Of a stretch of 64,000 nucleotides of DNA, positions 1-64,000 are shown piece by piece. The stretch is from Cylindrospermum sp. NIES-4074 (GTDB taxonomy: Bacteria; Cyanobacteriota; Cyanobacteriia; Cyanobacteriales; Nostocaceae): positions 3,001,484-3,065,483 of the forward strand of contig AP018269.1 of NCBI GenBank assembly GCA_003994795.1. Direction: 5' to 3'. The notes beneath the pieces are model-generated. The model saw only the letters and a program-made list of their open reading frames with translations, was not told the DNA's origin and did no database searches. Position 1 is the first letter of the stretch, and the number at the start of each line of letters is the position of its first letter. A program made the position numbers and the translations under genes.

Positions 1-25
1 AGAACACATTTGGGGAGAGCACACT

Positions 26-565
26 ATGCCAAAAATAACCCTAGAAGTATCAGAGGAACTATATCAACAACTAGCACAAATAGGCAATGAACGCCTACCG
101 GAATTACTCGCTTTGAGTCTTCAACAACCAGCAGTACCAGCACAAGTTTACCGATATATTCTTGATTTTATAGCCAGTAACCCTACTCTTGAACAAATTG
201 CCGATTTTAAACCTACACCGGAAATGCAAGCAAGGTTGCGTACCTTATTAGCACGCAGTAAAGCAGGAGAACTCACACCCACAGAGTTACAAGAACTGGA
301 TGAGTATGAGCGCATAGAACACCTGATAATGATGATTAAAGCAGGTAATCTATCTAAACTTAAAGGTGTTCCCGGTAAGCAATTACTAGGTTTTGTGGGT
401 TCAATACCAAAAGAAGACTTACAGCTAATCAGCGAAGCAATTGAACAAGATTGTAACCAGGTTAACACCACAGAAGAAAACAAATATCCTCTTCGCGGTT
501 TTCCTATTGAATACATTGAACCAACTGAACCCACAGCACAGAGTGATTTGGAAACAGCACAATGA
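26..565 (+). CDS. Antitoxin-like hypothetical protein
   Basis: A 179-residue acidic, soluble protein with no signal peptide or membrane segment. Three blocks resemble pieces of small cyanobacterial antitoxin-type proteins: a helical middle (LIMMIKAGNLSKL, about residues 99-111), a QLLGFVGSIPKEDL block (about 118-131), and a YPLRGFPIEYIEPTEP tail (about 153-168). The tail recalls the short proteins that often precede toxin or protease genes in cyanobacteria. GGGGAG lies 8-9 nt before the ATG, which supports this start. The aspartic-protease-like gene follows after 159 nt on the same strand. The family resemblance is from memory, and an antitoxin role is an inference. No partner toxin of a recognised family is visible. 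Confidence 0.55.
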   Translation: MPKITLEVSEELYQQLAQIGNERLPELLALSLQQPAVPAQVYRYILDFIASNPTLEQIADFKPTPEMQARLRTLLARSKAGELTPTELQELDEYERIEHLIMMIKAGNLSKLKGVPGKQLLGFVGSIPKEDLQLISEAIEQDCNQVNTTEENKYPLRGFPIEYIEPTEPTAQSDLETAQ

Positions 566-724
566 TTAGAATTATTACAAAAATTCCTCCTTTTGCGTTC
601 TTCTTCGCGCCTTTGCGCCTTTGCGCGAAACAAAAAGAGATTTATACAAACAGTATATAGTGTTAGATAACGACAACTAACCCAACTAGAATAAACTTAA
701 ACCCCTAGCCAGGAGTTCACTGAT

Positions 725-1183
725 ATGGGTAAGCTGGTAATGCCAAATCTTCAGGGTAAGCAAATGGGACAAGTAATTGTTACCCTCACTGTCACTAATC
801 GCATTGATCAAGTTTTAGCACAACGAGGCTTTATTTCTAAAGATGAAATTCGCTCTTTAACTCTAGATAATGTTTTAGTTGACACGGGTGCAACCTTACT
901 TTGCTTACCTGCTAACATTATTGTTCAACTCGGTTTAGTTCAAGGTGGAGAAGCCCAGGTAGAGACTGCGGCTGGAGTGCAGCAGGGGCGAATTTTCCGA
1001 GATGTTGAACTATCGATTGGAGAACGCCAAGGAACTTTTGATTGTTTGGAATTAATAGAAGTACCCTATGCACTTTTGGGCGTAACGCCAATGGAAGTTT
1101 TAGGGCTAGAACCAGACTTGAGAAATCGTCAATTACGAGTTTTACCGATGAATTCTGAGCAAACCTACCTCAGCGTTTTATAG
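725..1183 (+). CDS. Clan AA (retropepsin-like) aspartic protease
   Basis: A 152-residue protein with the hallmark VDTGAT active-site loop near residues 56-61, followed by a hydrophobic LLCLP strand and a second-half LLGVTPMEVLGL segment typical of retropepsin folds. Such single-domain proteases act as homodimers, each subunit giving one aspartate. There is no signal peptide, so a cytoplasmic location is likely. AGGAG at 711-715 is 9 nt before the ATG and fixes the start. It lies downstream of the antitoxin-like gene. In cyanobacteria this protease type often sits beside small antitoxin-like genes, but the substrate and any functional link are unknown. Confidence 0.75.
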   Translation: MGKLVMPNLQGKQMGQVIVTLTVTNRIDQVLAQRGFISKDEIRSLTLDNVLVDTGATLLCLPANIIVQLGLVQGGEAQVETAAGVQQGRIFRDVELSIGERQGTFDCLELIEVPYALLGVTPMEVLGLEPDLRNRQLRVLPMNSEQTYLSVL

Positions 1184-1273
1184 TCTGTTGCTATAAATTG
1201 AGGCAAGTTTCTGAATTTTAACAGAATGCGATCGCCATCTTCGCCACCTTGATCCTCTAAATAGTAGATACTG

Positions 1274-1951
1274 TTGGTAAAATCACAGGCCTGCTATGAA
1301 CAGTCCCTCTCCTTCATCCATTGGCAGCTTTGGCGACAATGGGTGCTTGTATGCAGCGCTACAGCCTTTATCCGCGTTACCTTCGATTTGATCAGTTCTA
1401 GCGCTTCATCTGCCATTGGTAACACAAGTATTATCACTATCTTGATATTCACAGCCATTAGTGGTGCTTTAGGTGGAATGGCACAATATTCTGTCCTGCG
1501 TCGGTGGATTTCCACAGCTAAATATTGGGTGCTTGCTACCAGTTTAGGCAGTGCTTTAGGATTGGCTGTCAACAATTTTATACACGAGTTAGATATAGCA
1601 ACTTTGCCTGTGAGGGACGCGAATAATTTCCTCGCTGTATTCGCAGGTAGCGCTGGACGCATCCCTTTAGTAATATTTGATATCATCTCTGGTTTAATAT
1701 TAGGACTTGCTCAATGGCTGGTGCTGCGGGGGAAAGTTCCTCAAGCTGGCTGGTGGGTGCTAGCTAGTAGTTTTGGGATGCTTTTCAACGGTGTTGCGGT
1801 CAATGTGATGCGTCAGGTTTTTGGTAGAATGGGTTTATACTCTGGTGCTGCATACGACCCGCTAAACTGGGTAATAGCTATTATCGGCGGAGCAATTTAT
1901 GGTGCTATTACAGGGATTATTTTGGTGAGGTTGCTGCAAAAAACGCAGTAG
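1274..1951 (+). CDS. Integral membrane protein of unknown function
   Basis: About 225 residues with roughly five hydrophobic segments. Two similar halves carry the pattern of a glycine-rich segment, LGLAQWLVLR or GGMAQYSVLRRW, then a tryptophan-rich WVLASS/WVLATS segment, so it looks like an internal duplication. The given start is a TTG with no clear Shine-Dalgarno site, and a GTG about 70 nt downstream is an alternative. It ends 7 nt before the phosphatase-like gene, so co-transcription is likely. I do not recognise a function. Repeated membrane modules with an AQWLVLR-like motif are common in cyanobacterial hypothetical proteins. Confidence 0.6.
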   Translation: MVKSQACYEQSLSFIHWQLWRQWVLVCSATAFIRVTFDLISSSASSAIGNTSIITILIFTAISGALGGMAQYSVLRRWISTAKYWVLATSLGSALGLAVNNFIHELDIATLPVRDANNFLAVFAGSAGRIPLVIFDIISGLILGLAQWLVLRGKVPQAGWWVLASSFGMLFNGVAVNVMRQVFGRMGLYSGAAYDPLNWVIAIIGGAIYGAITGIILVRLLQKTQ

Positions 1952-1958
1952 CTAGAAT

Positions 1959-2309
1959 ATGAAAAAGCTTTTATTTATTTGTAGCAGAAATAAATTGCGA
2001 AGTCCTACCGCTGAAGCTGTGTTTTCTGAATATGCAGAATTAGAGGTAGAGTCAGCAGGTTTAGACAGAAATGCGGAAGTAAGAGTTTCCACAGAAGCCA
2101 TTGAATGGGCTGATATTATTTTTGTAATGGAAAAATCTCATAAAAGCAAGCTATCGAAAAACTTTCAACCTTCTCTCAAGGGTAAAAAAGTTATTTGCTT
2201 GGATATTCCCGATGAATATGAGTACATGGAACCAGCTTTGATTGAGTTGTTAAAACAGAAAGTTTTGCCGTTATTAAAAATTCCTCATGAACATTCAACA
2301 AGCTTTTGA
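1959..2309 (+). CDS. Low-molecular-weight protein tyrosine phosphatase-like protein
   Basis: A 116-residue protein starting MKKLLFICSRNKLRSPTAEA. The P-loop is C8-x5-R14-S15, as in the low-molecular-weight tyrosine phosphatase fold, and the LDIPDEYEY segment near residues 81-89 could supply the general acid (D82 or D85). It is shorter than classic family members (about 150) and resembles the compact predicted phosphatases of COG4551. It probably dephosphorylates a small or protein phosphotyrosine substrate in the cytoplasm. Its 3' end overlaps the methyltransferase start by 23 nt, indicating translational coupling. Confidence 0.75.
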   Translation: MKKLLFICSRNKLRSPTAEAVFSEYAELEVESAGLDRNAEVRVSTEAIEWADIIFVMEKSHKSKLSKNFQPSLKGKKVICLDIPDEYEYMEPALIELLKQKVLPLLKIPHEHSTSF

Positions 2310-2964
2310 TATAGCCGCCGCAGATTACGACAATTTACGTCGTGTATTAATTCCCTGTTTTGATGACTTTTATAAAACAGCGGTTGAAATTATATCCAGT
2401 AACGGCATTACACCGTTAAAGGTTTTAGATTTGGGTGCGGGTACTGGACTTTATTCAGGTATGGTGCAGGCAGTTTTCCCTAATGCAGAATTCACTTTGC
2501 TGGATTTAGCCCCTGAAATGTTAGAAAAAGCCAAATCGAGATTTAGCAAGATGGGTAAATCTCCCAAAATCTTAATTGGTGACTATGTTGAAACTGATTT
2601 AGGTGGTTCCTATGATTTGGTAATTTCTGCTTTATCAATTCATCATTTATCGGATGTTGATAAAAAACGTCTTTATCAACAAGTTTATCACGTTCTCAGC
2701 CCTGGGGGAATGTTTGTTAATGCTGATCAGGTGCTAGGAAAAACCCCAGATTTAGAAAAACTTTATCGCCAAAACTGGCTAGATTCTGTTATTGCAAAGG
2801 GTATCTCTCAAGAGGATCTGAAAGCTGCTCAAAAGCGCATGGAATACGATCGCATGACACCCCTAGATATCCAGCTTGCTTGGCTTGATGCGGCTGGGTT
2901 CCAGGATGTGGATTGCTGGTACAAGAACTTTAGCTTTGCGGTATTCGGTGGATACAAAAATTAA
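2287..2964 (+). CDS. Class I SAM-dependent methyltransferase
   Basis: A 225-residue soluble protein with the Rossmann-fold SAM motif VLDLGAGTG at residues 46-54, an acidic strand-2 end (LLDLAPEML) and a motif IV region (YDLVISALSIHHL). This matches methyltransferase types 11/25, which modify small molecules. The substrate is not evident. It starts inside the end of the phosphatase-like gene (23-nt overlap), so the two are probably made from one message. No C-terminal substrate domain is recognisable, and the length is normal for a single-domain enzyme. Confidence 0.85.
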   Translation: MNIQQAFDIAAADYDNLRRVLIPCFDDFYKTAVEIISSNGITPLKVLDLGAGTGLYSGMVQAVFPNAEFTLLDLAPEMLEKAKSRFSKMGKSPKILIGDYVETDLGGSYDLVISALSIHHLSDVDKKRLYQQVYHVLSPGGMFVNADQVLGKTPDLEKLYRQNWLDSVIAKGISQEDLKAAQKRMEYDRMTPLDIQLAWLDAAGFQDVDCWYKNFSFAVFGGYKN

Positions 2965-2976
2965 GAATATAGCAAA

Positions 2977-3072
2977 TATAGCGGTTTGCATTAAGATTTA
3001 ATACACCAAATTCATAAAATCGCTTTAGCAATAATTACTAATCTGTATTTAATCCAAAACAAAACCGCTATA
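2977..3072. repeat. MITE-like inverted-repeat element, TATAGCGGTT family
   Basis: About 96 bp bounded by TATAGCGGTTT and its complement AAACCGCTATA. Similarity extends inward (GATTTAATAC against GTATTTAATC), so the element can fold into one long imperfect hairpin. Related termini occur at 8330-8435 and 23390-23497. It lies directly behind the methyltransferase stop and could also act as a transcript end. It has no coding capacity. Confidence 0.65.
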
Positions 3073-3100
3073 ATTTGTAATAGTTTTAGTATAAGAGTAA

Positions 3101-3544
3101 TTACTTACCAGTGCAGTAGGTATTAATTTCCTTTACCAATGCAGTTTCATCACTAGCACTCTTTTTCAGGGATGCCACATTGCGATTTGCAGATTTGAGG
3201 TCTTTTTTATCTACGGCTTTTGCTGTATCTTTCAATCCCTGACTTGTGCTTTGATAGAGTTTGAGAAAGCGTCCTTGATATCCTTGCAGTTTTTCATCTT
3301 TAATTTCTATCGCTTTCAACTCATTAGCGATTGTGTCTATTTTACCAGCAGCTTCAGTCAAGGCTTTAGAACCTTTGTTATTCTGAGGGCTTTTGCCGAA
3401 TTCTTGACCTAATGTAACTGCTTGATTTGCAACTTTGATGATTTTGGTACATTGTGCAACTTTGCTTTCTCCACAACCTGTAAATAGTAAGGATATCGCT
3501 ACAGTTGTTGAAAGCAGCAAGGGTTGTTTAAACAGGATTTGCAT
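3101..3544 (-). CDS. Putative lipoprotein
   Basis: A 147-residue protein with an N-terminal hydrophobic segment ending in a lipobox (LFTGC, cysteine 24), so it is predicted to be lipid-anchored after cleavage by signal peptidase II. The mature part is lysine- and alanine-rich and largely helical, with a cysteine near each end that could form a disulphide. No catalytic motif is recognised. It stands alone, convergent with the methyltransferase. Confidence 0.7.
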   Translation of the reverse strand: MQILFKQPLLLSTTVAISLLFTGCGESKVAQCTKIIKVANQAVTLGQEFGKSPQNNKGSKALTEAAGKIDTIANELKAIEIKDEKLQGYQGRFLKLYQSTSQGLKDTAKAVDKKDLKSANRNVASLKKSASDETALVKEINTYCTGK

Positions 3545-3878
3545 CTGTTTTGTTATCTCCGAGATATTAGGTAAAAATTGGTAAAAGAAAGAATTCGGTA
3601 ATTGGGAAAAAGAAGTTTTGAAGTATCAAATATTAATCATCTTTATACAAGATTCTTGTTACTTTTGACTCCCGTTCAGCCCACATCCGTTATACTTCAT
3701 CTTTGAAAAAAATAGTATTAAATAATACTAAGCTGGAATTGAGCCTTCTCCGCTGGAAAATGACCGTTATAGCACAGTAAGCAAAAGTAAATTTAAATAC
3801 TTAGCGGCAGGACTTGCCAACAAAGTTAAAATAGAGATACTTTACAGCTTTATGGTGCGATCGCGCAGGAGGCAAAAC
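3545..3878. other. Intergenic region between divergent genes
   Basis: An AT-rich gap between the divergent lipoprotein and RNA methyltransferase genes. It holds an 18-nt inverted repeat at 3713-3730 (TAGTATTA, two As, TAATACTA) that could be a regulator site. Nothing coding was seen. Confidence 0.4.
3867..3872 (+). promoter_or_regulatory. Shine-Dalgarno site AGGAGG deciding the start of the RNA methyltransferase
   Basis: A perfect AGGAGG, 6 nt before the ATG at 3879. It favours that start over the in-frame ATG at 3852, which would add nine arginine-rich residues encoded by a HIP1-containing leader. Confidence 0.8.
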
Positions 3879-4619
3879 ATGGGCTTGGCTGGGTTAAAAA
3901 TTGTGTTGGTAGAGCCAGCTGGGCCCTTAAACGTGGGTTCAATTGCCCGCGCGATGAAAAACTTTGGGCTAAATCACTTAGTATTGGTAAATCCCCAGTG
4001 CGATCCCCTCTCAGAGGAAGCGATGAGAATGGCAGTTCATGCCAAGGAGATTTTAGAGTCTGCGGTAGTAGTAGACACCTTACCAGCAGCCTTACAAGGA
4101 TGTGTCCGGGCAGTTGCGACTACTGGTCGTGTTCGCAGTTGGGAAGTACCTTTAGAAAATCCCCGCACAGCTTTACCCTGGTTACTGGAGGAACCAGAAA
4201 AACCCGCAGCGCTGATTTTTGGCAGGGAAGACAGAGGATTAAGCAATGAAGAACTAAACTATGCCCAGCGGTTTGTTCGCATTCCTACAAGTCCAAATTA
4301 TCCATCCCTGAATTTGGCCTCTGCTGTAGCCATTTGTTGTTATGAGTTGTCACAATCTGCTGAGATAACTGAGCCTCAAAGTATACCCGCAACGGAACTA
4401 GCGCCCTTGGATCTCGTAGAAACATATTACCAACAATTAGAATCTCTATTATTACGCCTTGGATACCTGTATCCTCATACAGCAGCTAGTCGCATGGAAA
4501 AATTCCGACAGCTATATAATCGCACTCACCTGCAAACTGGGGAAGTAGCTATGCTGCTAGGGATTTTGCGACAGGTAGAATGGGCGCTCAAAACTCAAAG
4601 TAAACAAGAAAACTTGTAA
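3879..4619 (+). CDS. TrmH/SpoU-family RNA 2'-O-methyltransferase (TrmJ-like)
   Basis: A 246-residue SPOUT (trefoil-knot) methyltransferase. All three SpoU motifs are visible: NVGSIARAMKNFG near the N-terminus, FGREDRGLSNEEL in the middle, and SLNLASAVAICCYEL. It should transfer a methyl group from SAM to a ribose 2'-hydroxyl of tRNA or rRNA. The absence of an N-terminal L30-like substrate domain and the presence of a C-terminal helical extension resemble TrmJ, which modifies position 32 of tRNA, but the exact target cannot be read from sequence. It stands alone on the plus strand, 174 nt before the serine hydrolase. Confidence 0.88.
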   Translation: MGLAGLKIVLVEPAGPLNVGSIARAMKNFGLNHLVLVNPQCDPLSEEAMRMAVHAKEILESAVVVDTLPAALQGCVRAVATTGRVRSWEVPLENPRTALPWLLEEPEKPAALIFGREDRGLSNEELNYAQRFVRIPTSPNYPSLNLASAVAICCYELSQSAEITEPQSIPATELAPLDLVETYYQQLESLLLRLGYLYPHTAASRMEKFRQLYNRTHLQTGEVAMLLGILRQVEWALKTQSKQENL

Positions 4620-4782
4620 TCTTTACTTAATATATACGCAATTATCCCCCAAAAGAACTAATATGGCTTACACTAAACACAAAAATGCTACTTAGTGTCA
4701 TCAGAGTAATCTGAGTATCAAGGTGCTTCTATAGTCGGTTCTGGGTCGAAAGTCTGCAATCAATCTTTTTCGAGTGGGTCAC

Positions 4783-4788
4783 AAGGAG
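4783..4788 (+). promoter_or_regulatory. Shine-Dalgarno site supporting a GTG start
   Basis: AAGGAG, 5 nt before the GTG at 4794. No ATG in this frame lies nearby, so the serine hydrolase very likely starts with GTG. Confidence 0.7.
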
Positions 4789-4793
4789 TAGCG

Positions 4794-6353
4794 GTGTCAG
4801 AATCAATTGACAAACTAACAGCGTTCTCACGGCGTCAACCTTTACAACGCCGTCAGCGTCCAGTGCAAAAGGCAGGACAGAAGAAAGCGAAAGTTAAAAG
4901 CCAGCCACAGATTGCTTCGACAACAGAGGCAACGGCGTTAACACGTCTGAATAATAATATCAGTCCTGCTGTAATCCCGTCTGGGGGGCGGAGGCCACGA
5001 TCTGGGGCACTCATGCCTACAGCAGTTAAACCAATGCCGAAAGTGAAGGGAAAAATGCCACCTTTGGCAACCAACACCGTTAAGTTTAAGACGGTGCGGG
5101 TACCCAAGCAAATGCCAAAAGTAGAAAGGCGATCGCGCAAGACACGGTTAAAGCCTATGGCCAGAACCCTGTTATACGGTTTGCGTTTGTTGATAGTGGG
5201 AGTCGGCATGGGGGCGATTGTCGGCACGCTGTTGTCTGTCCTAGACCCCGCTAATCGTGTGAATCCACCAGCTGCGTCTACTGTGGGGCAAACCCAGTCA
5301 CCAGCAAACCCCAATCCTCAAGTAGCAGCTCCCAGCTTATACCTATCTCAGGAAATGCAGCCCTTGAAAACTGCCGTGCAAAATCTAGCAACGGCAAATC
5401 CAAATCTCACACCAGGGGTTTTTGTCGTAGATTTGGATACGGGAGCTTATGTAGATGTAAACAGTACAGCCAGTTTTCCCGCAGCCAGCACAATTAAAGT
5501 GCCGATTTTGATTGCTTTTTTCCAGGATGTGGATGGGGGTAAAATCCGCCTGGATGAAATGCTGACTATGAAACAAGAAATGATGGCTGGTGGTTCTGGC
5601 AATCTGCAATATAAGCCAGCAGGTACTCAATACACAGCCTTGGAAGTCGCCACAAAAATGATTACAATCAGCGACAACACGGCGACAAATATCCTCATTG
5701 CCCGATTGGGAGGTATGGAAGTGCTAAATGAGCGTTTCCGGACTTGGGGATTAGCAAGTACCGTAATTCGGAATCAACTCCCAGATTTACCAGGAACAAA
5801 CACCACCAGCCCTAGAGAATTGGGGAATTTGATGGCGATGGTGAATCAAGGTAATTTTTTGAGTATGCGATCGCGCGATCTCATGCTTGATATTATGCGC
5901 CGCACAGAAAGAGACAATCTACTACCCTCTGGTTTAGGAACAGGCGCACGAATATATCACAAAACAGGCGACATTGGCACAATGCTAGCAGATGCAGGTT
6001 TAGTGGATATCCCCACCGGCAAGCGCTACATCGCCTCTGTGATGGTAAAACGCCCTAATAATGACCCCCGTGCCGAAAAACTCATTAGTTCCATTTCCCG
6101 TGCTGCTTACCAACAGTTAAGCCAAAATGCTGTCACACCCAGCAGTCCTACAAGCACTTTACCCACAACTGGTTATCAGTCTCCAGTAGTGAGTCCTGTT
6201 TTACCCAACAGTGCAGTCGGCAATATGCCTACAACTGTTTATCAGCCTCCAGTTATCATCAATCCGGCTTTACCCAACGGTGGAATGAACCCCGTACCCA
6301 TGACCGGTTATCAAGCCCCAGCGATGAATCCACAATATTATCCCCCAAGATAG
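4794..6353 (+). CDS. Membrane-anchored class A beta-lactamase-like serine hydrolase
   Basis: A 519-residue protein. Residues 1-120 are basic and probably cytoplasmic, a single membrane segment lies at about 122-148, and a periplasmic catalytic domain follows. The three motifs of the penicillin-recognising serine hydrolase fold are present: S232-T-I-K235, S293-D-N295 and K390-T-G392. The glutamate expected for efficient class A beta-lactamases is not obvious, so a housekeeping or cell-wall role is as likely as antibiotic hydrolysis. The last 90 residues are a proline- and asparagine-rich tail with three TGYQ/TVYQ-P repeats, likely unstructured and perhaps wall-associated. Confidence 0.85.
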   Translation: MSESIDKLTAFSRRQPLQRRQRPVQKAGQKKAKVKSQPQIASTTEATALTRLNNNISPAVIPSGGRRPRSGALMPTAVKPMPKVKGKMPPLATNTVKFKTVRVPKQMPKVERRSRKTRLKPMARTLLYGLRLLIVGVGMGAIVGTLLSVLDPANRVNPPAASTVGQTQSPANPNPQVAAPSLYLSQEMQPLKTAVQNLATANPNLTPGVFVVDLDTGAYVDVNSTASFPAASTIKVPILIAFFQDVDGGKIRLDEMLTMKQEMMAGGSGNLQYKPAGTQYTALEVATKMITISDNTATNILIARLGGMEVLNERFRTWGLASTVIRNQLPDLPGTNTTSPRELGNLMAMVNQGNFLSMRSRDLMLDIMRRTERDNLLPSGLGTGARIYHKTGDIGTMLADAGLVDIPTGKRYIASVMVKRPNNDPRAEKLISSISRAAYQQLSQNAVTPSSPTSTLPTTGYQSPVVSPVLPNSAVGNMPTTVYQPPVIINPALPNGGMNPVPMTGYQAPAMNPQYYPPR

Positions 6354-6427
6354 AAAATTACAGCAATTTTTCAACTTGGGATTTTCAATTGTGCATTTTT
6401 TTGTGAACCTTGAACGTTAAATTTATC

Positions 6428-6796
6428 ATGTCATCTACTACCCCTTCAATCCAATTTTTTGTGGGAGTTTTTGAAGAACTGAACAATGTCAGTTTACGAC
6501 GCGAACGCCGTACTGGTAAACGTATTGTCTTGCTGACATTCAATCAATTGAACGCCTTAGAAGGGTTTAAAAGCTTCACTAAACAATCTTTAAATGCCCT
6601 GCTTTTAAGCGATGAAGAAGGTGAAATTAGCGTCACACCTTCTTCAACAAAATTTATTTTTGGCGGTGATGAGGGCGATGAACTCAAGCAGGTAAAGTGC
6701 GAATTTGAAATTGAGCAAGATGACCATTGGGAACGATTCATGCGATTTATGCATCGTTATGCCGAGGCTAATGGCATGGAATATGGGGAAAAGTAA
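6428..6796 (+). CDS. Photosystem II assembly factor, Psb28 family (Psb28-2-like paralogue)
   Basis: A 122-residue soluble protein matching the Psb28 family: an IQFFVGVFEEL start, the DEEGEI segment in the centre and the conserved WERFMRFMHRYAEANGMEY end. Psb28 proteins bind photosystem II assembly intermediates at the cytoplasmic side. The central part departs from the standard Psb28-1 sequence, so I favour the second paralogue (Psb28-2). The ATG at 6428 is preferred; an in-frame TTG at 6410 would add six residues. It is a single gene with no photosystem neighbours. Confidence 0.8.
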   Translation: MSSTTPSIQFFVGVFEELNNVSLRRERRTGKRIVLLTFNQLNALEGFKSFTKQSLNALLLSDEEGEISVTPSSTKFIFGGDEGDELKQVKCEFEIEQDDHWERFMRFMHRYAEANGMEYGEK

Positions 6797-6924
6797 CTAA
6801 ATTATCTGGAATAAAAGATATAGATACCATTATTGGTTTTAGTATTTTTTTCTATTGCTCGAAATAACTTTTTTATTGATAGGCTTTATATATAGCGCTT
6901 CCTAATTTGCTGCGGCACTATTTT

Positions 6925-6954
6925 ATCTGTGTTAATCTGTGTTCATCTGTGGTT
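6925..6954. repeat. ATCTGTG triple repeat, copy 1 of 3 in the window
   Basis: Three ATCTGTG-like decamers in tandem. The same pattern recurs at 15695-15724 and, inverted, at 50108-50137. All three are intergenic. Confidence 0.6.
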
Positions 6955-7043
6955 AATTAATTCTTCTCATACCTCACTTAATTGATTGCACGCAGCTACT
7001 TAATTCACCTTCATATTGAATTGCCACCTATTCAAAATCCAAG

Positions 7044-8306
7044 ATGTTTACAAAAATCCGCCGTCTGTTAGGTCAATTTTTTAATAAATCAAGGAAAATC
7101 AACAACGAACCACTTAACAAAGTGAGTTTGATTGTCATTATTGTAATTGATATTTTCATCTTAATCAATGTTTTTACAGGATTAGATGATATTAGCAGAT
7201 GGCATCTCAGCCCCACTCAGGCTTATCCATGTTACTCCGAATGGGGAAATTACCGCACACAAACCGCTAAAGATAAAGACTATGAAGCTATCTGGCAAGC
7301 ATTGCCAGATTACCCGACGAACGATCTAGCCAATTTTCAACAAACCTATCAACAAGATGTCGAAGGAAACCTGGGTAAGGTTTCTCAAACCTGCTTAAAA
7401 TATGCTGAGTTCAAAGGTAAAATCCAAACTCCCGAAAAGCTGCAAACTGTAGAAACTATTGGACAGAAACAAGAGAAAATCAGTACACTTGAACAAGCTA
7501 ATAGCAATATTCGCGCTCAATATGACTCAACGCTTTTAGAAAAAATTGCCGGACAATCTAGTGATAAATCAATTAATCAAGTCAGTGCAGAAAAAGCTAA
7601 ACAGAATTTAGACCGAAATAAGCGCCAAATTTCCACCCTGAAAGAGGAAATTTCGGTTCTAAAAAAGGAATTGTTGGCAAAACCAGAAAGTGTTAATTTT
7701 CTAGCCTTACTTAAAGATGAAAATCAATTTAAGGAAGTTGAAACAGGCTATAAGCAAGCATCATTTTGGTATCCAAGTATCCAGCTTGGTTTTCAGTCTC
7801 TCTTTCTGCTGCCGTTGCTTTTCGTGGCTTTATTAGTTCACAATTTTGCCCAACATCGAGGATATGGACTAATTGCCCTAATTAGCTGGCATTTGCTAGT
7901 TATCTTTTTTATTCCGCTGCTTCTGAAAATCTTTGAATTTTTGCAAGTCGGCGCAATATTTAAATTTATCTCTGATACTATTGGCGCCCTTTTGGGTGGG
8001 TTGCTGTTCTTAATCAGTTACGTTTATATCTTACTGGTTCCCTTGGTTGGTTTTGGAATTATCAAGGTTTTTCAAAATGTGGTTTTTAATGCGAAACTCC
8101 AGACAGTTAAGAGGGTGCAAAAATCACGGTGTATTAGTTGCGCGAAGACAATTCGACACAATGATATTTACTGCCCACACTGCGGTTATGATCAATATGT
8201 TGAATGCCACAACTGTCACGAACTTACTTACAAAGGTTTAGCATATTGTAAACATTGCGGAACTTTGCAAGATGCTAGTAATAACCCAATTACCAATCAG
8301 GATTAG
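7044..8306 (+). CDS. Membrane protein with coiled coil and C-terminal double zinc ribbon
   Basis: A 420-residue protein with one membrane segment near residues 27-47, then a soluble stretch that includes a predicted coiled coil (about 125-220, rich in K, E, Q and S). Three or four membrane segments follow (about 245-350). The C-terminus carries two zinc ribbons: C-x2-C, then C-x2-C-G (CISC and CPHCG), and again CHNC and CKHCG. Double zinc ribbons usually mediate protein contacts. The function is unknown. The ATG follows a weak ribosome site, and the gene has no close same-strand neighbour. Confidence 0.7.
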   Translation: MFTKIRRLLGQFFNKSRKINNEPLNKVSLIVIIVIDIFILINVFTGLDDISRWHLSPTQAYPCYSEWGNYRTQTAKDKDYEAIWQALPDYPTNDLANFQQTYQQDVEGNLGKVSQTCLKYAEFKGKIQTPEKLQTVETIGQKQEKISTLEQANSNIRAQYDSTLLEKIAGQSSDKSINQVSAEKAKQNLDRNKRQISTLKEEISVLKKELLAKPESVNFLALLKDENQFKEVETGYKQASFWYPSIQLGFQSLFLLPLLFVALLVHNFAQHRGYGLIALISWHLLVIFFIPLLLKIFEFLQVGAIFKFISDTIGALLGGLLFLISYVYILLVPLVGFGIIKVFQNVVFNAKLQTVKRVQKSRCISCAKTIRHNDIYCPHCGYDQYVECHNCHELTYKGLAYCKHCGTLQDASNNPITNQD

Positions 8307-8329
8307 AGGATTAGAGGATGAACAGGATA

Positions 8330-8435
8330 TATAGCAGTATGCACTTGGATGAGATACATCATAGCCCCCTCATCGCTTGCGGGGAGGGGGTTGGGGGTGG
8401 GGTTCTTGTATCTCACTCAACCGAGAACCGCTATA
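8330..8435. repeat. MITE-like inverted-repeat element with G-rich core
   Basis: About 106 bp bounded by TATAGC and GCTATA. GAGATACA and TGTATCTC lie further inside, around a C-rich then G-rich core. It is flanked by oppositely oriented AGGATTA/TAATCCT repeats (8303-8325 and 8453-8485). It is related at its ends to 2977-3072 and 23390-23497 and has no coding capacity. Confidence 0.6.
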
Positions 8436-8544
8436 TTTGAGAATAATTAGTATTAATCCTCTTCATCCTTAAATCCTTAAATCCTGATTTGTAATTGGTA
8501 AAGAGGAATAAATATCACCCATTACCCATTACCAGCCCTTATTT

Positions 8545-9660
8545 TTAAGAGCATCGCTGATATCTCATTCCGGGGAGTTGGGAAACTAAACCCATGAGTT
8601 CTAACTGTAATAAATTGCTGGAAACTGAACCAGCAGACATATTTGTTTGTTGAACAATCGTATCAAAAGGTAAGGCATCTAGTGTTAACGCATTCATTAC
8701 CTGTTGCAATTCTGACGATAAATTAGGCATAGGTGCAGACTCAACTAATCGCGGTTCTATATCAAGTTGGGGTATTGCTCCCAGCATTTTTAATAGTTCA
8801 CCGAGTTCTGGGAGAATTAAAGAAGCACCTTGACACAGTAACTTTAAACATCCTTGAGATGGGTAATCGTCCACTCTACCAGGCAATGCATAGACATCTC
8901 TTCCGAATTCATTTGCATAGGTAGCAGTTATGAGCGCACCTGATTTGATTGGCGCTTCTATCACCAATACAGCGCGACTTAAACCTGCAATAATCCGATT
9001 TCGGCGGGGAAAGTGGGTGCGATTGGGTGGGGTTTTGGCAGGATATTCACTCAACACTAACCCAGCAGTCAAAATCTGTTTGTATAAATCCCGGTTTTTA
9101 TGTGGATAAATGACATCTACACCTGTACCCAAAACAGCTAGGGTGCGTCCTCCCGCTTTCATCGCGGCAAAGTGACTTTCAGTATCAATTCCCTCTGCCA
9201 TGCCAGAAACCACTGTAAAGCCATTTTTAGCTAAGGCGGTGCTAATTTGGCGAGTCCAACGCAGACCATATTCTGTGGGTTGTCTTGTGCCTACAATGCC
9301 CACTAGGGGCTTTTGACCAGAATTTTCTGGCAAATCAACCTCACCCCGATAATACAGAACTGGGGGTAGACTGGGGGTTTCCCGCAGTAATTGGGGATAA
9401 TCTGCATCTGCTGGCGTCCAAAAATGGGGGTTTTCTTGCTGGTGCTGGCTGAGTAGTTGTGCTGGTTGCAAACGCGATCGCTGTTGTACCACTTTTTCCA
9501 ATGTCTGAAAGCCAAACCCCTCAATACCTCGCAACTCTGCGGCACTGGCTTTCCAAGCTGTTCCTAGATTCCCAAAACGTTCTATTAACCGTTGCAGCAA
9601 TACTGGCCCAATCCCGGAAATTTGTGACCAAGCTAACCAGTAGGCACGTTCCTCTAGCAC
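8545..9660 (-). CDS. dprA: DNA-processing protein DprA
   Basis: A 371-residue protein with the three DprA parts. An N-terminal helical (SAM/HhH-like) domain contains ISGIGPVLLQRL. The Rossmann-like core carries GIVGTRQPTEYG, VSGMAEGID and the signature FPRRNRIIAGLS with the following SGALITA. A C-terminal winged helix covers about residues 305-371. DprA loads RecA onto incoming single-stranded DNA during natural transformation, which fits the competence of many cyanobacteria. The length is typical. It stands alone, with repeats on both sides. Confidence 0.95.
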   Translation of the reverse strand: MLEERAYWLAWSQISGIGPVLLQRLIERFGNLGTAWKASAAELRGIEGFGFQTLEKVVQQRSRLQPAQLLSQHQQENPHFWTPADADYPQLLRETPSLPPVLYYRGEVDLPENSGQKPLVGIVGTRQPTEYGLRWTRQISTALAKNGFTVVSGMAEGIDTESHFAAMKAGGRTLAVLGTGVDVIYPHKNRDLYKQILTAGLVLSEYPAKTPPNRTHFPRRNRIIAGLSRAVLVIEAPIKSGALITATYANEFGRDVYALPGRVDDYPSQGCLKLLCQGASLILPELGELLKMLGAIPQLDIEPRLVESAPMPNLSSELQQVMNALTLDALPFDTIVQQTNMSAGSVSSNLLQLELMGLVSQLPGMRYQRCS

Positions 9661-10024
9661 TATTTCATCCTCACACTACACCCTATACTCAGCCCTAACG
9701 ACTAGAAGTTACGCGCCAGTTGCTAACCTTTTCCTGAAAGAGAAAGAGTACAAGTCGAGTATTGCCGACGCTACTTGCTTGGCTACACAAACAAAGTCTG
9801 CTTGGTATTGTTGCCTCATCGTATCAACTGCAACTTCGCGATCGCCTCTTGACAGCAAATGAAACAATTTTTTTAACCTAAAATATTTAAGAATTATTGT
9901 AGGCTGTGAAGGTATGAAATAGTTTTGTAATGTGTTCACTGGTGGTTACAAAGACTGGGTAGAAATCAATGTTTCTCAATCAGCGGCTTGTAGCTAGCAC
10001 TATTTTGGAAACTTTTAATTGCTT
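9661..10024. other. Intergenic region with fragments of dispersed repeats
   Basis: The gap between dprA and the divergent haemagglutinin-CHAT gene contains GCGCCAGTTGCTA at 9716-9728 and a GCTTGGCTACACAAACAAAG copy ending at 9796. Both are shared with repeat clusters near 46,620-46,670 and 47,696. No convincing gene is present. Confidence 0.5.
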
Positions 10025-13000
10025 ATGACTTTTGTAGCTAAGAAGATTAATAATTTATTGTTATTGCTCGTAGTTAGTGCGATCGCTCAAATTCTAGCAG
10101 GAATCGCCCCAACCCAAGCCCAGTCAATCACCCCAGCCGCAGACGGGACAAACACACTAGTCACCCCCAACGGCAACCAACTCAACATCAACGGCGGTTC
10201 AGTATCACAAGATGGCGCAAACCTCTACCACAGCTTCCAAAAATTTAATTTAAACGCCGACCAAATCGCCAACTTCCAATCTAACCCCAATATCCAGAAT
10301 ATATTGGGGCGGGTTGTTGGTGGTGACGCCTCATTGATAAACGGTTTAATTCAAGTCACAGGGGGGAATTCCAACTTATTTTTAGTTAACCCCGCAGGCA
10401 TCATATTTGGCCCCAACTCCCAATTAAACGTACCTGCATCCTTCACCGCGACCACAGCCAACAGCATTGGGTTTGGTAATAATTTGTGGTTTAATGCGAT
10501 CGGCACAAACAATTACGCTGCCTTAGTCGGAGAACCGAGTAACTTCGTCTTTAACCTCAGTCAACCAGGAAGCATCATCAATGCCGGTTCTCTGCAAGTA
10601 GCAACCGGACAAAACCTCACCTTACTCGGTGGGAATGTCATCAACACAGGAACCCTAACAGCACCACAGGGAAATATCACCATTGCCGCCGTACCAGGGT
10701 CAAGTTTAGTACGGATATCGCAACCAGGAAACCTACTCAGCTTAGAAATTGACCCCAACGCCGCTACTTCAGGAATTAACCCCCTCACCCTACCGCAGTT
10801 GTTAACTGGAAGCAGTGCAAACATCGCCACCGGACTAACAGTTAATAGTACAGGCGAGGTAAAACTAGCCAGTTCCGGCGCGAGTGTAGCCAGCAATGGG
10901 GGAGTAGCCGTTGCTTCCGGTAATTTTGATGTTTCCGGTCAAACAGGCGGCAAAGTCAATATTTTCGGCAACAAAGTAGACGTAATCAACAGTAACATCA
11001 ACGCTTCTGGCATCAATGGCGGCGGTACTGTCTTAATTGGTGGAGATTATCAAGGTAAAGGCACAGTACCAAATGCTCAATTTACCTCAGTAGATAAAGA
11101 CAGTCAAATTAACGCCGATGCCCTAACCAATGGAAATGGCGGTAAAGTCATAATTTGGGCAGATGGGAAAACACAGTTTGATGGCAATATCACAGCCAGA
11201 GGTGGTACTCAAAGCGGCAACGGCGGATTTGTAGAAGTTTCCGGGAAACAGACCCTAAAATATAACGGGTTAGTAGACTTACTAGCAGCTAACGGACAAA
11301 CAGGAAACCTGCTGCTAGACCCAGCCACATTTACCATAGCCAATACTGGTGGAGATATCACCCCAGCCGCAGTAGTTCGTCAATGGAATGCAGCCAAAAC
11401 AACCTATACAGCCGACACCTCCCTCACCGTCACCGATGCTGTAGCTGGGAATAGTGGTTTCAGCCTGACTTTAGATGCACCCACAATTAACTTAGATGCA
11501 CCTATTACTAACGCTGATACAGGTCAGCTTCTTGGTACAGCCAATACGGTGAATGTTGGTGCTAATGGCTTGATTCAAAATGGTGTTGATGTCGCTGCGG
11601 CTGGTGCAAATGTCAATCTAGCGGGAGCAACTTACATTCTCACACAGCAAATAGAGATTAATAAATCTCTGACTGTGACTGGTGCGAATAATACTACTGT
11701 TAGCGGCAACAGTGCCGTCCGTGTCTTCGATATTTCTGGAACTGACACCAACGTCACACTAGACGGTTTAACTATTAGCAAAGGCTATGTTGTTGGCAAT
11801 GGTGGGGGCATTCAAGTGGGAAATGGCAGCACGCTGAACCTCACCAACAGCATTCTTTCTGGTAACTCGGTAACAAACTTCGGTGGCGGTCTCTATAACC
11901 AGGGCACCGTAACAGTCATCAAAAGCACTATTGAAGGCAACTCAGCATCATTAGGCGGCGGCCTCGCTAACCAGGGCACACTTACAGTTAGCGACAGCAC
12001 CATTGAAGGCAACTCAGCAACATTAGGCGGTGGCCTTTTCAATAATGGCGCAGCCACAGTCACTGACAGCAGCCTTGCTGACAATAAGGCAATAAACAAC
12101 GGCGGTGGCATCTACAACAATGGCAGCGTTACAGTCAGCAACAGTACCCTTTCTGGCAACTCGGCAACAGTCGGCGGTGGTATCTACAACAGCTTTGGTA
12201 CTCTCAGTCTTGACCAAAATTCCAGCATTACAGGCGGTGATACAGGGTTAGCTGTAGATGGTAAAACTGGTTCAATTACTCTAGATAACGTCACTTTTTC
12301 TGGTCAAACTGGCGACTATATTACCCTGCTGAATAGCGCAATCGAAGGACAAGAAATCGATGCAACTACTGTCACTTTTGAAAATTCAACTGGTGCAACA
12401 GCAACATTGTCTCAACTGTTTGCCATAGAAGATAAAATTACTCATGGCGTTGATGATTCAACACTTGGTTTAATTCGCGTCAATGCTAATAATATATATG
12501 TGACTCCCAACAGTGGCAGCATTCAAAGAGGTGTAGATATAGCCACCGCAGGAAATACCATCAATGTGGCAACAGGAACTTACACCGAGTCAATAAACAT
12601 TAGTAAATCTGTTAATCTCATCTTTGATGGAGATGGAACTACACTAACAGGTGATTTAACAACAACAGCAGACGATACTATTGGACTCTCTGGAATTTTA
12701 ACAGCCAATGATATCGACTTCAGTGATTCCATAAACTTACTAAACAACGTTACACTCACTGGAAATAATATTATCTTTAACAGCACAGTAGATGGTGATA
12801 GTAATCTCACAGCCGATGCTGTTGATGGCAATCTTACCTTTGCAGGTGCAGTAGGAGATAGTACAGCTTTAGGGGATTTGATAGCTAACAGCACTGGTAC
12901 AACTTTATTTAATACAGTTAAAGCTGCTAGTTTAACTACCAATGCAGGTGGTACAATTCAACTTAATGGCAACATCACCACCACAGGCAATCAAATTTAT

Positions 13001-15223
13001 AATGATGCCGTCACCCTTGCTAATAATCCAATATTAACTGGAAATAGTATTATCTTTAACAGCACAGTAGATGGTGATAGTAATCTCACAGCCGATGCTG
13101 TTGATGGCAATCTTACCTTTGCAGGTGCGGTAGGAGATAGTACAGCTTTAGGAGATTTAAACACTAAAAGTAATGGTTTTACTGAGTTTGAAAGTATAGT
13201 TGATGCTGCTAGTTTAACTATTGATTCTGGTGACACAATTCAATTAAACGGTGATGTTACTGCTAGCAATGGCTCAGTTGACCTGCTAGCAAATCAGAAT
13301 ATTACTACTAGCAATATCTCCACAAATGGAGGAGATATTAGTATTACTAGCCTTCAGGGAAGTATTACAACTGGTGAGTTAAATTCTAATCTTGATGGAG
13401 ATGACAATGCTGGTAATATTTCACTTGATAACAGCGCTGGGGATAATGATATTGTAGTGACATTAATCAATGCTCAAGGTGGAACCAACGGCACAGGTGG
13501 AAATGTAGATATCACCACTAAACGCAATTTCCGAGCGACAAATACCTTCACGGATAGCAATGGGATTAATGCTAGTATTTCCACATCTGGGGGTTCTGGA
13601 GGTGGCGATATCACTATCAATCATGGTGGTGAAAGCTTTGTGGTAGGTGATGCCTCAACTAATGGTACTGCTGGAAGTATTGTTAGTAGCTCTACTAACA
13701 ACATTTCACCTAATCAGTTGTTCACGGAAGATTTCACAGAAGACAATATTCAAATAAATTTTCTCTCAGATATCACTACTAGTGAAATAGTATCGGCGTT
13801 ATCTACAGATACTCTCAATGAAGAAGTAGAGCCAACAGAAACACAAGAAGAGGAGATACAAGAAGATGAAGAAGAAACTACAACCGATGATATAGAAGTA
13901 ACATCTGCCGATAATACTCAATCAGCTACAGCCGAAAGTGAAGCTATTGACGAATCAGAGGAGAGCAACACCCAAGAATTTGCTTCATTTTTGGAACTAC
14001 CCCCAGGTGCAACTTCTGCCAAAACAGAAGATTCACAAACAGTTCTCCGCAATGTTGAGTCAGAGACAGGGGTTAAATCAGCGATTATTTATGTCAATTT
14101 TGCACCAGAAAAATTGACACCCCGTTCCGGGAGCTTGTTGAAGATAGCACAGGATAGCGATATCCTGCGCGTGGGTATCGTCACAGGAAACGTGCTACCT
14201 ATCTACAAGCCAGTATCAGGTGCGACTAGAGCCAAGGTGATGGCTGCATTTCGAGAATTAAAATCAGAAATTACAGACCGTGAAAAAACCAGTAGCAGCA
14301 AATATTTAACCAGTTCCCAGAAGCTTTATCAATGGCTGATAGCACCACAGGAAGCGGAGTTACAGAAACAAGGCATCACTAATTTGATGTTTGTCATGGA
14401 TGAAGGATTGCGATCGCTCCCCATAGCCGCTCTCCATGATGGTAAACAATTTCTGATCGAAAAGTACAGTGTCGCTCTCCTACCGAGTTTCAGCCTCACA
14501 GACACCACCTATAAAGGACTCAAAGATGCTCAAGTTTTAGCAATGGGAGCGGAAAAATTTACCCCAGAACAACAACAAACAGAATTACAAGCTGTACCCC
14601 TAGAAATTCCCACCATCATCAAGAAACTCAAACGGGGTAAATACTTCCTCAACCAAGACTTTACCCTCGCTAATTTGAAAGCACAACGTGCTACCACACC
14701 ATATAAAATCATTCACTTAGCCACCCATGCGGACTTTCCCAGTCAAGCAAATGGAGGTAAAAGTAAATCATATATTCAGTTGTATGACAGCAAATTACAG
14801 CTAAATCAAATAGAGCAATTGGGGTGGAAAAATCCCCCAGTGGAGTTATTGGTGTTAAGTGCTTGTAAATCTGCTGTAGGTGATGAACAGGCAGAATTAG
14901 GTTTTGCGGGGTTAGCTGTTAAGAGTGGTGTCAAGTCAGCAATAGCGAGTTTGTGGTATGTGTCAGATCCGGCAACATTGGGGTTAATGACTGAACTTTA
15001 TAGTAACTTAACTGCTGCTAGGATTAAAGCAGAGGCATTGCAACAAGCGCAATTAGCAATGCTCAAAGGTAAAGTGCGAATCGAAGGAAATCAGTTTATT
15101 GGCTCTCAAGGTAGCATTCAACTATCATCTGAACAGGCTGAATATTTGCAGAACAACATTCAAGGAAAGCTATCTCATCCCTTTTATTGGGCAGCTTTTA
15201 CTATTATTGGTAGCCCTTGGTAA
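10025..15223 (+). CDS. Secreted filamentous-haemagglutinin / beta-helix protein with C-terminal CHAT protease domain
   Basis: A 1,732-residue protein. A signal peptide covers about residues 1-33 (hydrophobic core, APTQAQ end). A two-partner-secretion domain follows to about 290, with the NPAGIIFGPNSQLNV motif. A long parallel-beta-helix part holds GGGLYNQGT-type polymorphic repeats (about 580-725) and a 93-residue in-frame duplication. An acidic linker (about 1270-1320, runs of E, D and T) leads to a C-terminal CHAT domain with H1568 (LATHADF) and C1614 (LSACKSA). CHAT is a caspase-like clan CD peptidase fold. The N-terminus says the protein is exported through an Omp85-type partner, yet no partner gene is adjacent. 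ATG 10025 is preferred to the TTG six bases earlier. It is probably a surface or outer-membrane-associated processing enzyme; the substrate is unknown. Confidence 0.9.
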   Translation: MTFVAKKINNLLLLLVVSAIAQILAGIAPTQAQSITPAADGTNTLVTPNGNQLNINGGSVSQDGANLYHSFQKFNLNADQIANFQSNPNIQNILGRVVGGDASLINGLIQVTGGNSNLFLVNPAGIIFGPNSQLNVPASFTATTANSIGFGNNLWFNAIGTNNYAALVGEPSNFVFNLSQPGSIINAGSLQVATGQNLTLLGGNVINTGTLTAPQGNITIAAVPGSSLVRISQPGNLLSLEIDPNAATSGINPLTLPQLLTGSSANIATGLTVNSTGEVKLASSGASVASNGGVAVASGNFDVSGQTGGKVNIFGNKVDVINSNINASGINGGGTVLIGGDYQGKGTVPNAQFTSVDKDSQINADALTNGNGGKVIIWADGKTQFDGNITARGGTQSGNGGFVEVSGKQTLKYNGLVDLLAANGQTGNLLLDPATFTIANTGGDITPAAVVRQWNAAKTTYTADTSLTVTDAVAGNSGFSLTLDAPTINLDAPITNADTGQLLGTANTVNVGANGLIQNGVDVAAAGANVNLAGATYILTQQIEINKSLTVTGANNTTVSGNSAVRVFDISGTDTNVTLDGLTISKGYVVGNGGGIQVGNGSTLNLTNSILSGNSVTNFGGGLYNQGTVTVIKSTIEGNSASLGGGLANQGTLTVSDSTIEGNSATLGGGLFNNGAATVTDSSLADNKAINNGGGIYNNGSVTVSNSTLSGNSATVGGGIYNSFGTLSLDQNSSITGGDTGLAVDGKTGSITLDNVTFSGQTGDYITLLNSAIEGQEIDATTVTFENSTGATATLSQLFAIEDKITHGVDDSTLGLIRVNANNIYVTPNSGSIQRGVDIATAGNTINVATGTYTESINISKSVNLIFDGDGTTLTGDLTTTADDTIGLSGILTANDIDFSDSINLLNNVTLTGNNIIFNSTVDGDSNLTADAVDGNLTFAGAVGDSTALGDLIANSTGTTLFNTVKAASLTTNAGGTIQLNGNITTTGNQIYNDAVTLANNPILTGNSIIFNSTVDGDSNLTADAVDGNLTFAGAVGDSTALGDLNTKSNGFTEFESIVDAASLTIDSGDTIQLNGDVTASNGSVDLLANQNITTSNISTNGGDISITSLQGSITTGELNSNLDGDDNAGNISLDNSAGDNDIVVTLINAQGGTNGTGGNVDITTKRNFRATNTFTDSNGINASISTSGGSGGGDITINHGGESFVVGDASTNGTAGSIVSSSTNNISPNQLFTEDFTEDNIQINFLSDITTSEIVSALSTDTLNEEVEPTETQEEEIQEDEEETTTDDIEVTSADNTQSATAESEAIDESEESNTQEFASFLELPPGATSAKTEDSQTVLRNVESETGVKSAIIYVNFAPEKLTPRSGSLLKIAQDSDILRVGIVTGNVLPIYKPVSGATRAKVMAAFRELKSEITDREKTSSSKYLTSSQKLYQWLIAPQEAELQKQGITNLMFVMDEGLRSLPIAALHDGKQFLIEKYSVALLPSFSLTDTTYKGLKDAQVLAMGAEKFTPEQQQTELQAVPLEIPTIIKKLKRGKYFLNQDFTLANLKAQRATTPYKIIHLATHADFPSQANGGKSKSYIQLYDSKLQLNQIEQLGWKNPPVELLVLSACKSAVGDEQAELGFAGLAVKSGVKSAIASLWYVSDPATLGLMTELYSNLTAARIKAEALQQAQLAMLKGKVRIEGNQFIGSQGSIQLSSEQAEYLQNNIQGKLSHPFYWAAFTIIGSPW
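12758..13158 (+). repeat. Two near-identical 120-bp segments inside the haemagglutinin gene
   Basis: The segment beginning at 12758 recurs at 13037 with only a few base changes over about 120 bp. The offset is 279 bp, exactly 93 codons, so the reading frame is kept. It encodes repeated rungs of the beta-helix and points to recent expansion by recombination or slippage. Confidence 0.85.
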
Positions 15224-15361
15224 ACAAAGTTAAGGTTGTATTTCTTACAAAGAAGGCAGGAGGCAGAGGGCAGGAGGCAGGAGGGAAGAAGGATGAATTA
15301 AAACTTTAGTTCAGGGTCTAAAACCCAGTTTAAAAGAGGAATTGTATCGAGACGCATAGCG

Positions 15362-15564
15362 CGAGATACAAAGCATCCTTATATCTCGTTAAGAGTCTCT
15401 GGCTCTTAATGCTATTACAGAGGCTCTGCCTCTGCTATTATTGAAGGCAGAGCCTTCTAGAATTCATTCCCATACAGAGTATGGGAACGAGAAGAAAGAT
15501 TTTTCAGGATATTTAGTCATCTTGAGATGACTTTTGTTATTAGCAAGGAACTTAAGTTCCTTGC
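15362..15564. repeat. Cluster of seven consecutive short palindromes
   Basis: Seven separate hairpins lie head to tail: 15362-15388 (CGAGATA arms), 15391-15407 (AAGAG arms), 15418-15434 (CAGAGG arms), 15443-15457 (GAAGGC arms), 15467-15487 (TTCCCATAC arms, 3-nt loop), 15516-15531 (GTCATCT arms) and 15543-15564 (a perfect 22-nt palindrome). They differ in sequence, so this is not a tandem array but a mosaic of palindromic elements. Confidence 0.75.
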
Positions 15565-15694
15565 GGGACATGATTTTTACGTTAAGTTGAAAACAATGAG
15601 CATTGCTGTGCCCTATGTGTCGTATCCAACCGATAACTGGCATAATAAATTTCTTACAAAAGTCCTAATCTAGGATGATGAATCCCAATAAATC

Positions 15695-15724
15695 ATCTGT
15701 GTTTATCTGTGTTCATCTGTGGTT
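15695..15724. repeat. ATCTGTG triple repeat, copy 2 of 3
   Basis: Same pattern and orientation as 6925-6954, differing at one or two bases. Confidence 0.6.
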
Positions 15725-15774
15725 TAATATTCATAAGATTGACTTTCGTAAGAGGTCAAACATTAGCAAGTCTG

Positions 15775-16251
15775 CTATCTAATTGGCTTAACAGGTAACG
15801 AACGAATATCTACAGGAATTTTCACCTTTGGTTGTTGTTGAAAATACTCACGAGAATAGTAATTTTGCCTGCCACTATTATCTACAAACTGAGTGTAACC
15901 TTGCAACATTATTTCCTTGCCACCATAACTAAAAGTTAATAAAGAATTGGCAAAACCTTTTTTATAGTTGGTCGTTGCATAGGTATGATTAGTATCTTGG
16001 ACATTGACACCATAGGTTACTAATGGGGCAGTTCCCCAATCACAGTCAGTAGGCTGACATTGGCCAAATACTTGAATTTTGAGGTTATTACCACCAGCAG
16101 ACGTAATTACCAAGCGAGTAACGCCGCGAGTTTCAGGATTTTTGTTAACCCAAGTACCCACAAAATCAGCAGGTGCAGCCACAGCAGGATTAACTAAAGC
16201 AGCGGCTAAAGCTACACTAGAAGCAGCAAGAGTTAAAGAACGTTTCAACAT
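15775..16251 (-). CDS. Small secreted protein of unknown function
   Basis: A 158-residue protein with a clear signal peptide (MLKRSLTLAASSVALAAALV, cleavage probably after AVAA near residue 26). The mature part is beta-rich, with FVGTWVNKNPETRGVTRLVI near its start, a pattern seen in lipocalin-like or similar small barrels, and two cysteines close together (CQPTDC) that may pair. No catalytic site is seen. It lies 37 nt downstream of the other secreted protein on the same strand, so the two may share a message. Confidence 0.7.
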   Translation of the reverse strand: MLKRSLTLAASSVALAAALVNPAVAAPADFVGTWVNKNPETRGVTRLVITSAGGNNLKIQVFGQCQPTDCDWGTAPLVTYGVNVQDTNHTYATTNYKKGFANSLLTFSYGGKEIMLQGYTQFVDNSGRQNYYSREYFQQQPKVKIPVDIRSLPVKPIR

Positions 16252-16288
16252 TTGATTTACACTCCATTAATTATTAGATAAAAATCTC

Positions 16289-17080
16289 TTAACGCCATTT
16301 TTCACTCCAAGCGCCTGTGACATCAAAACCACCAGCAACAGGAGTTAATTTTAAGGAACCGTAACCAAAAGTGTTGCAAATTGACCCGAAACCAGCAGCG
16401 CAAAGATCACCAGCACCGTAACCATTAAAAGCACGGGTTCCTAGATGGGAATATGTGGAACCTCCCCAGTTACCATTACCAAACCAAGTGGTATTTTTGG
16501 GGCCGACACGGAGAACACAACGCAAACCATCGCCTCGGCGACTTCCTGCTAGGTCAGAAACTTTATATTCGTCCAAATATCTACCACAAGTCTGTGGTCT
16601 GGCTAAAGGATTGTAATTAGTAGCTTTGACTAATTGCCATTCTTCATTCCATGCGCCAGTGACACGAATTGTTGATGAACTGAGGATTTCTACTTTGAGA
16701 TTTCCGGGAAAATTATTGTTGATATTTTCGCCATTACCATGAATATCGGAGGCGAAACCAACAATTTTAGAACCTCGATAAATTGCCTGCCCCAAGTGGC
16801 GATAAGTTGCACCACCCCAATTGCCTTCGCCATACCATGCTAATCGAGGAATGGTGTTTCCGGGTCTACCTTCACTAAATTTAACGCAGCGAATCCCGAA
16901 GCCTGCACGTTTATCTAGAGGTTTAACAACGTAGGTCTGAACATGAGGGCCACAGCTAAAGTTTGGTGCTTGAACTAGTTGTAGATTTTGTAATTTTGGT
17001 ATTTGGGCAAAGGCAGTAGTTGCAGCAGATAGGGCAACTATGCTACCAATTACAAAAGATTTTGTTGCTAGGTGAAACAT
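16289..17080 (-). CDS. Secreted protein with two homologous halves
   Basis: A 263-residue protein with a signal peptide (FVIGSIVALSAATTAFAQ). The mature protein consists of two related repeats of about 105-115 residues. Both carry a C-G start, a G-x-R/L-C-V motif, W-[YF]-G-x-GNWGG-[AS]TY-x-HLG, and a V-TGAW-x-E-[KE]W end (NEEW and SEKW). The internal ATG at 17080 is chosen because it places the signal peptide at the N-terminus; the longer frame begins at 17131. No function is recognised. It probably forms an operon with the next secreted gene. Confidence 0.7.
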   Translation of the reverse strand: MFHLATKSFVIGSIVALSAATTAFAQIPKLQNLQLVQAPNFSCGPHVQTYVVKPLDKRAGFGIRCVKFSEGRPGNTIPRLAWYGEGNWGGATYRHLGQAIYRGSKIVGFASDIHGNGENINNNFPGNLKVEILSSSTIRVTGAWNEEWQLVKATNYNPLARPQTCGRYLDEYKVSDLAGSRRGDGLRCVLRVGPKNTTWFGNGNWGGSTYSHLGTRAFNGYGAGDLCAAGFGSICNTFGYGSLKLTPVAGGFDVTGAWSEKWR

Positions 17081-17160
17081 AATTATCTTACCTTGTAGTA
17101 AAGTTTGTGGAGGCGTTGTGAATGCCTTCACTACTTCTATAGGTAGGCTGATAATTTTTT

Positions 17161-18336
17161 ATGCACCCTCGACAAAGCATCATTGAAATATTTTCAACTT
17201 TTGTGCAATTTAGTGGCGATCGCTTCAGTAATTGGGCGATGGACTCTCAATTGCGTCGTAGTATCCAAAGTTGTCTCCACCGTACTCCACAAGAAACCTC
17301 TGAATCTTTTTGGACGCTATATTGGTATAAGTTTTGGCAGGTAACAGAAACTCAAACCCTGGCTAAATCACATCTCACTGCTTATTTACAAGAAACCTGC
17401 TATTGGATATCACAAAAAACAGTTGCTGGTTTTGCTAGTACACAGTATCAGCTATCAGATTGTTTTCAGATAGCTATTGCCCAAGTTGATAAAATCCTCA
17501 AAGGTTTTAACGCCAATCAAAGCTTTACCCTGAAAAACTACGCCAGCGCTATCTTTGGTAATGCTATCCGGGAAACTTTGCGCCAACGCCATGAGGTTGA
17601 TATCTGTACAGATTGGGGACTGTTGCGGAAAATCACTAAAAAGCGTTTGGTGGAGTCTTTGCAAAATGCCGGTTTGTCTGTAAGCGAAGTTAATGCTTAC
17701 ATCAACGCTTGGGATTGTTTTAAAATATTGTACGTCCCCACCACGACTGGTACATCTCGCCAACTTACACGCCCTGACGATCGCACTTGGGAAGCGATCG
17801 CACAAAGTTATAATTCCCAAACCGGTCAGCAGGTAAACTCCCAAACCCTAGAAAAGTGGCTGGTAAGTGCAGCAAAAGCTGTCCGCAAGTATCTTTATCC
17901 TGCCTTAGATTCTCTCAATACTCCCAAAGGCGCGGATGATTCATTGGAGTGGGTGGATAATCTACCGGGTTTAGAAACGGAATCTTTAGTTAATGAAATT
18001 ATTGCCCAAGAAGAAGCGCAAACGAGGAACTCACAGCAATCTGAGATTAATCAAGTGATAATTAAGGCGATCGCTCAATTAGAACCGCAATTACAGCAAA
18101 TTTTGCAACTATACTATGGTCAGGAGCTAACTCAAGACAAAATCGCCAAACAACTGCAAATGCAGCAATATACTGTCTCTCGACGACTGAAAAAAGCCCA
18201 GGAAACTTTACTCAGGTCTTTGGCTAACTGGAGTCAAGACAGTCTGCATATTTCCGTCACCTCAGACCTACTCAAAAGTATTAGTACAGTAATGGAGGAT
18301 TGGCTGAAAAATTACTACAGTCTATCTTCTAACTAG
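17161..18336 (+). CDS. Divergent sigma-70-family RNA polymerase sigma factor
   Basis: A 391-residue protein. The C-terminal region has a clear sigma region 4 helix-turn-helix: a LEPQLQQILQLYYGQELTQD segment, then KIAKQLQMQQYTVSRRLKKA at about residues 338-357. The N-terminal 300 residues are unlike standard region 2, although the FTLKNYASAIFGNAIRETLR part may correspond to it. It would direct polymerase to a limited gene set. The next gene, 65 nt downstream, encodes DUF1822. This sigma plus DUF1822 pairing is a recurring cyanobacterial arrangement, often near CHAT-domain genes, so it may control the haemagglutinin-CHAT gene. That link is inferred. Confidence 0.75.
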   Translation: MHPRQSIIEIFSTFVQFSGDRFSNWAMDSQLRRSIQSCLHRTPQETSESFWTLYWYKFWQVTETQTLAKSHLTAYLQETCYWISQKTVAGFASTQYQLSDCFQIAIAQVDKILKGFNANQSFTLKNYASAIFGNAIRETLRQRHEVDICTDWGLLRKITKKRLVESLQNAGLSVSEVNAYINAWDCFKILYVPTTTGTSRQLTRPDDRTWEAIAQSYNSQTGQQVNSQTLEKWLVSAAKAVRKYLYPALDSLNTPKGADDSLEWVDNLPGLETESLVNEIIAQEEAQTRNSQQSEINQVIIKAIAQLEPQLQQILQLYYGQELTQDKIAKQLQMQQYTVSRRLKKAQETLLRSLANWSQDSLHISVTSDLLKSISTVMEDWLKNYYSLSSN

Positions 18337-18401
18337 GCTATTGTGCTGGGGAATTTTTTCCCTGGTGAACCCCCAACCCAGAGTTCCCCATAGTACCTGT
18401 C

Positions 18402-19535
18402 ATGTTTACTTTTGCCAACCCAACTGACTTAATTTTAGAAATTCCCCCCACCACGCAAAATCAGGCTTTTTCTCATCCACATTCGCGCTATCAAGGTTAT
18501 ATCAATCAACTTTGCTTGGGTGCTGTCTTGCGATGGTTGCAAGAAGAGTTGACACCACAAGCAAAAGTCTGGCCCAACACAACAGCCTTACCAAGTTTTT
18601 GGGAATTTGTCAATGGTACCGCAGTCACAGCAGGCGCAATCAGATTTATCTTAGTTCCCAGTGAAGCAATTGATGACAGTGAATTGCGAGTACCCCAAGA
18701 ATGGGTAGATATTCCCACTTGGGCGGGGGATTATTATTTAGCAGTGCAAGTGGAACCTGAAGAGGGTTATGTGAGGGTTTGGGGTTATTGCACCCATGCA
18801 CAACTGAAGGCACAAGGCAGTTATGATTTAGGCGATCGCACTTATTCTTTAGATGCTAGCGATATCATCAAGGATATAAATGTGTTAACTGTGGCGTTGC
18901 AACTTTGTCCAGAAGAACCCACACGTAGCATTATTGAAGAATTACCGGCTTTAGCATTACCACAAGCCCAAAACCTAATTACCCGTTTGGGAACCAGAGA
19001 GATAATTACACCCCGTTTAGCTATCCCTTGGACGTTATGGGGGAGTTTAATTGCACATGGGGGTTGGAGACAAAGCTTATATCAAACACGTTTGGGAATT
19101 CCAGAACAATGGTCAATTCTGCAATGGTTGCAAAGTGGAGTTTCTCAAGTTGCTGAAGCTGTCGGTTGGGGAAGCTTAGATTTGCAATTAAGTGCGGCTG
19201 GGGCGCGGAGTGTGGAAGCAAGACAGCCACAGCAAACTTTATTTCGTCAATTAGCGATCGCCGGTCAATTATACGAATTGCTAATTACACCACAAGACGA
19301 AGCTGCGATTTGGCGCTTTGAATTGCGTAATCTTACCCCTGGCGGAAGTATCCCCGGTGGTTTTAAACTCAGACTCCTCACAGAAGATTTACAACCATTT
19401 CCCGATAATGAAGCGATCGCCACCACCACCGTCGAAGCAATTTTTATAGAAGTTGCCTTAGAACCAGGAGAAGGGCTAGTCTGGGAAATAGAACCCCTTC
19501 CCGAAAACTATGACCGCGAAATTCTCAAATTTTAA
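18402..19535 (+). CDS. DUF1822 family protein
   Basis: A 377-residue soluble protein recognised by the DUF1822 opening (a YQGYINQLCLGAVLRWLQEE stretch) and the middle part with W-x-x-DYYLAVQV and VRVWGYCTH. No signal peptide or membrane segment is visible. No catalytic role is established for the family. It lies directly behind the sigma-like gene on the same strand, and the pair is probably one operon. Whether it modulates the sigma factor is unknown. Confidence 0.8.
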   Translation: MFTFANPTDLILEIPPTTQNQAFSHPHSRYQGYINQLCLGAVLRWLQEELTPQAKVWPNTTALPSFWEFVNGTAVTAGAIRFILVPSEAIDDSELRVPQEWVDIPTWAGDYYLAVQVEPEEGYVRVWGYCTHAQLKAQGSYDLGDRTYSLDASDIIKDINVLTVALQLCPEEPTRSIIEELPALALPQAQNLITRLGTREIITPRLAIPWTLWGSLIAHGGWRQSLYQTRLGIPEQWSILQWLQSGVSQVAEAVGWGSLDLQLSAAGARSVEARQPQQTLFRQLAIAGQLYELLITPQDEAAIWRFELRNLTPGGSIPGGFKLRLLTEDLQPFPDNEAIATTTVEAIFIEVALEPGEGLVWEIEPLPENYDREILKF

Positions 19536-19631
19536 GCTTTGGCTTGGCCAATATTAGGACTTATCTCTCAAACTCTCATTTCTCTGCGGTTCATTTCTCA
19601 TGATTTTGCGTAATATAAAGTAGAGATTATT

Positions 19632-20762
19632 ATGATTGGAGTGGCAGTTGTCGGCACTGGATTTGGTCAAAAAGTCCACATACCCGGATTTCAAGCACAT
19701 CATCAGACTCAAGTAGTTGCTGTTTATCACCGAGATATTAATAAGGCGAAAGCGATCGCCGCAACCCATCAGATCCCCCATGCTAGCGACAGCCTTGCAG
19801 ATATTGTCGCTTTGCCAGAAGTGCAAGCAGTCAGCATTTCCACACCACCATTTTTGCATTATGAAATGGCAAAAACAGTTTTGCAAGCGGGGAAACATTT
19901 ATTACTAGAAAAACCCACAACCTTAAATGCATCTGAGTCCAAAGAACTTTATCAATTAGCTAAAAAACAAGGTGTTATTGCCACCGTAGACTTTGAATTT
20001 CGCTTTGTGCCAGGATGGCAATTGTTTGCTCAACTCTTGTCAGAAAATTATGTAGGTGAGTTGCGCCTGATTAAAATTGATTGGTTAGGTTCCTCTCGTG
20101 CTGATGCTTCCCGTCCTTGGAACTGGTATTCTGCTAAAGATAAAGGCGGTGGTGCATTGGGATCTTTAGGTTCTCATGCCTTTGATTACATTCATTGGTT
20201 ATTTGGGCCAGTACGCAGATTAAATGCCCATTTGAGTACCGCTATTCCCGCGCGAATTGATCCAATTAGCGGAGAATTAAAGCCAGTGGAGACAGACGAT
20301 ACCTGTATGCTATCCCTGGAATTGGCTAATGGTACACCTTGTCAAGTTGCTATTAGTGCGGTGGTTCAAGCATCAAGAACACATTGGGTAGAAGTTTATG
20401 GCGATCGCGGCACTTTAGCTTTAGGTAGTGAAAATCAAAAAGATTACATCCACGAATTTCGGGTTTGGGGTTCCCAACCAGGTAAACCCTTAACGGAAAT
20501 TGAAATTCCCCAGCAGTTACTATTTCCCCAACATTACACCGACGGACGCATTTGTGCATTTCTCCGAGTTATAGACCAATGGGTGCAAGGAATTGACCGT
20601 CGGGAGGAAATCATACCATCTCTGCGTGAAGGGGTTTATTCTCAATTATTGATGGATTTAGCCCATAAATCCCAAGACACAGGGAGTTGGGTAGATGTAC
20701 CTCCTTTAGAAGCTTTTTTGGTTAGCGCTGATGAAATTCCACCTCTTTTTCCAAAAGCTTGA
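19632..20762 (+). CDS. Gfo/Idh/MocA family oxidoreductase
   Basis: A 376-residue NAD(P)-dependent dehydrogenase. The N-terminal Rossmann fold starts at once (VAVVGTGFGQ), the conserved EKP motif follows (LLLEKPTTLN, near residues 94-97), and the C-terminal alpha/beta sheet domain contains GGGALGSLGSHAFDYIHWLFG. Family members oxidise or reduce sugars, inositols or related compounds. The substrate cannot be assigned here. The last 41 nt overlap the 3' end of the retropepsin gene on the other strand. Confidence 0.88.
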   Translation: MIGVAVVGTGFGQKVHIPGFQAHHQTQVVAVYHRDINKAKAIAATHQIPHASDSLADIVALPEVQAVSISTPPFLHYEMAKTVLQAGKHLLLEKPTTLNASESKELYQLAKKQGVIATVDFEFRFVPGWQLFAQLLSENYVGELRLIKIDWLGSSRADASRPWNWYSAKDKGGGALGSLGSHAFDYIHWLFGPVRRLNAHLSTAIPARIDPISGELKPVETDDTCMLSLELANGTPCQVAISAVVQASRTHWVEVYGDRGTLALGSENQKDYIHEFRVWGSQPGKPLTEIEIPQQLLFPQHYTDGRICAFLRVIDQWVQGIDRREEIIPSLREGVYSQLLMDLAHKSQDTGSWVDVPPLEAFLVSADEIPPLFPKA

Positions 20763-21318
20763 TATCATAATTGCCAAAGAAATCATGACCCAGCAATCCA
20801 ATACCAGCGTTTGGGGCGATCGCCACCTTTATATCCTTAGCCATAACTCCACCTACAACAATTGACTTTATCTGCCCAGTGCGAAATTTAACTTGACTAC
20901 CATCAGCAATTTGGGCTTCCATCGTTCCTGTAGCATTAACCTTGAGTTTATTCGCCATTCTGCGAGTGATCAAAGTACCATTAGCGCCTGTATCTAAAAT
21001 CATCTCAAAGGTTTGTTTGTTATTAAAAGTGACATCAATTACAGGTGTATTCCCAAGGCGGCGCTTAATCGGAATCCGCACAATTTTACCTTCTGGAAAT
21101 GTTGCACGACTGGGAATCCGCGCAATTTTTCGTTCTGGGACTGTGACACCGCAAAGTTTACCCAAACTAATGGTTTTACCAGAGGATGTCACCATAAAAC
21201 ATACTCCTGGGTCTTCAGCTGCGACCTGATGTGATGATGATAAAAATGCCAGCGTTGGTATTACCGTCATCAAAACTAGTTTACTGGTAATTATCCAGCT
21301 TCTCAAGGCATTCTTCAT
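20722..21318 (-). CDS. Secreted retropepsin-like aspartic protease
   Basis: A 198-residue protein with an N-terminal signal sequence or anchor (SWIITSKLVLMTVIPTLAFL) and a single retropepsin domain: MILDTGANGTLITRRMA contains the DTGA active site, and GLLGHDFFGNYDI is the second conserved segment. It is probably periplasmic and dimeric. A linker carries three repeats of R-I-P-x-R/K. GGAG in front of the ATG at 21318 supports this start over the TTG at 21330. It is convergent with and overlaps the oxidoreductase gene. Confidence 0.78.
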   Translation of the reverse strand: MKNALRSWIITSKLVLMTVIPTLAFLSSSHQVAAEDPGVCFMVTSSGKTISLGKLCGVTVPERKIARIPSRATFPEGKIVRIPIKRRLGNTPVIDVTFNNKQTFEMILDTGANGTLITRRMANKLKVNATGTMEAQIADGSQVKFRTGQIKSIVVGGVMAKDIKVAIAPNAGIGLLGHDFFGNYDIKLLEKEVEFHQR

Positions 21319-21645
21319 GTAGTTCTCCAAATTGATCTAGATATGTTAATTACTAGATACCTCAGACTGGCTGAAAAACTGGATAGTATTTTCTGATTGG
21401 CTAATAAAATACAAAATTTGCCATATACCCACGAGGTTAATCTGTAGTTAATAATCCAGATTACCAAGGTTAATATTAATAATTAACTGCCTGAAGGATT
21501 AATTTGTCATACTTGCATGATACTTTTTATACTTTTATCAAAAAAAACATCTTTTATTTTTTAATAAGACTCTACTTTTTATGGTGTCGTTTTTCTATAT
21601 TATTAACAACTGCCACCAGATGAGCATAACTGTCATGGCTACTAA
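21319..21645. other. AT-rich intergenic DNA
   Basis: This is the upstream region of the secreted protease gene. It is strongly AT-rich with no clear gene or promoter pair. Confidence 0.4.
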
Positions 21646-21897
21646 TATAGGACTTACGCCAGGAAACACCAAATATGGAGCATTGCTTAAGTCTCTTGTA
21701 GGGTGCGTCAGTCACTCTGCTCCAGTTAAAAATTAAAAATTAAAACCTAAAAAGTTAGTGATTTCATTTTTAATTTTTAATTCTTAATTTTTAATTGCAT
21801 TTGACGCACCCTACTAATATGCTGTCCCAAAAGCTGAAAATGACTAACTATCGTTGCTCCATATCGTGTTCAATTTGTATAGTGCGTAAGTCCTATA
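21646..21897. mobile_element. 252-bp MITE-like element with nested inverted repeats
   Basis: Perfect 14-bp terminal inverted repeats, TATAGGACTTACGC at 21646-21659 and its complement at 21884-21897. Inside lies a second perfect pair, GTAGGGTGCGTCA (21698-21710) with its complement (21802-21814). The innermost part is an A-then-T-rich palindromic stretch. A target duplication of TA is possible but overlaps the termini. The element encodes no transposase, so it would depend on an element elsewhere; TA targeting would suit an IS630/Tc1-type enzyme. Confidence 0.75.
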
Positions 21898-22493
21898 ATA
21901 TTCATTTTGCGTCTGAAAATAGTTCTTTCGTAGATAAAGTCAAGATAATCAGTCGGTTTTTATCACAAGCGAAATAAATTTTATTACGAGATGCAAAAAA
22001 TATAAACTTAAGTATCTTTGGGCATCGTCATGGTACAGCTAGAAAAATTTCTAGAGACATTTATAGTTTATCTAAAATGAGAAATTAAAGGAGTCGTCAA
22101 AAAAGGAAAAAAGCGGTTCTTCCGTACTTACTATACTAAATTACTTTGAAAACGTCTAAAACCCTCGCCATATAAGGATTTTAGGTGAATTCATGGTTGT
22201 AATTCACATCAATTTGGCATCAAAAACAATCAAGCCCTTTATTTATAAGGGTTTTGGAGTAAATAAACTCATATTTGGCATAACACGTACTGAAAAACCA
22301 TATATTTTGCCAAAATTACGGCAATTTAAATTCGGCAATTACTTAAAATGTGGGCAAGGATGATTACGGCAGTTCACACTTCTTAATCGAACTGGGGTGT
22401 TGTGGTCAATTGCCAGATCAGGTTTTGCTTTAACCTAATAATGGGAGTAATAACAGCACTCTACAACAAATTGATCAAGGCAGGTTGCAATTC
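21898..22493. other. Intergenic region upstream of hemJ
   Basis: About 600 bp of AT-rich DNA. It contains an inverted repeat, GTGAATT at 22185-22191 with AATTCAC at 22201-22207, and repeated [AT]TTTGGCAT-type words. A 56-codon frame at 22193-22363 has no ribosome site and no recognisable product. Confidence 0.4.
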
Positions 22494-23078
22494 ATGGCTT
22501 ATTCCTGGTTTAAAGCGTTTCACATCGTTGGCTTCGTCGTTTGGTTTGCTGGGTTATTCTACCTGGTGCGTCTGTTCATCTACCATGTTGAGGCTAACCA
22601 AGAACCCGAACCTGCAAGAACGATACTGAAAAACCAGTATCAAATTATGGAAAAGCGTCTCTACGGTATTATCACTAACCCAGGAATGTATGTCACCATC
22701 GCTATGGCCCTGGGTATTATCTCTACAGAACCGGACGTATTAAAGGAACCCTGGCTACATTTCAAACTATTGTGTGTTGCCCTTCTCATTGGCTATCATC
22801 ATTACTGCGCCCGTCTGATGAAGCAGTTAGCAGCAGATGAATGCCGCTGGAGTGGTCAACATTTGCGGGCTTTAAATGAAGCGCCTACACTAATGTTAGT
22901 GGTGATAGTCATGTTGGCTGTCTTCAAGAATAGCTTACCTACAGACCTCACCGCCTGGTTAATTTTTGGTTTAATTGTCTTTATGGCTGTCAGCATTCAG
23001 CTTTACGCCAAAATCCGCAGACGCAACAAAGAAAAGCAGTTAGAACAGTTAAATCAAGTTCCCCAAGCCCAAAGTTAG
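22494..23078 (+). CDS. hemJ: Protoporphyrinogen IX oxidase HemJ
   Basis: A 194-residue membrane protein with four or five membrane segments and the HemJ signature at the N-terminus: MAYSWFKAFHIVGFVVWFAG, with H10 conserved. NQYQIMEKRLYGIITNPGMY, a KLLCVALLIGYHHYC segment and LNEAPTLMLV follow. HemJ converts protoporphyrinogen IX to protoporphyrin IX, the last common step to haem and chlorophyll, and is the usual form in cyanobacteria. The ATG at 22494 is chosen over a TTG three codons upstream. It stands alone. Confidence 0.93.
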   Translation: MAYSWFKAFHIVGFVVWFAGLFYLVRLFIYHVEANQEPEPARTILKNQYQIMEKRLYGIITNPGMYVTIAMALGIISTEPDVLKEPWLHFKLLCVALLIGYHHYCARLMKQLAADECRWSGQHLRALNEAPTLMLVVIVMLAVFKNSLPTDLTAWLIFGLIVFMAVSIQLYAKIRRRNKEKQLEQLNQVPQAQS

Positions 23079-23108
23079 GCAGGATATTTCAGCAACACCC
23101 GACACCCG

Positions 23109-23132
23109 GTAGGGGCACAGCTGTGCCCCTAC
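23109..23132. repeat. 24-nt perfect palindrome behind hemJ
   Basis: Twelve-base arms GTAGGGGCACAG with no loop, 31 nt after the hemJ stop. It could slow polymerase, but no T-run follows, so it is called as a repeat and not as a terminator. Confidence 0.6.
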
Positions 23133-23389
23133 GAATGGTCTATAATTACACATAATTGACTGTGGCGTAATTTGACTTTCTAACCAGATTTCCAAATCTG
23201 CAAAAACAAAAATATCCAACAAAACCCCACCCAATGCATCTATCTGTTCTCAAGACAGCATTTTTCGTAGGGTGTGTTGTCGCGTAGCGCAACGCACCAT
23301 ATTGATAAGTTAAAACAAATCTAATTTACATACTATAAAGTAGATGAAACTCTTGTGGGGTGGACATCTTGCCCGCCCTAATTATACAA

Positions 23390-23497
23390 TTTATAGCGGT
23401 TCTCATTTGGATTAAATCCATCACTACTCAGAATGTAGAGACGTTACATGTAACGTCTCTACATTGTGTATTGCACGCAACCAAGAATCACTATAAA
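23390..23497. repeat. MITE-like element with an embedded 34-nt palindrome
   Basis: Outer ends TTTATAGCGGTTCT and AGAATCACTATAAA form imperfect terminal repeats of the TATAGCGGTT family. At the centre lies a perfect 34-nt palindrome (23432-23465) with AATGTAGAGACGTTACA arms, a second repeat family also present at 29672-29703 and 61557-61580. Confidence 0.65.
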
Positions 23498-23831
23498 TGC
23501 AGAGCAGCTTATATAACAATACGATTCAGTTAAGCCTAAAACTCTTTTTTTTAACGAACCGCAGAGGCGCAGAGGACGCAGAGAGAAGAAAAAAATGCTT
23601 CACTGGACTGTATTAACTTATATAACGGTGCATTAGACGTTCCGCCGTAACTACTACTTGACTAATTGATAAAGTTTAGGTAATGTTGGGATTACATTCA
23701 TTCTCAGATAAAAGATTACTGATCTTTGCGCGATAAGAGAAGAAAGAAAAATACCAGAAGTGTAAAGATCACAAAAGTAACAGCATAAAGGGTTAATGAC
23801 TCTATAGAGCCGAACGCGCAACCCGAAAGCC

Positions 23832-23903
23832 GACATAAGAGTTCCTGACGCCGACAACGACGCAGCTACGATACGCCAAACGGCAAAAATAAGGAATACT
23901 GAT
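23832..23903 (-). other. Candidate variable region of a diversity-generating retroelement
   Basis: The last 40 codons of the FGE domain keep the fixed scaffold LRGGSW, CR, A, R and GFRV. The positions that are usually AAY (asparagine) codons in templates of this type read ATC, AGT, ATT, TAT, TTT, TAT, AGC, TGC, GTC, GTT, GTC, GGC, GTC, TCT, TAT and GTC. Every one ends in C or T, as expected if adenines of AAC/AAT template codons were replaced at the first two positions. No reverse transcriptase or template repeat was seen in this window, so these would have to lie elsewhere. Confidence 0.65.
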
Positions 23904-25390
23904 CCAAGAACCACCGCGCAGGATTCGATAATTATCCCCACTATTCCAAGCACTACCGTCTGTTGGCGAATTTATATAATTTTCGTGCCACCCATCTTCG
24001 CACCATTCCCATACATTACCATGCATATCGTATAGACCGAAAGCATTTGGCCGGAAAATTCCTACATTTGTTGTTTCTTCACGATACTTACCTTTGGGGC
24101 TGAAATTGTATGTTTGATTTCCATTGTAATTAGCTAAATATGTGGTGATTGTGTCACCAAAATAAAAAGGGGTAGTAGTTCCGGCTCTACAAGCATATTC
24201 CCATTCAGCCTCGCTGGGCAAGCGATATAATTTGCCTGTATGCTTTTTTAATCTAGAACAAAATTCCTGCGCGTCATTCCATGATACTTGCTCAACTGGT
24301 CGGTTAGTACCTTTAAAGTGAGATGGGTTGGGGTTTAAATAAATTTTTACTTTTGGTAAAGCTGCTACCCTTTCCCATTGTGCTTGAGTAACAGGATATT
24401 TCCCCATAAAAAAGGGTTTAATGGCAACTTTGTGCTGGGGTTTTTCATTATCATATGATGAACCCATCAAAAAATTTCCTCCAGTCATAGCTACCATTTC
24501 TAAGGTAACATCTTTACCAAAAACAGAGTTTTTACCTAAATTTTCGCTCAAATATTGTGCTTGGCATTTTTCTATTTTTACTTCTAGACCTTCAGCATTT
24601 ACAGTCACTACCTCAAACTGAAAAACCTGTAATTTCTTTTTCTGAGTAGATGGGGTTTCAGACTGTATAGACCTACCTCCAACAGGTGATTTAACAGGCT
24701 CAGGTTGTAAAACTGGAGAAGAACTTCCTTGTCGCTGAGAAATTCTGTAAAATGCTTCAATCGCTTGCAAATCTGAACCCCTAGCAGCTACATTCACCCG
24801 CATCCATAGCTGTTTGGCTAATTCCCAATTTCCTTGTACTTCTGCTTGAAAAGCATCAAGTTTTAGCGTTGCAATATCATTTAAAGTGGCGTATTGCGGT
24901 AATAAAATTAGGTGTAGCTTAGTCGCAGGTTCCGCAACAGCGTAAGGATTCTGTGGAATTTTTCCATAATCTTGATTAATAGCAGGAACACGCCGTTTTA
25001 AATATTCCTGCAACCTTTCCACCGTCGCACAGTTCCCTTCACCATTTATTCTTAACCCTTCTAACAAAGCGTGGGTAAATGAACCATGCTGTAATTGCTC
25101 AATTTCCCAAGACTTTTGCTGAGAACTGCAAGAATAAAAGGTAATCACTCCTTGATGCTCTCCGCCAATACCTAAGCCGCTTCTACTTCTTTCATTGCGA
25201 CAGGCATCCAAGAACAATACCACATTATCAGCACCGCAACGACGCAATCTTTGGGTGACAAAATCCACAGAGATAGCGGTATGCTCTGGATCTCCGGGGT
25301 CACTATCCGATAGTATTACAGCAATTTGAGATCAAACACGCCACAAAGATCGTAAACTTTAAAAATGTAAAAAAAGAAGATTATTGAGAA

Positions 25391-26361
25391 ATGGCAGCAT
25401 ATTCCATTGACTTGCGAAAGAAGATATTAAGTGCGTGGCAAAACCAAGAAGGTACGCAGAGAGAGTTAGCGGAAAGATTTAAAGTTAGTTTATCATTTAT
25501 CCGTGACTTTTTGCGTCGGTATCGAGAGACGGGGGAGATAACTGCCAGATCCCAAGGAGGAGATCGGCGCTCAAAGCTTAAAGATAAAGAGCAAGAATTA
25601 TTAAAGATAATGGTGACAGAGCAAAATGATCTATATTTGCGAGAAATTCAAGCAGCAATCAAAGAGCGCGCATGTATAGAAGTAAGTATATCAAGTTTGT
25701 CCCGTACTCTCAACCGCTTAAAATTAAATCGTAAAAAAAAACTTTAGTAGCGACTGAGCAAGCGACAGAACGAGTACAAGAATTGCGCCATGAATTTCGG
25801 CGTTGGTTAGATACTATAGATGTTAGAAACCTGGTATTCATCGATGAAACAGGTGTAAATCTAGCTATGACAAGACACTATGGTAGGTGTGAAGGTGGAG
25901 TCAGAGTCTATGATAATCGCCCAGGAAATAAAGGTAAAAACATGACTGTAATTGCAGCTATGAGCGATGAAGGCTTAATTGCCACTATGACTTTCCCCGG
26001 TAGTTTGAATACGGCTAGTTTTTTAGTTTTTATCGAGCAAATATTACTACCTCAGTTGTGGCGGGGAGCAATTGTAGTGATGGATAATTTACCTGTACAT
26101 TATGCTAATACGGCAAAAGCAATAATAGAATCTGTTGGCGCTAAAATTAAGTTTTTGCCTCCATACTCGCCTGATTTATCACCAATCGAATTATGTTGGT
26201 CAAAGTTAAAAGAAATTCTTCGTTCTGCTAAAACTCGCACATTTGATACTCTTAATGAAGCAATCACTATGGCTGTTAATACTATTACTGATGAAAATGC
26301 GCTAAATTGGTTTCATCATTGTGGTCTATTTTTTGACCCTATTAGAAAGCTATTCCTGTAG
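25391..26361 (+). CDS. IS630-family transposase made by a -1 frameshift
   Basis: The first frame (25391-25747) encodes a helix-turn-helix N-terminus (MAAYSIDLRKKILSAW, then TQRELAERFKVSLSFIRDFL). The second frame, up to 26361, encodes the DDE catalytic part: FIDETGVN, VVMDNLPVH, and PPYSPDLSPIELCWSKLKE with the final acidic residue. A -1 shift at nine consecutive As (25733-25741) joins them as KKKTLVATEQATERV, giving an intact protein of about 323 residues. Programmed frameshifting or slippage at A-runs is known for IS630 elements. No other damage is visible, so the element may be active. Confidence 0.88.
25733..25741 (+). promoter_or_regulatory. A9 slippery site for -1 frameshifting
   Basis: Nine As directly before the first-frame stop (CTT TAG). 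Slipping back one base opens the frame that carries the DDE domain. Confidence 0.75.
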
Positions 26362-26806
26362 TGGGTTTGATCGCAAACTGCTGTAAGTAATCACGGTCAG
26401 CATGACGTTGACCATGACCAGCAAAGAAAAACCACAGATTATCCCCTGGTTGTAACAGAGGTTGTTCAAATTGCGCTCTTAAAAATCGCCGCAGGTGTCC
26501 AAAGGTTGGCTGTGTGGGTATTGGTGGATTAGTATCGATGGGTGGAGAGTCTTCTGTGAACAAGAAAACTTCATCAAACCTCCCTTCCAGCTTAAACCAA
26601 TCACGCATTCCCTCAGCATCGCCCTTGGCATATTCTAGCGCCTGGAAGTTGCTATATTTATTTATGCCGATGCTAATTGCCCAATTAACCATTTCTCCAG
26701 CCTAAATCCGATTTTTCCCCTTTTGCGGCGAAAATAGACGTATTACTTTTATCATAGTAATGTCTTCTGTTGTCAATAGTAATACGCAGTTTCAGGAATA
26801 AATCTG

Positions 26807-27223
26807 ATGTCTGAAGAAATTTTTACCCCAAACACAATCTGGATTATTACAGAAGAAGTGGCTGAAACCACAACAACTACTAGTGAAACATCAACTGTGA
26901 GAGGTGCTAGAGACAGTCGTGATATGGGAGGAATAATCGGACGCAAAAGCGCTGAGGAAATAGTGCTGACTACAGAAAAAGGTAAAGTAGTAATTACCAA
27001 GCGCAAGCCTGTAGAGGTAACAAAACTCAAGGAGCAAATGAAGGGATTTCTGCAAGCAATGCGGGAAATGCTGGATGAAGCTGACGAACCTGATTCTAAA
27101 ATTCAGCTTGATGAAGTGGAAGTATCAGTTGAAATTAATGGGGAAGGACAAGTTAGCTTACTAGGAATTGGTGGGAAAGCAGGCGGTAAAGGAAGTATGA
27201 CTTTTAAATTTAAGCGCAAATAA
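26807..27223 (+). CDS. Small Pepco-like protein beside the metacaspase gene
   Basis: A 138-residue soluble protein. It begins with a WIITEEV strand and a threonine-rich, poorly structured stretch. The second half (about 70-138) reads VEVTKLKEQMKGFLQAM, then DEVEVSVEINGEGQVSLLGI and GGKAGGKGSMTFKFKR. This pattern resembles the Pepco domain, found beside caspase- and trypsin-like proteases in conflict systems of multicellular bacteria; the assignment is from memory. It is divergent from the metacaspase-FGE gene with a 114-bp gap, consistent with a shared control region. It may hold the protease in check or deliver a signal, which is inferred. Confidence 0.6.
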   Translation: MSEEIFTPNTIWIITEEVAETTTTTSETSTVRGARDSRDMGGIIGRKSAEEIVLTTEKGKVVITKRKPVEVTKLKEQMKGFLQAMREMLDEADEPDSKIQLDEVEVSVEINGEGQVSLLGIGGKAGGKGSMTFKFKRK

Positions 27224-27446
27224 TCTACAAGTAAAATAATACAAAATTGAGTTTTTCTGCTCACTTATGAGTTTATCATAGTGTGTTTTCTCTTCTTTCC
27301 TTCTTCCTTTGCGTCCTTTGCGGTTCCTTTGTTTATCCTTCAAACTTTGCTAGACAGATTACTATTCCTTAGGGCTAGGAAATTGAAACAATTCTAGCTA
27401 TAAAATATTTACCCAAATCCAAATACTCCGAATTTTTTGAATAAAA
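27224..27446. other. Intergenic region before the tandem RNA units
   Basis: It contains a pyrimidine-rich CTTTGCG repeat (27286-27330), present in related form at 590-630. No gene was seen. Confidence 0.4.
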
Positions 27447-27568
27447 CCCCCCTCGTCGGGAATGACATGGGGGGATTTGGAGCTAAAGTCCGGTAGGGTA
27501 ATCGGGCTAATTAATATTTAATAATGATAGCCTTTTTATCCTGTCCTCCTTTAGATAGATAAAATTCT
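27447..27568 (+). ncRNA. Candidate structured RNA, tandem unit 1
   Basis: The unit begins with a strong hairpin: CCCCCC at 27447-27452 pairs with GGGGGG at 27469-27474, with an inner GTC/GAC pair. A small GGA...TCC hairpin follows, then GGCTA...TAGCC and TTTTT (27533-27537), which looks like a terminator. CCTCC at 27545-27549 is complementary to a Shine-Dalgarno site. The whole unit is repeated 159 bp downstream with similar structure but different stem bases. No reading frame is present. The strand is inferred from the terminator and from the promoter of unit 2. Confidence 0.5.
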
Positions 27569-27587
27569 CGCTAGCATTCTGGTTTGG

Positions 27588-27593
27588 TATAAT
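27588..27593 (+). promoter_or_regulatory. Candidate -10 box TATAAT upstream of RNA unit 2
   Basis: A perfect TATAAT placed about 12 nt before the first hairpin of unit 2, so transcription would begin in the A-run just ahead of the CCCCCC stem. The -35 region is not clear. Confidence 0.5.
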
Positions 27594-27605
27594 TTAAAAA
27601 AAAAT

Positions 27606-27727
27606 CCCCCCGTTGTCAGATATCAACAGGGGGATATGGAATTAAATTTCGTCAGGTGATCGGAATAGTTAATTATTTAGTATTAATTACATATATCTTT
27701 ATTCCTCCGTTAGACAGAGAAAGACCT
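27606..27727 (+). ncRNA. Candidate structured RNA, tandem unit 2
   Basis: It aligns with unit 1 at a constant 159-bp offset with no net gaps. CCCCCC at 27606-27611 pairs with GGGGG at 27629-27633, extended here by GTTG/CAAC in place of GTC/GAC. The GGA...TTC hairpin replaces GGA...TCC, a GGAATA...TATTCC stem replaces GGCTA...TAGCC, and CCTCC (27704-27708) is kept. Stems kept by paired base changes suggest selection on RNA structure. The family is not one I can name. Confidence 0.5.
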
Positions 27728-28101
27728 CATTAATATGTTGACGATTGTATCTACTAACACGTAAGCTAAATATAGGACTATGATTTGATTCATCAACTTT
27801 ACTTGTGTAGGCAATGAGGCAATAGGGTTATAGAAGATTAAGGTATGGGTTGTTTTTGCAAAAATTCACCAGGAATCCTAATATTGCCCAAAGTATAGTG
27901 CAAGAATTTAAAGTTTAAAATTTCTAAATGTTAAACAAAAATAGAGTAAGTAACGTGATATTGGTGAAATCTAAATACTAATTAAAAAATAATTAAGAAA
28001 TATTTAAATAAATTCAGGACTTACGCAAAAATGACGTAAGAGCAAGGATTTACCTTAGGGGCAATTCATGAATTGTTCCTACATTTCGTACTTGACGCGT
28101 A
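27728..28101. other. AT-rich intergenic DNA
   Basis: No gene was seen. It includes AGGACTTACGC at 28017-28027, the same word as the terminus of the 252-bp element at 21646, and a near-palindrome around CAATTCATGAATTG at 28062-28075. Confidence 0.4.
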
Positions 28102-28340
28102 ATATCATGTCCGGATAATTAGTTAGCATAAAACTTTTATTAGTAGGTTGGGTTAAACGAAGTGAAACCCAACATTCATAAGGCTTGTGTTGGGTTTCGT
28201 CCCTCAAACGCCAGTTGCTTTAAGTCGGCAGAGCCGACGACAGTCGCCTCAAGTCGGGAAACCCGCCCACGGCGCTGTCTCCCCAACGCACTGGCTCCCC
28301 AACCTACATTTAATTATAAGTATTTAACCGGACATGATAT
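28102..28340. mobile_element. Composite MITE-like element
   Basis: A 239-bp segment bounded by a perfect 13-bp inverted repeat, ATATCATGTCCGG at 28102-28114 and its complement at 28328-28340. Inside are GTAGGTTGGG (28144-28153) with CCCAACCTAC nearer the right end, copies of a GGGTT[AT]..AAACCC word, and a CCAGTTGC...GCACTGGC element (28210-28295). Several palindromic repeats therefore nest within one another. There is no transposase. Confidence 0.6.
28210..28295. repeat. CCAGTTGC...GCACTGGC dispersed repeat, copy 1
   Basis: GCCAGTTGC at the left and GCACTGGC at the right enclose C/G-rich inverted segments (GTCGG..CCGAC and CGGG..CCCG). Related copies lie at 47696-47736 and, within a gene, at 63605-63690. 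Confidence 0.65.
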
Positions 28341-28971
28341 GAGTCCTAAAATTATTGTAGACAATGGCGTGTAGCGATGGTTGGGCAACAGCACCCGCAT
28401 CTGCAAATCTGTGTGATCTGTATCAACTACCCAGACTCTGGATTTCTACACCCAGAGCAGTTGGATAGGATTTGTGAGGCTTGATTTCCTGAGTTTTTTC
28501 AAGGTTCCCGCTACACTAGATCACTGACTGGAAAAGACTTGCAGGAATCTTGGCATAGTATCTGTGTGATACCCGTCACAGAGTTTAGTTGATGCTAGTC
28601 ACAAGAAAATCCACTTTACTTCACTGTTGGATGCTAACTTGCGTCAGCTTTTCGAGTGTTGCAACTCATAGAGTTTTAGGACTTATGTCAATGCAGTGAA
28701 GATGCTAATCAGCGATGATTGATTAGGTGCGTAAACACAGGAGCGAAACCTATATAACAACCTTATATATAACTCATTATAACTTTATTTTTGAAGATGC
28801 ATAACTTTCTGTAAAATCTCTGATACCTCTTTAGAGGTATAAGCTTATTACCTCCTTAAGATAGAGCTTATATAACTTTACTTAATTTAAGATAAACCTT
28901 GAGTTTCACGAAATTCTTAAGAACCGCCTTGATTCTCTCTTAGCAACCAATTTTTATAGGAGTCATTGACA
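28341..28971. other. Long upstream region of the peptidoglycan-binding gene
   Basis: A 630-bp gap with no recognisable gene. Nearest the gene it is AT-rich and contains an inverted repeat GATACCTCT/AGAGGTAT at 28829-28847 and related TACCTC words. The long leader suggests elaborate control, but no regulator site can be named. Confidence 0.4.
28958..28962 (+). promoter_or_regulatory. Shine-Dalgarno site AGGAG deciding the start
   Basis: AGGAG lies 9 nt before ATG 28972 but only 3 nt before the TTG at 28966, so the ATG is preferred. Confidence 0.7.
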
Positions 28972-29481
28972 ATGCAAACCGCAGTCCAAACTAAGCAACC
29001 CATCTTACAAGTTGGTTTTGCTGGGTTAGCAGTCAAAGAGTTACAAAGGCTTTTGCAAAAGAGAGTCCCTGATGTTCAAGGTCTAAAAGTTGATGGCATC
29101 TTTGGTGAAACCACTAAACTTGCAGTCCAAGTTTTTCAGCAACGGGTTTTTCTTAAGGCTGATGGTATTGTTGGGCACAATACGTGGGAAGCTCTCTACA
29201 CTGGTCAACGTCAAGATTTACCTGCGTTGCGTCGTGGTTGTTATGGCAGTGAGGTTGCTAGGGTTCAAAAAGTTCTCAAATTGAGCCAAATTGCTCAACA
29301 ACAGTTGGGCTTGAAAGGCTACTATTTTGGGGCGGTTGATAGCGACTTTGGCATAAAAACTGAAGTGGCTGTAAAACTCTTTCAACAGGAAAATAAACTG
29401 GTGACAGATGGGGTAATTGGCCCTGTAACATGGACAGCGTTGATGGAACTTAACACCAGAGTTAGCCATGTTAGTTTATAA
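28972..29481 (+). CDS. Protein with two peptidoglycan-binding (PG_binding_1) domains
   Basis: A 169-residue protein made of two PG_binding_1 repeats (about residues 15-75 and 85-165). Both show L-x-x-GxxG-x-x-V-x-x-[LV]-Q-x-x-L, then D-G-x-[FI]-G-x-x-T-x-x-A-V-x-x-FQ, then DG-[IV]-[VI]-G-x-x-TW-x-AL. There is no catalytic domain and no signal peptide, which is unusual for a wall-binding protein; it may be exported by another route or act as an accessory. The following M16 peptidase gene runs in the opposite direction. Confidence 0.85.
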   Translation: MQTAVQTKQPILQVGFAGLAVKELQRLLQKRVPDVQGLKVDGIFGETTKLAVQVFQQRVFLKADGIVGHNTWEALYTGQRQDLPALRRGCYGSEVARVQKVLKLSQIAQQQLGLKGYYFGAVDSDFGIKTEVAVKLFQQENKLVTDGVIGPVTWTALMELNTRVSHVSL

Positions 29482-29570
29482 AATTTACAAATCTTTATTA
29501 AATAAAAAATTAAGGTGCTGGTTATTTGATGAGATTAAATAGATTTAATAAAATTGCTAATGCCAATCAG

Positions 29571-29703
29571 GATTTAAGGATGAAAGGATTAACATGATTA
29601 GTATTAATGATTCTCAAATAAATCCTGTTAATCCTCTGATGCTAATCCTAATTACTCATTACCTGTTCTCGATGTAGAGACGTTTCCTGAAACGTCTCTA
29701 CAT
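29571..29703. repeat. Dispersed repeats behind the peptidoglycan-binding gene
   Basis: 29571-29616 matches, inverted, the GGATTTAAGGAT/TAGTATTAAT repeat at about 8437-8490. 29672-29703 is a 32-nt hairpin with 15-base arms (ATGTAGAGACGTTTC) of the GAGACGTT family also at 23432 and 61557. Confidence 0.6.
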
Positions 29704-29743
29704 TTGTCTATTTAAATCAAAATTACGGTAAAAAGGTTGTTGA

Positions 29744-32518
29744 TCAATTACCGCTCTTAGATGCTGGCTCTCCCGGCCCAGCAGTAACAATCACCAGGTT
29801 CTCTGGCTTAATTAATGACTCAATTGCTTGTTGAATTTGAGTCATTGTAACTGCCTGAATGCGCTTAGGAAATTCGCGGATTTCTGCTGGAGAAAGCCCC
29901 AAGACGGCATTATTAAGAATGATGCTGGCTACTTCACTGGGGTTAGCTAAATCTACAGGGTAGCTGTTGGTAATTGAACGTTTTGCTGTGTTTAATTCCG
30001 CTTCAGTTACTCCTTGCTCACGCAATTGTTTGAGTAAAGCTATGGTGCTGGCGATCGCATTTTGGGTATCTCCAGGAGCCGTCTGCATCTGAATCAAGAA
30101 CGGGCCGGGGTTGATTCCGGCGGCAAACCCACTGTAAATACCATAAGTCAAACCCAGGCGATCGCGTATTTCTGTACCCAATCGACTTGATAAGGTATCA
30201 CCACCCAAAATCTGATTTAGCACCACTGCGGCATAGTAACGCGGATCTTTCCGAGAAATACCGTTGTAACCAAGGTAGGTAACAGCCTCAGCCTTACCAG
30301 GAATTACTGAAGTTAAACGTGTTGAAGTTTGCGGTATTGGCACGTTTGGGAGGTTCAGCAAAGGCGGCTTACCTTGGTCTTGCCATTTACCAAAAGCCTG
30401 ATTCAGTAAGGCTTTCACCTTTGTTGGTTCAAAGTCTCCTACTATGGTGATAGTTGTACCATCTGGTCGATAATGTTCCTGGTAAAAGCGCAGCAAATCA
30501 TCGCGAGTAATGCTTTTTAAACTCTCGATGGTAGGAAAGCTGTGGAAAGGATGATTTTCTGGGTAAATTGCTTGCTGGAATACCCTTCTTCCCAATCCGC
30601 TGGGGTCATCTAACTGGACTTTGACACTTGTTAATGCTCGCTGACGGCTCAATTCTAATTGGTCAGCGGGGAAAGTGGCGTTTTGCACCACATCTGCCAG
30701 AGTTTGGACTAATATCGGCAGGTTTGCTGACAACCCTTGAGCGCTAATATTCACACCCTCACGGCTAGCAGAGAAATCTAATTCAGCCCCCCGATCTTCT
30801 AAAGTTTTCGCCAAGGTGAGAGCATTTTTAGTCTTGGTGCCATTCATTAAGTTGGTAGCTGTTAAATTCGCTAATCCCGCTTTTTGATTGCCATCAAAGG
30901 CACTACCAGCGTTAATTTGTCCACTGAGGTTAATTGTCGGGACGCTGGAATCTGGTAACAGCAGCACCCGTAAGCCATTTTCTAGGGTGAATTGCTGTGG
31001 TAAAGTTTGTTTGCTGCCATCTGTAGCTGATGTGGCTGTTGGCAGATATTTGGCTAGTTCTGCCGGGTCTACAGGCTTTCCAGGGCTGAAGTTTTCCACA
31101 GTGCGACCAGAACCCCCAGAAGTCCCTGGTTGACCGTCCGCTTGAGTTGGTTCAAAAAAGCCAATGGTTTGTTTGGCAGGATTGAGGTAAATTTTGGCTA
31201 CTCGCTGCACATCAGCGGGGGTAACTTTGGCGATCGCAGCCAAATACTTTTCAATATAATGATAATCCCCGGCGACGGTTTGGTTATAACCCAGTTGGCT
31301 GGCTTGACTGGTAATATCCTGGTTCCCCAGAATAAATGCAGCTTGCAATTGTGTCTTGGCTCGGTCTAATTCTTCTGTCGTGACTGGTTGCTGTTGCAGT
31401 TTTGTCAAGGTTTGCTGGATTGTTTGAGAAATTTTTCCTAACTCTTGGCCAGGAGCCGCTGTAGCTCTAATTTCATACCAACCCGGTTCGATGAGTTCGG
31501 CAGCACCACCACTAACTGAACTGGCGAGTCCTGATTCTACCGCAGCTTGATACAGCCGTGAACTGCGTCCCCCTGTGAGAATGGCATCCATCACATCAAT
31601 TGCGGGAACATCAGGATGCTGGATGTCAGGGAGGGGATACACTGCTTGTAGTAATGCTGCACTTCCCGGTTGTTTGAGGATGATGGGAGTTTTTTTAGTT
31701 GCCACACTACCAACATTCGCGGGAGCAGAACTTTTAGCCTGAGCCGTTTTTGCTCGTTGCGGCAGGTTCCCAAAAGTTTTTTTCACAACTTTGAGTACAG
31801 GTTCTGTGGCAAAGTCCCCCGTAACTACTAAAGTGGCATTTTCTGGGCTGTAGTAGGTTTGGTAATAATTCCGCACCTGCTCAATCGTGAATTTTTCTAC
31901 ATCCGCTTTGGTACCACCCACTGGTAAACCATAAGCGCGGTTGGGGAAAGCGGCTCGCATTACTGCCCGATCTAAACGATAGCTGGGTGAATTTTCATAC
32001 CCTTGTAACTCAGAAATGACCACCCGCTTTTCACTCGTCAGCTGCTCAGGTTCAATTAAAGCATTTTCCATGCGATCACTTTCCAGTGTCAGCAGTGCTT
32101 CTAATTTATCTCGCTGCACTGTGCCAAAGTAGGCTGTTTCGTCAAAGCTAGTAAAGGCATTGAACTGACTACCCAAGGCACTAAACAACCGCCCAAATTG
32201 CACGGGGCGATCGGTGGTACCCTTAAACATTAAATGCTCTAGCTGGTGAGAAATGCCATTAATCCCTGCTCCTTCATTGCGGGAACCAACTTTATACCAA
32301 ACCTGCACACTGACCACGGGAGCAGTATGCACTTCTTTGGTGAGTACCGTTAAGCCGTTATCTAATACTGTTTTTTTCACCCCTTGGGTGAGTGAAAGAC
32401 CAGGCACAGGTGCCACTGCTGTTGGTGTTGTGGCAGTGATGGCATTGCCGGAAAACGGCAAAACACTGAGGAGGAAACTGAGGCACAACCCTATAAGCAT
32501 ATATGAGCGTAGCTTCAT
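29744..32518 (-). CDS. M16 family zinc peptidase, two-domain (processing-protease type)
   Basis: A 924-residue protein with a signal peptide (SYMLIGLCLSFLLSVLPF) and two M16 halves. The first holds the inverted zinc motif H91-Q-L-E94-H95 and the downstream ALLTLESDRMENA glutamate region, so it is active. The second half, from about residue 500 (FTLENGLRVLLLPDSSVP), lacks HxxEH and is the usual non-catalytic clam-shell partner. It should degrade peptides in the periplasm. The start at 32518 is chosen because it places the signal peptide at the N-terminus. It is followed upstream by the sigma/anti-sigma pair, also on the minus strand. Confidence 0.9.
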   Translation of the reverse strand: MKLRSYMLIGLCLSFLLSVLPFSGNAITATTPTAVAPVPGLSLTQGVKKTVLDNGLTVLTKEVHTAPVVSVQVWYKVGSRNEGAGINGISHQLEHLMFKGTTDRPVQFGRLFSALGSQFNAFTSFDETAYFGTVQRDKLEALLTLESDRMENALIEPEQLTSEKRVVISELQGYENSPSYRLDRAVMRAAFPNRAYGLPVGGTKADVEKFTIEQVRNYYQTYYSPENATLVVTGDFATEPVLKVVKKTFGNLPQRAKTAQAKSSAPANVGSVATKKTPIILKQPGSAALLQAVYPLPDIQHPDVPAIDVMDAILTGGRSSRLYQAAVESGLASSVSGGAAELIEPGWYEIRATAAPGQELGKISQTIQQTLTKLQQQPVTTEELDRAKTQLQAAFILGNQDITSQASQLGYNQTVAGDYHYIEKYLAAIAKVTPADVQRVAKIYLNPAKQTIGFFEPTQADGQPGTSGGSGRTVENFSPGKPVDPAELAKYLPTATSATDGSKQTLPQQFTLENGLRVLLLPDSSVPTINLSGQINAGSAFDGNQKAGLANLTATNLMNGTKTKNALTLAKTLEDRGAELDFSASREGVNISAQGLSANLPILVQTLADVVQNATFPADQLELSRQRALTSVKVQLDDPSGLGRRVFQQAIYPENHPFHSFPTIESLKSITRDDLLRFYQEHYRPDGTTITIVGDFEPTKVKALLNQAFGKWQDQGKPPLLNLPNVPIPQTSTRLTSVIPGKAEAVTYLGYNGISRKDPRYYAAVVLNQILGGDTLSSRLGTEIRDRLGLTYGIYSGFAAGINPGPFLIQMQTAPGDTQNAIASTIALLKQLREQGVTEAELNTAKRSITNSYPVDLANPSEVASIILNNAVLGLSPAEIREFPKRIQAVTMTQIQQAIESLIKPENLVIVTAGPGEPASKSGN

Positions 32519-32740
32519 AAGCAATTCAAAATGCAAAACTTGCAATTGTACAACGTCATCCACAAGGTGTGGCAAAATCTCTCTTTTGGTTGTTGACAGA
32601 TGTCGATCAAAGGTTAGAAAGTGAATTAATCAGGCGATCGCATCACGAGTTTTCCCACCTATCTAGTGTAGTCGTGGAATTCTCACGCCAAGACACAAAG
32701 GCGAGGCAGCGTCGTTACACCAATGGGTTTTGCATTATAT

Positions 32741-33484
32741 CTACAAATTCTTCGTTTCACCAACTAATACAGGAGAACCAACAGGCTGAGGAGGAGAAGG
32801 TACAGGTTCTAGCGTCACTACCAGCTTGGCTTTATCTGAAGTGCAAACATTAGTAGGAAGAGGAAAACTATTTAAAACTGTTCCTGTTGAACTCGCGTTA
32901 AACTGTCCACAAGCAATCTTTTTGTCATCAACTACTGCCCAAAGCCGATAAATTTGATTTTTAGGTAGCCGAGAGAGATTTTCCAAAACGACGAGGAATT
33001 TATCTTGATTGGGAGCGAGGATAATACTTCCCGAAGCAGTAGATTTATCCACTGCTTTGAGCGCAACTAGTCGAGAATTCGGTTGCTGTAAGATAGCAGT
33101 AATTTCTGTCTGACGCGCAAGTTGAGACTGAGAGTATTGCAACTCCTGCCGTAGACGATAGCTATCAATCCCAAAAGCCACAGCTACCAAGGCAGCGACA
33201 ATCTGCACCCAAGGTAAAGAAAACCGCCTTTTTGCACGAACAGGGTTTTCACTGGCTTGAGCCGCTGTCAGAATTTTTGAGCGAAGTTGTGGTGAAGGCT
33301 GCACTTCAGGTATTTCATAGGGTAAGAGTGCCATGACTTCCTGCAATTGAGCAACTTCTTTGACTAGTTCTGGATTTTGTGCCAGCAGCCGTTCTAACTC
33401 TCCAACTTCTTCCGAGTCGAGGTCTCCAAGAACATAACCTGCAATTAATTCTTCTAGGTGTTCAGATGAAAAGGAATCAGTCAT
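32741..33484 (-). CDS. RskA-like anti-sigma factor
   Basis: A 247-residue protein with an N-terminal anti-sigma domain (LEELIAGYVLGDLDSEEVGE, then a helical part), one membrane segment at about residues 90-108 and a periplasmic RskA domain (FLVVLENLSRLPKNQIYRLW, then KLVVTLEPVPSPPQPVGSPV). Family members sequester an ECF sigma factor at the membrane until they are cleaved. No zinc-binding HxxxCxxC motif is present, as in RskA. It lies 36 nt behind the ECF sigma gene, which is its likely partner. Confidence 0.87.
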   Translation of the reverse strand: MTDSFSSEHLEELIAGYVLGDLDSEEVGELERLLAQNPELVKEVAQLQEVMALLPYEIPEVQPSPQLRSKILTAAQASENPVRAKRRFSLPWVQIVAALVAVAFGIDSYRLRQELQYSQSQLARQTEITAILQQPNSRLVALKAVDKSTASGSIILAPNQDKFLVVLENLSRLPKNQIYRLWAVVDDKKIACGQFNASSTGTVLNSFPLPTNVCTSDKAKLVVTLEPVPSPPQPVGSPVLVGETKNL

Positions 33485-33520
33485 GACATCATCATCATCG
33501 ATGTAGGCAAAAAGTTTTAG

Positions 33521-34108
33521 CTAATTAATCCAGTCTTGCAAAATTTTTTTCAGGTTGATTAAGCCTTGTCTAGCCCGCGTCTTGACAGTACCCAAAGGTG
33601 TCTCTAAGCGTTGTGCAATCTCTGTTTGGCTTAGTCCTTCGTAATAAGCCATTGCTAATACTTGACGCTGATTCTCTGGTATTTGAGTTAACGCACTCCG
33701 AACTTTTTGGGAACGTTCCTCTATAGAGACTTGCTCAAAGGGGTTGTTGGTGAGAGGTTGACTAGACATCTGTTGTGACCAGCGGTCTAAAAATTTCAAA
33801 TTCGCACCACGAGAACGGAGTTTGTCGATCGCCCGAGAACGTGTCATTGTAACTAAAAAGCTACTGAAAGAACCACGGGCTGGGTTGTAATTAGGTTGAC
33901 GCCATAATGCTAGGAAGACTTCTTGAGTGAGGTCTTCTGCCGCTTGAGCATCTTTCAATATCTTCAACGCTAACCCATAGACCAAATTGGCATAGCGGTC
34001 ATAGAGCATTGTCAACGCAGAGGAATCTCTGGCTGTGAGAGCTTGAAATAGCACTGCATCGCTTAATTTTTGCAAGTCAGGCTGGTCATTGGGAGAGTCA
34101 GGAGGCAT
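33521..34108 (-). CDS. ECF-type RNA polymerase sigma factor (SigK-like)
   Basis: A 195-residue group IV sigma factor. Region 2 lies at about residues 30-100 (MLYDRYANLVYGLALKIL, AEDLTQEVFLALW, RSRAIDKLRSR). Region 4 lies at about 130-190, with the helix-turn-helix LSQTEIAQRLETPLGTVKTR. It is co-transcribed with the RskA-like anti-sigma gene. The divergent ferritin-like gene is a plausible target, as ECF sigma factors often control adjacent genes. Confidence 0.9.
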   Translation of the reverse strand: MPPDSPNDQPDLQKLSDAVLFQALTARDSSALTMLYDRYANLVYGLALKILKDAQAAEDLTQEVFLALWRQPNYNPARGSFSSFLVTMTRSRAIDKLRSRGANLKFLDRWSQQMSSQPLTNNPFEQVSIEERSQKVRSALTQIPENQRQVLAMAYYEGLSQTEIAQRLETPLGTVKTRARQGLINLKKILQDWIN

Positions 34109-34234
34109 TTTGCTCAGTCAGATGGGGGCAGAGGCAACTTGATTGTTTGGGTCATAGCATCCCTAGAAGTTTCGCAAAAAGCAAAGTCTAACTCATCTTC
34201 TCTAAAGAATACGGCTGACATTGCCAATCGGATG

Positions 34235-34410
34235 TTTAGGGAGTTCCAACTAAAAAAATATCCAACTAATTCTTGTGGGGGAGCCACTCCGTTGCTCTGG
34301 TTTCCAGAGTTGTAGCAAGTGGCGTTGGGCTTCTAGCCCGCCCAGTTTATTGGACGGGCGGGACGCCTATCCCACAAGATTGGATAATTTATTTGTTGGA
34401 GTTCCCTTAG
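34235..34410. mobile_element. 176-bp MITE-like element between the sigma gene and the ferritin-like gene
   Basis: Imperfect terminal inverted repeats of about 40 bp: TTTAGGGAGTTCCAAC at the left and the complement of GTTGGAGTTCCCTTAG at the right, continuing inward with ATCCAA and CTTGTGGG. The core contains CCCGCCCA/TGGACGGGCGGG palindromes. It occupies most of the shared upstream region and leaves about 90 bp to the ferritin-like gene. Confidence 0.65.
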
Positions 34411-34489
34411 GAATTTTATCTAAAAATGCAATCCAAATTAACGCCTAACTCGTATTAAAAGAAGGATACGAGCTAACTATGTGTTTGAC

Positions 34490-34494
34490 AAGGA
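34490..34494 (+). promoter_or_regulatory. Shine-Dalgarno site AAGGA
   Basis: AAGGA, 7 nt before ATG 34502. It supports this start over the in-frame GTG at 34481. Confidence 0.65.
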
Positions 34495-34501
34495 AAAATT
34501 T

Positions 34502-35158
34502 ATGAGCAACGTAGAAAAGTCGCAAATCATCTCCCCACAAAGACGCAAGTTAATTCAGTTGGGCGCATTAACGGGGGCTGCTGGTGTATTTGCCCTAGCT
34601 ACAGGTAATGAAGCTGATGCCCGCGTCCCGAAAACTTCTAAAACTGATATCGAAATTTTTAACGGCATCGCCATACTAGAACAAAAAGCAGTTAACACCT
34701 ACAAAGCCGCTGCTGAGAACAATCTTCTGCCAACGAAAGCATTTTTGGATGTTGCTCTCCAGTTTGCCGCAGATCACACGCAGCATCGCGACCAAGTGAA
34801 AAACATAGTAGCCAAAGTCCTCAGAGGAACTCCCGTAGATACCTCAAAAGTCGGCACTTTCCCCATTCCTCGCAAAGTCCTCACCGGTGGGGAGGTTGAA
34901 GTGATTAGGTATGCTTTAACTTTGGAAGTTATCGCTTCTAAAGCTTATCTAGAAAACGTTCAAAGCAAATTAACAACCCGTGAAGCCATCAGTGTGGCAG
35001 CAAGTATTCTGCCGATAGAAGCTTCCCACGCATCAATTTACCGCGCTGTATTGCTGGTGTTGTTGAAAGAAAAGGGACTACCAGGTGATGATAAGCTTGT
35101 GCCTTATGCTTTCCTTGACAAACAGCCTACCCCCCCATTACCCAAGGCTGATGGTTGA
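34502..35158 (+). CDS. Tat-exported ferritin-like domain protein
   Basis: A 218-residue protein. The N-terminus has a twin-arginine-type signal (SPQRRKLIQLGALTGAAGVF). The mature part is a four-helix ferritin-like domain with the pattern IAILEQKAVNTYKAA, QFAADHTQHRDQV, RYALTLEVIASKAYLENV and LPIEASHASIYRAVLLV, supplying glutamate and histidine ligands for a di-iron site. Tat export suggests that it folds with its metal before leaving the cytoplasm. The role may be metal storage or oxidative stress protection. It is divergent from the ECF sigma/anti-sigma operon. Confidence 0.82.
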   Translation: MSNVEKSQIISPQRRKLIQLGALTGAAGVFALATGNEADARVPKTSKTDIEIFNGIAILEQKAVNTYKAAAENNLLPTKAFLDVALQFAADHTQHRDQVKNIVAKVLRGTPVDTSKVGTFPIPRKVLTGGEVEVIRYALTLEVIASKAYLENVQSKLTTREAISVAASILPIEASHASIYRAVLLVLLKEKGLPGDDKLVPYAFLDKQPTPPLPKADG

Positions 35159-35400
35159 TTTATCAACTAAAAAAATCAAAATCTATAGGACTCCTATTTG
35201 ATTTTTGAAAAAAACGACCCATAACTTTACCTCCCCCTCTTCCCCCTCTTCCCCTTCTTCCCCGTTCCCTGTTCCCTACCAATTTCACACTAATCGCATA
35301 AAAGGAATGAAAACCACAGACTTTAAAATAGGGCATGGAGAGAAGGGAAACAGATCCTCCGGTGTGTTGGTGTACGCAGTTTATGACGATTATAGGTGAA

Positions 35401-35406
35401 TATAAT
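35401..35406 (+). promoter_or_regulatory. Candidate -10 box TATAAT
   Basis: TATAAT, about 46 nt before the ATG at 35452. The -35 region is weak. Confidence 0.4.
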
Positions 35407-35451
35407 ACAAGAACTTCCAGACCTGATACTGCCGTTGCTACAAACATAGAG

Positions 35452-35880
35452 ATGCATAAGTTTTCAACCATGTCAACCATTGATTTTTGTGACCAGTTTC
35501 TCGCAGATATCAAGTTTCATGAGATTGAAAGTGTCAATAATGCGCCGATGGAAGAGTACCTTGCCCAATGGAATGAAGATGAGGAACACCAATACCCACC
35601 CTTCACAGGGCAAGAGTTTCTCAGCACACACGACACCATAGACGATCATCCTTATGCTGTGGCATTCCGTCAATTTTTAGATAACGGTATTGACCCAGAT
35701 ACTGCTAATGTGCTGGCATTTGGTGAAAAGAGATTTGATTTAATTTCTGATGATTTGAATGACCCACTTAGGCAAATAGTTGTCAATATTTTTGACCGCT
35801 TTGCCAAGGCTGGGTATTGGAGTGAATTAGGTGAACTTGACCAATATCTTTCAAGCTGGAACTTCTATAGATTGGAGTAA
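35452..35880 (+). CDS. Hypothetical acidic protein
   Basis: A 142-residue acidic, soluble protein containing DFCDQFLADIKFHEIESV, a histidine-rich DDHPYAVAFRQFL segment and FDLISDDLNDPLRQIVVNIF. No known family is recognised. The frame is open from 35335, but the upstream part is rich in repeat sequence. ATG 35452, or 35470 six codons later, is the likelier start given the promoter-like TATAAT at 35401. A good terminator follows 15 nt behind the stop, which supports a real single-gene unit. Confidence 0.6.
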   Translation: MHKFSTMSTIDFCDQFLADIKFHEIESVNNAPMEEYLAQWNEDEEHQYPPFTGQEFLSTHDTIDDHPYAVAFRQFLDNGIDPDTANVLAFGEKRFDLISDDLNDPLRQIVVNIFDRFAKAGYWSELGELDQYLSSWNFYRLE

Positions 35881-35894
35881 TCTTTATAGGTGGA

Positions 35895-35931
35895 AATAAG
35901 CTTGGTAAACGATACCAAGCTTATTTTAATT
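35895..35931 (+). terminator. Rho-independent terminator
   Basis: A perfect 13-bp stem (AATAAGCTTGGTA and its complement) with a 5-nt loop, followed by TTAATTTTA. It lies between the convergent hypothetical gene and coaT and, being symmetrical, may serve both. Confidence 0.75.
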
Positions 35932-35980
35932 TTAGGGGATTGTAGAGATGAAATGCAGGTGAAAGGGATTTTGTCAAGAG

Positions 35981-37927
35981 TTATCTTTTCAATAATCTTA
36001 AACCGCTGAGGGTAACTAACACCGTTGAACCTTCATGGCCAATGACGCCGATGGGGAGGTTGATGTTACCCAGAAAGTTGCCAATCAAGAGCAAAATAAT
36101 GAACGAAAGCGCTACAGTGATATTTTGTTTGATTATATTGTGCGATCGCCTGCCCAAATCTATCGCCACCGCAATTTTTTCCAACTTGTCTGCCATCAAT
36201 ACTATATCTGCTGTTTCTAACGCCACATCACTACCAGCCACACCCATCGCTACACCCACAGCAGCTTGAGCCAAAGCCGGTGCATCATTAATACCATCCC
36301 CCACCATCGCCACAGTTTGATGGTGTTTCTGCAAACTGCGAATTACATCTAGTTTATCTTCCGGCAAAAGTTCCGCATATACGCGTTCAATTCCCACTGC
36401 TTGAGCGACACTGTGAGCGGTTCGCTGGTTATCGCCGGTTAACATGACAATTTCTGCGACTCCCAATTTCCGCAACCGAGTAATAGTTGCGGCTGCTTCT
36501 GCTCTCACTTGATCGGCGATCGCAATTAATCCTACCACAATTCCCTGACTCTCTTGGGAGGTGGGCTTCTGTGCTACCCAAACAACAGTTTTCCCCTTTT
36601 CCTCTAAAGATTGAGCCGTTTTCTGCAATTCTTCGGGTAAACTCTCAACATACCCCTGCACAAAAGCGGCATTTCCCACAATTATTTTTTGCTGTTGCGC
36701 CATCCCCACAATACCTCGCCCAGGTACAGCTTGCACTTCCACAGTATGCACCCAATCTAAATCGCCAGCTGCTTGCACAATTGCTTTACCGATGGGATGC
36801 TCTGAAGAAGATTCTACCGCCGCCGCCGTTTTCAATACATCAGATGAGGTAAAGTCAGTTGCAGCAATGACTTGAGACACCTGCACCTGTCCTGTTGTCA
36901 GCGTACCAGTTTTATCAAATGCGATCGCCCTAACTTTACCAATCTTCTCTAATTGGGCACCATTTTTAAACAAAATCCCCTGTCTAGCACCGTTAGCAAT
37001 TCCTGAAAGCAATGTGGGCATAATAGCTGCCATTAAAGCACAAGGAGAAGCTACCACCAAAAAAGTCAGCGCCCGATAAATCGTAGTTTCCCAATTCCAA
37101 CCCCACAGAAAAGGTGGTAAAGTAGCAAGCATAATCCCAGCAAATACAATTACCCGCGCATAACCCCGTTCAAATTTCTCGATAAACTCTTGAGAAGGGG
37201 GTGCTTCTGTTTGCGCTTGTTCCACTAAACGAATTACCCTTTGGATTAAACTACTTTCAGCGGGTTTGTGTACCTTCAACTTTAGCGCCCCATAACCGTT
37301 AATTGTCCCCGCAAAAACTTCTTCCCCCACCGTCTTTTCTACAGGTAAAGATTCCCCTGTAATTGCCGCTTGATTCAGAGTGCTGTAACCAGATACAATC
37401 AAACCATCTGTAGGAATTAACTCTCCGGGTTTGACTAGAATTTCATCACCCACCTGTAACTGAGAAATAGAAATCTCTTCTTCTCTTCCCTGACGCAAAA
37501 CCCGCGCTGTGTCTGCGGTGAGGTTCATCAAACTGCGGATACTCTTTTCGGTGCGACGCATGGCGTAACCTTCTAAAGCACCGCTAATAGCAAAGATGAG
37601 GATTAAAATTGCTCCATCAATAATTAGATGATATTCCCGTTGCCATAATCCCAAACTAGCAGCACCTACAGCCGCCACTATCATCAGCAAATCTACATCT
37701 AGTTCTTTTTCTTTAAAAAGTGTTGTTAGTCCCTCACGGGCGCTTTCATAGCCGCCGATGACATAAGCAGCAGGTAACAGCATTAAGGCTAAACCCAACC
37801 AGTTGAGATGCAAAGCGAACCAGCCGAGAATTAGCAGCAAGCCGCAAACCACTGCGGCGAAGGCGTCGGCGTGTTCTTTGGTGAATTGGTTTAAACGCTG
37901 GGGGTAGAGCATGGGGGTTGCATTCAT
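35981..37927 (-). CDS. coaT: P1B-4-type metal-transporting ATPase, cobalt exporter CoaT
   Basis: A 648-residue P-type ATPase. There is no N-terminal heavy-metal domain. The phosphorylation site is D338-K-T-G-T, the actuator TGES motif is in AAITGESLPV, and the hinge is GDGINDAPAL. The transmembrane metal site is S294-P-C296 in place of CPC, and the last membrane segment has H631-EGST. The SPC plus HEGST combination defines the P1B-4 group (Co2+, sometimes Fe2+ or Zn2+). The ATG at 37927 is chosen because the longer frame to 37972 would begin inside the operator. The pairing with coaR, 3.6 kb away, supports cobalt efflux. Confidence 0.9.
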   Translation of the reverse strand: MNATPMLYPQRLNQFTKEHADAFAAVVCGLLLILGWFALHLNWLGLALMLLPAAYVIGGYESAREGLTTLFKEKELDVDLLMIVAAVGAASLGLWQREYHLIIDGAILILIFAISGALEGYAMRRTEKSIRSLMNLTADTARVLRQGREEEISISQLQVGDEILVKPGELIPTDGLIVSGYSTLNQAAITGESLPVEKTVGEEVFAGTINGYGALKLKVHKPAESSLIQRVIRLVEQAQTEAPPSQEFIEKFERGYARVIVFAGIMLATLPPFLWGWNWETTIYRALTFLVVASPCALMAAIMPTLLSGIANGARQGILFKNGAQLEKIGKVRAIAFDKTGTLTTGQVQVSQVIAATDFTSSDVLKTAAAVESSSEHPIGKAIVQAAGDLDWVHTVEVQAVPGRGIVGMAQQQKIIVGNAAFVQGYVESLPEELQKTAQSLEEKGKTVVWVAQKPTSQESQGIVVGLIAIADQVRAEAAATITRLRKLGVAEIVMLTGDNQRTAHSVAQAVGIERVYAELLPEDKLDVIRSLQKHHQTVAMVGDGINDAPALAQAAVGVAMGVAGSDVALETADIVLMADKLEKIAVAIDLGRRSHNIIKQNITVALSFIILLLIGNFLGNINLPIGVIGHEGSTVLVTLSGLRLLKR

Positions 37928-37948
37928 AGGGACTGCTCTTACCCTAAA

Positions 37949-37974
37949 CCTTGACATTGATGTTAATGTCAAGG
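37949..37974 (-). promoter_or_regulatory. MerR-type operator of the coaT promoter
   Basis: A perfect 26-nt dyad: ten-base arms CCTTGACATT around six bases. Read on the minus strand, TTGACA in the left arm can serve as the -35 box and TAGGGT, 20 nt on, as the -10 box. The dyad then fills an over-long spacer, the hallmark of promoters activated by MerR-family regulators. Transcription would start about 15-20 nt before the coaT ATG. CoaR is the obvious ligand. Confidence 0.8.
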
Positions 37975-38114
37975 CTTATAATGAGAAAAAACGCAGAGGA
38001 ACGCTGAGGGAAGCGCAAAGGTACGCGGAGTAAATCTTCCTTTGTGTTTCTCAAAAATCATAGACGTACAGCGATTTGTTGTAAAATATGACACTGTATT
38101 AGGAGAAAAAATCT

Positions 38115-39236
38115 ATGCTCAAGCGAATATATATTGATAACTTCGGCTGTTTAGTAAATTTTGAACTTAATATTGACTCAATTAACTTATTTCTTGGTGG
38201 TAATGGGGCAGGGAAATCAACTGTTTTTGATGTCTTATCTAGAATTCAAAATTTTGTACTTGGCTTAGGTAAAGTAGGGCAGTTTTTTCCAATTTATAAT
38301 TGCACTCGCTGGCAGACTTTACCAATTCAGCGTTTTGAGATAGAGATCAATGGCAATGGTGGTAATTATAAATATGAACTTGCTATTGAACATAGTTCAG
38401 AGCAGAGCTTTGTTCGATATGAGCGTTTATTTTTTAATACCCTACCTTTATTGAATTTTGAAAAGGGCGAAGTTCAAACTTATGATGATAATCACAGACC
38501 AGGCCCAAGATATCCTTTTGATTGGTCGCAGTCGGTATTACCTTTCTTTATGCCAAGACATGATAATACAAAGATGACATGGTTCAAAAAAAGAATGGAG
38601 AGATTTATTATTGTACGAATTGTTCCTACGCTAATGTCAGATATCAGCGAACAAGAAGAAATATTATTAAATCTAAACATGAATAATTACTCTTCTTGGT
38701 ATCGCTATATTTCACAAGATCAGGGTAAGGTCGCAGAACTAATTCATGTTTTAAAACAGGTGTTGGATGGTTTTGTAAGTTTTAGATTTGACAAAATTAG
38801 TGAAAAGCGTTCAATTTTAAAGTTGAGATTTGCAAGTTCTGAAAATTCTAATGCTCCTCCTATCGAGTATTATTTCGGTGAATTGTCCGATGGTCAAAAA
38901 ATGATTATTGCTCTATATACACTTCTCTATTGTACACAATCTGAAGATTATACATTATGTATAGATGAACCAGAGAATTTTTTAGCCTTACCAGAAATTC
39001 AACCTTGGCTAATTCAACTTTATGATTTTTGTATTGATGGAAAAATCCAAACTTTACTAATCTCTCATCATCCTGTGTTAATTAATTATCTTCTAGCTTC
39101 ACCTATAGGATATTGGTTTGAGCGCGAAAGTAATGCTCCTGTGCGGGTGAAGAAAATTAGTAATCAAGATGCCGAGAATACTGGACTAGCTATTTCAGAA
39201 TTAATTGAGCGAGGCTGGCTATATGACCCAGCGTAG
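38115..39236 (+). CDS. AAA-family ATPase (OLD/AAA_21-like), possible defence component
   Basis: A 373-residue soluble ATPase. Walker A is GGNGAGKST (about residues 32-40). The ABC-type signature region reads GELSDGQKMIIALYTLL (about 255-271). Walker B is TLCIDEPENFL (about 281-291), and a switch histidine follows in LLISHHPVL. This is the AAA_21/RecF-like layout with a short coiled middle, as in OLD-type ATPases of anti-phage systems. AGGAG precedes the ATG, and TAAAAT just upstream may be a promoter. The next gene overlaps it by 14 nt, so the two are coupled. Lower GC than its neighbours and its position between coaT and coaR suggest transfer. Confidence 0.82.
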   Translation: MLKRIYIDNFGCLVNFELNIDSINLFLGGNGAGKSTVFDVLSRIQNFVLGLGKVGQFFPIYNCTRWQTLPIQRFEIEINGNGGNYKYELAIEHSSEQSFVRYERLFFNTLPLLNFEKGEVQTYDDNHRPGPRYPFDWSQSVLPFFMPRHDNTKMTWFKKRMERFIIVRIVPTLMSDISEQEEILLNLNMNNYSSWYRYISQDQGKVAELIHVLKQVLDGFVSFRFDKISEKRSILKLRFASSENSNAPPIEYYFGELSDGQKMIIALYTLLYCTQSEDYTLCIDEPENFLALPEIQPWLIQLYDFCIDGKIQTLLISHHPVLINYLLASPIGYWFERESNAPVRVKKISNQDAENTGLAISELIERGWLYDPA

Positions 39237-39774
39237 ACTACAGATTACTATTTTGTGTGAGGATAGACAACAAGAGGTTTTTGCTCGTTATTTTCTGAAG
39301 AAAAGAGGATTTACTGGAAGCATCAAACCTAAAATCTGTCTAAAAGGAGCGGGTGAGCAGTTTGTTAGAGAAAATTATCCTAAAGAGGTTAAAGCATACC
39401 GCAGTAAAAATTATCTTTCAGGAATGCTTGTGGTTTTGATTGATGCGGATAAAAAAACAGTTGAGGAAAGGTTGAAACAATTAGATACCGCACTGACAGA
39501 AGATTCCCAAGAACTTCGTAAGCCAGATGAAAAAATAGCAATATTCGTCCCTAAAAGAAATATTGAAACTTGGATACATCACTTACAAGGGGAAAATGTT
39601 GATGAAGAAACAGAATATGCAAAATTTACTAACAATGAATCAATTTGTAAACTCGGTGTTGAACAATTAGCAACCCAGTGTTCTCAAGGGAATTTAGATG
39701 TAAATGCACCGCCATCTCTCCAAGCTGCTTGTATAGAATTACAAAGACTTTTGCCGTTGTTAGATAAATTATGA
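39223..39774 (+). CDS. TOPRIM-like protein coupled to the AAA ATPase
   Basis: A 183-residue protein starting MTQRRLQITILCEDRQQEVF. It has E13 after the first strand and D74-x-D76 (VVLIDADKKTVEER) after a second, the E...DxD arrangement of TOPRIM metal-dependent nucleases. A later KIAIFVPKRNIETWIHHL segment resembles the C-terminal part of small TOPRIM-like partners of ATPases (DUF4276 and DUF4435 types). The start at 39223 overlaps the ATPase stop. A longer frame from 39205 is less likely. The pair recalls two-gene ATPase/TOPRIM anti-phage modules, but I cannot name the exact system. Confidence 0.65.
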   Translation: MTQRRLQITILCEDRQQEVFARYFLKKRGFTGSIKPKICLKGAGEQFVRENYPKEVKAYRSKNYLSGMLVVLIDADKKTVEERLKQLDTALTEDSQELRKPDEKIAIFVPKRNIETWIHHLQGENVDEETEYAKFTNNESICKLGVEQLATQCSQGNLDVNAPPSLQAACIELQRLLPLLDKL

Positions 39775-39961
39775 CCACTGGTTTAACTATTAAATAACTT
39801 ACAAATGTATTCACTAGCGGTATTAACCCGCATACCATTTTCTCACCCCCCCCCTTTTTTTAATTAATCAGTTGGGGGTATCTTATCTATATCTACATGA
39901 GGGGAAATTGGTATAAAATATAAGCAATAGCAAAAATAAATTTTCTCTAAAATATATACCA

Positions 39962-41506
39962 ATGTTAGCGAAGAAAATCAGCAGTCGTATTTCTCAATTA
40001 CCTTTTAATTCTCCTTGGTTTATTATAGTTAGTTTTGCTATTCTCGGTTTAATAGGTATTCTCAACCATTCAATGTGGAGAGATGAACTAAATCCCTGGC
40101 TGATTGTTAGAGATAGTGAATCTTTTACAGATTTACTAGCAAATGTTCATTATGAAGGGCATCCTTTGCTATGGTATTTTTCTCTAGCACTCTTGAGAAG
40201 AATTGCAGATACACCTGTGATGATGCAATTGTTTCACTTGGGTATAGCAACTGGTTCAGTGGCTATTTTTTGGTTATATAGTCCTTTTAATTATAGACAG
40301 AAATTACTTTTTACTTTCGGCTTTTTCCCTTTTTATGAATATTTTTTAATTTCTCGAAATTATGCTTTTAGCATGTTGTTTGTTTTCGCTTTTTGTGCAT
40401 GCTTTACAACAAGAAAAAGCACTTATGTGTACTTAGCTATTTTCTTAGGATTACTAGCCAATAGTAATGCTTATGCGTTATTTATATCATTTTCCTTGTC
40501 ATTGATGTTGTTGGTGGAGCTTTGTTTTGATAGTGAGCAACGCAATCACTACTTTATCAAAAGTAAAAAATTGGATTTATCTTTAAGTGTGGCAATTATT
40601 ATATTTAGTTATATTTTAGCTCTCTATATTCTTACTCCTCCCGCAGATAGTTATCTTAATGGTGGGTTAAGCAGTGGATGGTTACTGGGACTAGATATCC
40701 GTCATTTGTTGAAAAGTATAGGCAGATTATTTGGTGGTTATTTTTTAATTATCCCCACATCTAAAAGATGGCTGGATTTAATTATATGTGCCATTATTGC
40801 TTTGTTGATAGTGGGTTTGACTTTAATTAGATTATGTAAAAAGCATTATGTACTCTTATTCTACATCCTAGCAAATTGTGTCATGCTAGCGTTTTCATAT
40901 TTTAGATTTATTGGTGTTGCTCGACATTATGGGCATTTTTATTTAGTTCTTTTAGCGGCGTTATGGCTAGGAAGTTATTATCAAGAGTCTAACTTTTTGA
41001 TAGATAATTTTTCTGTCCCAGAAAAATTATTTAAGGTTGTTAGCAAATGGCATCATATTGCTTTAATGGCAATTCTTTATATTCATTTTTGCGGAGGAAT
41101 TTATTCCTATGCTAGGGATTTATTTATCCCATATTCTAGTAGTCGGGAAACGGCTCATTACATTCAGCAATCTCAGTGGGATAAGGAATTTATTGTTGCC
41201 AGTCGAGATGCAAATATGGCAGCATTATCAGGTTATCTCAATCGAAAATTTTACTATCCTGAACTTCAAAAAATGGGAAGTTTTACTCTTTTTAAAAAAG
41301 GACGCCAAGTGGTTGAGCAAGATGAGATACTCAGACAAATTAGCTCAATTTTAAAAAATCAAGTAGACGCAAATAGAATTCTGCTGATTTTGCATAGAGA
41401 ACTTAAGTTCAGCCGCAACGATTTGAAGATTATGCCTATCAAGACTTTTCAGAGGGCATGGGTGGATAGTGAACGATTTTATCTTTATTGGGTACTGAAG
41501 AATTAA
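39962..41506 (+). CDS. Multi-spanning membrane glycosyltransferase-like protein (GT-C type)
   Basis: A 514-residue protein with about ten membrane segments. The first external loop carries MWRDELNPWL, the aspartate/glutamate pair typical of GT-C enzymes that use lipid-linked sugars, followed by EGHPLLWY. A soluble C-terminal part of about 100 residues follows. It may glycosylate a surface polymer or lipid. AT-rich composition and position between coaT and coaR match the preceding ATPase pair, although the 187-nt gap (with a nine-C, seven-T tract at 39846-39861) suggests a separate transcript. Confidence 0.7.
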   Translation: MLAKKISSRISQLPFNSPWFIIVSFAILGLIGILNHSMWRDELNPWLIVRDSESFTDLLANVHYEGHPLLWYFSLALLRRIADTPVMMQLFHLGIATGSVAIFWLYSPFNYRQKLLFTFGFFPFYEYFLISRNYAFSMLFVFAFCACFTTRKSTYVYLAIFLGLLANSNAYALFISFSLSLMLLVELCFDSEQRNHYFIKSKKLDLSLSVAIIIFSYILALYILTPPADSYLNGGLSSGWLLGLDIRHLLKSIGRLFGGYFLIIPTSKRWLDLIICAIIALLIVGLTLIRLCKKHYVLLFYILANCVMLAFSYFRFIGVARHYGHFYLVLLAALWLGSYYQESNFLIDNFSVPEKLFKVVSKWHHIALMAILYIHFCGGIYSYARDLFIPYSSSRETAHYIQQSQWDKEFIVASRDANMAALSGYLNRKFYYPELQKMGSFTLFKKGRQVVEQDEILRQISSILKNQVDANRILLILHRELKFSRNDLKIMPIKTFQRAWVDSERFYLYWVLKN

Positions 41507-41575
41507 CTTGAATTTTTAATTGTTTAACTGGGCTTACTGGAGATTAGATGTTTTGATAAAGGTGATATACTACCG

Positions 41576-42694
41576 ATGAAAGCCGATCGCTTGACTATCA
41601 AAGAACTTACTGATGCCGTGGGTAGCGGAATTACTCCGCGTATGGTAAGGCATTATCATCAATTGGGGCTGATACCGCAACCAGTGCGATCGCCAAGCAA
41701 TTACCGCTTATACTCTCAACAGGATGTCATTCGCCTACAGCGTATTGTCGCCCTCAAGCAGCAAGGTTTCCAACTCAGCCACATCCGCCACATTTTGGAA
41801 GTGGAACCCCAAACAGACACCAATAACAACCTGATGGCGCAACTACAACAGCAATATCGGGCGGTGATGCAACAAATTTCTCAACTGCGACAAACAGCAA
41901 CGGCGCTAGAAGGTTTATTAGGGCGAGATCAGCATTGTCAAATTATGCAAGGGTCAGTTTTAGCGCAACTCAAGCTGTTGGAAGTTGATACGCAAGCAGG
42001 AATAGGGGGACTAGAAAAGCTGTGGAGTGGGTTGGATAAGGAAGTACATACTCATTCCGAAGCTTTTCCCGAATCTCTGCAACGCTTGTTACCTGACTTA
42101 TCTGCACGTTCGGAAATTGAACAACACCTAATCTCCCAGTTGGTTTTGGCTTGTGGTGATGTGAGTTTGGTGCCTTTTGTGCGGTTGAGTCAAAAGGCGA
42201 TCGCAATTAGTCGTGAAGCTCTAAAATCAGGTTGTGAAATTATTGTCGATATCCCTACTGTTGCAGCTGCTTTAGATCAAACACGATTAACCCACTTAGG
42301 CTGTCGGGTGTCAACTTTAATCGATAACCCCCATGTCACCACCGCCACAGAGGCAGAATTGGCTTTTTGGCAACATCAACAATGGCAGGATAAATTACTA
42401 CAAATACCTCCTGCTTCTGTGTTGGTAGTTGGTTATGCACCCTCAGTGTTGTTGCAGGTATGTACAGCTATCGAAAATCAGCAAATTCAGCCCGCACTCG
42501 TGATTGCGATGCCCATTGGCTTTAGTCATGCGCCCGCAGCCAAGCGGCAAATGATGCAACTAGATGTGTCTTTTATCACTATTGAAGGAACTTTAGGAGG
42601 AGGCTTGTTGGCGGCTACTGCCCTCAATGCTTTGGTGGAATCACTGATTGATAAGCCAGATTGTCATTGTTATCTCAAAGATAGCTGTGGATAA
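41576..42694 (+). CDS. coaR: Cobalt-responsive MerR-family regulator CoaR
   Basis: A 372-residue protein. Residues 1-80 are a MerR helix-turn-helix (LTIKELTDAVGSGITPRMVR, then SNYRLYSQQDVIRLQRIVAL). About 165-360 is a precorrin-8X methylmutase (CbiC/CobH)-like domain, with VDIPTVAAAL and PIGFSHAPAAKRQM. The C-terminus ends DCHCYLKDSCG, the Cys-His-Cys cluster known to be needed for cobalt sensing in Synechocystis CoaR. It should activate coaT when cobalt is in excess. In Synechocystis coaR and coaT are adjacent and divergent; here 3.6 kb separates them. No operator is visible directly upstream of coaR. Confidence 0.93.
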   Translation: MKADRLTIKELTDAVGSGITPRMVRHYHQLGLIPQPVRSPSNYRLYSQQDVIRLQRIVALKQQGFQLSHIRHILEVEPQTDTNNNLMAQLQQQYRAVMQQISQLRQTATALEGLLGRDQHCQIMQGSVLAQLKLLEVDTQAGIGGLEKLWSGLDKEVHTHSEAFPESLQRLLPDLSARSEIEQHLISQLVLACGDVSLVPFVRLSQKAIAISREALKSGCEIIVDIPTVAAALDQTRLTHLGCRVSTLIDNPHVTTATEAELAFWQHQQWQDKLLQIPPASVLVVGYAPSVLLQVCTAIENQQIQPALVIAMPIGFSHAPAAKRQMMQLDVSFITIEGTLGGGLLAATALNALVESLIDKPDCHCYLKDSCG

Positions 42695-43239
42695 GATTTC
42701 TTCAGCTTTACCTCTGTTATTGGCGATTTTTATCAAAAAACACGGCTATTTAGTAATTTGTTAAAAAATATTGAATTTGGGATAAATAGTGACTTTTAGC
42801 AATTCAATAATTTATACTGTGGCGACAAGCTATAAACATCGTATAACTTGCCCTATCAACCAGTGAACAATTTTTACTAAATGAAACCCAATTAACAATG
42901 TATAGATTATCATATTTTCAGTGCTGAGAGGATGGGAATTAACTTACAGAATCTCAAGTGTTAACTCTAGAATCAAAGCACACAATTTGTAGCTTAAACT
43001 CAGCAACAGATTAAGTGAAAGTCCCTCTAAACCAGGTTTAAACTTTACTTTTAAGGAATAAAAAAAATAAACAGTGTATAAATATTGCTAATAGACTTAG
43101 ACAAAGTATAGAATTACATAAGTATATTCTGTAACTAAAGAAAGAGAATAAAGATGTATAATTAGCGCGTCTCCTGCACAAAAAAATATCACCTTTAAGA
43201 CTGGTCAGATTTCTGTTTCCTCTACTTGATAAGGGGCAT
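42695..43239. other. AT-rich region upstream of the PstS-like/DUF4912 gene
   Basis: 545 bp without a gene. A TATAAT at 43157-43162, about 78 nt before the start, is a likely -10 box. AAGGGG at 43231-43236 is the ribosome site of the next gene. The rest shows no clear structure. Confidence 0.45.
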
Positions 43240-46200
43240 ATGTGGCAACAAGCAAAAAAAGATAAGACGATGCCTGAGTTGGGCTACGCCAAAGTTAGTA
43301 TGGCATTATGGCTGGTTTTGGCTACCACCCCGATGGCAGCAAATTTATTGGTGTTAGCACCCACACTGGCTTTAGCAGCGACTAATGCTCCCACGTTCGA
43401 GCTACCGCAAGCAGTGGAAAATGGAACTACAGTGCGGATTGATGGTTCAAGTAGCTTGGCGGCAATCAACCAAGAACTGAAAGCAAATTTTGAGAAACAG
43501 TTCTCTGGCACAAAAGTTGAAGTAGGGGTTAATGGTACTGATGCGGCAATTAAAGCTTTGCTAGATGGCAAAATTGATGTAGCTGCTATCCCGCGTGGAC
43601 TAACGTCAGCAGAAAAGGCTAAAGGTCTTGAGCAAATACGGTTACGCCGAGAAAAGATTGCGATCGTTGTGGGTACGGAAAATCCTTATAAGGGAAATTT
43701 GACTAGTAAGCAATTCGCTAAGATTTTCCGGGGAGAAATTACGCAATGGTCGCAACTGGGAGCGAATGGGGGTAAGATTCGGTTTATCGATCGCCCCGCA
43801 ACCAGCGATACCCGCAATAATTTCCGCAGTTACCCAGCTTTTAAGACTGCTAAATTTGCCACAGGCCCGAATGCAGTTCAACTTGCTGAGGACAACACCG
43901 CAGAAATCGTTAAACAACTAGGTAAAGACGGGATTAGTTATGTTATGGCTAATCAGGTATCAAAACTGCAAGATGTACGTGTGCTGCAATTAAATCAAAC
44001 CTTGCCAGAAGATCCTCAATATCCCTTCTCACAGCCTTTAGTTTACGTTTACAAGCAAAATCCCACCACGGCTGTATCTGGTTTTCTTGGCTTTACCCAG
44101 TCACCATCAGGAGAAAAAGCCATAGAAGCCGCTAGAACAGCTGAAGCATCTGCGATCGCCTCCAGTCTACTGCAAAAATTTACCACCACAACCCAGACTG
44201 CTTTATTAACCGAGACTATACCCACACCGGCTGCTTCCCCAATTGAGAATAAACCAATGGTTAATGCTGCCCCCATTGAGACTTTACCAGCGGTAAATAA
44301 TTCTTCTAGCGAACAACCTTCAGTTACTCCTGGGAACAACAACCCCATTGGAGAAAAAAACACACCCATTTGGTTGTTGTTACCTTTATTGGTTGTTGTT
44401 TTGGGCGGATTCTTTATAGGATGGTTCCTCAAAAGACGCCCGTTACCAGATGCTGAACCAGATAATTTGTTAGAGTCAAATGATAGTCAGCCGCCCACAG
44501 AAGCCATATCAGCGGCGACGACTGAGGAAGTTAGCATTACTCCCCCTATTAACAACGGCAATGGTAACGGTAACGGTACTCACACTAACGGCAAATCTCA
44601 CCGAAATGAAGATACCACCTCAAGCGTAGCCAATATAATAGATGATCTCACTCCAACTACATCTGCAACTTTAGCTGCTGATGCAAGCATCTGGTCGGAT
44701 ACTAAAGTGACTAACACAACAACACTTAGTAATACGGCTGAGATCATCTCTTTAGATTCTGGCGAAGTTGCTTGGGACATAGAAGCACCAGTAGCTGTTG
44801 TTAATAATTCCTATCCTCAACTACCAAATATCTCAGACTTGACATCTGATGCAGATATATCCACCGATGAGGTGACAGATTCTCTTCCTGAATTAACAGA
44901 AACACCAGAAGAAGATTTGAATCTGGAATTACCCACAGATGATTTATTAGATGAGCCAAAAGCTGAATTGAATTTGGGACTACTAACATATCAAGACGCC
45001 GATTTAGGTTCCAAACCACTAGATGTTTCGGCGGAAGAATTTAATCTGGATTTACCAACAGATGATTTGCTACTAGATGAACCGACAGAAGAATTTAATC
45101 TGCAACTAGCAACAGATTCAGCTTCTGATTTGCTACTAGATGAGCCGAGTGAAGAATTTAATTTAGAACTAGCAACAGATTCAGCTTCTGATTCACTACT
45201 AGATGAGCTAGAAGGATTTAATCTGCAACTGACAACAAATTCAAGTTCTGATTTGCTAGTAGATGCTTCAGCAGAAGAATTGGATCTAGAACTGGCGACA
45301 TATTCAGGTGCTGATTTTCTACTAGATGAGTCAGCAGAAGGATTGGATCTAGAACTGACAACAAATTCAGATGCTGATTTATTACTAGATGCGCCGGCAG
45401 AAGAATTGAATCTAGAACTGACAACAAATTCAGATGCTGATTTACTACTAGATGCGCCGGCAGAAGGATTGGATCTAGAACTGACAACAGATGCAGATGC
45501 TGATTTATTACTAGATGCGCCGGCAGAAGAATTGGATTTAGAACTGACAACAGATGCAGATGCTGATTTATTACTAGATGCGCCGGCAGAAGAATTGGAT
45601 TTAGAACTGACAACAAATTCAGATGCTGATTTACTACTAGATGCGCCGGCAGAAGGATTGGATCTAGAACTGACAACAAATTCAGATGCTGATTTACTAC
45701 TAGATGCGCCGGCAGAAGAATTGGATTTAGAACTGACAACAAATTCAGATGCTGATTTATTACTAGATGAGCCGGCAGAAGAGTTATGGAATGTGGTAGC
45801 GGACGAGGCAGAATTAACTTTGGATGAGCCAGAGGCAGCTTCTCAGGTAGCATCCACCCTAGAAGAAGATATCTTCAATCTTCCAGAAGAAACAACTGAA
45901 GAAATAGCTTTAGTCACAAGCACAGATGCAGAGATTCAGGAAACTCCAGAATTAGTGGTGCAGGAGCAAATAAATAACACCGCAGCTACAACTAATTTGC
46001 TGAATACAAACGTTGACAACTGCATTGTGCTGACACCCCGCACTCCCAAATGGGCTTATGTTTCTTGGAATGTTTCTGATGAGCAAAAGGAAGTGCTGAA
46101 ACAACAGGGCGGTACTGTATTAGCAGTGCGACTGTATGATGCTACCGATATTGACTTAAGCTATCAAAATCCCCATTTAGTACAGCAATATGAGTGTGAA

Positions 46201-46572
46201 GAGGCTACACACGACCGCTATGTAGCCATTCCCGTTGGCGATCGCGATTATATGGCGGAAATAGGGTATGGTGTGAAAGGCGATCGCTGGATACCTATAG
46301 CCCGTTCGAGTACAGTCCGCGTCTTCAGCCGTCCCCGCGCAGACTTCTGGTTTGTCACAGATACAGAATTAATTATCCACGGTGCAACAGAACCAGATGC
46401 AAAAGTAACTATTGGTGGACATCCCATTAAACTCAAATCTGATGGTACTTTCCACCTACGCATTCCCTTCTCAGCCAAATTAATTGACTATCTCATGACA
46501 GCATCTGCTGCAAATGGAGATGAGACTAAAACCATCCATAAAAAATATTCCCAGGAAACCACAGAAAGTTAG
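43240..46572 (+). CDS. PstS-like / acidic-repeat / DUF4912 protein
   Basis: A 1,110-residue protein. A signal sequence (MALWLVLATTPMAANLLVLA) leads to a PstS-like solute-binding domain (about 55-290: RIDGSSSLAAINQEL, IDVAAIPRGL, FAKIFRGEITQWSQLG). One membrane segment follows at about 378-398 (WLLLPLLVVVLGGFFIGWFL). After it come an acidic region of about 450 residues, with 21-residue repeats in its second half, and a DUF4912 domain (about 925-1100: CIVLTPRTPKWAYVSWNVSD, then TELIIHGATEPDAKVTIGG). A binding domain outside and a repeat plus DUF4912 part inside suggest a sensor or scaffold linked to phosphate or another anion. The phosphate-binding residues are only partly recognisable. Confidence 0.8.
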   Translation: MWQQAKKDKTMPELGYAKVSMALWLVLATTPMAANLLVLAPTLALAATNAPTFELPQAVENGTTVRIDGSSSLAAINQELKANFEKQFSGTKVEVGVNGTDAAIKALLDGKIDVAAIPRGLTSAEKAKGLEQIRLRREKIAIVVGTENPYKGNLTSKQFAKIFRGEITQWSQLGANGGKIRFIDRPATSDTRNNFRSYPAFKTAKFATGPNAVQLAEDNTAEIVKQLGKDGISYVMANQVSKLQDVRVLQLNQTLPEDPQYPFSQPLVYVYKQNPTTAVSGFLGFTQSPSGEKAIEAARTAEASAIASSLLQKFTTTTQTALLTETIPTPAASPIENKPMVNAAPIETLPAVNNSSSEQPSVTPGNNNPIGEKNTPIWLLLPLLVVVLGGFFIGWFLKRRPLPDAEPDNLLESNDSQPPTEAISAATTEEVSITPPINNGNGNGNGTHTNGKSHRNEDTTSSVANIIDDLTPTTSATLAADASIWSDTKVTNTTTLSNTAEIISLDSGEVAWDIEAPVAVVNNSYPQLPNISDLTSDADISTDEVTDSLPELTETPEEDLNLELPTDDLLDEPKAELNLGLLTYQDADLGSKPLDVSAEEFNLDLPTDDLLLDEPTEEFNLQLATDSASDLLLDEPSEEFNLELATDSASDSLLDELEGFNLQLTTNSSSDLLVDASAEELDLELATYSGADFLLDESAEGLDLELTTNSDADLLLDAPAEELNLELTTNSDADLLLDAPAEGLDLELTTDADADLLLDAPAEELDLELTTDADADLLLDAPAEELDLELTTNSDADLLLDAPAEGLDLELTTNSDADLLLDAPAEELDLELTTNSDADLLLDEPAEELWNVVADEAELTLDEPEAASQVASTLEEDIFNLPEETTEEIALVTSTDAEIQETPELVVQEQINNTAATTNLLNTNVDNCIVLTPRTPKWAYVSWNVSDEQKEVLKQQGGTVLAVRLYDATDIDLSYQNPHLVQQYECEEATHDRYVAIPVGDRDYMAEIGYGVKGDRWIPIARSSTVRVFSRPRADFWFVTDTELIIHGATEPDAKVTIGGHPIKLKSDGTFHLRIPFSAKLIDYLMTASAANGDETKTIHKKYSQETTES
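45310..45780 (+). repeat. 63-bp in-frame tandem repeats
   Basis: About seven and a half copies with exact 63-bp spacing (units begin at 45310, 45373, 45436, 45499, 45562, 45625, 45688 and 45751). Each encodes a 21-residue unit of the form ADLLLDAPAEELDLELTTNS. More diverged copies precede them from about 45,000. Neighbouring units are nearly identical at DNA level, so the array has expanded recently. Confidence 0.9.
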
Positions 46573-46610
46573 TAATCTGGGTGTTAAATTAAGCCCTAGC
46601 AAATGTAATT

Positions 46611-46760
46611 CGCACGCCACTTGCTACAAGTCCGGCGACCGAACGCAGTAGCTTGGCTACACAAACAAAGCCCACCTCCGTGGGCTAAGGAAAAATTAAA
46701 GTTTTGAAACCTGCGGAGGCAGGTTTTGCCTGTGTAGCTGCGGTTTCTAACCGCCTTTGT
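46611..46760. repeat. Cluster of dispersed repeats
   Basis: It holds a GTAGCTTGGCTACACAAACA copy (46648-46667, related to 9770-9796), a CCCACCTCCGTGGG hairpin at 46671-46684, a AACCTGC..GCAGGTT hairpin near 46710-46726, and GCGGTTTCTAACCGC at 46740-46754. It fills the gap between convergent genes. Confidence 0.6.
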
Positions 46761-46773
46761 TCAGATAGAACAC

Positions 46774-47667
46774 TTAACGCCCTTGCGTCACTTCCACATA
46801 AATATGTTCCAACCGCACAGGCTGACGCGAGATAGAATCAATTGCTATTCCTTCAAATCGTGTAATAATTTCCTTTAATTCCAGAGATTCTGGCAACCAA
46901 AAAGCCAAATCGCTGCCATAACGCCGAGGAGTAAACCCATATTTTTGAGCTAATGCAATCGCTTGTTCCTCTTGTGTAGTTTGTACCACAACAATTTCCT
47001 GAGCAGGAATTAAAGCGCGTAACTCAGCTAAACTTCCCTCAGCCAAAATTTGACCATTTTTCAAAATACCAATTCGCTGACAAAGGCGCTCCGCTTCATC
47101 TAATAAATGCGTAGTTAATAAAATCGTAATTCCTTGATTTTTAAGTTGCCGAATTAACTCCCAAATTTCATATCTAGCTTCAATATCTAACCCCGTCGTC
47201 GGCTCATCTAAAATTACTAACTTTGGCTGATGTACCAAAGCAACAGCAATATTCAACCGTCTTTGCATCCCACCACTGAGAGTTTCTACCGGACTTTTTG
47301 CCCTATCTAATAAATTCACAGCCGCTAGAGTTTCTTTTATTTGATTTTGACGTGTTTCTCTATTTAACCCATAAATATCAGCAAAAAATTTCAGATTCTC
47401 CTCACAAGAAAGCGTTTTGTATAATAAATTTTCTTGTGGTGCAATACCAATTAATTTTTTTGTCCCTTCCGAAACAGGCTGATTATTAACTGTAATATCA
47501 CCACTATCAGCCCGGAGTAAATTACAAATAATATTGATCGTCGTCGTTTTTCCCGCCCCATTTGCACCGAGTAAACCGTAAATTTCTCCTGAATCAATAT
47601 GCAAAGTTAAATTGTCTAAAACCTTTCTTGTCCCGTAAGACTTATTTAAATCTTGAATTTTCAGCAT
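46774..47667 (-). CDS. ABC transporter ATP-binding protein (ABC-2 exporter type)
   Basis: A 297-residue ATPase with Walker A GANGAGKTT (about residues 34-42), the signature LSGGMQRR, Walker B LVILDEPTTGLD and switch TTHLLDEAE. The C-terminal extension of about 70 residues is typical of DrrA/NatA-type subunits of ABC-2 exporters for drugs, lipids or ions. The permease gene lies 120 nt upstream on the same strand, and the two probably form one transporter. A dispersed repeat has entered the gap between them. Confidence 0.9.
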   Translation of the reverse strand: MLKIQDLNKSYGTRKVLDNLTLHIDSGEIYGLLGANGAGKTTTINIICNLLRADSGDITVNNQPVSEGTKKLIGIAPQENLLYKTLSCEENLKFFADIYGLNRETRQNQIKETLAAVNLLDRAKSPVETLSGGMQRRLNIAVALVHQPKLVILDEPTTGLDIEARYEIWELIRQLKNQGITILLTTHLLDEAERLCQRIGILKNGQILAEGSLAELRALIPAQEIVVVQTTQEEQAIALAQKYGFTPRRYGSDLAFWLPESLELKEIITRFEGIAIDSISRQPVRLEHIYVEVTQGR

Positions 47668-47695
47668 AGTTTATTATTTCTTCTCTCTGCGTCGC

Positions 47696-47736
47696 GCCAG
47701 TTGCTACAACGGGGGGAACCCCCGCAACGCACTGGC
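47696..47736. repeat. CCAGTTGC...GCACTGGC dispersed repeat, copy 2
   Basis: A 41-bp form with a GGGGGG/CCCCC hairpin core, between the two ABC transporter genes. It is flanked by CTCTCTGCGTC repeats. Confidence 0.6.
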
Positions 47737-47787
47737 TTCTCTGCGTCTCTGCGGTTATATCAAAAAAATTTTTTACACACAAGAATA

Positions 47788-48561
47788 CTATAACCTTCTC
47801 TCAACCATCAACATCCGACGATAAGATAACCAGCCACCAACTACCATTACCATAGCAAATATTAAAAGAAACCAAAAATGTGAAGCAATATCACCAATTT
47901 TATCACCCTTAGCTGAAACCTTTAAAAGAGCTTCATTCATATGATAAATTGGGTTATATATAGCAATATCTGAAAGTGTTTTGGGAAATAACGAAGTTGG
48001 TAAAAATGCGCCACCGAGAATTAATAAAGGAACCCCAAAAGCAGCCACCAGAGCATTAACATCTTCAATCCTGCGGGCTAATTGCGTACCCAACACAAAG
48101 CCCAGTCCAACATAAGCAACAATGCTCAATAAAATAATTATAATTCCTAATAGAATAGAACCCTTAAATGTAGCACCCCAAAAAGCAGCAATGGTATAAA
48201 CCAAGATTGTTTGTCCGATACCAATACAGCTATGAGCCAGAAAAATTCCTAAAAAATAAGATGTGCCACTTAAAGGAGAAATAAACAAACGTTTGAGGGT
48301 TTGCTGTTCTCTTTCGGCAACTACAGTCGCAACACTACCACCCAAACAACTAAAAAAAAGTGCAGCACCTACTAAGGTTGAAGGGGCAGCATTTTCAAAA
48401 GCTACAGCCATTGATAATTTTGCCCTTTCTGCCAGAATAAATCCGTTAAGAATTAAGATTGAGATGGGGAAAATACTCCAAAATATCAAGCTGCGTCTGC
48501 GGCGTAATAGTTCAATTAAAATCCGCTGACTTACAGCTATAGTTTCACGCCAATATTTCAT
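47788..48561 (-). CDS. ABC-2 type transporter permease
   Basis: A 257-residue protein with six membrane segments and the ABC-2 pattern: an N-terminal RILIELLRRRRSLIFWSIFP, then VVAEREQQTLKRLFISPLSG after segment two, and FGVPLLILGGAFLPTSLFP near segment five. It should form the membrane dimer driven by the ATPase encoded 120 nt downstream. The substrate is unknown. The pattern fits Daunorubicin/NodJ-like exporters. An upstream GGGAC is a weak ribosome site. Confidence 0.87.
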   Translation of the reverse strand: MKYWRETIAVSQRILIELLRRRRSLIFWSIFPISILILNGFILAERAKLSMAVAFENAAPSTLVGAALFFSCLGGSVATVVAEREQQTLKRLFISPLSGTSYFLGIFLAHSCIGIGQTILVYTIAAFWGATFKGSILLGIIIILLSIVAYVGLGFVLGTQLARRIEDVNALVAAFGVPLLILGGAFLPTSLFPKTLSDIAIYNPIYHMNEALLKVSAKGDKIGDIASHFWFLLIFAMVMVVGGWLSYRRMLMVERRL

Positions 48562-48600
48562 ATTATGTCCCGTTGAATACTTATCATATCTGTGGGGGCT

Positions 48601-48628
48601 GGTAATGGGTAATTGGTAATTGGTAATT
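48601..48628. repeat. Heptameric short tandem repeat (GGTAATT)
   Basis: Four 7-bp units in a row, touching the stop codon of the Omp85 gene. Heptamer repeats of this sort are typical of heterocyst-forming cyanobacteria. Confidence 0.7.
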
Positions 48629-50063
48629 AAAACTTCTGACCGGTAGTAACTTCAAACCTAATTTCTCCTTGGTCGCTAATTCCTAAGTCACCCCGAAACA
48701 ACCCAAAAGATGTCTTTGCTCGCAATCCTAGACCGTAACCAAAGCCACTCCCTGGTTTACCTCGCAGCACACCTGGTTGTCCTAGCACTGTTTTACCAGA
48801 ACCGAAATCAGAGGCAAAGTCAGTAAAAACGACTCCTCCAATTGATTGAAAAATCGGAAATCGATATTCCACAGAAGCCAAGCCGTAACTGCGTCCACTG
48901 GCAACTTTACCAGAACCGTAACCCCGTACAGAGTTACGTCCACCGAGGTCAAAGGCATCTGCTGGGGAAAATTCACCAATTATGGTGCCAAGTTGCAAAT
49001 TTACAGCCAACATTTCTGGGTTGTCGGTTGAGCGACCTTTTCCTATCCAACTTACTGGCAAATACTGGATATAGTTTCCCTGGAGTCGATTGCTGGAAAT
49101 CTTCCCCAGTCCGATGGGAATGGCTTGTGCTGTGCTGAGGGTGAGGATTGAGCCTTGAGTTGGGTTTTCACGGCGATCGCGTTGATCTCTGGAAACAGCA
49201 AAAGATACTGTAAACAAATCATCAATGCCAGTGCCGCTGACAGAGAGGGGATTGCCGAATTTATCGGCTTGGACGACATCGTAATTGCGATCGCGCAAAC
49301 TAATTCTGGTGTAGTTGAGTCCCACTGCGGCATCTAAATCATCTAAGGACGTTAAAAGTGCTACAGAACCACCAAATCTGCCTTCTCGCACTCTGTCACC
49401 ATTAGCTAATCTAACTTCATCGTTGAAGGTGGGAGATAAATCACGAGAGCGAAAAGCTTTAATGCTATATCCTAAACGATTTGATTCACCCTCACGATAA
49501 GGACTAGTAAACTCGCCATTAAACTGGATATCTTTACCGCTAATTTGCACGGTTGTATCTAGTTTATTGTTAAGACCGCTAATATTTGCATCTTCATAAC
49601 CTATCTGACCATAAAGCCCAATATCATCATTACTACCACCGCCTAATTTCAGCGCTGGAAAGCGATTTTCTTTGATGTTATAAATAATGTTGATTCCAGA
49701 GATGTCTGCTTCTTGAGACACATTGACTTGCTCAAATGATTCTAATCTCCTCAGTCGTTGCAAGTCTGCTTGAAGTACATCGTCGCGGAATACTTGACCA
49801 GGTTTAAGTTTAAGAAGATCCAAGATAAAATTTCTGCGGGTGCGTCCCTCTATTGGTTTACCCTTGTCATCAACGAGCTTGCCTTTGTCATTCACAAACC
49901 GAATTTGGATATCTTTGACAACTCTTGGGGCAATTTCAGTTTGTGCTATCTGTATACTACTTGCTTCATGCTGATGAGAAGTTTGGGAATCTGCAAGGGC
50001 TGCGTGATTTTCCCCAGCCATCAAGATGGACGCAATCAAAACTAAAGATATTGGACTACGCAT
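48627..50063 (-). CDS. Omp85-family outer-membrane protein with a POTRA domain
   Basis: A 478-residue protein. A signal peptide covers about 1-25 (SLVLIASILMAGENHAALA). A single POTRA-like domain lies at about 50-140 (a VVKDIQIRFVN strand, then the helical DVLQADLQRLRRLESFEQV and strand VNVSQEADISGINIIYNIKE). A 16-strand-type barrel follows, with the Omp85 loop-6 motif VRGYG in RNSVRGYGSGK and a C-terminal strand ending in phenylalanine. It is short for BamA and resembles the short cyanobacterial Omp85 or TpsB-like paralogues, so it could export or insert outer-membrane proteins. The start at 50063 is set by the signal peptide. Confidence 0.82.
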   Translation of the reverse strand: MRSPISLVLIASILMAGENHAALADSQTSHQHEASSIQIAQTEIAPRVVKDIQIRFVNDKGKLVDDKGKPIEGRTRRNFILDLLKLKPGQVFRDDVLQADLQRLRRLESFEQVNVSQEADISGINIIYNIKENRFPALKLGGGSNDDIGLYGQIGYEDANISGLNNKLDTTVQISGKDIQFNGEFTSPYREGESNRLGYSIKAFRSRDLSPTFNDEVRLANGDRVREGRFGGSVALLTSLDDLDAAVGLNYTRISLRDRNYDVVQADKFGNPLSVSGTGIDDLFTVSFAVSRDQRDRRENPTQGSILTLSTAQAIPIGLGKISSNRLQGNYIQYLPVSWIGKGRSTDNPEMLAVNLQLGTIIGEFSPADAFDLGGRNSVRGYGSGKVASGRSYGLASVEYRFPIFQSIGGVVFTDFASDFGSGKTVLGQPGVLRGKPGSGFGYGLGLRAKTSFGLFRGDLGISDQGEIRFEVTTGQKF

Positions 50064-50379
50064 ATTATTCCATTTCGTTATTGCAAAAATCAATTTTCGG
50101 AAAATGGAACCACAGATGAACACAGATAAACACAGATAATTTATCGATATTCTTATATGGTTATATATAACAAGCTGGAATTTTTGTGAAAAGTTGATTA
50201 TTCTTACTTAGCTTACTACAAAGTCCAGGGTAAGTGCATCCAACGCTTATAGCGCAGAATAAACACAAAATCAAATTTTTGTCAATGATTTGTTAAGATG
50301 CGCTGATCCTGCGATGAAGTCTTCACTTCGTGACGCTGCACGAACAATTTTGAATTTTGAATTTTGAATTTTGAATTGT
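50064..50379. other. Intergenic region with short repeats
   Basis: It contains the inverted third copy of the ATCTGTG triple repeat (50108-50137) and a heptamer array AATTTTG x4 at 50346-50378. No gene was seen. Confidence 0.5.
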
Positions 50380-50976
50380 TTATTGTGGTTTTAGTCCATC
50401 CAACAACACAGAAATCATTTCCTTGACTATGACTTCTTTGGGTGCTGCATTTGGGGAAGTGGTGACTAGGGGAATGCTTTCGATCACAGATAAAAAGAAA
50501 CCGGCTAGTAGTTCTGGACGAGCATCCCGAATTTCGCCTTGTTCTTGTGCTTGGGCAAAGGTTTGGCGAATTGGTGCAAAAATAGATTGAGTGGCGACAT
50601 CTAACAATCTATTCATATTTGCATCACTCAACAAAGGCATATCGGTGTGGAACATACTCAAAAAGTGGATGGGGGGTTGAGAGATAAACCACATACCCGC
50701 CGCTTGCAGATGCGATCGCAAATCACGATCACTTTGATCAATGGCTCGCTGTAACCCCAAGCGATGACGCTCTAGCATCCGCTCGGTGACGGCTACAAAC
50801 AGCTGTTCCTTGCTGGGAAAGTGATAATACAAGGATGCTTGACGAACCCCGACTTCATCAGCAATATCCCGCATGGTGACTGCATGATAACCACGAGAGC
50901 GAAATAGCTGTTCTGCTTCATCCAGAACGCGATCGCTAGCGGAGACTTCTTTGGGAAAATGGCGATCGTCTGACAA
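50380..50976 (-). CDS. TetR/AcrR-family transcriptional regulator
   Basis: A 198-residue protein with the TetR DNA-binding domain at about residues 15-62: a SDRVLDEAEQLFRSRGYHAV helix, TMRDIADEVGVRQASLYYHF and SKEQLF. The C-terminal ligand-binding part (PELLAGFFLSVIESIPLV) is of the variable kind. The first codon is TTG and no ATG is available nearby, so the start is uncertain. Upstream, CTAACGCTTAG at 50989-50999 is a small dyad that might be an operator. The divergent FAD/Rieske gene or the Omp85 gene could be a target. Confidence 0.85.
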   Translation of the reverse strand: MSDDRHFPKEVSASDRVLDEAEQLFRSRGYHAVTMRDIADEVGVRQASLYYHFPSKEQLFVAVTERMLERHRLGLQRAIDQSDRDLRSHLQAAGMWFISQPPIHFLSMFHTDMPLLSDANMNRLLDVATQSIFAPIRQTFAQAQEQGEIRDARPELLAGFFLSVIESIPLVTTSPNAAPKEVIVKEMISVLLDGLKPQ

Positions 50977-51217
50977 CCTAAACCTACCTAACGCTTAGTA
51001 GTCAATTTTCAAATATTATATTACACTGACAAATAATCGCTTAATTTATTTTCCCAATCTTGCAGCTTTAAGTTCCGCCGGATCAAAATGTCGGCTACGA
51101 AAGCTGAGAGTGCAGCATTCTCAAAAATTCCATTCTGCCAAAATTAATCCCTTGAGGATTTTCAAAAAAAGCTGCCAACTCATAGCCATTATCATGAAGA
51201 GTTAATTCTGTAACCAA

Positions 51218-53158
51218 ATGAGCCAACAATTTAATTCGCCGGAATCATCTACCATTTCTCGTCGCACATTGCTGAAGTTATTTAGCATTAGTGCAGTGGC
51301 TGGGTTAACGGGATACTCCCGATTTAGTAAGCCAAAACCAACAGTTTTTCAAGAAGATACTTTAACACTACCACGAATGTTAAATAAAAATAAAACTGTC
51401 GTGGTGATTGGAGGTGGTTTAGCAGGTTTAGCTTGTGCTTATGAATTAGTGCAGCGGGGTTTTACGGTTACACTTTTAGAAAAATCACCCCAACTTGGGG
51501 GTAAAATCGCCAGTTGGCCAATAGAAGTCGCTGGTGAAACTTTTATGATGGAACATGGGTTTCATGGCTTTTTTCCCCAGTATTATAATCTCAATAGTTT
51601 AGTTGATGAATTAGGAGTTACAGAGAATTTTCAATCATTAAACTTTTATTCTGTAGTTTACCAAAATCCCCAATACAAGCCCGAAGTATTTCGTCCCAGC
51701 AGTTCGGCTTTCCCTTGGAATATTATAGATTTAGCAATTGCTTCTCCTAATCGTCTGCAATGGGGGATTAATCTCACTAAAATTAAGCATTTACAAGTTT
51801 TCCAAGCAATTACAGGTTTTCAGAGAGAAAAGAACTATCAGCGGTTTGATAATATCTCAGTTGCTGATTGGGTAAAAACCGAATTCCCCCAAGGTTTATA
51901 TGATTTATATTTTCTCCCTTTTGCCAAATCGAGCTTGAATGCACCAGATATGATGAGTGTGGGAGAACTGATGCAGTTCTTTCATTTTTATTTTTTTGGC
52001 AACCCTGAAGGACTAGCTTTTAATGGCACTAAAGACGATATGGGCACAAGTTTAGTGCAACCTATCGCTAAGGCAATTCAAAATCAGGGGGGCAAAATTA
52101 TTACTGGTGCAACTGTCAGTGAAATCCCCGCTACACAAGGTAAGATTGAGTCTATCAAGTATTATATTGGTAGTAATAAAACCAATGTCCCTTTTTGGGT
52201 AAAACGTAACTCTGTTGTTGCCAATGCAGAGATAGAATATTTTGGTGCTGCTGATGAAGTTTTTGCTGTGGCAACTGGAGGTAAAGAAGCAATTTCTCTT
52301 ACCTGCACTCATCAAGGTTGCACTGTGCAAATAGCAGCAGATGGCAAGTTTCATTGTCCTTGTCATGGTGCAGTTTTCGCAGCTGATGGTAAAGTTGTGA
52401 AAGGCCCTGCCCAACGAGATTTATCTAAGTTTCAAGTGGTACAACGGCAGGATGATGAGTTGCAATTGGTTGCAGTCAATAATGAATCACCATCACCAGA
52501 GATAATTACCGCAGATTATTATGTTTTAGCTACCGATGTGCCAGGAGTGCAACAACTGTTTAAGCGTATTAGTGGAGACGTGGATGAAAAAGTGCGATCG
52601 CAAACTGAACAGTTAAATATTGCTGATCCCTTTGCTGTGTGCCGTTTCTGGTTTGACAGCGATTTTGAATGGGAACATAGTAATTTTACTTCTTTGTCTG
52701 GTTACCAGCTAACTGACAGCATCACCCTTTATCATCGCATTCAAGCACAATTTATTGATTGGGCAAAACGCACAGGTGGAAGTGTGATCGAGTTACACGC
52801 TTACTGCTACAAAGAAAAAGAATTTCCCACTCAGTCAGCTTTGTTAACCAAGTTTGAACAGGAACTGTATCAAATTGTGCCTGCTTTACAGCAAGCTACG
52901 GTGTTACATCGAGAATTAGTCAATCAACATAACTTTTCAGGTTATCCACCGAATAGTTACGCAGAACGTCCAGAAACTAGCACTAGTGTGCCTAACTTAT
53001 TATTTGCAGGTGATTGGGTAAAAATGCCATTTCCTTGCGGGTTAATGGAACGGGCGGTTAGTAGCGGGTTGCTAGCAGCCAATGAAATCTTATACCGTGA
53101 AGGTTTACAGAGGCGATCGCTTTTAACGGTGAATCCAGAGGGATTGTTACAAATTTAA
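51218..53158 (+). CDS. Carotenoid-desaturase-like flavoprotein with an inserted Rieske domain
   Basis: A 646-residue protein. A Tat-like signal (SRRTLLKLFSISAVAGLTGY) precedes an FAD-binding amine-oxidase/phytoene-desaturase fold (VVVIGGGLAGLACAYEL at about 62-78, then GGKIASWP). A Rieske [2Fe-2S] domain interrupts it at about 335-410, with C363-T-H365 and C380-P-C-H383. The flavoprotein then resumes and ends with FAGDWVKMPFPCGLMERAV. This recalls CrtU/CruE-type enzymes that desaturate and methylate carotene rings, though a different substrate is possible. A single gene with both cofactors suggests electron transfer between Rieske cluster and flavin. Its 3' end overlaps hemD by 4 nt. Confidence 0.78.
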   Translation: MSQQFNSPESSTISRRTLLKLFSISAVAGLTGYSRFSKPKPTVFQEDTLTLPRMLNKNKTVVVIGGGLAGLACAYELVQRGFTVTLLEKSPQLGGKIASWPIEVAGETFMMEHGFHGFFPQYYNLNSLVDELGVTENFQSLNFYSVVYQNPQYKPEVFRPSSSAFPWNIIDLAIASPNRLQWGINLTKIKHLQVFQAITGFQREKNYQRFDNISVADWVKTEFPQGLYDLYFLPFAKSSLNAPDMMSVGELMQFFHFYFFGNPEGLAFNGTKDDMGTSLVQPIAKAIQNQGGKIITGATVSEIPATQGKIESIKYYIGSNKTNVPFWVKRNSVVANAEIEYFGAADEVFAVATGGKEAISLTCTHQGCTVQIAADGKFHCPCHGAVFAADGKVVKGPAQRDLSKFQVVQRQDDELQLVAVNNESPSPEIITADYYVLATDVPGVQQLFKRISGDVDEKVRSQTEQLNIADPFAVCRFWFDSDFEWEHSNFTSLSGYQLTDSITLYHRIQAQFIDWAKRTGGSVIELHAYCYKEKEFPTQSALLTKFEQELYQIVPALQQATVLHRELVNQHNFSGYPPNSYAERPETSTSVPNLLFAGDWVKMPFPCGLMERAVSSGLLAANEILYREGLQRRSLLTVNPEGLLQI

Positions 53159-54015
53159 AGTGACGGTTGAGGGGTTTGCTGGCGAAAAAAATTAGCCATT
53201 GCTTCTGTAAATCCCTCAAAAGAACTGTAATCTTTAGACACAACAGATACATTTAGCCCTAACTTTTGGGCATTAGCAGCAGTATAAGGGCCAAAACAAG
53301 CAATAATAGAACCTTCATAATCACTTTTTGAGTTGCACATTTGCAAAAAACTTTCTATTTCTGCTGTGCTGCTAAAGGCAATTACATCTATTAATCCTTG
53401 TTGGAGCAAACTTAATTCAACTGCATAAATACTTTTGTCTACACACTGGGTTATGTAAGTAGGCACACGAGTAACTTTCATGCCCAATTTATCTAAATCA
53501 GCAATTAAATTAGGGATGACATCGGGTTCAGGTATTCCGACAACATCTGGTGCAGGTACTAGCACAGTTTGCTGATGAATTTGAGGAATTTGCGAAAACT
53601 CAGCAATAACTCCAGCCGGACTGGGTTTTGTGGGAATTAAATCAACTCGTCCACAAGCAGATAATAAACTTTCTGAGTCTTTACCCAAAGCGCACAATTG
53701 GCAATTTTGCAGCACAGATATGGGAATGCTCAACTCATTTAAGCGGTGAAAAAAAGCAATAATTCCATTTCTACTGGTAAAGACAATCCAGTTAAATTGA
53801 TGTATATTTTTAAGAGCAATATCTAACTCAATGTAGTTTGATAAAAAACAGGTTTCGATAGTGGGCATTAAAACCGGTAAGCCACCTTTTTTAATGATTT
53901 GTTCAGACAGCCGAGAAGCATAGTTTCTTGGGGCTGTGACGAGAATTTTTTTACCATATAGAGGTAATTTAGACGATGGAGTCAGCAGGTTGCTTGCAAT
54001 TACATTGGCTAGCAT
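53155..54015 (-). CDS. hemD: Uroporphyrinogen-III synthase (HemD) family protein
   Basis: A 286-residue protein with the two-domain HemD layout: LYGKKILVTAPRNYASRLSE at the start, FNWIVFTSRNGIIAFFHRL, GLIDVIAFSSTAEIESFLQM and SIIACFGPYTAANAQKLGL. It would cyclise hydroxymethylbilane to uroporphyrinogen III for haem, chlorophyll and cobalamin synthesis. The N-terminal TAPR motif and the second-domain FSSTAEIESF match the family. Many cyanobacteria have more than one HemD-like gene, so it may be a second copy. It converges with the Rieske flavoprotein gene. Confidence 0.85.
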   Translation of the reverse strand: MLANVIASNLLTPSSKLPLYGKKILVTAPRNYASRLSEQIIKKGGLPVLMPTIETCFLSNYIELDIALKNIHQFNWIVFTSRNGIIAFFHRLNELSIPISVLQNCQLCALGKDSESLLSACGRVDLIPTKPSPAGVIAEFSQIPQIHQQTVLVPAPDVVGIPEPDVIPNLIADLDKLGMKVTRVPTYITQCVDKSIYAVELSLLQQGLIDVIAFSSTAEIESFLQMCNSKSDYEGSIIACFGPYTAANAQKLGLNVSVVSKDYSSFEGFTEAMANFFRQQTPQPSL

Positions 54016-54040
54016 GGGTCAATTACAATTCTCTTATTTA

Positions 54041-54070
54041 TTTAAATCTATATTCATCTATTCTTAACCT
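54041..54070 (+). promoter_or_regulatory. Candidate Pho box upstream of the phosphatase/phytase gene
   Basis: Three 8-bp units at 11-bp spacing: TTTAAATC (54041), ATTCATCT (54052) and CTTAACCT (54063). Against the cyanobacterial PhoB/SphR consensus YTTAAYYW they match at 6, 6 and 8 positions. The site lies 82 bp before the gene, and the encoded enzymes are of the kind made under phosphate starvation. Confidence 0.6.
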
Positions 54071-54151
54071 TAGACTATTATGTTATACACGCCCAACTGT
54101 TTATCACCGTGAATAACAGCAAATCTTCGCCAAATACCTGAAAATTAAACT

Positions 54152-57100
54152 ATGGTAACTGTTAACACAATCCGCTTTGCCCAGTTCAATGCTTCCCTCA
54201 ATCGCAACACAGAGGGTCAGTTACTAAGTGATTTGTCTACTCCAAACAATGCTCAGGCAAAAGCGGTGGCAGAAATCATTCAACGCAATAACCCAGATAT
54301 ACTGCTAATCAATGAGTTTGACTATGTTGCAACGAATCCTCTACAAGCTGTAGACCTATTTAAGCAAAATTATCTTGGTGTTAGCCAAAATGGTGCAACC
54401 CCTGTTAATTACTCTTATGCTTACATAGCCCCTTCTAATACAGGTATTGCTTCCGGTTTTGACCTAAACAACAACAGTACAGCAGTCACGACACCAGGCA
54501 CAGCGGGATATGGTGATGATGCCTACGGTTTCGGGAATTTCCCTGGTCAATTTGGAATGTTACTGCTGTCCAAATATGAAATTGACACAGCTAACATCCG
54601 CACCTTCCAAAATTTCTTGTGGAAGGATATGCCTGGGGCTTTATTACCTGATGATGCCAATACACCAGAACCAAATGATTGGTATTCTCTAGAAGAATTG
54701 AATGTATTCCGTCTTTCTTCTAAGACTCATTGGGATGTACCTATTAAGGTGAATGGAGAGACAATTCATGTTTTAGTTAGTCACCCAACACCACCTACCT
54801 TTGATGGGACTGAAGACCGCAACGGGAAGCGTAACCACGACGAAATCCGCTTTTGGGCAGACTATATTACCCCAGGTCAAGGTGATTACATCTATGATGA
54901 TGGGGGTAAAAAAGGCGGTATTGCTGCTGGTAAAAAAGGCGGTATTGCTGCTGGATCAAGTTTTGTGATTATGGGTGATCAGAATGCTGACCCCTTAGAT
55001 GGTGATAGTTTTGATAATGCCATTCTGCAACTATTACAAAATCCTCATATTAATACTAATGTTATTCCCTCGAGTCTTGGTGCTTCTCAGCAGGCAATTT
55101 TACAAGGTGGGGCAAACACTAACCAAAAAGGCAATCCTAGTTTTGATACCGCAGACTTCAGTGATACTGCTCCTGGTAATCTGCGGACTGACTATGTGCT
55201 GCCCTCATCTGACCTGCAAATTGCTAACTCAGGAGTTTTCTGGCCCGTAAATAATGAGCCGGAATTTTCGCTTGTAGGCACTTTTAACTCCAGTCTTCCT
55301 GGTGGTTTCCCCAGTTCAGACCATCGCTTAGTGTTTGCAGATGTGCAGGTTGGCCCAACAGAAGCAGGTAAAACCGTTCCTAATTTAGAATTTCAAGGAC
55401 AGGTTAAGTTCGACACAGGCTTTATTCCCCCTGATGCAGCGGGAACTGTGGAGGGAAAACAAACTCCATTAGGTGGACTGTCTGGTGTTACCTACGATGC
55501 CGCCAACGATCGCTACTACGCTATCTCAGACGATCGCTCGCAAAACGCCCCTGCCCGATTCTACACCTTCACTATGAATGCAAATGGGGCAACATTTACT
55601 AACGTCACTCCCCTGAAAGATGCTAACGGCAATTTCTTTGAACTTAACAGCCTTGACCCGGAAGGCATTGCCATAACCAAAAATGAATCTGTTTTCATCT
55701 CTTCCGAGGGTGAAGTAAATCCTGGTGCAGGTCGCATTACCAATCCCTTTATTAAAGAATTTTCATTATCTACGGGGGAAGAATTGCGATCGCTTCCTGT
55801 TCCTCAAAAATTCCTCCCAGTGGTGCAGGACACCAATGGCAATGGTGTTGTAGATACAGGTGATACTCAGACCTCCGGGATTCGCAACAATTTAGCCTTT
55901 GAAAGTCTGACGATTACCCCTGACCAAAAAACCCTATTCACAGCCACCGAAAATGCCCTGTTTCAGGACGGGCCAGTTACCACAACCACCACAGGCACCC
56001 GTTCTCGGATTCTCCAATACAATTTGGTGACTGGGCAACCAGAGAAAGAATACTTGTATGTAACAGATCCAATTACCACACAAAACCCCAACGCAGCCGG
56101 GAGTACTAATGGCTTGGCCGATTTGCTGGCTATTGATAATCGTGGCACTCTATTGGCGTTGGAACGCTCCTTTGCTGCCGATGTGGGTAACACCATTAAA
56201 ATCTACGAAGTTACCCTGCAAGGTGCAACCGACATCAATACTATCGATAACCTCAGCAGTCTCAGTGAAACTCAATTAGCTGCTATCCAACCTGCTCAAA
56301 AGCGCCTACTATTGAATCTCAATGACCTGCAACTGCCTACTGACCTCACTCACCCTACTGGACTAGATAACATCGAAGGTATTGCCTTCGGCCCCAAATT
56401 AGCAGATGGTAGTCAATCCATAGTGTTGGTGAGTGATAACAACTTCAGTCCAACCCAATTTACCCAAATTCTCACTTTAAGTGCAGACTTAGTACCCACT
56501 GCCACACCCACCGTCGAAACCCGTCCTGATTTGTTTGATGATGATAGCCTACCTTTCAGTCAGAGGGCGGATGCTGACGATCCAGCAATTTATGTGCATC
56601 CTAATGACTCTGGTAAAAGCTTGGTGTTAACCAGCGTCAAAAATGGCGGCTTGCGAATTTATGATTTGTCGGGAAATTTGTTGCAGACAATTAATCCCAG
56701 TAATCCAGATATTCGTTACAACAACATTGATTTGCAATATGGCTTTAAGTTAGGCGGTCAAAAGGTTGATATTGCCGTAGCAAGCGATCGCAACAATGAC
56801 AAGTTAGCAATCTTCAAAATTAACCCGAATGCCAACGCTGAAGGTAATTACCTAGAAAATATTACTGATAGCAGTGCTGCTACTCTCTTCCAAGCAGCAC
56901 CCTTCACCGCTCCCTATTCTGCATCATCTCGCAGTGCTTACGGGTTGACTCTGTACCGCAGCCCCATAACTAATGATTACTACGTCTTTACTAGTCGTCG
57001 TGATACTGGAGATGTAGCTCAGTTTAAACTAATTGACAAAGGCAGCGGCAAGATTGGGTATGAACGGGTACGGAATTTTACTGTTACTCCTCCTGCTGAA

Positions 57101-59977
57101 TTTGGGGACATTGATCTGCAAACAGAAGGGATGGTGGTTGATCAAGAAACAGGCTATCTCTACATTGGACAGGAAAATGTCGGCATCTGGAAGTTTGATG
57201 CAGAACCCAACGGTAGCAACACAGGCAAACTGATTGATAAAGTTAAAAACTTAGGTGGTAGCCATCTTGTAGACGATGTAGAAGGACTAACCATCTACTA
57301 CGGCAAAAACGGTACAGGCTATTTACTCGCATCCAGCCAAGGTGACAATACGTTTGCAGCCTACACCCGCGAAGGCAATAACGACTTTTTAGGACGTTTT
57401 GCTGTTGGTAGCAATGGGACAATTGACAGCGTTCAAGAGTCAGACGGTGCAGATGTAATTAACGTCCCCCTTGGCCCTGACTTCCCTAATGGTTTGTTTG
57501 TCACCCAAGACGGTAATAATGACCCTGCCAAACTAGTGGAGGATGAAGGTGAATTAGAAAATGTCAACTCCAACTTTAAGTTTGTCCCTTGGGAGAATAT
57601 CGCTAATACCCTCCCCGATATACTCAAGATTGACACCACCAGTTACGACCCCCGTAATCCTGTAGCCCAGCCGAGATTAACTACCTATGAATTTACCGAC
57701 TTACCCCAATTAGGAACCACCTCCAAAGGTCAAGATATTTTCTTGGGTGGTTTCTCTGGGTTGTACTTCCAAGGAATTGCTGCTAATGGCAACTTGAAGT
57801 TTGTCACCCACACAGACCGGGGGCCAAATGGAGAACCCACCGGTCAAAGCAGACCATTTTTCTTACCCAGTTTCCAGCCAGAAGTAATCAGCTTTGAACT
57901 CAACCGCACCACAGGTGAGATTAACATCACCAAGCGAACTGGGTTATTTCGCCAAGATGGTATAACTAAATTAACTGGGTTGCCTAACCTGCAAGCTGGG
58001 GCTAGTGGTACAGCTTATACCGATGAAATTGCTGTTAACTTGGATGGACAAACTCTAACTAACGATCCCTTTGGTGCTGATTTAGAGGGGATTGTAGTTG
58101 CGAAAAATGGCGATTTCTGGATGGTGGACGAGTACCGTCCGGCAATTTACCACTTTGATAGTAACGGCAAGCTAATCGATCGCTTTATTCCCAAAGGAAC
58201 GGCAATTGCACCCAACCCAGACCAACCGGCGGGAAGCTTTGGTACAGAGATTTTACCAGAGATTTATGCTCAACGCCGCAACAATCGGGGGTTTGAGGCT
58301 GTGGCCTTAGAAGGGAATAAACTTTATGCTTTTATCCAGAGTGCGATCGATAATCCAGATAACGGCAGTGATACAACATCTAGAGGTTCCCGTAATCTCC
58401 GAATTCTAGAATTTAATATTGCATCTAAAAAAGTCACTGGCGAATATCTATATCTTCTCGATGATATTACAGGTACTGGTAACGCCAAAACAGACAAAAT
58501 TGGCGATGCTGTTTCCCTTGGCAATGGTAAATTCGTGGTTGTGGAGCGAGATGATAGAAGTGATAACACTGCTAACAAACTGCTTTACCAAATTGATTTA
58601 GCAGGGGCAACCAATATTAACAACCCCGCTAACTTTACCTTGCCACCTGGTAAAACAATTGAACAGTTGTCTCCTGCCGAGTTAACCACCGCCAAAATTA
58701 CGCCAGTGAGCAAAAGTCTCGTTGCTAATGCGGCTCAACTTGGCTACACTGGGGTGGAAAAACTAGAAGGGCTGGCATTAGTAGCACCTAATACTCTGGC
58801 GCTAATTAATGATAATGACTTCAACGTTGCCGGGACGATTCCTGTAAAACTGGGGATTTTACAATTACCCAAAAACTTGCCAGTAAAATCCTTCACAGAT
58901 GAAGACACAGATGAAGATACAGATGAAGTTGAGGAACTAACATTCCCACCCACTAAACTGAATAAAATTGGTGATGATATATTTGTAGTTGCAGGTGGTT
59001 TTGGTCAACCTAAACTTCAAGTTACCCTCACAGGACGTAATTCTCAATTTGTCAACGAATTAGGTGTTTTTACTGTTGACGATGCGGAAGGAAAAATCAA
59101 TGGTATTGCTCCCGGTGCAGTAGGTTACACTCAAGCTGCTTTAGCAAGGTCGAGAGTAATTTTCTCAGCCATCGCCAATATTCCTAATGGCTTTGATACT
59201 ATTAATCTCACTAGAAAATTGGCATCTAACTATGGTGATCAGTTGAGATTTTATCTAGTCAAAGACAGTTCAATTGATGCTGTAAAAAACAATGGTGCAT
59301 CCAACACAGAAATAATATTTTCTAGCTCCTCCACTCAACAAATTACAGATTTAGGTGCTGATGGTTTTTCTATAGCTTGGAATGGTGGTTCTGGTAATAC
59401 ATTCCAAGATTTAGTAGTGAAAATTAACGCTACTATTCAACCCTTGCCTCTGGGTACAGGTTTGCAAGACCAGCCACAAGGAGAAGTTATTGATTTACGG
59501 GGTGTTACCAGTTTGGTAAAAGCTGATTTTATTGTTAACCGAGAAGCAGCTTTCAATAACTTTGTTGGCTTCTATCAGGTGACTGATGCTAATGGGGGAA
59601 TTGATACCAACGGTGATGGTAATGGAGATATTCTTCCTGGGCAAACTGGATATATTCAAGCTGCAATTCAGGGAAGAGTAGCAGGTATTGATTTAACAGT
59701 TAATAACCAAGGAACAGCAACTTACACTGGTATCTTTCAACCTGGTTCTATATTCGCCCCATTTATTATTGTTAATGGCAAACCCGATGCCATTCTCGAT
59801 AGTAATCTGAATAATGATCCAGCAGTTTACTTCCCATTCTTAGGTGCTAACACAGATAAGGTAGACCATATCCGCTTGTTAGGAGATAACACCTTTGGTT
59901 TTGAGGATTTACCTAATGGTGGTGATAAAGATTACAACGATGTGACTGTGCGCGTCAATTTGACAGCGATTTTCTAG
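54152..59977 (+). CDS. Giant extracellular multi-domain phosphatase/phytase
   Basis: A 1,941-residue protein. Domains in order: endonuclease/exonuclease/phosphatase fold (about 1-410: ILLINEFDY, MGDQNADPLDGD, SSDHRLVFADV); phytase-like esterase domain (about 415-780: GGLSGVTYD, LDPEGIAITKNES); beta-propeller phytase domain (about 790-1150: DADDPAIYVHPND, TEGMVVDQETGYLYIGQE); a second phytase-like esterase domain (about 1170-1570: LGGFSGLYF, EAVALEGNKLYAF); and two DUF4114-type modules, the last ending DKDYNDVTVRVNL. There is no N-terminal signal peptide, so export through a C-terminal type I signal is likely. The role is probably scavenging phosphate from nucleic acids, phytate and esters. 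A 27-bp perfect duplication occurs at about 54906-54956. Confidence 0.88.
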   Translation: MVTVNTIRFAQFNASLNRNTEGQLLSDLSTPNNAQAKAVAEIIQRNNPDILLINEFDYVATNPLQAVDLFKQNYLGVSQNGATPVNYSYAYIAPSNTGIASGFDLNNNSTAVTTPGTAGYGDDAYGFGNFPGQFGMLLLSKYEIDTANIRTFQNFLWKDMPGALLPDDANTPEPNDWYSLEELNVFRLSSKTHWDVPIKVNGETIHVLVSHPTPPTFDGTEDRNGKRNHDEIRFWADYITPGQGDYIYDDGGKKGGIAAGKKGGIAAGSSFVIMGDQNADPLDGDSFDNAILQLLQNPHINTNVIPSSLGASQQAILQGGANTNQKGNPSFDTADFSDTAPGNLRTDYVLPSSDLQIANSGVFWPVNNEPEFSLVGTFNSSLPGGFPSSDHRLVFADVQVGPTEAGKTVPNLEFQGQVKFDTGFIPPDAAGTVEGKQTPLGGLSGVTYDAANDRYYAISDDRSQNAPARFYTFTMNANGATFTNVTPLKDANGNFFELNSLDPEGIAITKNESVFISSEGEVNPGAGRITNPFIKEFSLSTGEELRSLPVPQKFLPVVQDTNGNGVVDTGDTQTSGIRNNLAFESLTITPDQKTLFTATENALFQDGPVTTTTTGTRSRILQYNLVTGQPEKEYLYVTDPITTQNPNAAGSTNGLADLLAIDNRGTLLALERSFAADVGNTIKIYEVTLQGATDINTIDNLSSLSETQLAAIQPAQKRLLLNLNDLQLPTDLTHPTGLDNIEGIAFGPKLADGSQSIVLVSDNNFSPTQFTQILTLSADLVPTATPTVETRPDLFDDDSLPFSQRADADDPAIYVHPNDSGKSLVLTSVKNGGLRIYDLSGNLLQTINPSNPDIRYNNIDLQYGFKLGGQKVDIAVASDRNNDKLAIFKINPNANAEGNYLENITDSSAATLFQAAPFTAPYSASSRSAYGLTLYRSPITNDYYVFTSRRDTGDVAQFKLIDKGSGKIGYERVRNFTVTPPAEFGDIDLQTEGMVVDQETGYLYIGQENVGIWKFDAEPNGSNTGKLIDKVKNLGGSHLVDDVEGLTIYYGKNGTGYLLASSQGDNTFAAYTREGNNDFLGRFAVGSNGTIDSVQESDGADVINVPLGPDFPNGLFVTQDGNNDPAKLVEDEGELENVNSNFKFVPWENIANTLPDILKIDTTSYDPRNPVAQPRLTTYEFTDLPQLGTTSKGQDIFLGGFSGLYFQGIAANGNLKFVTHTDRGPNGEPTGQSRPFFLPSFQPEVISFELNRTTGEINITKRTGLFRQDGITKLTGLPNLQAGASGTAYTDEIAVNLDGQTLTNDPFGADLEGIVVAKNGDFWMVDEYRPAIYHFDSNGKLIDRFIPKGTAIAPNPDQPAGSFGTEILPEIYAQRRNNRGFEAVALEGNKLYAFIQSAIDNPDNGSDTTSRGSRNLRILEFNIASKKVTGEYLYLLDDITGTGNAKTDKIGDAVSLGNGKFVVVERDDRSDNTANKLLYQIDLAGATNINNPANFTLPPGKTIEQLSPAELTTAKITPVSKSLVANAAQLGYTGVEKLEGLALVAPNTLALINDNDFNVAGTIPVKLGILQLPKNLPVKSFTDEDTDEDTDEVEELTFPPTKLNKIGDDIFVVAGGFGQPKLQVTLTGRNSQFVNELGVFTVDDAEGKINGIAPGAVGYTQAALARSRVIFSAIANIPNGFDTINLTRKLASNYGDQLRFYLVKDSSIDAVKNNGASNTEIIFSSSSTQQITDLGADGFSIAWNGGSGNTFQDLVVKINATIQPLPLGTGLQDQPQGEVIDLRGVTSLVKADFIVNREAAFNNFVGFYQVTDANGGIDTNGDGNGDILPGQTGYIQAAIQGRVAGIDLTVNNQGTATYTGIFQPGSIFAPFIIVNGKPDAILDSNLNNDPAVYFPFLGANTDKVDHIRLLGDNTFGFEDLPNGGDKDYNDVTVRVNLTAIF

Positions 59978-60095
59978 AGAGGGCGCACCATTTAGGATGT
60001 CAATGTTTGAGAAAAATTGGCATCCAAGAAACCTCACTCAATTAGTTAAGAAATGACACTTACTCGCTACAAACCTAAAAGTTGTGCCCAAATTC

Positions 60096-61517
60096 CTACA
60101 ATTTTAGCGTAGCGTTAGAAGAACGATGTGGTAAAAAGTATCCTTCTCGCAGTTCTTCAATGCTGGATTTAACAGCCTCGATCATGCGATCGATATCTGT
60201 ATCTGTATGGGCTGTAGATAAGAAACCACCGCTACCTCGAAGTATAATTCCTCTATCAATAAGATGATAATATAACAAATCGAAACCTGATGATTCAGGA
60301 TTTTCACTAGAGGCATGACTTCCTGAAGAAGCAGGGCCAAAAAGCGAACCAAAGTTGGTCATTTTGATTGGCAATTCTTCTTCTTGAAAGTAATTATTTA
60401 GCCTTTCAACAAAATGTGAAGTGCGTTGATTTAATTGCTGCTGAAGTAGAAATCCCTGTATTTTTAAATGCTGAAGTACGGCTTTTGCCGCCGCCAATGC
60501 TAGTGGATGTTTACAGAATGTACCTGCAAAGAATGTTTTTTTTGCTTGAGGATACGAGGCATCTTCATAGTTCCACATTCCCCCATCAATCGCATTCATA
60601 ATACTAGCTTTACCAGCAATTACACCCATCGGCATCCCTCCACCGACAATTTTTCCATAAGTCGCTATGTCGGCTTCAACACCAAACCATGCTTGTGCAC
60701 CACCTGGATGGATGCGGAAGCCAGTCACCATTTCGTCGAAAATTAATACTATCCCTAATTCTTTAGTTAATTCTCTTAATTGGTGGAGAAAAGCTTTAGG
60801 CTGTAAGTCTGGTCTGCGACTTTGGACGGGTTCGACGATAACCGCAGCTAATTCGTTGCTGTGGGCTTTTATTATTTCTAAAGATTGAAAATTACCATAA
60901 TCTAAAACTAAAACATCGGCAACTAAATTTGGCGTTATTCCAGGGGCAAGTGGTACAGATTGTAAATTGCCGTCTACAGTTACAGGTTTAACTAAAGTGC
61001 CATCAAAATGACCGTGATAAGAACCTGCAAACATAACAATTTTAGAACGATTTGTAGCAGTTCTAGCTAAACGCAGTGCGGTCATTACTGCTTCTGTGCC
61101 TGTATTGCTAAAGGCGACTCGATCCATTTTCGTAAGTTCACAAATTAACTGCGCTACTTCACCAGCTAACTCTGCTTGGGGACCAATTTGTATACCTTTA
61201 TCAAGTTGTTCTTGCAAAGCTGCTTTGATAAATGGAGGATTGTGACCAAATAGATTACTGCCGAAACCCATCGTCACATCTATATATTCGTTACCATCGA
61301 TATCCCAAATGTTGGAACCTAGTGATCGCTTGGCAACAATTGGATAAAATAATTCTTTAAGAACAGGATTGAATCCAACTAAAGTTTTGTTATCAGCTAG
61401 AATTGGGCGATAAGTTTGTGCCTGTTGTTTGGATGTTTTTGTCTTTTGGTTGTAGCGAGTAATAAATATTTGCAAATGCTGTTGCTGGATAGTCTGGATG
61501 CTGTTGGTTTGTGTCAT
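60096..61517 (-). CDS. Class III (GSA-type) PLP-dependent aminotransferase of a peptide pathway
   Basis: A 473-residue fold-type I aminotransferase related to glutamate-1-semialdehyde aminomutase: DIDGNEYIDVTMGFGSNLFG at the N-terminus, NTGTEAVMTALRLAR, GSYHGHFDG, FDEMVTGFR and the PLP lysine region TYGKIVGGGMPMGVIAGK. It lies downstream of the NRPS reductase gene on the same strand. Reductive release gives an aldehyde, and a GSA-type aminotransferase can turn it into an amine, as MxcL does in myxochelin synthesis. The longer upstream frame is repeat sequence (61557-61580), so ATG 61517 is the start. Confidence 0.85.
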   Translation of the reverse strand: MTQTNSIQTIQQQHLQIFITRYNQKTKTSKQQAQTYRPILADNKTLVGFNPVLKELFYPIVAKRSLGSNIWDIDGNEYIDVTMGFGSNLFGHNPPFIKAALQEQLDKGIQIGPQAELAGEVAQLICELTKMDRVAFSNTGTEAVMTALRLARTATNRSKIVMFAGSYHGHFDGTLVKPVTVDGNLQSVPLAPGITPNLVADVLVLDYGNFQSLEIIKAHSNELAAVIVEPVQSRRPDLQPKAFLHQLRELTKELGIVLIFDEMVTGFRIHPGGAQAWFGVEADIATYGKIVGGGMPMGVIAGKASIMNAIDGGMWNYEDASYPQAKKTFFAGTFCKHPLALAAAKAVLQHLKIQGFLLQQQLNQRTSHFVERLNNYFQEEELPIKMTNFGSLFGPASSGSHASSENPESSGFDLLYYHLIDRGIILRGSGGFLSTAHTDTDIDRMIEAVKSSIEELREGYFLPHRSSNATLKL

Positions 61518-61556
61518 ATATTTTTGTGAATGTGAATTAGATTTACCCTTGTGGAA

Positions 61557-61580
61557 AGAGACGTTACATGCAACGTCTCT
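61557..61580. repeat. GAGACGTT-family hairpin, copy 3
   Basis: AGAGACGTT and its complement around a 6-nt loop, just upstream of the aminotransferase gene. It is related to 23432-23465 and 29672-29703. Confidence 0.65.
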
Positions 61581-61726
61581 ACGCATACAATGGATTGCTT
61601 ACAAAAATCCTGATTTTGTTAATTAATCGGAGATAAATGCAGGATAAGATTTGGTTTTCAAGAGGTTAAATGTCTTTACAGCCTGCCTCTAACAGGGTTT
61701 GTGTCTATAGGTTATATGTGAGCGTT

Positions 61727-64000
61727 TTAGTCTGGGGCATTCAAGAAACCTCGCTCAACTAGGTAGGAGATGTAAGTCCGCAATAAATCAGCATTGAAGT
61801 GCGGACAAGCTAGGGAAGTATTGGCAATTCCTGCGAGGGTATTCTGGCAATCAATTTGCAGGATTGCAGAATTAGATGATGCATCTTCTGATATTTTTTC
61901 AGCAACAACCGACAAAAGCGGATACAGAGCATTAGCCTGGGATTGCTCCGCTAAGTTCCGCAGTTCTGTACGCCACTGGTTGTCTGGAATTTGTTTAATT
62001 GGGTAGCCAAATGAACTAATCCACTTAATAATATTGTTCCAGGGAACAGGCTTAGGATTGACTAAGTGAAAAGCTTTTCCTAATGATTCTTGCTGCTGTG
62101 ATAGATATACAATTGTTTGGACAGCATAATCTACAGGAATGATATTTACCATCGTATTGCGAGCGGGAGCCATGCCCAGTTGGATACAGCCTTTGATCAT
62201 TCTGAATGTATGGTCATTTGGGTTACAGACACCTGTTTGGCTGTGTCCCGATACTCGTCCTGGTCTATAAATAGATATAGGTAAACCTCGTTTCTGTGCA
62301 ATTGTGACTAATTTCTCTGCTACCCATTTACTTTGTGTGTAACCACTAGAACTTAAGTCTTCAGCATTGATGCTATCATCTTCTTTTACTATCTGTTGAT
62401 GGGAATTGTTAGCTGAAAAAACTACACCAATGGTGGAAATAAAATGTACTGGTTTGACTTTGATTTCGCAGGCTAATCTTAAGACTTCTTGGGTTCCTAA
62501 AACATTAGGTGCTTTGAGAGCAGAATAGGGATAAGTAAAATTAACTAGTGCCCCATTGTGATAGATTACATCAATTTGATTAGCCAGTGATCGCCACTGT
62601 TCATCTGCTAGTCCTAAAAGTGGCTGAGACAAATCTCCGACAACGGGAATAATTCTAGAATTTATGCTTTCGTTCCAAAGGAAATAGTTTTCTAGAGCGC
62701 TTTGAATCCGCTTTTTGCCATCCTCTGTATTGGCTGCGCGTACTAAGCAATAAATATCTGCTTGTGTTTTTTGCAATAATTGGTGGAGTAAAAAAGCTCC
62801 TAAAAATCCTGTTGCTCCTGTTAAGAAAATAGCAGTTACAGTGGTTGGAAACTGAGGAGTTAAGGTTTGAGGACGAATATCAGGATCGAGTACTGCTTGA
62901 GCATTTAAGTCAATGGTAGGATCAGAGGCGATCGCATTAGTAGCTTTCTCTATACACTCTGCTAATCTGGCCACAGTAGGTGCTTCAAATAGTCTTTTGA
63001 TGGATACTTCTACTTGGAAAGCTTCGCGAACTTTGGCAAATAATTGCGTGATTAGCAGGGAGTGTCCTCCCAAATCGAAAAAGTTATCGTGAATACCAAT
63101 TTTTTCAACACCAAGCAGCTTGATCCAAATTTGTGCTAAAGATTCTTCAATAGGATTACGGGGAGCAACAAAATTTGCTGCTAAATCTGAGCGGTTTTGG
63201 TCTGGTGCTGGTAATGCTTGGCGGTCTACTTTACCATTAGGCGTTAGGGGCAGAGACTTCAGCATTACGAAAGCAGACGGCAGCATATATTCTGGTAACT
63301 TTTCTTTTAAGAAGTTACGCAGTTCACTGTGTTTTAGATTTTGTAAAGATGCTGTATGCAGCGTCTCTAAAGTAGAAACAACATAGGCTACTAGACGCTT
63401 ATCTCCAGAGACATCCTCGCGCTGGATAACAACAGATTGAGATACATCTGGATGTTGGCTTAATACGGTGGCAATTTCTTCTAATTCAATGCGATAACCT
63501 CTAACTTTTACCTGATTGTCGGTGCGACCGAGAAATTCGATGTTACCGTTTGGTAAGTAGCGGGCTAAGTCTCCGGTTTTGTAAAGTCGATCCCCCCAAC
63601 CCACGCCAGTTCGCACAACGGGGCGGCAGTCCGCACAACGGGGGGAACCCCCGCAAGCGGCTGCCTTGGGAAAATACGCAAGCAACTGGCTCCCCTTAGA
63701 AAACAGAGCATTTTCCAAGTGACTGAAGGGATTAGAAATGAATTTCTCTAAAGTCAGTTCGGGGCGATTTAAATAACCACGTGCTACGGAAGCACCGCCG
63801 ATATATAGTTCACCTTTCACACCAATGGGAACGGGTTGCAGGTGTTTGTCGAGTAAATAAATCTGGGTATTGGGAATAGGACGACCTAAAGGAACTGTTG
63901 CTGATTGATGATTATCGCCATCTGCCCAATCTACTTGATAAGTCAGAATGCCAACAGTTGCTTCGGTGGGGCCATAGTGATTAATAATGGTACATTCAGG
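61727..64000 (-). CDS. Non-ribosomal peptide synthetase, 3' part: adenylation, carrier, thioester-reductase (runs off the window)
   Basis: The frame enters from the right edge, so the start is missing. It reads the end of an adenylation domain (NHYGPTEATVG, YKTGDLARYLPNGNIEFLG, NQVKVRGYRIELEEIA, NGKVDRQALP), then a peptidyl carrier protein with the phosphopantetheine serine in LGGHSLLITQLF. A thioester-reductase domain follows: NAD(P) site IFLTGATGFLGAFLLHQLL and catalytic Y-x3-K in GYTQSKWVAEKL. The chain is therefore released as an aldehyde or alcohol. A block of about 33 residues (around SQLLAYFPKAAACGG and CRPVVRTGVGWG) is encoded by a dispersed repeat at 63605-63690 and separates core motifs that normally lie close together. 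The aminotransferase gene follows. Confidence 0.9.
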   Translation of the reverse strand, partial: PECTIINHYGPTEATVGILTYQVDWADGDNHQSATVPLGRPIPNTQIYLLDKHLQPVPIGVKGELYIGGASVARGYLNRPELTLEKFISNPFSHLENALFSKGSQLLAYFPKAAACGGSPRCADCRPVVRTGVGWGDRLYKTGDLARYLPNGNIEFLGRTDNQVKVRGYRIELEEIATVLSQHPDVSQSVVIQREDVSGDKRLVAYVVSTLETLHTASLQNLKHSELRNFLKEKLPEYMLPSAFVMLKSLPLTPNGKVDRQALPAPDQNRSDLAANFVAPRNPIEESLAQIWIKLLGVEKIGIHDNFFDLGGHSLLITQLFAKVREAFQVEVSIKRLFEAPTVARLAECIEKATNAIASDPTIDLNAQAVLDPDIRPQTLTPQFPTTVTAIFLTGATGFLGAFLLHQLLQKTQADIYCLVRAANTEDGKKRIQSALENYFLWNESINSRIIPVVGDLSQPLLGLADEQWRSLANQIDVIYHNGALVNFTYPYSALKAPNVLGTQEVLRLACEIKVKPVHFISTIGVVFSANNSHQQIVKEDDSINAEDLSSSGYTQSKWVAEKLVTIAQKRGLPISIYRPGRVSGHSQTGVCNPNDHTFRMIKGCIQLGMAPARNTMVNIIPVDYAVQTIVYLSQQQESLGKAFHLVNPKPVPWNNIIKWISSFGYPIKQIPDNQWRTELRNLAEQSQANALYPLLSVVAEKISEDASSNSAILQIDCQNTLAGIANTSLACPHFNADLLRTYISYLVERGFLNAPD
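63605..63690 (-). repeat. Dispersed palindromic repeat inside the NRPS coding sequence
   Basis: GCCAGTT...AACTGGC ends around CGCACAACGGGG repeats and a GGGGGGAACCCCC hairpin. It is the same family as 28210-28295 and 47696-47736, which are intergenic. Here it is in frame and free of stops on the minus strand. Confidence 0.75.

What the first reader, a model, noticed from the sequence alone, without database searches (positions are those of the whole stretch)
23832..23903. Diversity-generating-retroelement-like variable region at the end of a metacaspase-FGE protein
Seen: about 16 codons between the fixed words LRGGSW and GFRV all end in C or T and read I, S, I, Y, F, Y, S, C, V, V, V, G, V, S, Y, V, where relatives usually have asparagine. 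That is what adenine-directed mutagenesis of AAC/AAT template codons would give. Known: FGE/C-type-lectin folds are classic targets of diversity-generating retroelements, including in cyanobacteria. Inference: this is a remote target, since no reverse transcriptase or template repeat was found in the window.
Basis: partly seen in the sequence, partly recalled or inferred. Interest (0 to 1): 0.78.

Follow-up and report, generated by a model that had tools for sequence, protein, structure and literature searches.

The report
Orphaned hypervariable tip of sensor gene
The end of this cyanobacterial gene bears the marks of a known natural mutation machine that rewrites binding sites, but the machine was not found in this genome, so the gene looks like a leftover target rather than one still being diversified.

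Summary
Window 23832-23903 (- strand) is a 24-codon stretch between LRGGSW and GFRV, at the C-terminus of an FGE/C-type-lectin domain fused to a caspase-like domain. Relatives in the same family carry diversity-generating retroelements (DGRs) whose template repeats have the same frame (e.g. RGGSWNNNPENCRSAYRNNNDAGNRNNNNGFRV). A syntenic orthologue in a second species of the genus is 84% identical outside the stretch and 6 of 24 identical inside; the stretch is the least conserved part of the gene. A second target family, compared across the three genus genomes held, has codon positions 1 and 2 scrambled and position 3 largely kept.

The inference "remote target" is not borne out: no DGR reverse transcriptase and no usable template were found in the 7.70-Mb assembly, and no DGR RT in the other two genus genomes. 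A 190-bp remnant (last template codons plus the conserved region after the template) sits on a 261-kb contig. The window gene is split by an IS630 element.

Best reading: an orphaned, probably decaying DGR variable region. Caution: the adenine-bias test against borrowed templates is not decisive alone, because a conserved non-variable paralogue also scores. Moderate interest; the kind is known.

The parts
23832..23903 (-). Variable region (VR), 24 codons
   Evidence: least conserved 26-column stretch of the gene against the syntenic orthologue; frame of DGR templates in relatives
23904..23921 (-). Constant word LRGGSW before the VR; the nucleotide alignment to the orthologue ends at 23904
23820..23831 (-). 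Constant word GFRV after the VR
23802..25268 (-). C-terminal part of the gene: second part of a caspase domain (PF00656) and FGE-sulfatase domain (PF03781, residues 257-485)
25319..26383 (+). IS630-type insertion (HTH ORF 25391-25747, DDE_3 ORF 25783-26361) inside the caspase domain; ends approximate; 22-bp terminal inverted repeats with 2 mismatches, read by eye
   Evidence: Alignment break against the intact orthologue at 25318/26384 and printed ends, ORF domains; the repeat finder listed no pair there
26342..26692 (-). N-terminal part of the same caspase domain (PF00656), cut off by the insertion; the last residues of this ORF read into the IS
   Evidence: intact 613-aa orthologue in G002
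26807..27223 (+). Pepco-domain gene (PF24393), divergent neighbour, present at the same place in G002

Best explanation
The stretch is an orphaned variable region of a diversity-generating retroelement. In an ancestor, a DGR reverse transcriptase copied a template repeat with random errors at adenines and the copy replaced the end of this caspase-FGE gene, changing the binding face of its lectin-like domain (by homology, a ligand or antigen sensor coupled to a protease). The RT and the template were later lost from this lineage, leaving frozen variants, a template 3' fragment on a 261-kb contig, and, at this locus, a target gene since broken by an IS630 element. Shown: domain make-up, orthologue hypervariability, no RT and no full template found in the assembly, the remnant, the insertion. 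Inferred: the mechanism, the sensor role, and the order of events.
For: 1) DGRs of relatives: 8 of 12 fetched regions hold an RT frame of 352-363 codons (stop to stop) next to a template of the same frame and one or two FGE targets. In nine equal-length same-locus pairs (one pair, L082, dropped for unequal length) 126 of 257 template adenines and 0 of 637 other bases are changed. 2) Syntenic orthologue in G002: inside the VR 6/24 residues identical, outside 379/453; the VR holds the lowest of 452 sliding windows; differences shift to codon positions 1-2 (25 of 36 inside, 83 of 183 outside, p 0.007). 3) Second target family: inside 10/24 (G000-G002), 10/24 (G000-G001), 12/24 (G002-G001) residues identical, nucleotide differences at codon positions 1/2/3 of 8/9/3, 12/5/2, 11/10/4; outside 598/646, 365/500, 379/504 with 30/15/72, 105/72/133, 101/70/133 (position-shift p 1e-4, 3e-3, 5e-3). 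4) Negative control: a third FGE family in the same three genomes keeps 23/24, 23/24, 24/24 in this stretch, with differences 0/1/7, 0/1/3, 0/0/4. 5) RT search: a DGR-RT query matches at E<=1e-20 in 69 of 217 family genomes but 0 of 3 of this genus; at E<=10 the genus gives only hits of 23-37% identity. 6) Remnant at G000:C3:57439-57628, 89% over 192 alignment columns to the template end and downstream region of G122's DGR (L111).
Against: The window VR has no cognate template; against the best borrowed one 12 of 70 non-adenine sites also differ, where same-locus pairs have 0. A conserved, non-variable paralogue shows a weaker but significant adenine bias too (odds 2.9-4.4 vs 9.2). A VR-like stretch with the same scores as the window (A 19/29, other 12/70) is found in two Anabaena species, and with identical residues in a Trichormus genome, so a frozen, conserved sequence can give the same score. 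Third positions also differ between the window VR and its orthologue (11 of 24). The remnant matches no VR locus of this genome at E<=1e-3. The other two genus genomes hold RVT_1-type genes that the DGR-RT query hits at down to E 1.6e-14 (23-37% identity); I did not type these beyond their low identity and length. In pairs with G001 the second family is also less conserved outside the VR. No population data exist here.
Confidence: 0.8

Rival explanations
1. Live target served in trans by an RT on a plasmid or other mobile element that this isolate or assembly lacks; diversification still happens in the population when the element is present.
For: DGR RTs 74-75% identical to the query lie on plasmids of Anabaena sp. 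90, Fischerella sp. NIES-4106 and Nostoc sp. UHCC 0926. The template remnant lies outside the main contig, on a 261-kb contig. Target families are hypervariable in a genus with no DGR RT found.
Against: No DGR RT in three of three genomes, 99-100% complete. This target is split by an IS and carries CRLA where 105 of 122 distinct related sequences have CRSA. Its 12 non-adenine differences speak against recent rewriting from the known templates.
Confidence: 0.1
2. The variants were made elsewhere and brought in by horizontal transfer or gene conversion among FGE paralogues.
For: The window VR and its G002 orthologue fit different templates best: L075 for the window, L083 for G002 by score, L099 for G002 by eye. 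So a whole block seems to have been replaced; recombination would do this too.
Against: No other copy of the window block was found in the three genomes (best others 72-81% identity); G002's block was not searched for. In the second family third positions mostly agree among species while positions 1-2 differ, which recombination alone does not predict.
Confidence: 0.06
3. Ordinary fast evolution of a surface loop, no retroelement ever involved.
For: A non-variable paralogue also differs from DGR templates mainly at adenines; pyrimidine endings alone have P 0.006.
Against: Hypervariability confined to the VR, reversed codon-position bias, template-like frame, and DGRs with this frame in the family.
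Confidence: 0.04

Closest known systems
[quoted passage not shown] abstract, section 6 and passages seen)
   Same: C-terminal CLec domain with the VR near the 3' end, orthocaspase-like N-terminal domains, dispersed paralogues, transposases nearby
   Different: Their remote targets are assigned to a DGR of the same genome; here no RT or full template was found. They report one PCC 7120 paralogue (all3226) with remnant homology and no proximal RT, and suggest removal of the machinery after an optimal variant is selected; PCC 7120 itself keeps two DGRs.
DGR-diversified putative antigen sensors of conflict systems (PMC10907252, PMC7159879; passages seen)
   Same: FGE-type domain as proposed sensor, caspase-like effectors
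   Different: No MoxR or vWA family among the 14 window proteins scanned by Pfam; the target here is broken by an IS. That Pepco is an adaptor of such systems is recalled; the word does not occur in PMC7159879.
TvpA of Treponema denticola (PDB 2y3c)
   Same: Solved variable protein; its LRGGSW...GFR stretch aligns with the window VR (E 1e-22 for the 265-residue query)
   Different: From another phylum; not a caspase fusion in that chain. The best PDB hit by score is PvdO (5hha), not a DGR protein.
Nostoc punctiforme DGR with adenine mutation seen on resequencing (PMC12691664; passages seen)
   Same: Filamentous Nostocaceae with DGR targets
   Different: RT and template present and expressed there

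Membership tests
Diversity-generating retroelement (complete, active) | DGR-type reverse transcriptase in the genome | tested here: not met
   One RVT_1 match, a group II intron RT with RVT_N and GIIM; DGR-RT query finds only that gene, E 0.006
Diversity-generating retroelement (complete, active) | Template repeat matching the VR except at adenines | tested here: not met
   VR as query: itself, two paralogues and nine hits at E 0.5-6. A relative's template as query: three VRs, the 3' remnant, and hits at E 0.019 or worse
Diversity-generating retroelement (complete, active) | Ongoing variation at the VR in the population | not testable with these tools
   One genome per species held
Diversity-generating retroelement (complete, active) | Accessory protein Avd | not tested
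   No search made for it
DGR variable protein (target, by descent) | CLec/FGE domain with the VR at its C-terminus | tested here: met
   PF03781 at residues 257-485, VR at residues 456-479 of 488; TvpA match
DGR variable protein (target, by descent) | Same frame and length as family templates | tested here: met
   Same length as 21 of 29 distinct templates
DGR variable protein (target, by descent) | Differences from the cognate template only at adenines | tested here: inconclusive
   No cognate template found; best borrowed template 19/29 A, 12/70 other
DGR variable protein (target, by descent) | Orthologues differ at the VR | tested here: met
   6/24 inside, 379/453 outside
DGR variable protein (target, by descent) | Hairpin/cruciform downstream of the VR | tested here: inconclusive
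   Hairpins of 6-7 bp scattered among VRs, templates and controls without pattern

The most novel reading that the evidence does not exclude
In this genus the variable regions stay in the genome while the mutator comes and goes on mobile replicons: sensors are rewritten during episodes when an RT-bearing plasmid is present and are frozen between episodes, so the lineage has on/off, population-shared hypermutation.
Probability: 0.12. Interest if true: 0.75.

Novelty: new member of a known kind. Interest (0 to 1): 0.42.

Why it matters
It shows what a programmed-hypermutation system leaves behind: target genes keep their last variants after RT and template are gone. Such orphan variable regions may be common in the family (42 of 72 genomes with a VR-like DNA match show no DGR RT, an upper bound). 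They record past rewriting and allow one to ask whether a frozen variant is kept by selection or decays.

Tried and rejected
Downstream hairpin as a homing signal: 6-7 bp hairpins occur after some VRs, some templates and two of three control genes, with no consistent position; rejected. Rfam for the conserved region after the template: no match at gathering score in three loci. Plasmid collection for the VR DNA: no match. Viral contigs for a close RT: two hits at 47% identity, so no phage source is suggested. RT fragment on the remnant's contig: no hit at E<=10. Dating the orphaning by non-adenine changes: not possible without the cognate template. The adenine-bias p-value as stand-alone proof: given up after the control paralogue also scored.

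Limits of counts: templates were called by Asn content (at least 9); those of L168 and L186 come from the named-genome scan and I did not check for an RT beside them. 8 of 29 templates were dropped for unequal length. VRs without an equal-length template were not scored; the third VR of this genome (L003) is one. The first motif search missed one G002 variable region (RGSSW instead of RGGSW), found with a looser motif. In one search at most 4 candidates per genome were scored. In the family RT search at most 9 were scored, so absence is firm for G000 (3 of 3), G001 (6 of 6) and G002 (12 of 12), less so for RT-rich genomes. Of the 69 RT-positive genomes I read 52 as holding more than half of a >=60% identical RT (some with an in-frame stop), 8 as holding shorter fragments and 9 as holding only distant (~30%) RTs, from the printed list.

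Full report
What is there. Window 23802-25268 (-) encodes 488 residues with the second part of a caspase domain (PF00656) and an FGE-sulfatase domain (PF03781, residues 257-485); 26342-26692 (-) holds the first part of the caspase domain. Between them lies an IS630-type element (HTH and DDE_3 ORFs). Against G002, a second species of the genus, the nucleotide alignment breaks at 25318 and resumes at 26384 while the G002 positions are contiguous, so this is a clean insertion of about 1.06 kb. G002 has an intact 613-residue caspase-FGE gene in the same place, between relatives of the same UPF0093/CopD-like gene and the same Pepco gene.

The observation. The 24 codons between LRGGSW and GFRV lie exactly at 23832-23903 and read as stated. 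All 16 named codons end in C or T; the chance of that for those residues at the window's codon usage is 0.006. One correction: against the nearest known template (L075), 11 of the 16 face Asn, two are the template's own Tyr and Gly, and one Val faces Ala.

Relatives have the machinery. A search of 192 genomes of the family found VR-like DNA in 72. Of twelve regions fetched, eight hold an RT frame of 352-363 codons with (I/V)GNL(T/S)SQ and RYVDD motifs, directly followed by a template encoding RGGSW(N/I)NNP..., and one or two FGE targets. In nine equal-length same-locus pairs (one further pair dropped for unequal length) the targets differ from the template at 126 of 257 adenines and at 0 of 637 other bases. 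PMC3521204 (passages seen) names adenine exchanges without other mutations as a hallmark of continuing diversification.

The window VR against borrowed templates. For 21 of 21 equal-length templates adenine sites are changed more often than others (p 6e-7 to 1.5e-3); with the best template 19 of 29 and 12 of 70. I do not lean on this, because a paralogous FGE gene whose same stretch is conserved across the genus scores p 0.001 to 0.014.

Orthologue tests. Window against G002: 6/24 identical residues inside and 379/453 outside (p 1.6e-9); the VR is the lowest of 452 windows; the share of differences at positions 1-2 rises from 83 of 183 outside to 25 of 36 inside (p 0.007). Third positions also differ (11 of 24), and the two VRs fit different templates best, so the block seems to have been rewritten from different templates in the two lineages. 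No close orthologue of this gene was found in G001 (best 58%). A second target family (G000 C1:3885012, G002 C2:2380901, G001 C75) is cleaner: 10/24, 10/24 and 12/24 identical inside, with nucleotide differences 8/9/3, 12/5/2 and 11/10/4 at codon positions 1/2/3. Outside, G000-G002 have 598/646 and 30/15/72; the pairs with G001 have 365/500 and 379/504 with 105/72/133 and 101/70/133, so the G001 gene is more distant throughout, on a contig that ends nearby. The control family keeps 23/24, 23/24 and 24/24, with differences mainly at third positions.

The machinery was not found here. In the 7,704,857-base, 5-contig, 100% complete genome, Pfam RVT_1 has one match, a group II intron RT by its RVT_N and GIIM domains. 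A DGR-RT query finds only that gene, at E 0.006. The same query has matches at E<=1e-20 in 69 of 217 family genomes (9 of them only distant RTs), 0 of 3 in this genus; at E<=10 the genus gives hits of 23-37% identity, the best E 1.6e-14 in G001. The VR as query finds itself, two paralogues and nine hits at E 0.5 or worse. A relative's template as query adds C3:57439-57559 and weak hits at E 0.019 or worse. That stretch, extended to 57628, is 89% identical over 192 columns to the template end and downstream region of G122's DGR (L111) and matches the same region in many other DGR loci fetched. It starts within the last few codons of the template, and no RT was found on its contig. It is not found in G001; G002 gives only hits of 19-28 bases at E 0.1 or worse.

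Orphans elsewhere. G136, with no RVT_1 match (60 contigs), has a VR that equals the template of its congener G029 at all 68 non-adenine sites and differs at 18 of 31 adenines. G059 differs from the L075 template at 11/29 and 2/70, with no DGR RT listed. Of 72 genomes with a VR-like DNA match, 28 have a largely whole DGR RT, 2 have fragments and 42 have none; this is an upper bound on orphans, since not every match is a true VR and candidate lists were capped. VR-like matches and RTs do go together (28 of 72 against 20 of 120 without a match, p 6e-4). One VR-like sequence is identical in residues in Anabaena catenula, A. lutea and Trichormus sp. NMC-1, a frozen and apparently conserved variant.

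How it most likely works. By homology the FGE/C-type-lectin domain is the binding module and the caspase domain the effector; PMC10907252 and PMC7159879 (passages seen) place such domains in conflict systems. The VR aligns with the same stretch of TvpA, a solved DGR target. The VR was written by a DGR that this lineage has lost; this copy is further along, with an IS in the caspase domain and CRLA where 105 of 122 distinct sequences have CRSA. Loss of the machinery after a favourable variant was suggested in PMC7517822 (section 6 read).

Verdict. The kind is known; hypervariable targets left behind in a genus without a DGR RT are the useful part. I ran five paper searches and saw no paper listed on variable regions in RT-less genera; that is not proof of absence in print.

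Noticed in passing
G000:C3:57439-57628 (L132 1501-1690; L140): Remnant of a DGR: last template codons and the conserved region downstream of the template, abutting a repeat-protein gene; RT and most of the template not found.
   Followed up: yes
Region after the template in many DGR loci (e.g. L111 1853-2044, L103, L083): Conserved region of about 160-250 bp after the template, 67-89% identical to the remnant, no Rfam match in the three loci tried; perhaps part of the template RNA used for priming.
   Followed up: partly
L032 (G136): VR equal to a congener's template at 68 of 68 non-adenine sites in a genome without any RVT_1 match: the cleanest orphan VR seen.
   Followed up: partly
L153, L154, L155: Identical VR-like residues (SYRPVYCRSAYRVSYVATCKDFNH) in three named genomes: a frozen, apparently conserved variant.
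   Followed up: no
window 10019-15223 (+): 1734-residue protein with TPS secretion domain and CHAT domain, near a sigma-70 region 4 protein and a DUF1822 gene.
   Followed up: no
L158, L160-L162, L205: Dolichospermum/Anabaena FGE genes matching the window protein at 63-64% over about residues 246-487; not tested for VR state as a group.
   Followed up: no
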